Positions 1 through 31,233 of a stretch of DNA of 31,233 bases are shown in pieces. The position numbers were made by a program, and so were the translations under genes. A model generated the notes under the pieces. It made no database searches and was not told the DNA's origin. It was given only the letters and a program-made list of their open reading frames with translations. The first letter of the stretch is position 1, and each line of letters opens with the position of its first letter. The DNA comes from a virus: the IMG/VR virus record IMGVR_UViG_3300028829_004859, positions 1 to 31,233 of that record, one strand, 5' to 3'.

Positions 1-1
1 A

Positions 2-216
2 GAAGCAATGAGTTCAGAAGAGCAAGATGAACTTGCTACTCAACTATTAATAAGTATCCTTCAGTAGGTGCTGCTCTAGCGACGAAGATCAATATAGCTC
101 ATCAGGATAGATTTTATACTGAGAGTGAAGCAATGAATGATTCATTAGAAGCTAGAGGTCATGTTGGTTTTGATCAAGGTAGAAAATTAGTTGCTAAAGA
201 GTTAGGAATTAGTTAA
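2..216 (+). pseudogene. Broken or frameshifted 3' end of an unrecognised gene, cut by the window edge
   Basis: One reading frame enters from the left edge and stops at 65-67. An overlapping frame is open from 31 to the stop at 214-216 and reads as natural-looking protein, ending HVGFDQGRKLVAKELGIS. Joining the two by a -1 shift near 47-50 gives a smooth sequence, with ELATQLL running into NKYPSVGAALATKI. This suggests one gene carrying a frameshift, either real or an assembly error. I see no canonical X-XXY-YYZ slippery site there, so programmed frameshifting is not supported. The second frame could also start alone at the ATG at 133. The family is not recognised. Confidence 0.4.
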
Positions 217-224
217 AAAAGTAG

Positions 225-253
225 TTGCCTTTTGATTAAAAAGAGGTTATAAT
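225..253 (+). promoter_or_regulatory. sigma70-like promoter ahead of the structured RNA
   Basis: TTGCCT at 225-230 and TATAAT at 248-253 are separated by exactly 17 bases, the ideal vegetative sigma70 spacing. The predicted start near 260 would transcribe the structured RNA at about 300-460 and the ORF at 485. A nine-codon ATG reading frame (264-293) lies in the leader but has no ribosome binding site, so I do not call it a gene. Confidence 0.6.
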
Positions 254-289
254 AAAGTATAAAATGAAGAAAAGGAAATATAAAATGAC

Positions 290-462
290 ATAGCGATAGT
301 AAAGGTTGAGAGGCTGAATAAGGGAGAGCGATAGGCTCGACAGTCTCAGAGGTTTACAAGTCTGGTAGGACTCAAGGAACCGTAACCTCATCTAAAAACT
401 GCCCGCTTCTACCGCTGAGGGGTATACCTAGGTAGAAGTGATTGTAAGAGAGCCCCTCATAA
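290..462 (+). ncRNA. Candidate structured RNA with pseudoknot, family not recognised
   Basis: This GC-richer island in AT-rich DNA folds into nested helices. TGAGA 307-311 pairs with TCTCA 344-348 and CTG 314-316 with CAG 341-343, around the hairpin GAGC 326-329/GCTC 335-338. GAGGTT 349-354 pairs with AACCTC 384-389, around AGTC 359-362/GACT 369-372. CTTCTACC 406-413 pairs with GGTAGAAG 431-438. The loop of this last hairpin, TGAGGGGT 416-423, is complementary to GCCCCTCA 452-459, giving an 8-bp pseudoknot with one G-U pair. The element ends about 10 bases before the AGGAG of the next ORF, so it could be either a cis-regulatory leader or a free RNA processed away from it. It does not match RNase P, SRP RNA or tmRNA as I know them. 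The ends are approximate. Confidence 0.6.
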
Positions 463-484
463 ATTTAATTAAGGAGAGATTTTT

Positions 485-691
485 ATGAATAATACGTTAA
501 AAGTAGGAAGCCCAGTTTATTCAAAGTTTGGTCATAGTAAGATTAAGAAGATAGAACTTTGCGAAAAACAAGGCGAAAAGTACGGTATTGATATAAAAGA
601 GATTCCTTTTGATTTAGCTGATAGGTGTATTTTTGATCTAGATAACGGTCATTGGTCTTATGGATATGATCTAGATTATATTCCTTTCTAA
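485..691 (+). CDS. Small conserved-looking phage protein, unknown function (68 aa)
   Basis: The ATG follows a good ribosome binding site (AGGAG at 471-475). The acidic 68-residue protein has no signal peptide or membrane segment. Its N-terminal pattern, LKVGSPVYSKFGHSKIKKIE, resembles small beta-barrel (SH3/KOW-like) folds, but that is a weak impression. It sits between the structured RNA and tRNA-Arg: its stop codon ends at the base just before the tRNA, so all three are probably on one transcript. If the upstream RNA is a leader, this is the gene it controls. Confidence 0.6.
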   Translation: MNNTLKVGSPVYSKFGHSKIKKIELCEKQGEKYGIDIKEIPFDLADRCIFDLDNGHWSYGYDLDYIPF

Positions 692-768
692 CTGCCCTTA
701 GCTCAGCTGGATAGAGCAGCTGCCTTCTAAGCAGCAGGCCGGGAGTTCGAATCTCTCAGGGCAGGCCA
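692..768 (+). tRNA. tRNA-Arg(TCT)
   Basis: A full cloverleaf can be drawn. The acceptor stem CTGCCCT 692-698 pairs perfectly with AGGGCAG 758-764. The D stem is GCTC/GAGC. The anticodon stem is GCTGC 719-723/GCAGC 731-735, with loop CTTCTAA and anticodon TCT at 726-728. The T arm is GGGAG-TTCGAAT-CTCTC. Discriminator G765 is followed by an encoded CCA. The tRNA reads AGA and AGG, the dominant arginine codons in most genes of this window, so it probably boosts phage translation. It abuts the stop codon of the 68-aa ORF, so its 5' end must be made by processing. Confidence 0.95.
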
Positions 769-799
769 AACTTTTTTAAAAAAAACTTAGTCTTAGAAA

Positions 800-829
800 A
801 ACTTTTTTAAAAAAGTTAGTATAATAATA
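800..829 (+). promoter_or_regulatory. Promoter of the TATAATAATA type with upstream T/A box
   Basis: TATAATAATA at 820-829 is preceded by a perfect 18-base palindrome at 800-817 (T6A6 flanked by AAC/GTT). The same layout, a TTTT(C/T)NAAAA box followed by about five bases ending in C or G and then TATA, recurs at 4594-4626 and 28180-28203. No normal -35 hexamer lies at 17-bp spacing. An almost identical T6A8 block at 768-787, just after the tRNA, lacks a -10 element. The promoter would drive the DUF932 gene at 869. Confidence 0.5.
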
Positions 830-868
830 GTATAAGAAATTGAGAAATAAATTGTAGGAGATTTGAAT

Positions 869-1837
869 ATGGCTCATGAATTAGAAATAGTAGATAATAA
901 AGCTCAAATGGCATATGTAGGTGAAAAGCCTTGGCATGGTTTAGGTGTAGAACTCAAAGAAGGTGTTATGCCTATGGAAATGATGGAAGCTGCTGGTCTA
1001 GACTGGGAAGTTAAAAAAGTTCCTCTTAAGTATAAATCTAGTGATGGATCAATGTTAAGTGTTCCTAATAAAGATGTCTTAATTAGACAATCAGATGATC
1101 AACCTTTAGATATCGTTGGTAAGGAATGGTATCCAGTTCAGAATAAGGAAGCTTTTCAGTTTTTTGAGAGCTTTTGTAAAGAAGGTTCTATTAAGATGCA
1201 TACTGCAGGTTCGTTGTTTAACGGAAAGAAAGTATGGGCTTTAGGAAAGATCTCTTCTGACTTTGAATTATTCAATGGAGATAAAGTAGAAGGTTTTCTT
1301 TTATTCTCTAACCCTCATCAGTTTGGTCAGTCTGTAGATGTTAGATTTACTCCTATTAGAGTTGTATGTAATAATACTTTAACTTTATCTTTAGGTACTG
1401 AGTCTCAGAACTTTGCTAGAATCTCTCATAGAAAAGAGTTCGATCCAGAAATGGTTAAGAAGGTTTTAGGTCTTGCTCAAGAGAAAATGGATGAGTATAA
1501 AGATATTGCTGTGAATTTAGGTTCTAAGCAGATTTCAGATGCTAAGTTCAAAGAATTCTTAAGTAAAGTATTCGGTGAATCTAAGAAAGAAGATAAAGAT
1601 ACTAAAGAGAAGTTACTAACTAGAACTGCTCAGTTAGCTTATGATTCTTTCGAAACTCAGCCTGGAGCTAATTTCGCTAAAGGATCTTGGTGGCAGGCTC
1701 TTAACGCTGTTACTTATGTAACTGATCATAAGATTGGTACTTCTACTCAGACTAGATTGAATAGCATGTGGTATGGTGCTAATAGATCTAAAAAGATTAA
1801 TGCAGTTAAAACAGCAATGGAGATGGCTAATGCTTAA
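869..1837 (+). CDS. DUF932 / phage-plasmid-like protein (322 aa)
   Basis: The N-terminus, with KAQMAYVGEKPWHGLG, and the later RVVCNNTLTLSL stretch are hallmarks of the DUF932 family (the TIGR03299 type), common on phages and plasmids and of unknown biochemical role. The length is normal for the family. I chose the ATG at 869 because the AGGAG at 856-860 is 8 bases upstream of it; the in-frame TTG at 863 is too close to that site. It is the first gene after the TATAATAATA promoter, which suggests early or middle expression. The 3' end overlaps the next ORF by 8 bases. Some relatives occur near single-strand annealing or anti-restriction genes, but nothing here decides the function. Confidence 0.85.
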   Translation: MAHELEIVDNKAQMAYVGEKPWHGLGVELKEGVMPMEMMEAAGLDWEVKKVPLKYKSSDGSMLSVPNKDVLIRQSDDQPLDIVGKEWYPVQNKEAFQFFESFCKEGSIKMHTAGSLFNGKKVWALGKISSDFELFNGDKVEGFLLFSNPHQFGQSVDVRFTPIRVVCNNTLTLSLGTESQNFARISHRKEFDPEMVKKVLGLAQEKMDEYKDIAVNLGSKQISDAKFKEFLSKVFGESKKEDKDTKEKLLTRTAQLAYDSFETQPGANFAKGSWWQALNAVTYVTDHKIGTSTQTRLNSMWYGANRSKKINAVKTAMEMANA

Positions 1838-2279
1838 ATTAATTCCCCTTGGAGTAGCTTTATGCTGCTCCATTATTTTTCCTGTTTCAGCTCAAACTTC
1901 AGTTGAAACTAAATTAAACCAAACTGTAAGAGGAACGGTTTCAGATGAATATAAAAAAATTATTCGAAGAACACCTTATACAGTAGAAGTTTGTTCTGAA
2001 AGAGAAGTATCAGGAGATAAGACAGCTGATACTTTATTAGGAGCTCTTATTGGAGGTGCTATAGGTAATAATGTTACTAAAAATCTTCCTGATGGAGGTA
2101 CTGCAGGAGCTATTATAGGTGGTATTATTGCTAATCAAAATAGTGATGCTTCAGGTGGAACTAAACTTATTTGTAATAAAACTACAAGGTATAATGAGTC
2201 GATGGAAACAATTTATTCTCACTCTACTATAACATTTGTGATAAATGGTATTGAACATAGGCTAAAGTTTAAAAAATAA
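1830..2279 (+). CDS. Secreted glycine-zipper protein (149 aa)
   Basis: The N-terminus is a clear Sec signal peptide: basic MLK, a hydrophobic core, then a signal peptidase I site after VSA (about residue 21). The middle carries a glycine-zipper double hairpin: LLGALIGGAIGN, a short linker, then TAGAIIGGIIA. This resembles the 17-kDa surface antigen/YMGG family, which inserts in or crosses outer membranes. A phage-made envelope protein could act in lysis, superinfection exclusion or envelope remodelling; this is inference. The start at 1830 (GGAG seven bases upstream) overlaps the DUF932 stop. The lipobox pattern is not satisfied, so a lipoprotein is unlikely. Confidence 0.75.
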   Translation: MLKLIPLGVALCCSIIFPVSAQTSVETKLNQTVRGTVSDEYKKIIRRTPYTVEVCSEREVSGDKTADTLLGALIGGAIGNNVTKNLPDGGTAGAIIGGIIANQNSDASGGTKLICNKTTRYNESMETIYSHSTITFVINGIEHRLKFKK

Positions 2280-2483
2280 ATGTTTTATAATATTGAAAAA
2301 TTAACTGAATTAGAAAAAGTAATTTCAGACAATCTGAGTTCAGCAGATTGTTTGAATGATTCAGGTGATGCTAAAGTATTAAGAAAAATTTGGATTAATT
2401 ATAGAACGGATATGCCTAACTGTTTACGTGTTGTAAGAGAACATAAGGAGTTATTAGAAAAACTACAAAAGGATCTAAAATGA
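2280..2483 (+). CDS. Hypothetical protein (67 aa)
   Basis: The ATG directly follows the previous stop codon, and the 3' end overlaps the next ORF by four bases, so it belongs to a tightly packed operon. The protein is charged and probably helical, with no signal or membrane segment and two cysteines (ADCLNDSG and PNCLR). No family is recognised. The support is gene packing and codon use like its neighbours. Confidence 0.55.
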   Translation: MFYNIEKLTELEKVISDNLSSADCLNDSGDAKVLRKIWINYRTDMPNCLRVVREHKELLEKLQKDLK

Positions 2484-2821
2484 GACAATTCATATATGAT
2501 AGTTGGAATGCTGTTATGAATTTTAACTATAACCCTTTAAAAAATATTCCTGATTTGCAAGTTAGACATATGGTAATGCAGATACTTGCATGGATGTGGT
2601 GTATAGCTTTTTCGAGTTACTTTGGTAGTATGTGGGTTTTTGGTATAACTACTATTGCTCATATTTTTCTTATATCAGCTATTGTAGTAACTGTAGCTAC
2701 ATTTACATCAGCAAGAAAATTAAATTTTACATATCATACACCTAGTCGTTCTAGAGCAATTTATGTAAACGGAAAAAGAGTTGAACTAGATCCTAAGGAT
2801 GTAGGCGGAGAACATGAATAA
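2480..2821 (+). CDS. Small inner-membrane protein, two TM segments (113 aa)
   Basis: Two hydrophobic stretches at about residues 31-48 and 55-77 (ending LISAIVVTVATF) predict two transmembrane helices. The N-terminal region and an acidic, polar tail ending GGEHE lie outside the membrane. It overlaps both neighbours (ATGA at the 5' end, 8 bases at the 3' end), consistent with translational coupling to the phosphoribosyltransferase downstream. No family is recognised. Confidence 0.6.
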   Translation: MRQFIYDSWNAVMNFNYNPLKNIPDLQVRHMVMQILAWMWCIAFSSYFGSMWVFGITTIAHIFLISAIVVTVATFTSARKLNFTYHTPSRSRAIYVNGKRVELDPKDVGGEHE

Positions 2822-3317
2822 AGTTTATTATACTTGGCAAAAAATAGATCATCTAGTGCATGGAATTGCATTAGATCTTTATCGTAAAGAATGGGTTCCT
2901 GATTATATAGTTGGTGTTGTAAGAGGTGGAGCTATTCCAGGTATTCAATTATCTCATATAATGGATAAACCTTTTTTACCTTTAGATATAAGATTAAGAG
3001 ATAATGTGGTGTCAAACGCTATGGGATTCCAACATTTTTTTGATATTGCAACTCATTTCTCTGAAGATAAAAAAGTATTGTTTATTGACGATATAAATGA
3101 TAGTAGTGGTACATTAGCATATATTGATGATAGAATGTTAAGCAATAGAGATAACTTAACTTTTAAATATGAATTTGCTATGGTATTAGAAAGAGTAAGT
3201 GCTCCTTATTCAGCGTTGTTTGTAGGAGAAGAATTAACAGAAAAAGCAACAGATGGTGACCCTGATGCTTGGATAGTTTTCCCTTGGGAGAACCAATTTA
3301 ACATACCCGAGGATTAA
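2814..3317 (+). CDS. Phosphoribosyltransferase, purine type (167 aa)
   Basis: The PRPP-binding motif VLFIDDINDSSGT lies at residues 88-100, and the substrate-side strand VGVVRGGAIPG at 34-44. Both are typical of type I phosphoribosyltransferases of the xanthine-guanine/hypoxanthine branch. These join a free base to 5-phosphoribosyl-1-pyrophosphate, releasing pyrophosphate. The next gene, GMP reductase, starts at the base after this stop, so guanine or hypoxanthine salvage is the best guess. Together they could turn guanine from degraded host nucleic acid into IMP. The exact base specificity cannot be read from the sequence; orotate- or pyrimidine-type use is less likely given the neighbour. 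GGAG precedes the ATG. Confidence 0.8.
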   Translation: MNKVYYTWQKIDHLVHGIALDLYRKEWVPDYIVGVVRGGAIPGIQLSHIMDKPFLPLDIRLRDNVVSNAMGFQHFFDIATHFSEDKKVLFIDDINDSSGTLAYIDDRMLSNRDNLTFKYEFAMVLERVSAPYSALFVGEELTEKATDGDPDAWIVFPWENQFNIPED

Positions 3318-4352
3318 ATGAGAATTGAAACAGATATTAAATTAGATTTTAATGATGTACTTTTAAAACCTAAAAGAAGTACACTTGAATCTAGATCACA
3401 AGTAAGATTAGAGAGAAAATTTACTTTTAAAAATAGTAACCGCCAATGGGAAGGTATTCCTATTATTGCTTCTAATATGGATGCAACAGGTACTGTAGAG
3501 ACATACAAAGTACTTAATCGTTATAAGATACTTACCTTTCTTCATAAACATTATAATATTGATACTTTGTATGATCTTTTTGCTTCTGAAAAGAGAGAGA
3601 ATTTAGCTTACTCAATGGGTATTACAGATTTAGATACTCAGAAATGGAAAATGCTAAAAAGTAAACTTCCAAAAGATACTATAAAGTTTGTTAATATTGA
3701 TGTAGCAAATGGATATACTGAAAGGTTTATTAATTTTATAAAAAGTTTTAGAGAAGAAAATCCTAATACTATTATAGTTGCTGGTAATGTATGTACTGCT
3801 GATCAAACGCAAGAGCTTATTTTAAGCGGAGCAGATATTATTAAAATTGGTATAGGACCAGGTTCTGTATGTACTACTAGAATACAAACAGGAGTAGGTT
3901 TTCCTCAATTATCTGCAGTTATAGAATGTAGTGATGCTGCTAATGGATTAGGTGGACATGTTATTTCAGATGGTGGTTGTACATCTCCAGGCGATGTAGC
4001 AAAAGCATTTGGTGCTGGAGCTCACTTTACTATGCTAGGTGGTATGTTAGCAGGTCACGAAGAATCTGGTGGTGATCTTGTTAATAGAGATGGTGAAATG
4101 GTAAAGCAGTTTTATGGTATGTCATCTGAAGTAGCTCAGAATAAGTATGATGGTGGGTTAAGTAAATATAAAAGTGCTGAAGGTAAAGTTGTTACTATGC
4201 CATTTAAAGGACCTTTAGAACCTACTGTACAAAGTATATTAGGTGGTTTAAGATCTGCTTGTACTTATGTTGGAGCAGCTAAGATAAGAGAATTAAGTAA
4301 GTGTAGTACCTTTATTTTAGTGAATAATACTCATAACAAAGTTTACGAATAA
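3318..4352 (+). CDS. guaC: GMP reductase
   Basis: GMP reductase deaminates GMP reductively to IMP with NADPH, releasing ammonia. The 344 residues match the usual bacterial length (about 347). Diagnostic segments are DVLLKPKRSTL (13-23), IPIIASNMD (47-55), the catalytic loop GIGPGSVCTTR with Cys185, ISDGGC (216-221) and MLGGMLAG. No CBS domains are inserted and the N-terminus is GuaC-like, so this is GMP reductase rather than IMP dehydrogenase. It follows the phosphoribosyltransferase without a gap. In an AT-rich phage it would pull guanine nucleotides back to IMP and so toward adenine nucleotides; that purpose is inference. A GAGG precedes the ATG. Confidence 0.9.
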   Translation: MRIETDIKLDFNDVLLKPKRSTLESRSQVRLERKFTFKNSNRQWEGIPIIASNMDATGTVETYKVLNRYKILTFLHKHYNIDTLYDLFASEKRENLAYSMGITDLDTQKWKMLKSKLPKDTIKFVNIDVANGYTERFINFIKSFREENPNTIIVAGNVCTADQTQELILSGADIIKIGIGPGSVCTTRIQTGVGFPQLSAVIECSDAANGLGGHVISDGGCTSPGDVAKAFGAGAHFTMLGGMLAGHEESGGDLVNRDGEMVKQFYGMSSEVAQNKYDGGLSKYKSAEGKVVTMPFKGPLEPTVQSILGGLRSACTYVGAAKIRELSKCSTFILVNNTHNKVYE

Positions 4353-4358
4353 TAAATA
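4351..4358 (+). promoter_or_regulatory. T4-type late promoter, one mismatch (AATAAATA)
   Basis: AATAAATA overlaps the guaC stop codon and differs from the T4 late consensus TATAAATA by one base. It precedes the 26-nt leader element at 4366 and the small membrane protein at 4427. Recognition would need a gp55-like late sigma factor, not encoded in this window. Confidence 0.4.
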
Positions 4359-4365
4359 ATTCAAC

Positions 4366-4391
4366 CAGGTAGCTCCTGTAGGTAAAACAGC
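4366..4391 (+). repeat. Leader element, copy A (26 nt, shared with the uvsX leader)
   Basis: The element reads CAGGTnGCTCCTG, four variable bases, then TAAAACAGC. It matches the copy at 23626-23651 at 21 of 26 positions without gaps. CAGG and CCTG can form a 4-bp hairpin, and the loop GCT could pair with the downstream AGC to make a small H-type pseudoknot. Both copies lie in a 5' leader downstream of a TATAAATA-like promoter. Translated in one frame both read QVAPxxKTA, so decayed coding sequence is an alternative. Confidence 0.5.
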
Positions 4392-4426
4392 AATTACATT
4401 TAAAAAATTAATTTATCGGAGCTATT

Positions 4427-4597
4427 ATGGATTTTTACGAAACTATGTTTGTTACTACTCTTGTGTCCGTCGTCGGTTTTGTCGCCTGGCGTGTGTACAT
4501 TATTGAGACTAATCATTTAAAGCATATAACAACAAGTATCGCAGAAATTAAGAATGATATTAAGTGGCTCGTTTCCTTCCACAAAGACAAAGAATAA
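4427..4597 (+). CDS. Small single-TM protein (56 aa)
   Basis: The ATG at 4427 follows a GGAG (4418-4421). The protein has a short N-terminus, one transmembrane helix (about residues 8-27, TLVSVVGFVAWRVYII) and a helical, charged tail ending FHKDKE. Codon use is richer in GTC and TCC than in the neighbours. The size and one-helix layout resemble small phage lysis-associated membrane proteins, but no family is recognised. Confidence 0.6.
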   Translation: MDFYETMFVTTLVSVVGFVAWRVYIIETNHLKHITTSIAEIKNDIKWLVSFHKDKE

Positions 4598-4626
4598 ACT
4601 TTTTCAAAAAATCAACTATAATAATA
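4594..4626 (+). promoter_or_regulatory. Promoter of the TATAATAATA type ahead of the clamp operon
   Basis: TATAATAATA at 4617-4626 is preceded by ACTTTTTCAAAAAATCAAC. The layout is almost the same as at 800-829 and 28180-28203. Transcription would start near 4633 and read the gene at 4654 and then gp45, the clamp loader and regA. Confidence 0.55.
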
Positions 4627-4653
4627 TAGATACCAATAATTTTGAGGTGCTAT

Positions 4654-5208
4654 ATGGCTAATCGTGTTACTAAAACTAGTAAGCAAAAGCTTATTGATGA
4701 ACTTACTCCTAAAAGAACTAAGTTTCGAAAATCTCGTAAACCTATGTCTGAAGAACAGAAAGCTAAAGCTGTTGAAAGACTAGCAAAAGCTAGAGCAGCT
4801 AAGCAAGCTAAGAACCCTACTAAGAAGTTGACTCATCATCCTTCAGTTTATCTACCAGATGCAAGACCATTAGAAGATGTATTAGCTTGGTTAAAGAATG
4901 CTAAAGAATTATATTCTTCTGCAAAATCTAGTCTTAAACAAAAAGGTCTTACTAATAAAGAGTGGGCTCATAGAAACGCTGAGATGAATAGGTGGTATGG
5001 TTATACTCAAGACATTAACTGGTATCTAAGACACGGAGATTGGATATGCGATTTCTGGGGCAGTGATATGCAAATGAAAACTAAATGGCAAGTCATTGCA
5101 TCATCTCCTACAGCTAAATATAAACCTGGAGATGTCTATACAATTGATGATTTGAAAAAAGTCGAAGAAGTTACTATAACAAGAAAAACTAGAAGGAAAA
5201 AGAAATGA
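4654..5208 (+). CDS. Basic protein upstream of the sliding clamp, unknown function (184 aa)
   Basis: I take the start as the ATG at 4654, six bases after GAGG; the in-frame upstream TTG at 4642 lacks a site. The N-terminal 60 residues are strongly basic, with KSRKPMSEEQKAKAVERL and repeated Ala/Lys, suggesting nucleic-acid binding. The central part is rich in Trp and Tyr, around residues 110-140. The C-terminus is again basic (KTRRKKK). The gene overlaps gp45 by four bases and leads the clamp operon, so a replication or transcription role is plausible. No family name can be given. Confidence 0.7.
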   Translation: MANRVTKTSKQKLIDELTPKRTKFRKSRKPMSEEQKAKAVERLAKARAAKQAKNPTKKLTHHPSVYLPDARPLEDVLAWLKNAKELYSSAKSSLKQKGLTNKEWAHRNAEMNRWYGYTQDINWYLRHGDWICDFWGSDMQMKTKWQVIASSPTAKYKPGDVYTIDDLKKVEEVTITRKTRRKKK

Positions 5209-5855
5209 AACTGAGCAAGCAAACGTTAGCTATACTTAAGAACTTTTCTGCTATTAATCAATCTATCGTTATTAAACCTGGTAATAAGATAGAAACTATT
5301 AGTAACGTTAAAGATGTATTTGCTGATGCTACCATTGAGGAGACCTTTGATAAACAGGTTTCTATATATGATCTAAATGAGTTATTAGGAGTTATATCTT
5401 TATTTGAAGATCCTGATATTACTTTAGAAGACGATCATATGTTACTTATTCAAGGTAAAACTAAGCAGAAATATTTTTATGCTGATCCTACTGTTATTAC
5501 TCAACCTCCTGAGAAAGGTGTTACTTTACCTTCTGAAGAGATTAAACTACAAATAGATAGAAATACTTTAGGTATGATAGTAAGAGCTGCTTCTATTAAT
5601 AATGCTAGTGACTTAACTTTTACTAATGACGGTATTGTAGTTCATGATAAAGCAGTACCTAACTCTAATCAGTTTAGTGTTGATACTCCTGATACTGATG
5701 ATAAGTATAATTTATCTATCTCTGTAGATAAACTTAAGATGGTTCCAGATGATTATGACGTAGCTATTTGTACTAAAGGTTTAGCTAGATTTACTGGTAA
5801 CTATATCAATTATTATGTAGCGTTACAACCTGAAGGTAGTTATGAAAAAGGGTAA
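5205..5855 (+). CDS. 45: DNA polymerase sliding clamp (T4 gp45-like)
   Basis: The 216 residues match the T4 gp45 type (228 aa): N-terminal KLSKQTLAILKNFSAINQSI, the IYDLNELLGVISLF segment (54-67), and a C-terminal half ending with a YYVAL beta strand. gp45 forms a trimeric ring that tethers the gp43 polymerase; in T4 it also links late transcription to replication through gp33 and gp55. The late-type TATAAATA promoters here fit that second role. It is translationally coupled to its neighbours by short overlaps, and the clamp-loader genes lie 3' in the usual T4 order. Confidence 0.92.
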   Translation: MKLSKQTLAILKNFSAINQSIVIKPGNKIETISNVKDVFADATIEETFDKQVSIYDLNELLGVISLFEDPDITLEDDHMLLIQGKTKQKYFYADPTVITQPPEKGVTLPSEEIKLQIDRNTLGMIVRAASINNASDLTFTNDGIVVHDKAVPNSNQFSVDTPDTDDKYNLSISVDKLKMVPDDYDVAICTKGLARFTGNYINYYVALQPEGSYEKG

Positions 5856-6135
5856 AAAACAATTAATGACTCCAGAAGAAAGAATGTCTCTAGAAGAAGC
5901 TATTATGGATGCGCATCTTGCAGCAGACAAATATTTAGCTTCTGGTAAAGAGGTACATGTAAAATTATTAGAGTTATCTGTTGCTGATGCAATGGACTAT
6001 GTTGAGTTATTATCTGATAAACTTAGAGATGATCCTAAATCAGAAAATTATAAACTCCATATGCTTGTACCTTTACAATTAAGTATTTTAATAGAAGAAA
6101 GAAAGGAAAAAGATGCCAAGAAAGCACTCACCTGA
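5842..6135 (+). CDS. Conserved-looking acidic helical protein between clamp and loader (97 aa)
   Basis: The ATG lies inside the last codons of gp45, and the end overlaps the next ORF by 23 bases. The sequence is almost all helix-forming, with a basic start (MKKGKKQ) and an acidic core. No domain is recognised. Its fixed position in a replication operon suggests an accessory role, but the sequence gives no direct clue. Confidence 0.6.
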   Translation: MKKGKKQLMTPEERMSLEEAIMDAHLAADKYLASGKEVHVKLLELSVADAMDYVELLSDKLRDDPKSENYKLHMLVPLQLSILIEERKEKDAKKALT

Positions 6136-6298
6136 ACAATTAGGTATGTGGGCCAAAGAAAACGGAATGTGGAAATGGTCTGAAGCTTACCATCCTCAAG
6201 AAGTAGAAAAAAGGCGCCAAGACGCATTAAGAAGCTATAATAGAAGAAAGAACGGCGAACCGGAACCTAGATTTGAAAGGAAAAGACGTGGCAGGTGA
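6113..6298 (+). CDS. Small basic protein (61 aa)
   Basis: AAAGGA precedes the ATG at 6113. The 61 residues are rich in Arg and Lys and end RFERKRRGR. An aromatic cluster, MWAKENGMWKWSEAYHP, marks the N-terminal half. The composition suggests DNA or RNA binding. It overlaps both flanking genes (23 bases at the 5' end, 11 at the 3' end). No family is recognised. Confidence 0.55.
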   Translation: MPRKHSPEQLGMWAKENGMWKWSEAYHPQEVEKRRQDALRSYNRRKNGEPEPRFERKRRGR

Positions 6299-7226
6299 AC
6301 AATTTATTTGGGCTGAGAAATATCGTCCGGATAACATAGAAGAAACTATCTTACCAGATAATCTTAAAAAAGTATTCTATAATTTAATCAAGCAGGGTGA
6401 AGTAACTAACCTGCTTTTCTCAGGTTCAGCAGGTACAGGTAAGACTACTGCTGCTAAAGCTCTTTGTAAAGAACTTGATTGTGATTATATTGTAGTTAAT
6501 GGTTCTGATGAAGGTAGGTCTATAGATATACTTAGAGATAAAATTAAAAAGTTTGTATCGACTACTTCTATGAAAGATAAACCTAAAGTAGTTATTATTG
6601 ATGAAGCTGATTACTTAGGACCTGCTGTTCAACCAGCTCTTAGAAACTTTATAGAAGAGTTCTCTAAGAATAGTAGATTCATACTTACTTGTAACTATAA
6701 GCATAAAATTATACCTCCTCTTCATAGTAGATGTTCTGTAGTAGACTTTACTGTAGGTAAAGAAGAGAAGGCTCAGATTATGGCTTCTATTGCTAAACGT
6801 ATGATATCTATATTGCAGTTTGAAAAGATAGACTTTAATCAGACTGCTGTACTAGAAATAGTTAAACGATTCTATCCTGATACTAGAAGAACTATTAATG
6901 AACTTCAGAGATATAGTCAAGTTAATGGTAAGATTGATTCTGGTATTATTGCATTAGTAGATACTTCTAAAGTAAAATCTCTTATAGGTTTTATGAAGAA
7001 AGGTGACTTTAAGTCTTGTAGGCAATGGATTGCAGATAATCCTGAGACTGATCAGTTATTTGATGACTTGTATACTAATATAAATGAATATGTAGAACCT
7101 GCATCTTTACCTAATCTTATATTAATTATGGGTGAGTATCAACATAAAGCTGCTTTTGTAACTAATCAAGAAATTAACTTAGCTGCTTTTGTAGTTGAAG
7201 TAATGAAGAGTGTAAAATGGAAATAG
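6288..7226 (+). CDS. 44: Clamp loader large subunit (T4 gp44-like AAA+ ATPase)
   Basis: gp44 forms the ATPase ring that, with gp62, opens gp45 and loads it at primer ends. Visible motifs, numbered from the GTG: Walker A GSAGTGKT (46-53), Walker B VVIIDEAD (101-108), a sensor-1 stretch LTCNY, and the SRC arginine-finger motif (147-149). The N-terminal WAEKYRPDNIEE is the classic clamp-loader opening. I chose GTG 6288 because AAGGA sits seven bases upstream; the alternative TTG at 6273 would add five residues. At 312 aa it matches T4 gp44 (319). It overlaps gp62 by ten bases. Confidence 0.93.
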   Translation: MAGEQFIWAEKYRPDNIEETILPDNLKKVFYNLIKQGEVTNLLFSGSAGTGKTTAAKALCKELDCDYIVVNGSDEGRSIDILRDKIKKFVSTTSMKDKPKVVIIDEADYLGPAVQPALRNFIEEFSKNSRFILTCNYKHKIIPPLHSRCSVVDFTVGKEEKAQIMASIAKRMISILQFEKIDFNQTAVLEIVKRFYPDTRRTINELQRYSQVNGKIDSGIIALVDTSKVKSLIGFMKKGDFKSCRQWIADNPETDQLFDDLYTNINEYVEPASLPNLILIMGEYQHKAAFVTNQEINLAAFVVEVMKSVKWK

Positions 7227-7648
7227 ATCTATTCGGAAATATTATTGAAAGAAAAGAAGAGTATGTAGCTGAAGAAGTAAAAGCTAATCCTTTTGAGTTA
7301 CTAAAAAATATATCTAATAAAAATTATCCTGAGTCTACTTTCGGTTTCAATAAATTTTTAACTAACTTAGGTATGAGTCAACGTTCTGATACTGTGTTAT
7401 TCGCTAATGAAATGAATAAATATGATAGCTTATCAGATCAAATATGTTTTGACTTCTACTATCATGGACTTCCTAAGAAAAATTATTTCGCGAAATGGGC
7501 TAAGAAATTTACTTCAGACTATACTGATATGGTCAAAGAATATTTTTCAGTCTCACATAAAGTAGCTAAACAATACGAAAAGATTTTAGATAAAGAACAG
7601 CTAGAACAAATTAAACAATGGTATAATAACAGAAAGGGAGGCAAATAA
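7217..7648 (+). CDS. 62: Clamp loader small subunit (T4 gp62-like)
   Basis: The position straight after gp44, the start MEIDLFGNI and the FDFYYHGLPKKNYFAKWAKK segment (about 78-97) identify the gp62 family. gp62 is the single non-ATPase subunit that completes the clamp loader. At 143 residues it is shorter than T4 gp62 (187). Sequence conservation in this family is low, so the assignment rests partly on synteny. The stop overlaps the next start by one base. Confidence 0.85.
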   Translation: MEIDLFGNIIERKEEYVAEEVKANPFELLKNISNKNYPESTFGFNKFLTNLGMSQRSDTVLFANEMNKYDSLSDQICFDFYYHGLPKKNYFAKWAKKFTSDYTDMVKEYFSVSHKVAKQYEKILDKEQLEQIKQWYNNRKGGK

Positions 7649-7851
7649 TGATATATGCATTTTTACTAATTGCTATGTTTGGAATTAATAATAAGGAGTT
7701 TATTGATACTTCAAGCAAACAATTAAAAGAAGGTTATTCTTGGACGCAAATCGAATGTAGAGAAGCTACACCAGGAATTCCAGCTTTAACAATAGATTCA
7801 CCTAATGGTAAATCTTATGTGTGCAATAAATTAACTAAAACTAATAAATAA
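7648..7851 (+). CDS. Small exported or membrane-anchored protein (67 aa)
   Basis: GGGAGG precedes the ATG. The first 13 residues (MIYAFLLIAMFGI) are hydrophobic and could act as a signal or anchor, though there is no basic n-region. The rest is polar, with two cysteines (QIEC and YVCNK) that could form a disulphide outside the cytoplasm. No family is recognised. It sits oddly inside the replication operon. Confidence 0.5.
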   Translation: MIYAFLLIAMFGINNKEFIDTSSKQLKEGYSWTQIECREATPGIPALTIDSPNGKSYVCNKLTKTNK

Positions 7852-7879
7852 TTAGTTAATTAACAAGGGAGACATTCAA

Positions 7880-8119
7880 ATGTCATTTGATATTACTAAA
7901 GCATCTTTAGATGAAATTAAAAATAAGTGCAGACTTATTAGTAAAGACGAACATGGTCATGAAATTCAGGACCAAAGAATAACTATGATGGCTAAAATCT
8001 ATAACTGTATTCAAGAAGCAGATGTAGCAAAAGAGTCAGGTGATACAGCTGCTGCTGAATGGTTAACTAATAGAGCCGCAGAATTAGCAGAGAACTGGAA
8101 AGACCAACTTAACGACTAG
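7880..8119 (+). CDS. Small acidic helical protein (79 aa)
   Basis: GGGAG at 7867-7871 supports the ATG at 7880. The 79 residues form probable helices with alternating charge and an alanine-rich AAEWLTNRAAELAENW tail. No signal, membrane or metal-binding motif is seen, and the family is not recognised. The 41-base gap to regA holds a TATAAATG box at 8142-8149 that resembles a late promoter. Confidence 0.55.
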   Translation: MSFDITKASLDEIKNKCRLISKDEHGHEIQDQRITMMAKIYNCIQEADVAKESGDTAAAEWLTNRAAELAENWKDQLND

Positions 8120-8160
8120 TATCTAAATCTATTAAATAACTTATAAATGATGATTAGGTT

Positions 8161-8541
8161 ATGATAGAAAATTTATTAGAAGTTAAATTAGGCGAACGCG
8201 ATAATTTCCTTAAAATTGTCGAAACTCTGACACGAATAGGTGTTGAAGGTTCTGATAATAAACTCGTTCAAACATGTCATTTACTCCATAAGAGAGGTAA
8301 ATATTTTCTATGTCATTATAGAGAGTTGTTTATTTTAGATGGTTATGAACGAGAGTTAAAAGAAGATGATATTAAGAGACGAAATGGAATCGCAAAGCTA
8401 CTCGAACAATGGAATTTATGTACTATTGTTGAAAAACCTAAATCCGAGCCAAACTCACTGGCTCGGGTTAAAATTATTCCCTTCAAAGAAAAAGCCAAAT
8501 GGCAACTCAAACAAAATTATACGATCGGTAAAAAGAAATAA
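8161..8541 (+). CDS. regA: RegA translational repressor
   Basis: The 126 residues align by eye along the whole length with T4 RegA (122 aa). Shared features are the MIE start, DNFLKIVETLTRIGV, CHLLHKRGKYFLCHYRELF, DGYERELKEDD, and the C-terminal KAKWQLKQNYTIG. RegA binds the translation start regions of many early phage mRNAs, including its own and replication genes, and blocks ribosome entry. It lies directly before gene 43, as in T4. Codon choice (CGA, CGC, ATC) differs somewhat from the AGA-rich neighbours, and the reading frame contains a strong GC-rich hairpin at 8444-8466. Confidence 0.93.
   Translation: MIENLLEVKLGERDNFLKIVETLTRIGVEGSDNKLVQTCHLLHKRGKYFLCHYRELFILDGYERELKEDDIKRRNGIAKLLEQWNLCTIVEKPKSEPNSLARVKIIPFKEKAKWQLKQNYTIGKKK
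8444..8466 (+). other. GC-rich 8-bp hairpin inside regA
   Basis: CCGAGCCA at 8444-8451 and TGGCTCGG at 8459-8466 form a perfect 8-bp stem with a 7-base loop. It is the most stable simple hairpin seen inside any coding region here. No T-tract follows, so it is not a typical terminator. It could slow transcription or translation, protect RNA, or mark the boundary of regA/gene 43 transcripts. Confidence 0.6.
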
Positions 8542-8550
8542 CTTTACCAC

Positions 8551-8565
8551 TATAACTATTGTATG
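8551..8565 (+). promoter_or_regulatory. Leader without Shine-Dalgarno at gene 43, near-identical to gene 61
   Basis: TATAACTATTGTATG runs into the ATG of the polymerase gene with no GGAG-type site upstream. The same 15 bases occur at the gene 61 start (12529-12543) with two differences. A shared operator for a translational repressor is plausible, because regA lies just upstream and T4 RegA controls gene 43-region mRNAs. That is inference. Confidence 0.4.
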
Positions 8566-11055
8566 AGTAAATATTATACTAATGTTAATCGATGGGGTAA
8601 TACTCTCTTTGTAAGAGGTATTTCAGATGGTAAAGAGTTTAGAGATAAACTTAATTACTCTCCTACTCTTTATATTGAATCTAAAAAAGAGACTGGTGTA
8701 ACTAGTCTTTATGGTACGCCGCTTAAACCTACTCAGTTTGATAAGATGCAAGAAGCTACTGAGTTTGCTAAAAAGCATGAAGATACTAATCTTAAACTTT
8801 ACGGTTTTCCTTTATTTCATTCTAGTTATATCAATGAGACTTTTCCTAATGCTGAAAAGACTTATAACAGAGATGAGATTAGAACTTTTAATATTGATAT
8901 CGAGGTAACTTCTAACGAAGGTTTTCCTACTGCTAAAGAAGCTGCTTATCCTGTTACTGCTATTTGTATTCACGATAATATTTCTGATAAGTATATTACT
9001 TTAGGTGATAACGACTGGGATAGTTCTAAATCTGAATTACCTCAAGAGATTATCGATAAAGTTGTTTATATTAAATGTTCTTCTGAGCATGATCTACTAA
9101 CTAAGTTTCTTAAGTTCTGGAAAGATAATTGTCCTCATGTTGTAACGGGTTGGAACGTTGCAGGTTTCGATATGCCTTATTTGTATAATAGATTGAATAA
9201 TCTTGGTTTCGATGCTGGTAAGTTATCTCCTTGGGGTAGATGTGATATGAGAGAGTATCAGACTAGAAGAGGTATAGAAACTGAAGTAGCTATGAAAGGT
9301 GTATCTGTTATTGACTATATTGTACTCTATAGAAGAAATAGAATACAAGAGTCTTATAGACTAGATTGGGTAGCTCACTTAGAGCTAGGTCAACGTAAGT
9401 TAGATCATAGTGAAGTAACTGGTTTGCATATGCTTTACTATAGTAATTATCAAAAATTTATCGATTATAATATTCAAGATGTTAATCTAGTAGGTTTACT
9501 CGATAAAAAGATGGGTCTAATAGACGCTCAGTTAGCTATGGCTTATAAAGCATCTCTTAACTATGACGAAGTAAGTTCACCTGTGAGAGCGTGGGACTCC
9601 CTCATCAATAAAGAGCTAATTAAAGAAAATAAACATCCTCACTTTAATATAGTTGCAGGTGATAAGACTTCTCAGATACCTGGCGGTCATGTAAAAGAAC
9701 CTATTGCAGGTAAACATGGATGGGTTTTATCTTTTGACTTAAACTCTCTATATCCTCATCTTGTTATGCAATATAATATTTCTCCTGAGACTATCATAAA
9801 CGAATCTAAAGTATGGGCTGATATATCTCCTGAAGAACGTATAAGACGATTCTTAAATAGAGAACCTTTACCTGACGATTGTAAAGGTAAAATTATTGCA
9901 GGTTCTGGTTGGAAGTATCATGATAAGATCGAAGGTATAATGCCTCGTATTATGAGAACTCTTTACGAAGAGAGACTTATATTCAAAGATAGAATGATAG
10001 AAAAGCAGAAGAAAGGTGAACCTTCTACTTACGAACAGAATAATCAGCAAGTTAGAAAGATTCTATTGAATAGTGGTTATGGTGCTATTACTAATAAGTT
10101 CTATAGATGGTACGATCAACGATTAGGTGAATCTATTACTCTATCAGGTCAGTTTATTATTCAAGAAGCTGAAAAGAACTTAAATGCTTTTATGAATAAA
10201 CTACTTAAGACTGAAAATAAAGATTATATTATTGCTATCGATACTGACTCTAATTATCTTAACGTTCAACCTCTTGTAGATAAATTTTTCTCTGATAAGT
10301 CTAGAGAAGAAATCATTGATATTTTAGATAAGATAGCTGAAGAGCAATTAGATAGAATACTAGAAGAAGGTTATCAAGACGTATCTAAGTATATGAATAC
10401 TAGAGGTCAGAAGATGGTAATGAAACGAGAGTGTATTGCTGAAACTGCTGTATGGACTGCTAAGAAACGATATGCTATGTCTGTATGGGATACTGAAGGT
10501 GTTAGACATAAAGAAGCTAAGATAAAGATTCAAGGTTTAGATGCTATTAGATCTTCTACTCCTCAAATTATGAGAGGGAAACTCCTTAACATGATTACTC
10601 TTACTTTGCAAACTGATGAAGAGACTTTACAGAAATATATTAAAGAAGTTAAAGAAGAATATATGAAAATGGTTCCTCAGGATATTGCTTTTCCTAGAAC
10701 TATGAACTCTATTACTGATTATACTATTAAAGAAGGGTTTATGAAAGGTACTCCTCCTCATGTAAGAGGTGCTATTGCTTTCAATAGATTACTAGAACAG
10801 AAAAACTTAACCAAGAAATGGGAAAAGATTAATAATGGAGAGAAGGGTAGATTTGTATATCTTAGAGAACCTAATAACGTAGGTACTCATGTTATATCTT
10901 TTATGACTTCTTTACCGGATGAAGTAGATATCAATAAGTATATTGATTATGAAAAAATGTTTTCTAAAACTGTTACTGAACCTTTCAAACATATATTAGA
11001 TCCAATTGGTTGGTCTTCTGTTAAAAGGGCTACACTAGTCGACTTCTTTTCTTAA
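8563..11055 (+). CDS. 43: Family B DNA polymerase (T4 gp43-like)
   Basis: This is the replicative polymerase with 3'-5' proofreading, 830 residues against 898 in T4. Exonuclease residues are visible: Exo I D112/E114 in NIDIEV, Exo II N198 with FD at 202-203 (GWNVAGFDMPYL), and Exo III D306 in YNIQDV. Polymerase motif A is DLNSLYP (392-398), motif B is in KILLNSGYG (499-507), and motif C is DTDS (560-563). The C-terminus, ATLVDFFS, looks like the hydrophobic clamp-binding tail. The start at 8563 has no Shine-Dalgarno but carries the leader shared with gene 61. Confidence 0.97.
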   Translation: MSKYYTNVNRWGNTLFVRGISDGKEFRDKLNYSPTLYIESKKETGVTSLYGTPLKPTQFDKMQEATEFAKKHEDTNLKLYGFPLFHSSYINETFPNAEKTYNRDEIRTFNIDIEVTSNEGFPTAKEAAYPVTAICIHDNISDKYITLGDNDWDSSKSELPQEIIDKVVYIKCSSEHDLLTKFLKFWKDNCPHVVTGWNVAGFDMPYLYNRLNNLGFDAGKLSPWGRCDMREYQTRRGIETEVAMKGVSVIDYIVLYRRNRIQESYRLDWVAHLELGQRKLDHSEVTGLHMLYYSNYQKFIDYNIQDVNLVGLLDKKMGLIDAQLAMAYKASLNYDEVSSPVRAWDSLINKELIKENKHPHFNIVAGDKTSQIPGGHVKEPIAGKHGWVLSFDLNSLYPHLVMQYNISPETIINESKVWADISPEERIRRFLNREPLPDDCKGKIIAGSGWKYHDKIEGIMPRIMRTLYEERLIFKDRMIEKQKKGEPSTYEQNNQQVRKILLNSGYGAITNKFYRWYDQRLGESITLSGQFIIQEAEKNLNAFMNKLLKTENKDYIIAIDTDSNYLNVQPLVDKFFSDKSREEIIDILDKIAEEQLDRILEEGYQDVSKYMNTRGQKMVMKRECIAETAVWTAKKRYAMSVWDTEGVRHKEAKIKIQGLDAIRSSTPQIMRGKLLNMITLTLQTDEETLQKYIKEVKEEYMKMVPQDIAFPRTMNSITDYTIKEGFMKGTPPHVRGAIAFNRLLEQKNLTKKWEKINNGEKGRFVYLREPNNVGTHVISFMTSLPDEVDINKYIDYEKMFSKTVTEPFKHILDPIGWSSVKRATLVDFFS

Positions 11056-11061
11056 TAAATA
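11054..11061 (+). promoter_or_regulatory. Possible late promoter after gene 43 (AATAAATA)
   Basis: AATAAATA overlaps the polymerase stop codon and is one mismatch from TATAAATA. It lies 21 bases before the ATG at 11082, where AGAGAG precedes the start. The call is weak because TAATAAATAA can arise by chance at AT-rich stops. Confidence 0.3.
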
Positions 11062-11081
11062 ATTAGAAAGAGAGAAGTAAA

Positions 11082-11618
11082 ATGTCAATTGATCCAAATA
11101 TACTAGCACAATTCAAAAATATGAATGAACTCACTGAATTTCTTAGCGAAAGAATCAATTCTGGCGTTGAGATTTCTCGTGGTAAAAATGGTTTAGAAAG
11201 ATCCAAAGAAGCGAAAGCTAAAATGGATAGAGAAAAGCATAGAGATTTAAGAAGAAGAGGTTATAGAGAAGAAACCGAAATAGAAGAAGCTGAAAAGAAA
11301 GCGCATGATAGAAATACTAAAACAAAAGAAACAGAAGTAAAGAAACATGCTAATGGCGGTGAAACTCATAAGACTATTGAGAAAGAACCAATGCCTGATC
11401 AGGATATGGAACAAGAACAGCCACCTGAAGAGCAGCCACCAGCTCCTCCTCCAGTACAGCCTCAACCTGGGTCTCAAGTAAAGATTGGTCGAAAAGTATT
11501 AGACAAGAAGATAGAACCTACAGCTAAAAAAATTACAGTAAGTAAAGAAGAACAAAAGATAAATGTAAAGCCGAAGGTAATGATAGACACCAAGAAGGAT
11601 ATAGGCGTAAATAAGTAG
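11082..11618 (+). CDS. Low-complexity charged, Pro/Gln-rich protein (178 aa)
   Basis: The first 30 residues look folded (NILAQFKNMNELTEFLSERI). A long charged, probably coiled or disordered, Arg/Glu/Lys region follows at about 35-100. Then come a Pro/Gln/Glu segment at about 105-132 (including PPEEQPPAPPPVQPQPG) and a basic tail. The layout resembles scaffold or tether proteins, and a linker role at the replisome or in the virion is conceivable. No family is recognised. Confidence 0.65.
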   Translation: MSIDPNILAQFKNMNELTEFLSERINSGVEISRGKNGLERSKEAKAKMDREKHRDLRRRGYREETEIEEAEKKAHDRNTKTKETEVKKHANGGETHKTIEKEPMPDQDMEQEQPPEEQPPAPPPVQPQPGSQVKIGRKVLDKKIEPTAKKITVSKEEQKINVKPKVMIDTKKDIGVNK

Positions 11619-11621
11619 ATA

Positions 11622-11993
11622 ATGGAATTAAATGCTGATACGATAGAGTTATTTGCTGCGAAAAATTATACAAATCCGTTTTGTCATAGTAAAGAAGAAT
11701 TTATTGAAGACTTAAATAGATTTAAATTAGCAAAGAAACTCGCTAAGAAAGTAAATACAGATAAGACTAAAAATATAAGGTTATTAGTAAATCACATAAT
11801 ATGTTTTACAAATAACTTTGAAAGAAATGCAGCAAAGAAAATATTATTTGCCTTTGCTACAGAAGAAGAAAAAGAAGTCTTTAAAACCGTACTAACTTAT
11901 CTTAGTTTATTAGATAGTAAGGAATACGCAGATATAGGACATTGTTTGTATACTGCAAAATTATTGAAGGAAATGGACAATGCCAGCCGTTAA
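11622..11993 (+). CDS. Conserved T4-like hypothetical protein (123 aa)
   Basis: The pattern RLLVNHIICFTNNFERNAAKK, then LFAFATEEE and FKTVLTYLSLL, resembles a small helical protein often found next to replication genes in marine T4-like phages. Its function is unknown. The ATG at 11622 lies three bases after the previous stop, and the 3' end overlaps the next gene by 14 bases. Confidence 0.6.
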   Translation: MELNADTIELFAAKNYTNPFCHSKEEFIEDLNRFKLAKKLAKKVNTDKTKNIRLLVNHIICFTNNFERNAAKKILFAFATEEEKEVFKTVLTYLSLLDSKEYADIGHCLYTAKLLKEMDNASR

Positions 11994-12528
11994 CGTTGTA
12001 GATACATTAATTATTTTTAGGATACTTAAGAAGCTAGTAACTCCTTATAATAAAATGAAGGCGTTTGAATTAGGCTTAATTGATGCAGATGGTAAGTCAT
12101 TAAAGAAAGCTAAATCCTCAGAAGAAAAAGGTGCTATGACTCTAGTAGACAGATTAGTACTTAATATGAAAAGATTACTTGGAAAAGTACCATTAGGTAA
12201 GACTAGACTAGCATCATATATTGCTGCTTTAGCTCTTCTTAAAGAACATGTACAAGATGAATATAATAATGAAACAGCAAATGCACTTATGGAAAAATTA
12301 GAAGAAAATAGAATTATACCTAAACTTGAGCATGATATAGGAACTAAAGAAGGTTACCTAGCCGCTATGGAAGAAGCTATTATGATAGAAATGCATTCTG
12401 GAGCTGCATTAGGTGGTCCTCTTAGTCCTACAACAACAAATTCTCAAGCAAATGCCTCTGGACTAGCCGGTCCTACAGGTCCTTCGAAAAAAAGAAAGAA
12501 CTTAACGAAAATTTTATCAAGAGTTTAA
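11980..12528 (+). CDS. Conserved T4-like protein of unknown role (182 aa)
   Basis: The start, VVDTLIIFRILKKLVTPYNK, followed by AFELGLIDADGKSLKKAKS, recalls a protein family conserved in marine T4-like phages but without known activity; this is from memory. The central part is helical, with KRLLGKVPLGKTRLASYIAA. The C-terminal 45 residues are disordered, with Gly/Pro/Thr/Ser repeats ending in a basic tail, KKRKNLTKILSRV. This tail could bind DNA or another virion protein. Confidence 0.65.
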   Translation: MPAVNVVDTLIIFRILKKLVTPYNKMKAFELGLIDADGKSLKKAKSSEEKGAMTLVDRLVLNMKRLLGKVPLGKTRLASYIAALALLKEHVQDEYNNETANALMEKLEENRIIPKLEHDIGTKEGYLAAMEEAIMIEMHSGAALGGPLSPTTTNSQANASGLAGPTGPSKKRKNLTKILSRV

Positions 12529-12543
12529 TATAACTATATTATG
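12529..12543 (+). promoter_or_regulatory. Leader without Shine-Dalgarno at gene 61, near-identical to gene 43
   Basis: TATAACTATATTATG begins at the base after the previous stop and ends with the primase ATG. It matches the gene 43 leader at 13 of 15 positions. No purine-rich ribosome site is present. See 8551-8565. Confidence 0.4.
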
Positions 12544-13392
12544 CTTGATGTAAAAGAAGTTAAATGTCCTTATTGTAGCGATACTGCTTTTGTGTATAAA
12601 ACTGAAGTAGAAATGTTTCTTTGTCACGGGTGTCAAAGAGATTTGAACTATGAGAAGGTAAAAGAATATGATGCTAATAAGTCAGTTGATACTGGGAGTA
12701 GGAATACTAGGATTGATATCCGCCAAAACGTGGACTATAGTAGTGTGCTACGTTATTGTGAGAGGTTGGATACTTTACCTGATAGCCATAAGTGCGTACG
12801 TTATGTACGGTCTCGTGGCATCGATAGTAGCCTTCTGGTGGATCTCTATTACAGTGAACGGTTTAGAGAGATTGGTATTTCAACGGGAAATATCATGGTT
12901 AAAGGAGATGAATCACCGCGATTAGTAATACCTATTCGTAATAGTGAAGGTAAGATATATGGTATGCAGGGTAGAGCCTTAGATGATAATGAAATGAGAT
13001 ACCTCACTATGTACTTTAATAATAATGAGAGAATATATGGTTTAGATAAAGTCGATGTCACTAAACCTTTTAATGTAGTAGAAGGCCCTATCGACAGTTT
13101 TTTTATAAAAAATTGTGTAGCTTTATGCGGAGCGAACGATATTGATAATAAATATTCTAAGCTTGCAACAATCATATTAGATAACGAGCCGCGTAATAGG
13201 CAGATTGTTGACAAGGTAGCTAAATACCTTGATCGACAATTCAAGGTAGTGATCTGGCCAGATCATATTAAAGAAAAAGACATTAACGAAATGACACTTG
13301 CCGGTATCGACGTCAATGCTGTCGTTACCAGTAACACCTTTAGTGGACTGACCGGAAAATTACAACTGAATGCTTGGAAAAAAACCCAATGA
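12541..13392 (+). CDS. 61: DNA primase (T4 gp61-like)
   Basis: gp61 makes pentaribonucleotide primers for the lagging strand in complex with the gp41 helicase. The N-terminal zinc ribbon has CPYC (C9, C12) and CHGC (C28, C31). The TOPRIM catalytic core shows Glu181 in VVEGPIDSFF and Asp214 in IILDNEPRN. The RNSEGKIYGMQGR segment leads into TOPRIM, as in DnaG-like primases. At 283 residues it is shorter than T4 gp61 (342). The region 12700-12860 uses CGT and CGG for arginine, unlike most neighbours. It overlaps nrdA by four bases. Confidence 0.92.
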   Translation: MLDVKEVKCPYCSDTAFVYKTEVEMFLCHGCQRDLNYEKVKEYDANKSVDTGSRNTRIDIRQNVDYSSVLRYCERLDTLPDSHKCVRYVRSRGIDSSLLVDLYYSERFREIGISTGNIMVKGDESPRLVIPIRNSEGKIYGMQGRALDDNEMRYLTMYFNNNERIYGLDKVDVTKPFNVVEGPIDSFFIKNCVALCGANDIDNKYSKLATIILDNEPRNRQIVDKVAKYLDRQFKVVIWPDHIKEKDINEMTLAGIDVNAVVTSNTFSGLTGKLQLNAWKKTQ

Positions 13393-15380
13393 AATACGAA
13401 AAAATTAAAATCGATCTCTCTAGAGATAGTTTACTAACTGAATATTCAATAAACCTTCTCAAAGATTTCTATATGAGACCTAGTGAGAAGTCGCCTCAAG
13501 AAGCATTTGCAAGAGCTTCGTGGGCTTGGTCTACTTATAAAGGTGCTACTGATGAAGCATTAGCTCAAAGATTATATGATTATGTAAGTAAAAAATATTT
13601 TCTATTTGCTTCTCCTGTTTTATCTAATGCTCCTAATGGAGAGAAGAATAATAAAGGAATGCCTATTTCTTGTTTTCTTACTTATGTTCCTGATACTATT
13701 GATGGGTTAATTCAACATTCATCTGAGTTAAGATACTTAAGTATTTTTGGAGGTGGAGTAGGAGGTCATTGGTCTGATGTTAGAACTGTTTCTGATATTG
13801 CTCCAGGTCCTATACCTTTTCTTCATACGGTAGATGCTGATATGATAGCTTATAGACAAGGTAAAACTAGAAAAGGTAGTTATGCTGCTTATCTAGATAT
13901 TAGCCATCCAGATATTATGGAATTCATTAATATGAGAATACCTACTGGAGACGTTCAAAGAAAAGCTTTAAATTTACATAATGCTGTAAATGTTACTGAT
14001 AATTTTATGCATGCTGTATTTGAAAATCAACCTTGGAATCTTATTGATCCTAAAGATGGTGCTGTAAAGGAGACTGTTGATGCAAGAAAACTATGGGAAC
14101 GTATTATTGAAATTAGATTCAGGACTGGTGAGCCATATCTTAACTTTATTGATACTGCTAACGCTTCGTTACCCTCAAATTTAAAAAATATAGGTTTAAA
14201 GATTCACGGGTCTAACTTATGTAACGAAATACATTTACCTACTGCAGCAGATAGAACTGCTGTATGTTGTTTATCTTCTCTTAATTTAGAGTACTATGAT
14301 GAATGGAAAGATACTACTATTGTTCAAGATATAACTACTATGTTGGATAACGTTTTAGAATATTTCATTGAAAACGCTCCTAATGAAATTATGAGAGCAA
14401 AATATAGTGCTAAGAGAGAAAGATCTATTGGTATTGGTGCTATGGGTTTCCATTCTTATTTACATAAAAAAGGTATTCCGTGGGAAAATGAAAGTGCTAA
14501 AGTGCATAATACTGTAATTTTTCATAAGATAAAACAAAATGCAGTCGCTCAATCTAAAAAATTAGCTGAAGAGAGAGGAGAGTATCCTGATGGTATGGGA
14601 ACTGGTCTTAGAAATGCGCACTTACTTGCTATCGCTCCCAACGCTAGTTCTGGTATCATTCTTTCTACTTCTCCTAGTATTGAACCGATGAAAGCTAATG
14701 CTTATACTCATAGAACTAGAGGCGGGTCATTCTTAGTAAAGAATAAGTATCTAGAAAAAGTGTTAGAAGAAAAAGGAATTAATACAGAAAAAACTTGGAG
14801 TTCCATTATAACAAATAAAGGATCAGTCCAACATCTAACTAAATTGAATAAGAAAGAAAAAGATATTTTTAAAACTGCTCAAGAGTTAGATCAAAGATGG
14901 GTTGTCGAATTAGCAGCTGATAGACAAAGATTTATATGTCAAGGTCAATCAGTTAACTTATTCTTCCCTTCTGGAGTTGATAGAAACTATGTTAATGAAG
15001 TTCATTTACAAGCATGGGAAAAGAAATTAAAAGGTTTATATTATCTTAGAACTGAATCTAAATCTAGAGCAGAGACTGTTGCAGATAAAGTTGAAAGAGT
15101 AGCTTTAGAAGATGATAAAACTAATATCTTATATGGTAGACCTGGATGTCAATATTGTGAAATGGCTAAGGACGAACTAGGTATGAGAGGTATACAATAT
15201 GAGTATATCGATTTAGAGTTAGCAGGTAAAACTGCTGCAGAGGTTACTGGAAGAAAAGTAACTACATTACCGCAAATATATTTAAATGGAGAATATGTAG
15301 GTGGTTATGATCAACTAATGGCATTACTAAATAATGCTCAAGTAGAAGAAGGCGATGAGTGCGTAGCCTGCCAAGGATAG
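13389..15380 (+). CDS. nrdA: Ribonucleotide reductase large subunit with internal glutaredoxin domain
   Basis: This is the class I catalytic subunit, reducing ribonucleotides to deoxyribonucleotides with NrdB. Active-site residues, numbered from ATG 13389: Cys95 (GMPISC), Asn276/Cys278/Glu280 (SNLCNEIHLP), Cys293-294, and the radical-transfer pair Tyr551-552. No N-terminal ATP-cone precedes the core, so dATP feedback is probably lost. After the core comes a glutaredoxin domain with LYGRPGCQYC (Cys587, Cys590) and the TLPQIYLNG cis-proline loop. The protein then ends with the usual redox tail, ECVACQG (Cys658, Cys661). Glutaredoxin thus sits between catalytic core and tail, and could reduce the tail in cis. 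A TTG start at 13374 is possible, but ATG 13389 fits the ATGA overlap. Confidence 0.95.
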   Translation: MKYEKIKIDLSRDSLLTEYSINLLKDFYMRPSEKSPQEAFARASWAWSTYKGATDEALAQRLYDYVSKKYFLFASPVLSNAPNGEKNNKGMPISCFLTYVPDTIDGLIQHSSELRYLSIFGGGVGGHWSDVRTVSDIAPGPIPFLHTVDADMIAYRQGKTRKGSYAAYLDISHPDIMEFINMRIPTGDVQRKALNLHNAVNVTDNFMHAVFENQPWNLIDPKDGAVKETVDARKLWERIIEIRFRTGEPYLNFIDTANASLPSNLKNIGLKIHGSNLCNEIHLPTAADRTAVCCLSSLNLEYYDEWKDTTIVQDITTMLDNVLEYFIENAPNEIMRAKYSAKRERSIGIGAMGFHSYLHKKGIPWENESAKVHNTVIFHKIKQNAVAQSKKLAEERGEYPDGMGTGLRNAHLLAIAPNASSGIILSTSPSIEPMKANAYTHRTRGGSFLVKNKYLEKVLEEKGINTEKTWSSIITNKGSVQHLTKLNKKEKDIFKTAQELDQRWVVELAADRQRFICQGQSVNLFFPSGVDRNYVNEVHLQAWEKKLKGLYYLRTESKSRAETVADKVERVALEDDKTNILYGRPGCQYCEMAKDELGMRGIQYEYIDLELAGKTAAEVTGRKVTTLPQIYLNGEYVGGYDQLMALLNNAQVEEGDECVACQG

Positions 15381-15389
15381 GAGTATATT

Positions 15390-15563
15390 ATGGCATCATA
15401 TACAGATAAGTTAAAAGCTCAGTTAGACAGAGTAGTACTAAGAGGTTCTCCAGATAAAGAAACTTTTAGAGCTATCGCTGAGATCATGTTTGAAATGAAT
15501 GAGCGAATTAATAAATTAGAAAAGTCTATTGTGTTAGACGAGAAACTGAAACAAGAGGAATAA
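15390..15563 (+). CDS. Small coiled-coil ORF between nrdA and nrdB (57 aa)
   Basis: GGAG lies six bases before the ATG, and the stop codon abuts the nrdB ATG. The acidic helical sequence contains an EIMFEMNERINKLEKSI heptad-like stretch, suggesting a short coiled coil. Its place inside the nrd operon suggests co-expression, but no role is known. Confidence 0.65.
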   Translation: MASYTDKLKAQLDRVVLRGSPDKETFRAIAEIMFEMNERINKLEKSIVLDEKLKQEE

Positions 15564-16562
15564 ATGCTTTTACAAGAGTCAAAAGCTTACCGCCCTTTTA
15601 TTTACCCCTGGGCAGTAGAGCTTACTAAAAAACATGAAGAAGTGCATTGGGTAGAAGACGAAGCTGAGTTATCAGAAGATGTACAAGATTGGAAGACTAA
15701 ATTAAGTGATCAAGAAAAAGAGTTTATTACTCATATTCTTAGATTGTTTACTCAGTCTGACGTTCAAGTAGGACAAAATTATTTTGACTATCTTATTCCT
15801 AAGATTAAAAATAATGAAGCACGAAACATGTTAGGCTCTTTTGCTAGTAGAGAAGGAGTTCATCAAAGAGCATATGCTTTATTGAATGATACTCTAGGTT
15901 TACCAGAAGAAGACTTTCATAAGTTTATGGAATATTCTGAAATGGCTGACAAGATTGAGTTCATGCAAGATAATAATGTAAGTACTCATCAAGGATTAGC
16001 ACTAGCTTTTGCTCAGTCAGTTTTTAACGAAGGAATGTCATTATTTGCATCTTTTGTTATGTTACTTAATTTCCAACGTTTTGGTAAAATGAAGGGAATG
16101 GGAACCATTGTTGAGTGGTCTATTAGAGATGAGTCTATTCATGTAATGGGAAATGCAAAACTATTTAGAGAGTTCGTAAGTGAGCATCCTAAAGTAGTAA
16201 ACGACGAGTTAAAGTCTAAGATATATCAAATGGCTAAAGATTCTGTAGCATTAGAAGATAAGTTTATTAAACTTGCATTCAAAAACGCTACCATCGAAGG
16301 TTTAACTGAAGATGAAGTAAAGAAGTACATTAGACATATTGCAGATAGACGATTACTACAATTGGGAATGAAACCTAAATATAATGTAAAAGATAACCCG
16401 ATTCAATGGCTAGATTGGATTCTTAATGGAGCTTCTCATGATAACTTCTTTGAGAAGAGAGTTACAGAATATTCGGTTAACGGATTAGAAGGCGATTGGG
16501 GGGAGTATAAACGTAGTACTTCGTGGCATGCCCGCGAGGATCAAAAAAGGAGCGTTGCGTGA
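15564..16562 (+). CDS. nrdB: Ribonucleotide reductase small subunit (diiron radical protein)
   Basis: NrdB houses the diiron-tyrosyl radical needed by NrdA. Metal ligands can be read: Asp66 (QSDVQ), Glu97 and His100 in EGVHQRAY, Glu156 (FNEG), and Glu190/His193 in RDESIH. The radical tyrosine is Tyr104, at the usual place, so this looks like a Tyr-radical class Ia enzyme. The 332 residues are a little short of E. coli NrdB (376). The stop overlaps the GTG of the next gene (GTGA). Confidence 0.95.
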   Translation: MLLQESKAYRPFIYPWAVELTKKHEEVHWVEDEAELSEDVQDWKTKLSDQEKEFITHILRLFTQSDVQVGQNYFDYLIPKIKNNEARNMLGSFASREGVHQRAYALLNDTLGLPEEDFHKFMEYSEMADKIEFMQDNNVSTHQGLALAFAQSVFNEGMSLFASFVMLLNFQRFGKMKGMGTIVEWSIRDESIHVMGNAKLFREFVSEHPKVVNDELKSKIYQMAKDSVALEDKFIKLAFKNATIEGLTEDEVKKYIRHIADRRLLQLGMKPKYNVKDNPIQWLDWILNGASHDNFFEKRVTEYSVNGLEGDWGEYKRSTSWHAREDQKRSVA

Positions 16563-17377
16563 ATACAGAAGATCATGTAAAAAAAATAAGAAAGCATATG
16601 CGTGCTGCTATCGAGAATGTGGAAGTAGAGTTATATCCTTTTCCACATTTTCAGGTAGAAAATATTTGGCCTAAAAGCATCTATGAAGGGTTTCATGAGT
16701 GTAACCCTTTAATAACTCAATCACATTTATCTAAACCTTGGTTACAAAAGCATAGTAAGAACAACTCTCACTATCAGATTCGTAAACAAGTAGATTGTTA
16801 TGACATCGTGAAAGCAGATAAAACACAGCCTGATGTGCAGTTTTGGCAGATTATTCATGACGTATTAATCAAAGATAATTGGTATGTAAATACAATTGCA
16901 AATCATTTTAAAACTTATTTTGCTACTCAATTTGGACCATTAATGAAAGATAATAAATGGTCAGATAGTGTAGTACAAGAATGGTTTGTACAGAGACATG
17001 ATAAAGATTATTTTATTGGACCTCATACAGATAGAGAAGATAGAGTTTTTACTAATATATTTTCATTTCCTAAACAAGAAGGATTTGAGCATTTAGGTAC
17101 TTCTTTATGGCAAGCTAAAGATAAAGATATCTCTTACGGAGGTAGACATTTTGGTTTTGATGGTTTTACTAAAGCAGCTCAAATGTCATATAAGCCTAAT
17201 CAATTATTTGTTTTCTTTAAGTCTCGTTGGTGCTTTCATGCAGTTGAAAAATTTAATGAAGTCGATGATACTTATAGATACGGAATGCAAATTCAGGTTT
17301 ACGAACCTAGTGATGCATTTAGAAATATAACTAAGGATACACCTGGTTATACTACTTTGTTAGGAGATGGTAGATAA
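16559..17377 (+). CDS. 2-oxoglutarate/Fe(II)-dependent oxygenase (272 aa)
   Basis: The double-stranded beta-helix iron site is visible: His156-x-Asp158 in IGPHTDRED, the distal His227 in SRWCFHAVEKF, and Arg240 in YRYGMQI as the 2-oxoglutarate anchor. These enzymes hydroxylate proteins, nucleobases or small molecules. It does not look like TET/JBP or AlkB by eye; it is closer to prolyl-hydroxylase-like phage oxygenases. The GTG at 16559 is chosen because GGAG lies just upstream and it overlaps the nrdB stop. The substrate is unknown. Coupling to nrdAB hints at a late-replication or nucleotide-related role, which is only inference. Confidence 0.8.
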   Translation: MNTEDHVKKIRKHMRAAIENVEVELYPFPHFQVENIWPKSIYEGFHECNPLITQSHLSKPWLQKHSKNNSHYQIRKQVDCYDIVKADKTQPDVQFWQIIHDVLIKDNWYVNTIANHFKTYFATQFGPLMKDNKWSDSVVQEWFVQRHDKDYFIGPHTDREDRVFTNIFSFPKQEGFEHLGTSLWQAKDKDISYGGRHFGFDGFTKAAQMSYKPNQLFVFFKSRWCFHAVEKFNEVDDTYRYGMQIQVYEPSDAFRNITKDTPGYTTLLGDGR

Positions 17378-17607
17378 TGTATAAAGAACGATTTGTAGGA
17401 GCTCTTAAAGCTAAGTATGAAGCTCAGTATAAAGAAGCTGAAGCTACAATTCAAGTATATCTTAACAATCCAGTTGCTATTGGAGAACATCCTCAGCATG
17501 TTGAAGAGATGGATAAACTTATTGCTTCGATGACTGATGCTAGAGATAAGCTTGAAACTATTAAAGAATTAGAAAACAATCCAGGATTATTAGTTGAATC
17601 GACCTAA
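17377..17607 (+). CDS. Conserved small helical protein (76 aa)
   Basis: The ATG overlaps the oxygenase stop by one base. The sequence is helical, with YLNNPVAIGEHPQHVEEMDKL, a motif I associate with short conserved proteins next to nrd genes in marine T4-like phages. No biochemical role is known. Confidence 0.65.
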   Translation: MYKERFVGALKAKYEAQYKEAEATIQVYLNNPVAIGEHPQHVEEMDKLIASMTDARDKLETIKELENNPGLLVEST

Positions 17608-17764
17608 AATCTACGAGAGAAATCCTGATACTGGAGTTGTTAGATGGCGGTACATAGGTGAATCACCTGATGATTATGGATGGCCTAATTATGGAAATCT
17701 AATTCTAACTGACGAATGTCACGAGGACTCCAATGTACCGGAACAAAACCATCAAGATACTTAG
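17594..17764 (+). CDS. Small ORF with TTG start, overlapped antisense by the endonuclease gene (56 aa)
   Basis: A TTG at 17594, inside the previous gene, opens a frame reading RPKIYERNPDTGVVRWRYIG, which looks like genuine conserved phage protein. AGGA lies about 10 bases upstream. The last 80 bases run antisense to the 3' end of the minus-strand GIY-YIG gene, so the original C-terminus may have been replaced when that gene arrived. Function unknown. Confidence 0.5.
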   Translation: MNRPKIYERNPDTGVVRWRYIGESPDDYGWPNYGNLILTDECHEDSNVPEQNHQDT

Positions 17765-18038
17765 ATCTTAATCTTATATTCAACATATCATTGATACACT
17801 TAGGATCATGTCTATGCCACCATTGTAAAAGAAACTCTTGCATCTTTGCTTTGTTCTTTTCAGTGTAGACTACTATTGTATCTTTTATAAGTAAACTTTT
17901 ATCGTATTCTAAAACTTCTTTAGAGGAACCATAATAATTAACATATTGTTTTTCTGGTTTTTGAGAGAAACCTATGTAATATCTTCCATCTGGAAAATAA
18001 GTTACATAAACTCTAAAAACTTTTTTCGCTTTTCCCAT
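17685..18038 (-). CDS. GIY-YIG family endonuclease (117 aa)
   Basis: This is the only minus-strand gene seen. The N-terminus reads VFRVYVTYFPDGRYYIGFS: the YIG half is intact at residues 21-23 and the GIY half is degenerate. A conserved-type Glu lies in KMQEFLLQWW, and an Asn-containing segment follows (CINDMLN). It resembles the small free-standing GIY-YIG nucleases of T4-like phages (Seg family), which often act as homing enzymes. I use the ATG at 18036-18038; the longer open frame upstream runs through the tmRNA and is chance. That start codon overlaps the TATAAATA promoter that reads the other way into the tmRNA. Confidence 0.7.
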   Translation of the reverse strand: MGKAKKVFRVYVTYFPDGRYYIGFSQKPEKQYVNYYGSSKEVLEYDKSLLIKDTIVVYTEKNKAKMQEFLLQWWHRHDPKCINDMLNIRLRSKYLDGFVPVHWSPRDIRQLELDFHN

Positions 18039-18045
18039 ATAAATA
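18038..18045 (+). promoter_or_regulatory. T4-type late promoter for the tmRNA
   Basis: A perfect TATAAATA stands alone in front of the tmRNA. With T4 spacing, RNA would start near 18051, just upstream of the acceptor piece. This suggests the phage makes its tmRNA late in infection. Confidence 0.65.
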
Positions 18046-18050
18046 TTTAG

Positions 18051-18358
18051 TACGTTGCTTGATGATGGATCTCGCAATAGATAGGACGGACCCGGGGGCG
18101 GTACCCGGCGCCTCCACCATAAACACTTGCATAGTTGAGTGTTTCTTATGGGGGCGAAATAGGATCGACGTATGTTGAAAAGTTTTCTTAGAGATACGTA
18201 CATTAAAGTAAATGCTAAAAAAAGCACTACTTTTGCTTCAATCTTACCTGTAAAAGTCGAGCGTGTCTCACTTGTGCAGGAAGCTCTTGCAGCTTCAGCC
18301 TAGTCGACTTAGTAGCGATTAGCGGGGTGGGTACTACCTGGCAACAGAAGTGCCATTA
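18051..18358 (+). ncRNA. ssrA: Circularly permuted two-piece tmRNA (alphaproteobacterial type)
   Basis: tmRNA frees stalled ribosomes and tags the unfinished peptide. The acceptor piece comes first: T arm CCGGG 92-96/CCCGG 104-108 (18092-18108), then CGCCTCC 18109-18115 and ACCA ending at 18119. A 30-base spacer with a 7-bp hairpin (AAACACT/AGTGTTT) separates it from the coding piece, which begins GGGGGCGAAATAGGATCGACG at 18150. The two halves form a 7-bp acceptor stem with the G3-U70 wobble read by alanyl-tRNA synthetase. The resume codon is GCT at 18214, preceded by AAGTAAAT. The tag frame runs 29 codons to TAG 18301, starting AKKSTTF and ending EALAASA. The 3' part has TACCTGGCAACAGAAG, typical of alphaproteobacteria. 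Outer ends are approximate. Confidence 0.92.
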
Positions 18359-18376
18359 ATTTTTTAGGAGTATATT

Positions 18377-18520
18377 ATGCCAACGCGATTTAGACCTCAA
18401 ACAACACACATTTCAAATCCAAAGAAGACCTCTATTGGACGTAAACCTTCAGTAGCAATGATGAACAAAAACAAAAGAAGAAGCTTTAAAAAATATAGAG
18501 CACAAGGATCTTCACGTTGA
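18377..18520 (+). CDS. Small basic conserved protein (47 aa)
   Basis: AGGAG at 18366-18370 precedes the ATG. The sequence PKKTSIGRKPS followed by NKNKRRSFKKYRAQG matches a short basic protein I recall from many marine T4-like phages. Its charge suggests binding to RNA, DNA or ribosomes. It lies straight after the tmRNA and may share its late transcript. Its stop overlaps the next TTG start. Confidence 0.65.
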   Translation: MPTRFRPQTTHISNPKKTSIGRKPSVAMMNKNKRRSFKKYRAQGSSR

Positions 18521-19182
18521 ACCATGTATTTACAAATGGATGTTCGTTCAGTACTAATAGAAAAACTGCTAACGCTAAAGTAGATACTTTTGCTAGTAGA
18601 TTAGTAGCTGATCATTACAACTTAGAATCTACTCAATATGGTAGAGGAGGAAGAGGTAATAGAAGAATAGCTATTACATCAAAATTGTATTATGAATATG
18701 ATACTGAGAGAAAGAAAAATGCTTTTGCTGTTATTCAATGGTCAGGTCCAGGAAGAAAAGATTACCCTGCATTAGGTTTAGACAGATGGTTAGACCTTGA
18801 TACCCCTTGGAGGACATGGGTAAAGCATGAAGAGTACCAGTTCTATATGAAGCAGAAAAAGTATGATGACACAATGGATGATACATTCGATACTTGTAAT
18901 AACATACTAGATCTGCAGAATTACTTTAAATTAAACGGTATTAAATATGTTATGTATTTCGGGTTACCACAGACTTTTGATCTTAGAACTCGAGATAGTC
19001 AACTGCTCTACGAAATGGTAGATTGGTCTAAAGTATATAAAAAAGATACAGACCATTTAACTTTTTGTAGAGATAATAACTACCAACTCGAAGCTGGAGT
19101 TGATGAGCATCCATCTTATGATGGACATAAATTATGGGCGGAGGGACTCTTAGAGTTCATAGAAAATGGTAAACTTCTTTAA
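18517..19182 (+). CDS. SGNH/GDSL-hydrolase-like protein (221 aa)
   Basis: The N-terminal VFTNGCSFS carries the block-I nucleophile serine of SGNH proteins in the phage GCSF[ST] form (residues 8-12). The C-terminal VDEHPSYDGHKLWAE supplies the Asp/His block (about 196-204). Such enzymes are esterases or deacetylases, often of polysaccharides. The start is TTG at 18517, overlapping the previous stop (TTGA), since no ATG precedes the GCSFS strand. It lies just upstream of the carbamoyltransferase/asparagine synthetase pair, so all three could decorate a surface glycan or another small target; inference. Confidence 0.65.
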   Translation: MNHVFTNGCSFSTNRKTANAKVDTFASRLVADHYNLESTQYGRGGRGNRRIAITSKLYYEYDTERKKNAFAVIQWSGPGRKDYPALGLDRWLDLDTPWRTWVKHEEYQFYMKQKKYDDTMDDTFDTCNNILDLQNYFKLNGIKYVMYFGLPQTFDLRTRDSQLLYEMVDWSKVYKKDTDHLTFCRDNNYQLEAGVDEHPSYDGHKLWAEGLLEFIENGKLL

Positions 19183-19270
19183 AAAAATTATTACAAAAAT
19201 TAGAATTTATTTTGAGATGAAGAAGAAGATCAAAGAAATGAAATCTAAAGATCCATTTATATATCACTAA
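19166..19270 (+). CDS. Micro-protein, basic, ending KSKDPFIYH (34 aa)
   Basis: The ATG at 19166 lies inside the end of the SGNH gene, and the stop overlaps the carbamoyltransferase start (TAATG). The protein is amphipathic and strongly basic: FFKKIITKIRIYFEMKKKIK, then the DPFIYH end. I recall similar micro-proteins ending KKxDPFIY in marine T4-like phages, so it is probably real. It may lie along the membrane surface. Confidence 0.6.
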   Translation: MVNFFKKIITKIRIYFEMKKKIKEMKSKDPFIYH

Positions 19271-20724
19271 TGGAAAATAAAATTATTTGGGGAGTATCTG
19301 CATACTTCCATGACGCTGGACTAAGCGTAATTAAAAACGGTGAGATTGTTTTTGCAGCTCACTCTGAAAGATATTCTGGTATAAAGCATGATAAGCATCT
19401 TAATGATAAGATCATTAAGGAAGCCTTAAAGTTTGGTAAACCTGATGCTGTAGCATGGTATGAAAAACCTTGGAAAAAGAATATTAGAAAGCTATTAACT
19501 GGTGAATGGAGATACTCTCCTTTCGATACTCATCCAGAAACATATATGCAATCATTCGGTATTGATGCTCCTGTTCAATTATTTGACCATCATTATACTC
19601 ATGCAACAGCAGGTTATTATTCAAGTCCATTTAGAGATGCTGCTATTGTAGTTATAGATGCTATTGGTGAATTTGAAACTATTACAATTTGGGATGCGGA
19701 TGGTCACAATATTAAAAAAGTATGGAGTAGAAAATTACCTCATAGTTTAGGTTTATTGTATTCAGCATTTACTAAGAGAGTCGGACTTAAACCATTAGAT
19801 GAAGAGTATATTACAATGGGTATGGCTGGTTGGGGCATGCCTACTTTTACTAAACAAATAAAAGAAGATTTGGTAGATATTAAAAAACTAAAATTAAGAA
19901 TGAATGTGCATCAAGGTATTGGTAATTATTTACCTCTAGCTGAAAAAGAAGATCTAGCATGTAGTATTCAAGTAGTTACAGAAGAGTTTATTTCAGAAGT
20001 AATGCATAAAGCAAATATACTTACTGGTAGAACTAATGTAGTTTTTATGGGTGGAGTCGCTCTTAACTGTGTAGCAAATAGAATATTATATGATTATTTT
20101 GATCATGTATGGATTATGCCTAATCCTGGAGATTGTGGTTCTTCATTAGGAGCTGCTTTAGCACATTATGATGACTTTTGTAAATGGCCTGGTCCTTATC
20201 TTGGAACTAAGATTCCTGGAATATACCCTGTATATGATATTATAGACGAACTTAAGAAAAATAAGATTGTAGGTGTAGCATCAGGAAGAGCTGAATTTGG
20301 TCCTAGAGCATTAGGACATAGAAGCTTACTAGCAGACCCAAGAGGTAATGAGATTAAAGATACGGTCAACAATATTAAAAGAAGACAAATGTTTAGACCA
20401 TTTGCTCCAGCTATTCTCAAAGAACATGTTAATGAATATTTTGATATTGTAACTGATGACTCACCTTTCATGCAATTTGTAGGTAATTGTAAAAAACCAG
20501 ATGAGTTTCCAGCTATAATACATGTAGATGGTTCTAGTAGAGTTCAAACTGTAGGTAAAGATGATAGTCCAGGTTTTAGAATGCTATTAGAAGAATGGTA
20601 TAAAGAAACTGGATGTCCTATGCTATTGAATACCTCTCTTAATATTAGAGGTGAACCTATGGTAAATACAAAAAGAGATGCAAAAAGATTTGAAAAGAAA
20701 TATAATGTAAAGGTTTGCTCTTAA
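19270..20724 (+). CDS. Carbamoyltransferase, NodU/CmcH/TobZ family (484 aa)
   Basis: These enzymes move a carbamoyl group from carbamoyl phosphate to a hydroxyl through a carbamoyl-adenylate. The YrdC/Kae1-like N-domain has GVSAYFHDAGLSVI and the metal-binding HHYTHA (107-112). GGVALNCVANR (261-271), the FGPRALGHRS block (343-352) and the C-terminal NTSLNIRGEPMV stretch are hallmarks of the family. At 484 aa it is shorter than TobZ or NodU (about 560). The substrate is not readable; glycan, nucleobase hydroxymethyl or metabolite targets are all possible. It is coupled to the asparagine synthetase by one base of overlap (TAATG). Confidence 0.9.
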   Translation: MENKIIWGVSAYFHDAGLSVIKNGEIVFAAHSERYSGIKHDKHLNDKIIKEALKFGKPDAVAWYEKPWKKNIRKLLTGEWRYSPFDTHPETYMQSFGIDAPVQLFDHHYTHATAGYYSSPFRDAAIVVIDAIGEFETITIWDADGHNIKKVWSRKLPHSLGLLYSAFTKRVGLKPLDEEYITMGMAGWGMPTFTKQIKEDLVDIKKLKLRMNVHQGIGNYLPLAEKEDLACSIQVVTEEFISEVMHKANILTGRTNVVFMGGVALNCVANRILYDYFDHVWIMPNPGDCGSSLGAALAHYDDFCKWPGPYLGTKIPGIYPVYDIIDELKKNKIVGVASGRAEFGPRALGHRSLLADPRGNEIKDTVNNIKRRQMFRPFAPAILKEHVNEYFDIVTDDSPFMQFVGNCKKPDEFPAIIHVDGSSRVQTVGKDDSPGFRMLLEEWYKETGCPMLLNTSLNIRGEPMVNTKRDAKRFEKKYNVKVCS

Positions 20725-22412
20725 TGTGCGGAATTAATGGTATAACTGAAGGTAATCAGTTAGCTAGAATTTATAGAATGATGGAGCATACAAAGAGAAG
20801 AGGGCCTGATGGTTCTTCTACTTGGACTAATCATCATGTATCTTTCGGACATAACTTATTAGCTATCTATGGAGATATAGGTCAATCTTTACAACCTTAT
20901 CTTTATAAAGATAGCGCACTAATATTCAATGGTGCTATCTATAATCATAAAGAGTTTTATCCTGAGTATGAAATAGATACTCATGCTGTAGCTAAAGGAT
21001 TATATGAGGAAGGTCCTAAGTTTTTAAGTAAATTAGAAGGTATGTGGGCTTTAGCTTTCTATAAAGATGGTAAGTTAATTATAGCAAGAGACCATTTTGG
21101 AGTTAAACCTTTATTTTATAGAAATACTAACAAAGGTATGATATTTTCATCATCTATGCATGCATTAGAAAGAAAAGAAACTAAATTAAATCTTTTTGCT
21201 TTTGCTCTTTATAGACAATTTGGATATGTTCCTGGTTACTTAACTTTAATTGATGAAACTTTTAAATTAACTCCAGGGCAGATAATTGAATATGATTGTT
21301 TAACAAGAAAAAGAGTAACAACTAATGTATGGGATGATTATAATTTTATAAATGATTTAGATGTTAGTAAAGAACAGTTTAGAGATGAACTTGAGGAAGC
21401 AATTAGAAAAAGTTATATTGGTGTTAGACAGCGAGGTGTTTTTCTTTCTGGTGGTCTTGATAGTACTTCTGTTGCTCACTATCTAGAAGAAAAGAATACA
21501 TTCACATCAAGATATGAGCCTCAATCAGCTAACTTTAATGACGATGCTGATATGGCTCAAAAAATGGCTGAAGAATATAATTTTAATCATTGTAATATTA
21601 ATATTACTCCAGAAAATTATTATGCTGATTTAGAAGAAGCTATGTTAGCTTTAGAGCAACCTGTATTCAATAAATCTACTCCATCTTATTTTACAATTAA
21701 TAGAGCTCTAAAAGAAGCAGGAACTATTGTTACTTATTCTGGAGATGGTGGAGATGAGATGTATACAGGTTATATAACTCATGGTAGATATGATAATACA
21801 GATAATCCATTTAGGGACCATTATAGAGCTATTGCGTGGAAACCTAAAAAACGAATGAATGTATTAGATCAAAGTTTAGAAATGGGAGAAGTAGCTTATG
21901 TCAACTATATGGAAAGCTGGTTTCCTGGTAACGTTTTTGGTGATGATCACCTTAACAACTGTTTGTTTGTAGAAATGCTTACAAGAGTATCAGAAGACTT
22001 TTTAACTAGAAATGATAAGTTTGGTTCATATTTTGGAATGGAAGGAAGATTTCCTTTACTCAATCAAAAGTTCTATAAGTACGTGATGGGTATACCTTCA
22101 TTAATTAAAATGGAAAATTTAGAACCTAATAAGTACGCTAATGGTGAATATAAGTTTTTAGCTAGAGATAGTTTAAAAGGTATTCTACCTGAATATATTA
22201 TTAACAAACCTAAAACAGGATGGTCTATTCCAGATAATGAATGGAGAAAGACTCAACAGAAGTTTAGAGATAAGATGGTTAGTCGTATAAGAGAACCATT
22301 AGATAATAAAATAGATAACTTAGTTGATTGGCAAAGAGCAGATGGAGTAAAGACTTTCTACGCTTCAGCTTTCTTTAAAACTTGGGCTAAGAACGTTAAC
22401 TTAACATTATAA
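20724..22412 (+). CDS. asnB: Asparagine synthetase, glutamine-hydrolysing (562 aa)
   Basis: The ATG at 20724 puts cysteine at position 2 (MCGINGI), the N-terminal nucleophile of the class II glutaminase domain. RRGPDG and FNGAIYNH complete that half. The synthetase half has the PP-loop SGGLDS (242-247) and SGDGGDEM. It makes amide groups using glutamine, ATP and an acid, normally aspartate. Phage and surface-glycan relatives may amidate other acids, so 'asparagine synthetase-like' is the safe name. The glutamine riboswitch directly downstream does not control this gene but suggests glutamine is watched here. The stop codon overlaps a late promoter. Confidence 0.92.
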   Translation: MCGINGITEGNQLARIYRMMEHTKRRGPDGSSTWTNHHVSFGHNLLAIYGDIGQSLQPYLYKDSALIFNGAIYNHKEFYPEYEIDTHAVAKGLYEEGPKFLSKLEGMWALAFYKDGKLIIARDHFGVKPLFYRNTNKGMIFSSSMHALERKETKLNLFAFALYRQFGYVPGYLTLIDETFKLTPGQIIEYDCLTRKRVTTNVWDDYNFINDLDVSKEQFRDELEEAIRKSYIGVRQRGVFLSGGLDSTSVAHYLEEKNTFTSRYEPQSANFNDDADMAQKMAEEYNFNHCNINITPENYYADLEEAMLALEQPVFNKSTPSYFTINRALKEAGTIVTYSGDGGDEMYTGYITHGRYDNTDNPFRDHYRAIAWKPKKRMNVLDQSLEMGEVAYVNYMESWFPGNVFGDDHLNNCLFVEMLTRVSEDFLTRNDKFGSYFGMEGRFPLLNQKFYKYVMGIPSLIKMENLEPNKYANGEYKFLARDSLKGILPEYIINKPKTGWSIPDNEWRKTQQKFRDKMVSRIREPLDNKIDNLVDWQRADGVKTFYASAFFKTWAKNVNLTL

Positions 22413-22415
22413 ATA
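22408..22415 (+). promoter_or_regulatory. T4-type late promoter for the riboswitch transcript
   Basis: A perfect TATAAATA overlaps the asparagine synthetase stop codon. With T4 spacing RNA starts near 22421, exactly at the first base of the riboswitch aptamer. Confidence 0.65.
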
Positions 22416-22420
22416 AACTA

Positions 22421-22472
22421 TCGTTGGGGTTTCCATACCCGGAAGTAAGCTATTTTGCTGAAGCAACGCACT
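22421..22472 (+). promoter_or_regulatory. Glutamine riboswitch, glnA-type aptamer
   Basis: The conserved skeleton is present: P1 CGTTG 22422-22426/CAACG 22464-22468, a small GGG/CCC hairpin, then GGAAGTA, the P3 hairpin AGC/GCT, and GAAG before CAACGCAC. The reported glnA class has CGUUC/GAACG in P1, so the change here to CGTTG/CAACG keeps pairing, which supports the fold. These aptamers bind glutamine in cyanobacteria, cyanophages and marine DNA. The ribosome site AAGGAAG of the next gene lies about 15 bases downstream, so control of translation is plausible. Confidence 0.82.
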
Positions 22473-22496
22473 TTAACTGTAAAAGGAAGAAGTGTT

Positions 22497-22742
22497 ATGA
22501 CAAATATAATCGAAACTAAATTTGGAACCTTGGTTAATACAAAAAAGATAGCCGCAGGAAGTGCATCTAGTATAAAAAAATCTGGAGCATTTTATAATTT
22601 TTCAATACGTATTACTAATGATGATATAAGAGAATACTCATTTACAGATCTCACAAGAGCTGAATATATGAGAAGAATTATGATTGGTCATTTAGAAGAA
22701 AAAATTAAAAACGATTCGAAAAATATTCCTAAAACTGCATAA
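22497..22742 (+). CDS. Riboswitch-controlled small protein (81 aa)
   Basis: AAGGAAG precedes the ATG at 22497; the longer open frame upstream passes through the riboswitch and is not real. The protein has a mixed alpha/beta look: FGTLVNTKKIAAGSASSI, then FYNFSIRITNDDIREYSFTD and a helix, DLTRAEYMRRIMIGHLEEKI. It is not recognised. Its glutamine riboswitch suggests a role in nitrogen status or in an amide-nitrogen enzyme; inference. Confidence 0.7.
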   Translation: MTNIIETKFGTLVNTKKIAAGSASSIKKSGAFYNFSIRITNDDIREYSFTDLTRAEYMRRIMIGHLEEKIKNDSKNIPKTA

Positions 22743-22761
22743 AAATATTCGAGTAACTAAC

Positions 22762-22769
22762 TATAAATA
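22762..22769 (+). promoter_or_regulatory. T4-type late promoter for hsp20
   Basis: A perfect TATAAATA, preceded by the AATATTCGAGTAACTAAC box also seen in variant form at 23564-23582. RNA would start near 22775. The leader contains a small CCGA-GTAA-TCGG hairpin before the hsp20 gene. Confidence 0.6.
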
Positions 22770-22829
22770 ACGTACACTAGCCGAGTAATCGGGAGTGACA
22801 ACCGTCTTGCATAACAAATGGAGGCAAAT

Positions 22830-23240
22830 ATGACTGGTACTTTTATGTTCCCAAGGAACGCTTTTTTAGGTTTCGACCATCTCTTAAACGAGATCGATAA
22901 CATCGGCTTACACGCTAAGGATACATATCCACCGCACAATGTAGTGAAGTTAAGCGCCACAGAGCACTTAGTTGAGCTAGCAATAGCGGGATTTAGCAAA
23001 GAAGATATTAAGATTGAGGTAAAAGAGCACGTATTAACTATTACAGGAAATCGTGAACGTCGAAGACCACAGGAAATGTATGTCCACAAGGGCATTTCAG
23101 CTCGTAAGTTTACTAAATCTTATAGGCTGTCTGAGTACACCGAAGTTACAGGTGCTGATATTACTAATGGAATTCTTGTCATTAATCTTGAAGTTAAACT
23201 TCCAGAAGAAAGAAAACCTAAAGTAATTAATATTAACTAA
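22830..23240 (+). CDS. Hsp20 / small heat shock chaperone (136 aa)
   Basis: The alpha-crystallin domain spans roughly residues 34-130. Its key parts are YPPHNVVKL, VELAIAGFSKEDIKIEV, LTITGNRER and the ADITNGILVINLEVKLPEE strand. The C-terminal tail ends in KVININ, the I-x-I type anchor used for oligomerisation. The family holds unfolding proteins in an ATP-independent way and is common in marine T4-like phages, perhaps for capsid proteins. The ATG at 22830 is chosen because GGAGG lies six bases upstream; the earlier ATG at 22818 overlaps that site. Arginines here use CGT, unlike most neighbours. Confidence 0.93.
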   Translation: MTGTFMFPRNAFLGFDHLLNEIDNIGLHAKDTYPPHNVVKLSATEHLVELAIAGFSKEDIKIEVKEHVLTITGNRERRRPQEMYVHKGISARKFTKSYRLSEYTEVTGADITNGILVINLEVKLPEERKPKVININ

Positions 23241-23284
23241 TCAGCGACTCTCATTTTTAATTAAGTCAAAAATGGAGTAAACCA

Positions 23285-23518
23285 ATGACTGCAATAACTC
23301 AAACTACATATAATGTCACATGTAAGATATGTGCTTCAATTGCTAACGCATTAAAAGAAACATTAAGAGCTATCATAGTAGGTAGACAGATGTCAGCTAA
23401 TGTACAAGTAGCAAGAGAATTACAACAACTAGGATTCTATGGCAGAGATCAAGATTTAAGGCATATTATTATGCAATTAAATGACAAGACTGCTAAAGAA
23501 TACGAAAAGAGATCTTAA
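23285..23518 (+). CDS. Conserved-looking small protein (77 aa)
   Basis: The N-terminus has a CKIC pair, then a helix with ALKETLRAIIVGRQ, and ARELQQLGFYGRDQD, which recalls short proteins next to hsp20/uvsX in marine T4-like phages. A CATTTTT/AAAAATG inverted repeat (23252-23258 and 23268-23274) sits just before the GGAG of this gene and could partly mask the ribosome site. Function unknown. Confidence 0.6.
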   Translation: MTAITQTTYNVTCKICASIANALKETLRAIIVGRQMSANVQVARELQQLGFYGRDQDLRHIIMQLNDKTAKEYEKRS

Positions 23519-23563
23519 GTGTGGCCTTATTCAGATGAAGAAAATGATTGGTTAAGTAGCTAA
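23519..23563 (+). CDS. Possible 14-residue micro-ORF with GTG start
   Basis: The GTG directly follows the previous stop. The frame reads WPYSDEENDWLSS, similar to very short Trp/Tyr-rich acidic peptides I recall near uvsX in marine T4-like phages. No ribosome site is visible; translation could be by re-initiation. Protein-level evidence would be needed. Confidence 0.35.
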   Translation: MWPYSDEENDWLSS

Positions 23564-23582
23564 ACATTTTCGAAAAACTTAC

Positions 23583-23590
23583 TATAAATA
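23583..23590 (+). promoter_or_regulatory. Late-type promoter (TATAAATA) ahead of uvsX
   Basis: A perfect TATAAATA preceded by CATTTTCGAAAAACTTAC, the same upstream T/A box as the TATAATAATA promoters. The predicted start near 23596 falls inside the 5' arm of the terminator hairpin at 23593-23614. Confidence 0.55.
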
Positions 23591-23592
23591 TT

Positions 23593-23625
23593 GAGGCAGT
23601 CGAAAGATTGCCTCTTTATTTTTTT
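23593..23625 (+). terminator. Intrinsic terminator with GAAA tetraloop upstream of uvsX
   Basis: GAGGCAGTC 23593-23601 pairs with GATTGCCTC 23606-23614 (9 bp, one G-U), closed by a GAAA tetraloop. It is followed by TTTATTTTTTT 23615-23625. This is a textbook factor-independent terminator for transcripts coming from hsp20. Transcripts started by the overlapping late promoter would lack the first three bases of the stem. Confidence 0.75.
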
Positions 23626-23651
23626 CAGGTCGCTCCTGCGAATAAAACAGC
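23626..23651 (+). repeat. Leader element, copy B (26 nt, shared with position 4366)
   Basis: CAGGTCGCTCCTG, four variable bases, then TAAAACAGC, directly after the terminator T-tract and 13 bases before the uvsX ATG. It matches copy A (4366-4391) at 21 of 26 positions. See that entry for possible folding and the coding alternative. Confidence 0.5.
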
Positions 23652-23664
23652 TAACGAGGATAAT

Positions 23665-24741
23665 ATGAACTTACTAGATAAACTTAAGAAAACTTCTACT
23701 GTCAAGCAAACTGCTATACTCTCCGAAAGTAAACTCTTTAATAAGAAAGATATGATCACTACAGATATACCTGTATTGAATATTGCTTTGTCGGGCACTA
23801 TCGATGGTGGATTAACCCCTGGACTAACTGTTATTGCTGGTCCTTCTAAACACTTTAAATCTAACCTTGCTCTTATAATGACATCTGCTTATCTTAAAAA
23901 GTTTCCAGATGCTATTTGTCTATTATATGATACTGAGTTCGGTATCACTCCTGATTACTTAACTGCTATGGGTGTTGATCCTAAGAGATGCTTGCATACT
24001 CCTGTAGAGCATGTAGAGCAGCTTAAGTTTGATATTGTTAAGCAATTAGAGAATATTGATAGAGGTGATAAAGTCATTATTATGATTGACTCTATTGGTA
24101 ACTTAGCTTCTAAGAAAGAACTAGAAGATGCTATGAATGAGAAATCTGTTGCAGATATGTCTAGAGCTAAAGCATTGAAAGGTCTGTTTAGAATTATAAC
24201 TCCTTATCTAACTACTAGAGATATTCCTGCTGTAGTTATCAATCATACTTATAAAGAGATTGGTTTATTTCCTAAAGATATTATGTCAGGTGGTACTGGT
24301 ATATACTACTCTGCTAATCAGATATTCTTTATGGGTAGACAGCAAGAGAAAGAAGGTACTGAAATCGCTGGTTATAACTTTATGATCGGTGTAGAGAAGA
24401 GTCGATTCACAAAAGAAAAGACTAGAGTTCCTTTAGTAGTAACTTGGGATGGTGGTATCTCTAAATGGGGTGGATTACTAGAAATAGGTATGTTATTAGG
24501 TTGGGTAAGAAAACCTTCTAATGGATGGTATGAAGGTATCAATCCTACTACTGGTGAAGTTATGACTGATAAAAAGAGAAAAGCAGATACAAGTAACTCT
24601 GACTTCTGGATTCCTTTATTCAAAGCTGGAATGGCAGATGCTGTTGCTAAAAAGTTTTCTATTGCATCAAGCAAAGGTATAGTAGAAGAAGATAATGAAG
24701 ATAGAACTATAGAGGTAGAAGTAAATGAAACCGAATCCTAA
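23665..24741 (+). CDS. uvsX: UvsX recombinase (RecA-like)
   Basis: UvsX forms filaments on single-stranded DNA and drives strand exchange in recombination-dependent replication and repair. From the ATG at 23665, Walker A is GPSKHFKSN (59-67), very close to the T4 form, and Walker B is VIIMIDS (137-143). The 358 residues compare with 391 in T4. The C-terminus is acidic, as in UvsX/RecA tails. GAGG lies five bases before the ATG; the in-frame upstream TTG at 23608 falls inside the terminator hairpin and is rejected. It overlaps the next ORF by 17 bases. Confidence 0.95.
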   Translation: MNLLDKLKKTSTVKQTAILSESKLFNKKDMITTDIPVLNIALSGTIDGGLTPGLTVIAGPSKHFKSNLALIMTSAYLKKFPDAICLLYDTEFGITPDYLTAMGVDPKRCLHTPVEHVEQLKFDIVKQLENIDRGDKVIIMIDSIGNLASKKELEDAMNEKSVADMSRAKALKGLFRIITPYLTTRDIPAVVINHTYKEIGLFPKDIMSGGTGIYYSANQIFFMGRQQEKEGTEIAGYNFMIGVEKSRFTKEKTRVPLVVTWDGGISKWGGLLEIGMLLGWVRKPSNGWYEGINPTTGEVMTDKKRKADTSNSDFWIPLFKAGMADAVAKKFSIASSKGIVEEDNEDRTIEVEVNETES

Positions 24742-25024
24742 AAATTATGAAGGCTTTGTAGATCCAGAAGGCGGTGAATGGATTAAAGTTAAAACTGGAA
24801 TGTATAAAGGTGCTATTTGGCGTCCTGCAGATATGAAACTAGTTAATGAAGAAACCGGAGAAGTATCTTATCAGATTGAATTACTTGGCGGTGATATCAA
24901 ATCTTGGAATACAAGAGCTAAAAAAGTATTTTTTAAAATGGCTGATAGTATTATATCAGAAATATTAGGTAAAGGAGTAGTGCGTGAACGACAAGACAGC
25001 GATAGTGATTCCAGCGAGACTTGA
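24725..25024 (+). CDS. Hypothetical protein between uvsX and kdsB (99 aa)
   Basis: The ATG lies within the end of uvsX, and the gene overlaps kdsB by 41 bases. The core, PEGGEWIKVKTGMYKGAIWRP, suggests a small beta-sheet domain, followed by a helix and an acidic Ser/Asp tail (DSDSDSSET). No family is recognised. Tight coupling to uvsX suggests a recombination-linked role, but that is only positional. Confidence 0.6.
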   Translation: MKPNPKNYEGFVDPEGGEWIKVKTGMYKGAIWRPADMKLVNEETGEVSYQIELLGGDIKSWNTRAKKVFFKMADSIISEILGKGVVRERQDSDSDSSET

Positions 25025-25658
25025 GAGTACAAGATTTCCTGAAAAAATGTTAGTACCAGTTACAGATATGCATTGTCTTATTCAGAGAGTAGAGCATTGG
25101 TGTAAAATGGTTACTGAGAATGTATTTGTAGCTACTGATAGTAAAAAGATAGCAGCTTTATTTCCTGATAATCACATTATGACTTCTGAAGAAGCTGAAA
25201 ATGGAACTGATAGAGTTGCAGAAGCAATGGAACAATTACCTTTCTTTGATAAATTTATAAACGTTCAAGGTGATCTTATTGACCCTCCTATTCACAGTTT
25301 TCATGATATTGAGAAAAGACTTGATCATAATAGAGTAGTTACTGTTTGTTCTAATATGGATAAAACAGATCAATTAGATCCAAATTCAGTCAAGTGTATT
25401 AACAATAATTATTTTGCTAATTGGTTTCTAAGAGCTCCAGTCCAATATGGAGACTGGCACTTAGGTATATATGGATATACAAGAGCAGCTTTAGGTGCAT
25501 ATAAGTATCTAAATGTATATGAATCTGAGATGATTGAATCATTAGAACAATTAAGATGGTTAAGTAATGGTTTTGATATTGGAGTTATCTTTACAGATGA
25601 ACCTGCTGCAGAAATTAACACAGAAGAAGATTTAATTAAATGGAAGGAAAAACAATGA
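24984..25658 (+). CDS. kdsB: 3-deoxy-manno-octulosonate (Kdo) cytidylyltransferase
   Basis: CMP-Kdo synthetase activates Kdo with CTP for the inner core of lipopolysaccharide. Family marks are AIVIPARLESTRFPEKML (6-23), GTDRVAEA, FINVQGDLIDPP, LGIYGYTRAALGAY and the ESLEQLRWLSNG block. The 224 residues are shorter than the usual 245-250, with the middle trimmed. The GTG at 24984 follows GGAG six bases upstream. The related CMP-pseudaminic/neuraminic synthetases are less likely, since the C-terminal EQLRW and the HLGIYGY stretch are KdsB-like. It is odd to find it between uvsX and gene 41; the phage may alter host LPS or make a Kdo-containing glycan. Confidence 0.85.
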   Translation: MNDKTAIVIPARLESTRFPEKMLVPVTDMHCLIQRVEHWCKMVTENVFVATDSKKIAALFPDNHIMTSEEAENGTDRVAEAMEQLPFFDKFINVQGDLIDPPIHSFHDIEKRLDHNRVVTVCSNMDKTDQLDPNSVKCINNNYFANWFLRAPVQYGDWHLGIYGYTRAALGAYKYLNVYESEMIESLEQLRWLSNGFDIGVIFTDEPAAEINTEEDLIKWKEKQ

Positions 25659-25741
25659 ACCCGAACCCTCATTATGTGAATATGGTAATTAACTTTAGTA
25701 TATTAGGTACATTAATCTACGTAGCTTTACAGGTATCTTAA
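25655..25741 (+). CDS. Membrane micro-protein upstream of the helicase (28 aa)
   Basis: AAGGAA lies shortly before the ATG, which overlaps the kdsB stop (ATGA); its stop overlaps the gene 41 start (TAATG). The peptide has a polar start (NPNPHYV) and one hydrophobic helix, FSILGTLIYVALQV. The perfect fit between two genes by one- and four-base overlaps argues that it is translated. No known function. Confidence 0.55.
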   Translation: MNPNPHYVNMVINFSILGTLIYVALQVS

Positions 25742-27114
25742 TGGCAGTTGACTCTAACGAACTAAGAAAAGCTATACTTCATAACTTAGTTGTTAACGAA
25801 GAGTATTGTAGAAAAGTACTACCGTTCTTAGATAAAGAATACTTCGCAGAAGCATCTGAAAGAATTGTACTTGAAGAGATTAACAAATATTATGGTAAAC
25901 ATAATGTTAGTCCTAAGTATCAAGCTTTAAAGATTGAAATAGAATCTAGAGATGATCTTACTGAAGGTGTATATAAAGAGTTATCTAAATTTACTGATGA
26001 AAGAGTACCAGATATACCTAAAGTAGAATGGTTAGTTTCTAAGACTGAAGAATGGTGTCAAGAGAAAGCTATTGTTAATGCTGTCTTTAAAGCTGTTAAT
26101 GTAATAGGTGGTGAAGATAAGAAGACTTCTCAGTCTGCATTACCTGAGATACTTAGAGAAGCTATATCTACTTCTTTTGATAAGTCTGTAGGTCATGACT
26201 TTATAGAAGATGTAGAAGATAGATGGGAATTTTATCATAAGAAAGAAGAGAAAGTACCTTCTGGTTTAGAGCATTTTGATTATATTCTTAGAGGTGGTTT
26301 TCCTTCGAAGACTCTAGGTGTTATAATGGCTGGTACTGGTGTAGGTAAATCTTTGTTTATGTGCTCTATGTCATCTAACTTATTAGAGTCAGGTCATAAC
26401 GTTCTGTATATAACTATGGAGATGGCTGAAGAGAAGATAGCTCAGAGAATAGATCAGAACTTACTTAACTTATCCCCTGAAGACTTAGATAATATTGGTA
26501 AAGACTCGTTCTTAAAACGATTTGATAACCTGAAGATTAAAACTAGAGGTAGATTAATAGTTAAAGAGTATCCTACTAAATCTGTTCATGCAGGTCATTT
26601 TAGAGCTCTTTTGAAAGAGTTAGAATTAAAGAAAGACTTTAAACCTGATTTAGTATGTGTTGACTATCTTAATATTTGTGGTGCTATGGGTATAAGTAAA
26701 CAAGCTAATAGTTATGAACAAGTAAAAGCTACTGCTGAAGAGCTTAGAGCATTAGCTATGGAGTTTAATATTCCAGTATTGACTGCTACTCAGACTAATA
26801 GACAAGGTTATAGTGATGCTGATGTAGATATAACTTCTGTTAGTGAATCGTTTGGTTTACCTATGACTGCTGATTATTTCTTTGCTATGACTACTAACGA
26901 TAAATTAAGAGATGAAGGTATTATTAGATTCTCTCAGTTAAAGAATAGATATGGTGATCCTGCTGATAGACGTAATTGGTTATTAGGTGTAGATTATAGT
27001 AGAATGAGAATAGAAGATATGCCAGATCAACCTGCTCATATAGATGCATTAAATGAAGCAGAAAATAACAAACAAACCGATACTAAATCTATTATGGACA
27101 TCAACTGGAATTGA
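25741..27114 (+). CDS. 41: Replicative DNA helicase (T4 gp41/DnaB-like)
   Basis: gp41 is the hexameric 5'-3' helicase that unwinds the fork and binds the gp61 primase. Walker A is GTGVGKS (198-204), Walker B LVCVDYL (304-310). The TATQTNRQG motif and ITMEMAEEKIAQRID are DnaB-family signatures. At 457 residues it is close to T4 gp41 (475). The N-terminal 120 residues form the helical collar domain. The start follows a micro-protein by TAATG overlap, implying coupled translation. Confidence 0.95.
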   Translation: MAVDSNELRKAILHNLVVNEEYCRKVLPFLDKEYFAEASERIVLEEINKYYGKHNVSPKYQALKIEIESRDDLTEGVYKELSKFTDERVPDIPKVEWLVSKTEEWCQEKAIVNAVFKAVNVIGGEDKKTSQSALPEILREAISTSFDKSVGHDFIEDVEDRWEFYHKKEEKVPSGLEHFDYILRGGFPSKTLGVIMAGTGVGKSLFMCSMSSNLLESGHNVLYITMEMAEEKIAQRIDQNLLNLSPEDLDNIGKDSFLKRFDNLKIKTRGRLIVKEYPTKSVHAGHFRALLKELELKKDFKPDLVCVDYLNICGAMGISKQANSYEQVKATAEELRALAMEFNIPVLTATQTNRQGYSDADVDITSVSESFGLPMTADYFFAMTTNDKLRDEGIIRFSQLKNRYGDPADRRNWLLGVDYSRMRIEDMPDQPAHIDALNEAENNKQTDTKSIMDINWN

Positions 27115-27120
27115 TAAATA
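27113..27120 (+). promoter_or_regulatory. Possible late promoter after gene 41 (GATAAATA)
   Basis: GATAAATA overlaps the gene 41 stop and is one mismatch from TATAAATA. The next ribosome site, GGAAG, lies 18 bases further on. Weak call based on similarity and position only. Confidence 0.3.
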
Positions 27121-27145
27121 ATAATAGTTAGTTATGGAAGAGTCA

Positions 27146-27574
27146 ATGCCACCACGTAAAGAAAATAAAACCCCCGGAAAAAATTTACTAGGAAATATTA
27201 GAGAGCGTCTTTCTATAGTAGAAGATAGACTAGATGAAATAGCTAGTCTATTAGAGTATGAGTTTTTGTCAAAAGATGATCCAGAAAGATTAGCTGTTGT
27301 AGAAGAAAGATTAGAGCATAGGCTTAGAGAAGAGAAACGAAGAGAAGAACTTGAAAAGATTCAATACGAAAAAGAAGAGAAAGAAAGAATAGAACAAGCA
27401 GCTGCTGATCTATTAATAGCTCAAGAAGAAGAACGTAAAAGAATCTTAGCAGAAGAAGAATTAAGACGAAACCCTCCTCCTCCTGTTAGTCCATATAAAC
27501 CAGGCACAATAGAACATGCTAACTGGAAAAGAAAAACATTTGGACAAAAGAAACAGAAAAAAGCTCTGAAATAA
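27146..27574 (+). CDS. Coiled-coil protein, Glu/Arg-rich (142 aa)
   Basis: A long charged coiled coil occupies about residues 15-115 (RLSIVEDRLDEIASLLEYEF, then repeated EEKRREELEK-type heptads). A proline stretch NPPPPVSPYKP and a basic tail follow. I prefer the ATG at 27146, five bases after GGAAG; an ATG at 27134 has no site. Such rods often act as scaffolds or tethers. The stop and the next ATG overlap by one base. No family is recognised. Confidence 0.65.
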   Translation: MPPRKENKTPGKNLLGNIRERLSIVEDRLDEIASLLEYEFLSKDDPERLAVVEERLEHRLREEKRREELEKIQYEKEEKERIEQAAADLLIAQEEERKRILAEEELRRNPPPPVSPYKPGTIEHANWKRKTFGQKKQKKALK

Positions 27575-28179
27575 TGGATGACAGCACAATGTATTGGAAA
27601 ACAGATCCTGAAGATCTGTGGATACATGATAAGCTTATTCTAAGTAGAAAGTTAGGTTATGTTTGCGGACCTCACGGAGTTGATGTTCCTAGAATAGGTA
27701 AATATATTATTAGACCTTGCGTTAATTTTATGGGTATGGGACGAGGTGCTTACTTTGATAGATTCTGGACTAAGACAACAGATAACAAAATGCCTGAAGG
27801 GTCTTTCTGGTGTGAGATATTTAAAGGTAAACATATATCAGTAGACTATGTTAACAAGAAGCAAGTGTTAGCTGTACAAGGTGTTCGTAAAACGAATACA
27901 AATTTATGGAGATGGTCTAAATGGAAAAAGATAGAATCTAATATTCCTTACCCTGATGTTCTCAAAAAACTTAAAAATAACTATAAGTATATTAACTGTG
28001 AATTTATAGGTGATAAGCTTATTGAAGTACATTTAAGAGGTAACCCTGATTGGGCTTTGATACCTAAAGCAAAAGAACTTATACCTGTATTTAAAGATGA
28101 TATTGTCATTATGCCTTCTGAAAAATATCAATGGGTAGATTCAAAAGATTTTAAAAGATTAGGCTTTTACTGGAAATAA
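27574..28179 (+). CDS. Conserved marine T4-like protein, unknown function (201 aa)
   Basis: The segment DLWIHDKLILSRKLGYVCGP, then VPRIGKYIIRPCVNFMGMGRGA and EGSFWCEIFKGKHISVDYV, is a pattern I associate with a conserved but uncharacterised protein of marine T4-like phages. The many aromatic residues and the acidic/basic motifs suggest an enzyme or nucleotide-binding fold, but no catalytic signature is clear. It abuts a promoter and the RNase H gene downstream. Confidence 0.65.
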   Translation: MDDSTMYWKTDPEDLWIHDKLILSRKLGYVCGPHGVDVPRIGKYIIRPCVNFMGMGRGAYFDRFWTKTTDNKMPEGSFWCEIFKGKHISVDYVNKKQVLAVQGVRKTNTNLWRWSKWKKIESNIPYPDVLKKLKNNYKYINCEFIGDKLIEVHLRGNPDWALIPKAKELIPVFKDDIVIMPSEKYQWVDSKDFKRLGFYWK

Positions 28180-28193
28180 TTTATAAAACTTAC

Positions 28194-28203
28194 TATAATA
28201 ATA
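28194..28203 (+). promoter_or_regulatory. Promoter of the TATAATAATA type ahead of RNase H
   Basis: TATAATAATA preceded by AATTTATAAAACTTAC, the same arrangement as at 800-829 and 4594-4626. RNA would start near 28210, leaving a short leader with AAAAGG before the ATG at 28232. Confidence 0.5.
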
Positions 28204-28231
28204 TTAGCGAAACTGAAAAAAAGGCGATATT

Positions 28232-29083
28232 ATGATTTTATTAGATTATTCTTCTGTAATGATGAGTTCTATCTTTTCTAGGATAGATGATTACGAAAAC
28301 GATGTAGATTTGTTACGTCATCAGATCTTTAATATCATAAGATTATACAATGTTCAGTATCGTAGTGATTATGGAGAGATGATTCTATGTATGGACGGTG
28401 GAAAAAACTGGCGTAGAGAACGTTATCCCTTCTATAAAGCGAATCGTCGTAAAAGCCGTAATAACTCAGTCCATGATTGGGATGCGATCTATTCTATATT
28501 GAATAGTGTTCGAGATGAAATGACAACGATGTCCCCTTTCAAATGCATTCGCATTGATCGTTGTGAAGCTGACGACGTAATAGCTACATTGGTTGAGAAG
28601 CAAACCTCTCCGGAACCTGTACTTATCATCTCTCCTGATCGCGATTTTGTTCAATTACAAAAATACCCTAATGTTAAGCAATTTTCTAATATACAGAAGA
28701 AATGGATAGAACCTAAAGTTTCTGCAGATTATGACTTACAAGAAAAGATTCTCAAAGGCGATATGGGAGATGGTGTACCTAATGTACTATCTGAAGATAA
28801 CGTTTTTGTAGAAGAAAATAGTAGGCAAACGCCTCTTCGTAAAGCAAAATTTGAAGCTCTCCTCAAAGATCCAGAAGCTTTAGGTACTACCATATCTAGA
28901 CGAGTTATTCGTAATAGAGACTTAGTAGATCTAGATAGAACTCCTGATGACATTAAAGATGAAATTATGGCTAGCTTTAATGGTGAACACGAAGGATCAA
29001 TAAATAGTTTAATGACTTTATTTACTAAAAGACAAATGAAGATGTTGCTCGAAGCACTTCCGGATTTCGAAACGAATAAATAA
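28232..29083 (+). CDS. rnh: RNase H / 5'-3' exonuclease (T4 Rnh-like, FEN family)
   Basis: It removes RNA primers from Okazaki fragments. Acidic metal-binding residues are visible: Asp5, Asp55 (CMDGG), Glu112/Asp114/Asp115 in EADDVIA, Asp136 and Asp138 in SPDRDF, and Asp177/Asp180 in GDMGDGVPN. YPFYKANRRKSR is the FEN-family DNA-binding stretch. The 283 residues are close to T4 RNase H (305). The first half uses CGT and CGC arginine codons more than most neighbours. Confidence 0.93.
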   Translation: MILLDYSSVMMSSIFSRIDDYENDVDLLRHQIFNIIRLYNVQYRSDYGEMILCMDGGKNWRRERYPFYKANRRKSRNNSVHDWDAIYSILNSVRDEMTTMSPFKCIRIDRCEADDVIATLVEKQTSPEPVLIISPDRDFVQLQKYPNVKQFSNIQKKWIEPKVSADYDLQEKILKGDMGDGVPNVLSEDNVFVEENSRQTPLRKAKFEALLKDPEALGTTISRRVIRNRDLVDLDRTPDDIKDEIMASFNGEHEGSINSLMTLFTKRQMKMLLEALPDFETNK

Positions 29084-29123
29084 AGTGGATCCAAAAAAGA
29101 CAGTTTAATAAGGAGACTCCAAA

Positions 29124-29777
29124 ATGGCTCATAGAAAACAGAACGTGTTCACAGCGAACGCTAATGGCGAAGGACAATTAAAAAACGGAAAGAGCTACGT
29201 ACCTGCGATTGATAATAAAGGACACGATTCAGAACATCTTATAGCTTTCAAAGGCGGTTTCGGAATCGGTAATCCTGTGTATGATAGTAGACAAGGTAAA
29301 GTAGTATATTCATTTGAAGTTTTAGATGCCCTTCCAGGTACAATCATGACAGACTCTGATTATGTAACTCAAGAAGATACTATTGGTAAAAATGGTATTA
29401 CATTAGGTACAACATCAGCGATAGCATTTGATAGTGAAAACACTAGATATACTCTAACGTTTAATAGTATTGACTCAGATGCAGTAACTGCTGTTAACTC
29501 AGGTAGAACTTATATTTGGTCAGAAGAATTCGGTACAGAAAACTATGTAATTGAAGGTTATGTAACTAAGACTACAGGAGCAAGTCCTGATTCAACTCTT
29601 GGTGTAATTCCAACATCTTCTAACATAGGCTGGAAAGCTGCACAAGCAGATGGCACATTATCAATTATTTACGATGCAAATAATAAAGTAATGGCTAGAG
29701 GCAAAACTATTAACGATGATAAGAATCGTTATGCAGATGCTGACTCAGACTTTATGTTCTCTGACAATGTTGCGTAA
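29124..29777 (+). CDS. Probable virion protein, beta-rich (217 aa)
   Basis: AAGGAG at 29110-29115 precedes the ATG. The sequence is rich in Gly, Ser, Thr, Asp and Tyr with alternating beta-strand patterns, such as TSAIAFDSENTRYTLTFNSI and EEFGTENYVIEGYVT. It has no cysteine and no signal peptide. This composition is typical of capsid-decoration or fibre proteins. An AATAAATA box at 29075-29082 could be a late promoter, which would fit a structural role. The family is not recognised. Confidence 0.6.
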   Translation: MAHRKQNVFTANANGEGQLKNGKSYVPAIDNKGHDSEHLIAFKGGFGIGNPVYDSRQGKVVYSFEVLDALPGTIMTDSDYVTQEDTIGKNGITLGTTSAIAFDSENTRYTLTFNSIDSDAVTAVNSGRTYIWSEEFGTENYVIEGYVTKTTGASPDSTLGVIPTSSNIGWKAAQADGTLSIIYDANNKVMARGKTINDDKNRYADADSDFMFSDNVA

Positions 29778-29785
29778 TTTAAATT

Positions 29786-30328
29786 ATGAAACTAGCGGTT
29801 TTTACATTTGGGAGAATGAATCCTCCTACAATAGGTCATGAAAAACTAATTAACAAATTAAGAAAGGTTGCCCGAATGTCAAGAGGGCAGCCTCTCTTGT
29901 TTGCTAGTCAAAGTCAAGACGCTAAAAAGAACCCATTAGATTACAATACAAAAATTCGAATCTTAAAAACCTCGTTTGGACAAATCGTTCAAAGAACCAA
30001 CTCTAATACTATAATGAAAGTTATGGCTGAACTTCAAGATAAAGGTTACGAAGAAGTAATCCTTGTTGCTGGTTCAGATAGAGTTAAAGACTTCAATGAT
30101 TTACTGCAAAAATATAATGGAACTGACTATAACTTTAAAAATATCAAAGTTGTAAGTGCAGGACAAAGAGACCCTGACGCAGACGGAGCCGAAGGAATGA
30201 GTGCAAGTAAGATGAGAGAATTAGCTAAGGATGAAAACTTAGACGAGTTCAAGAAAGGCTTACCTTTGAAAGCGCAAAGGATGGCTAAAGATATATTAAG
30301 AAAAGTTAGACAAGGAATGAAATTATGA
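29786..30328 (+). CDS. Nucleotidyltransferase of the cytidylyltransferase-like superfamily (180 aa)
   Basis: The N-terminus GRMNPPTIGHEKLI carries the (H/T)xGH nucleotide-binding motif as TIGH (15-18), and MSASKMREL near residue 140 is the ISSTxxR-type counterpart. ILVAGSDRVKDF lies between. The fold covers NMN adenylyltransferases, pantetheine-phosphate adenylyltransferases and cytidylyltransferases. Proteins of this kind occur in marine T4-like phages without a proven substrate; NAD metabolism is one possibility. The start has no clear ribosome site, but the ATG lies eight bases after the previous stop. Confidence 0.75.
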   Translation: MKLAVFTFGRMNPPTIGHEKLINKLRKVARMSRGQPLLFASQSQDAKKNPLDYNTKIRILKTSFGQIVQRTNSNTIMKVMAELQDKGYEEVILVAGSDRVKDFNDLLQKYNGTDYNFKNIKVVSAGQRDPDADGAEGMSASKMRELAKDENLDEFKKGLPLKAQRMAKDILRKVRQGMKL

Positions 30329-30909
30329 TTAAAGCGAAAGATATGCAAGTATTTGAAATACTTGAAGAATTTGATAAAACCGTAGGTAGATCTCAAAAGG
30401 TTAATTATCTTAAAGAATATAGAGAACATACACCATTAACGTATGTACTAAAATTTAATTATTGTGATACAATAAAATCATTAATTCCTGAAGGGAGGCC
30501 TCCTTTCAATGACGAACCAGATGATGGACCTAGTAAGGCATCTCTGTGGCAATACCTAAACGTGTTTCCTAATTTTGTACAATCTAATCAAGCAGCTCAA
30601 GTTAAACCTCTTCAAAGAGAGAAATTGTTTATTGAGATGTTAGAAGCTATAGCAGTTGAAGAAGCTAATATGATTATACTTGCTAAAGATAGAGAGTTAG
30701 AAAAACTATATCCTTCTTTAGATATTGGAATAGTAAGAGAAGCTTTCCCTAATCTTGAAATTCAGACTAAACAAGAAGCTAAAGAGCAGTCTGAAGAAGA
30801 GAAGAAAGCTGATATCTTAGCTGTTATCCAAGATAAAAAAGAACAATTAAAGTCATTACAAACTGAAATAAAAGATCTTACAAAAGAAGCGAAAGCGTAT
30901 AGTGAATGA
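30325..30909 (+). CDS. DUF6433-like conserved T4-like protein (194 aa)
   Basis: The pattern EILEEFDKTVGRSQKVNYLKEYREHTPLTYVLKFNY, followed by SLIPEGRPPF and REKLFIEMLEAIAVEEANMI, matches what I recall of DUF6433, a family conserved in T4-like phages with unknown function. The C-terminal 50 residues form a charged coiled coil (KKADILAVIQDKKEQLKSL). It overlaps both neighbours by four bases. Confidence 0.65.
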   Translation: MIKAKDMQVFEILEEFDKTVGRSQKVNYLKEYREHTPLTYVLKFNYCDTIKSLIPEGRPPFNDEPDDGPSKASLWQYLNVFPNFVQSNQAAQVKPLQREKLFIEMLEAIAVEEANMIILAKDRELEKLYPSLDIGIVREAFPNLEIQTKQEAKEQSEEEKKADILAVIQDKKEQLKSLQTEIKDLTKEAKAYSE

Positions 30910-31233
30910 TATTAGAACAAAATCTATTTCCTTATAACATAAGTGAACTTAAACCTGCAATTAATGAAGTGGGTTTCGATCAACACTTTAACCATGTTTA
31001 TAAAACTTATATTGATGATTTCAATTTGAGCAAAGGTGATATTCCTTTTAATAAAGCTGGTGCTCATCTTCATTCTCTCTATTTTGATAATATTAGAGAA
31101 TATAGAGATCAAAATAAACCGAATGGTAAAATAGAGCAAATTATTAATAATAGATATGGCTCTCATAATAATTTTTATATTACAATACTTGAACAAGCTG
31201 AAAGGCTTCAAGGTAATGGATGGTTGTGGATGA
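30906..31233 (+). CDS. Fe/Mn superoxide dismutase-like protein, 5' part only
   Basis: The frame opens at an ATG overlapping the previous stop (ATGA) and runs off the window after 109 codons. It begins LFPYNISELKPAINEVGFDQ and continues HFNHVYKTYIDDFN, matching the N-terminal helical hairpin of Fe/Mn superoxide dismutases. FNKAGAHLHSLYFDNI corresponds to the FNxAxxxxNHxFY helix, and YGSHNNFY then GNGWLWM to the FGSxxxF and GSGWxWL segments. Candidate metal histidines (HFNH, HLH) are kept, though the canonical HHxKHH is reduced. The remaining ligands lie beyond the window. Function as an active dismutase or as a structural relative is open. Confidence 0.65.
   Translation, partial: MILEQNLFPYNISELKPAINEVGFDQHFNHVYKTYIDDFNLSKGDIPFNKAGAHLHSLYFDNIREYRDQNKPNGKIEQIINNRYGSHNNFYITILEQAERLQGNGWLWM

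Follow-up and report, generated by a model that had tools for sequence, protein, structure and literature searches.

Late promoters of T4 carry a box that spans positions −13 to −6, and among T4-like phages these promoters vary at −13, according to the promoter passages of PMC1524935. Some late promoters lie within hairpins that hide ribosome-binding sites: the sections of PMC2988022 on such hairpins place them there for T4 e, soc, I-TevI and segB and for mobE of Aeh1, and name soc, e, 39, 25, 26 and endonuclease genes for this arrangement. In the e/I-TevI class, upstream RNA forms the inhibitory hairpin, and late RNA starts too far downstream to include its whole 5′ arm (PMC2988022, same sections). 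Early and late promoters overlap in the ‘middle’ genes of RB49 and S-PM2 (PMC2984593, passages on these genes), and ordinary intrinsic terminators of T4-like phages have a GC-rich stem, a 4-nt loop and a U-tract (PMC2988022, terminator passages).

Here we describe a site at which a predicted late promoter box lies against a terminator hairpin, in a virus record of 31,233 bases that is probably a fragment (hereafter the window, meaning the whole stretch analysed). As in the e/I-TevI class, the predicted late start (+1, 23596) falls in the 5′ arm of a hairpin (23593–23601), and late RNA would lack part of that arm; that class hides a ribosome-binding site, whereas the window hairpin is of the terminator type with a T-rich tract, and the Shine-Dalgarno sequence (SD) of uvsX (23656–23659) lies outside it. 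The site is thus best classed as the T4 trick changed, with a terminator in place of the hidden ribosome-binding site. The overlapping promoters of RB49 and S-PM2 find a likeness in the box, which is TATAAATA in the window and, at the corresponding position of its two closest relatives (loci L002 and L003), TATAATAA; unlike the window site, they are described without a terminator in the passages of PMC2984593 that concern them. The hairpin and its tract resemble ordinary T4-like terminators, from which the window differs in having a promoter start point within the stem. No description of such a promoter-in-terminator arrangement was found in a search of the open-access PMC literature.

Anatomy of the site between hsp20 and uvsX

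The window encodes a T4-like protein set comprising the sliding clamp, clamp loader, DNA polymerase, primase, ribonucleotide reductase, Hsp20, UvsX and the replicative helicase. Gp45 (PHROG 223) is encoded, and gp55 and gp33 were not seen among the ORFs scanned in this 31-kb fragment. The nearest named UvsX, that of Phage C48C1, is only 58% identical, which places the phage in a lineage without close named members. The window also contains a permuted (alpha-type) tmRNA gene (18010–18394, tag AKKSTTFASILPVKVERVSLVQEALAASA), with TATAAATA at 18038; this gene points to an alphaproteobacterial host or origin, and a tmRNA is also present in the relative L313. From hsp20, the order continues through a 77-aa ORF, TATAAATA, the hairpin, the T-rich tract, a small structured element and the SD GAGG to uvsX, with the following features:

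22762..22769, + strand: TATAAATA, late-type box 5′ of hsp20 (word scan); predicted +1 at 22775, the first base of the hsp20-leader hairpin
22818..23240, + strand: hsp20, 140 aa (PHROG 432, E 1.2e-34)
23285..23518, + strand: 77-aa ORF, a small ORF 3′ of hsp20 (ORF list; counterparts 3′ of hsp20 in the hsp20 loci of relatives)
23583..23590, + strand: TATAAATA, predicted T4-type late promoter box (exact match; such boxes are positionally enriched at terminators)
23593..23614, + strand: intrinsic terminator hairpin of 9 bp with a GAAA loop, predicted +1 23596 in its 5′ arm (direct reading, terminator scan and folding; hairpin conserved in L002 and L003)
23615..23625, + strand: T-rich tract TTTATTTTTTT, 11 nt, 10 of 11 T (direct reading)
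23626..23653, + strand: uvsX leader element, a candidate H-type pseudoknot made of the hairpin CAGG-TCGCT-CCTG (23626–23638), the A-rich linker TAAAACA and GCTA (23650–23653) (covariation in 19 related leaders)
23656..23659, + strand: Shine-Dalgarno GAGG of uvsX (direct reading)
23665..24741, + strand: uvsX, RecA-like recombinase, 358 aa, ATG at 23665 (PHROG 97, E 1.7e-88)

The first-pass annotation had placed the start of the hairpin three bases past the box, and direct reading agrees: the box ends at 23590, the spacer consists of the two bases TT, and the stem begins at 23593. The 9-bp stem, GAAA loop and T-tract that it described are likewise present in 23593–23625, with the 5′ arm GAGGCAGTC at 23593–23601, the loop at 23602–23605 and the 3′ arm GATTGCCTC at 23606–23614; five of the nine pairs are GC and one is G-U. 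The site thus has the GC-rich stem, the short loop and the T-tract directly 3′ of the stem that characterise an intrinsic terminator, and its TATAAATA lies at −13 to −6 of the predicted +1, as a T4-type late promoter box does.

Applied to this box, the T4 spacing gives a +1 at 23596 and leaves late RNA with 6 of the 9 pairs, in accord with the start near 23596 and the stem cut to 6 bp that had been proposed from the sequence. The predicted late RNA lacks the GAG at the stem foot, and its remaining six pairs lie 3 nt from the U-tract; folded with the tail, the full RNA reaches −15.6 kcal/mol and the RNA from the predicted +1 reaches −7.4 kcal/mol. Because the ATG and SD of uvsX lie further downstream, the SD 42 nt 3′ of the stem, the hairpin is wholly within the leader.

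A loose scan for terminators in the window returned background numbers (7 found vs 6.3 expected). Strict terminators, with at least 9 pairs, at least 5 GC pairs and at least 7 T in 9, occurred twice in the window and turned up in just 3 of 200 dinucleotide shuffles. TATAAATA is not over-represented in the window (4 seen vs 7.9 expected in shuffles), and all four copies are on the + strand, immediately 5′ of genes or RNA elements. The copy 5′ of hsp20, at 22762–22769, is the likely source of the RNA that arrives at the terminator.

Recurrence in relatives, at hsp20 loci and across terminators

In L002 and L003, whose UvsX proteins are 84–87% identical to that of the window, ACTATAATAAG occupies the site. 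The hairpins behind it share the GAGGC/GCCTC core with that of the window, differ from it in their loops, and have extra outer pairs, with short T-tracts after them. Their full stems fold at −16.2 kcal/mol (L002) and −15.6 kcal/mol (L003), and RNAs starting 7 nt past TATAAT at −5.8 and −6.1 kcal/mol, respectively; in the window as in both relatives, the predicted start falls within the 5′ arm. The box of both relatives is nearer to a sigma-70 −10 element than to the late consensus, so the register between box and stem has been kept while the box shifted from late-like to sigma-70-like. UvsX relatives at 72–76% identity lack the terminator and have an A/T-rich box directly 5′ of the second (leader) element. 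Since the hsp20 loci retain the terminator, we rejected the idea of a uvsX-specific feature.

To place the site among hsp20 loci, 80 such loci from viral contigs were considered, of which 8 with less than 620 nt downstream were dropped. A terminator lay within 750 nt of hsp20 at 55 of the remaining 72, and NATAAATA or TATAAT overlapped the foot of a terminator stem at 44 of the 72 (34 of 58 after removal of repeats of the first 400 nt). Both the stems and the next genes of these overlap loci differ between phages, and in the overlap cases listed a small ORF sits between hsp20 and the joint. As the element is found 3′ of hsp20 in phages whose next gene is other than uvsX, its tie to uvsX is probably incidental, and the joint appears from these sequences to belong to the hsp20 unit. 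Ten of the 72 loci (L144, L146, L148, L149, L153, L154, L156, L157, L158 and L160) have the reverse order, with the terminator first and TATAAATA directly 3′ of it, which marks another sub-group of hsp20 loci.

Among eight named phages inspected, the overlap 3′ of hsp20 was absent in seven. The sole exception is the named complete genome of Phage C48C1, in which AATAAATA lies against a GGGGGAGAGATCCCCC hairpin just 3′ of hsp20 and a 34-aa annotated ORF; in Syn1, the box is some 10–16 nt ahead of the stem, with no overlap. The joint is therefore frequent in the window's own, unisolated clade, and cyanophages at large do not share it. As a separate observation, the hsp20 leaders of several cyanophages (upstream of hsp20 in L323, L326, L329 and L330) share a TTGCC..GGGG.C..CTCGCTTA-like motif, which has a possible counterpart at 22770–22817 of the window and no Rfam match at the gathering score.

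We then considered terminators in general. The loci searched total 3.29 million bases and yielded 417 terminators, counted without redundancy, whose stems fold at −9 kcal/mol or lower; as most of these loci had been retrieved through their similarity to hsp20 and UvsX, they are neither random nor independent, and the hsp20 loci share ancestry. The exact word TATAAATA was discarded as a search word: the window and 12 further records contain 132 such boxes, and just one of them has a terminator that starts within −20 to +60. Because T4-like late promoters vary at −13, the word was widened to NATAAATA, which gave a signal: it ended between −6 and +5 relative to the first stem base at 32 of the 417 terminators. 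Shuffling the same 20-nt stretches 500 times gave 2.8 on average and never more than 8, and windows further upstream of the stems gave counts of 0 or 1. Counted as clusters at 70% identity, NATAAATA occurred in 20 groups in the 12 stem-foot positions vs 3 in 54 upstream positions, and 7 of the 20 contained a locus that had not been fetched by hsp20. The corresponding groups for control words were 8 vs 18 (AATAAT) and 2 vs 18 (TAATAT), with a milder excess for TATAAT (12 vs 20).

Searching from the box gave a matching picture, with a hairpin at the foot of [AT]ATAAATA at 36 of 540 sites, vs 2/440 for TTATTAAT, 0/262 for ATTAAATA and 5/449 for AATAATAA as control words. Hairpins were also seen at the foot of words with letters in common with late or −10 boxes, at 28/502 (ATAAATA[AT]), 27/341 (TAAATAAA) and 17/529 (TATAATAA), and [CG]ATAAATA gave 3/217. 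Two matches of this box and hairpin scan, which from their position we take to be T4 genes e and 49, have the late promoter in the 5′ arm of the hairpin; gene 49 is presumably a further case of a hidden ribosome-binding site, as a reference title indicates.

The 32 stem-foot cases comprise 24 distinct 5′ arms. A purine stands at the predicted +1 of 31 of them, compared to a purine share of 63% in the first eight stem bases across all 417 terminators. Between 0 and 7 stem bases lie ahead of the predicted +1; in most cases 2 to 7 stem-foot bases are removed, and 30 of the 32 retain 4 to 9 pairs. The L121 class loses one pair and keeps nearly the whole hairpin in late RNA, and L304 and L290 keep almost none of it. 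With such variation in depth, weakening of the stem is not universal. In many relatives, the 9 nt 3′ of the stem include no more than 5 or 6 T.

A candidate transcription joint and competing readings

We favour, with moderate confidence and on sequence grounds, a reading of 23583–23625 as a compact transcription joint that combines a stop for RNA of the hsp20 unit with a late restart for uvsX. Polymerase arriving from hsp20 and the 77-aa ORF would transcribe all 9 bp of the hairpin, with the U-tract immediately behind it, and would mostly stop, and late-modified polymerase would start at about 23596. Without the GAG that closes the stem, late RNA would form a hairpin of 6 bp set 3 nt off the U-tract, which should be far weaker and is therefore expected to terminate poorly, so that late RNA would run on into the uvsX leader. 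In this way the joint would sever uvsX from hsp20 transcription and restart it from the late promoter. Late RNA would also begin with a blunt 5′-terminal hairpin, which may protect the RNA end.

The first-pass annotation had proposed an insulator that resets transcription ahead of uvsX, and this stands in part. Its terminator for hsp20 RNA, its late box with the +1 in the 5′ arm and the conserved register are evident at the level of sequence. The recurrence at hsp20 loci, the enrichment at stem feet and the recovery of T4 e and 49 in the scan make the insulator or reset reading plausible and strengthen it; escape of late RNA would be its further step. Against a strict ‘escape’ design stand the spread of 0 to 7 stem bases ahead of +1 in the 32 cases and the L121 class. 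The L002/L003 box, which is not the late consensus, the short T-tracts of many relatives and the presence of the overlap in just one of the eight named phages also count against the joint reading. The tie to uvsX is probably incidental. The arrangement itself is real, conserved and more general than could be seen from the window, and its mechanism is plausible.

More tentatively, and short of an even chance in our estimate, promoter-in-terminator joints may be widespread and undescribed in marine T4-like phages. A single inverted repeat would then be read two ways, as a stop for upstream RNA and as a non-terminating 5′-cap hairpin for late RNA, and late units would be insulated and restarted with about 45 bp. 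If true, the T4 trick of starting inside a hairpin would serve to pass a terminator, beyond freeing ribosome-binding sites, and adjacent phage units would be insulated, with transcription reset between them, by a very small element. The rule is simple (a box at the stem foot): any T4-like genome can be scanned for it, and a single template suffices for a test.

Alternatively, the two elements could be packed next to each other for economy of space. The terminator would end the hsp20 unit and the late promoter would start the next, the overlap would have no regulatory meaning, and late RNA would pass since termination is weak or ineffective at so short a distance from the start. Tight packing alone may be the trait under selection, given the ten hsp20 loci in the opposite order and the 15 of 417 terminators with NATAAATA within 20 nt 3′ of the stem. 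However, the overlapping order is the commoner one, at 32 of the 417 terminators and 44 of the 72 hsp20 loci, and most of the 32 cases lose stem-foot bases, and we consider packing unlikely.

A lower probability still attaches to the proposal that the selected function is a 5′-terminal hairpin guarding late mRNA from 5′-end-dependent decay, with termination of upstream RNA as a by-product. A +1 inside the stem would give late RNA a blunt-paired beginning, with the 4 to 9 pairs left in 30 of the 32 cases, and hairpins or structured RNAs lie at other predicted starts: the hsp20-leader hairpin at its own +1 (22775), a glutamine riboswitch aptamer at 22420 next to a +1 at 22421, and the leader hairpin that begins 5 nt past the box in L011, L014, L017, L341 and L350. 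The T-tract of the window is nevertheless strong, with 10 of 11 T, and the general test was modest, the mean pairing of the first three nucleotides being 0.45 for [AT]ATAAATA vs 0.28–0.42 for control words; we regard this proposal as improbable.

A switch of the T4 e/49 type, with a ribosome-binding site that the hairpin masks in upstream RNA and that becomes accessible in late RNA, would have the identical geometry, and the scan recovers both T4 genes. We rejected it as highly improbable: the uvsX SD is outside the hairpin, and computed SD openness is no higher in late RNA. For the 28 cases that have an SD, the means are 0.56 (full) vs 0.41 (late), and the window values are 0.41 vs 0.30. Equally hard to credit is a meaningless TATAAATA that fell next to a real terminator by chance, which would suit the unremarkable frequency of this word in the window but not its position-specific recurrence at hsp20 loci and at terminators generally.

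The uvsX leader element and other structured leaders

The small structured element between the T-rich tract and the SD of uvsX has a second copy in the window:

4366..4391, + strand: second copy of the uvsX-type leader element, 5′ of a 56-aa ORF (4427–4597), with AATAAATA at 4351–4358

An H-type pseudoknot model, in which a hairpin is joined by pairing between its loop and the tail, had 95.4% of cells paired in 19 sequences. Seven of these had been picked out by sequence patterns or, in the window, by eye, so that only the twelve uvsX leaders are free of such selection; slid versions of the model reached at most 52.6%. Four of the eight pairs changed on both sides among the 19 sequences, and the first helix is paired in all of them; the window loses one of the four loop–tail (P2) pairs, as C-U. 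A known RNA family at the joint or leader was rejected on the Rfam results, which held just two weak sRNA matches for 22700–24000 (E ≤ 5) and nothing of note for 4300–4460 (E ≤ 10).

The element precedes uvsX in relatives both with and without the terminator, and is also found 5′ of a small protein of 56–70 aa (4366–4391 in the window; L247, L252, L257 and L338) and of a 78-aa protein (L341 and L350). The window thus looks like a junction of two modules, one with hsp20, the small ORF and the promoter-in-terminator, and the other with the leader element and uvsX. In all, the element is represented by two window copies (4351–4440 and 23626–23660) and by three gene families in relatives. In the five loci named above in which the late box ends 5 nt ahead of the element, late RNA would begin on the first base of the element.

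In the leader of the 56-aa gene, an alternative pairing of the strand TAGCTCC with GGAGCTA of the SD region is possible (in L252, GTTGCTCC with GGAGCAAC), which suggests a possible translational switch. A further pairing concerns terminators in L005, L009, L088, L092, L113, L119, L161 and L249, where GGAG/CTCC arms are followed by an SD, GGAGG; the CTCC freed in late RNA could pair with this SD, and computed SD openness falls in several of these loci. Finally, the glutamine riboswitch (RF01739, 42.9 bits) lies at 22408–22472, ahead of a 95-aa ORF. The +1 one base from its aptamer start is predicted from TATAAATA at 22408, and late mRNA from this box would begin with the riboswitch.
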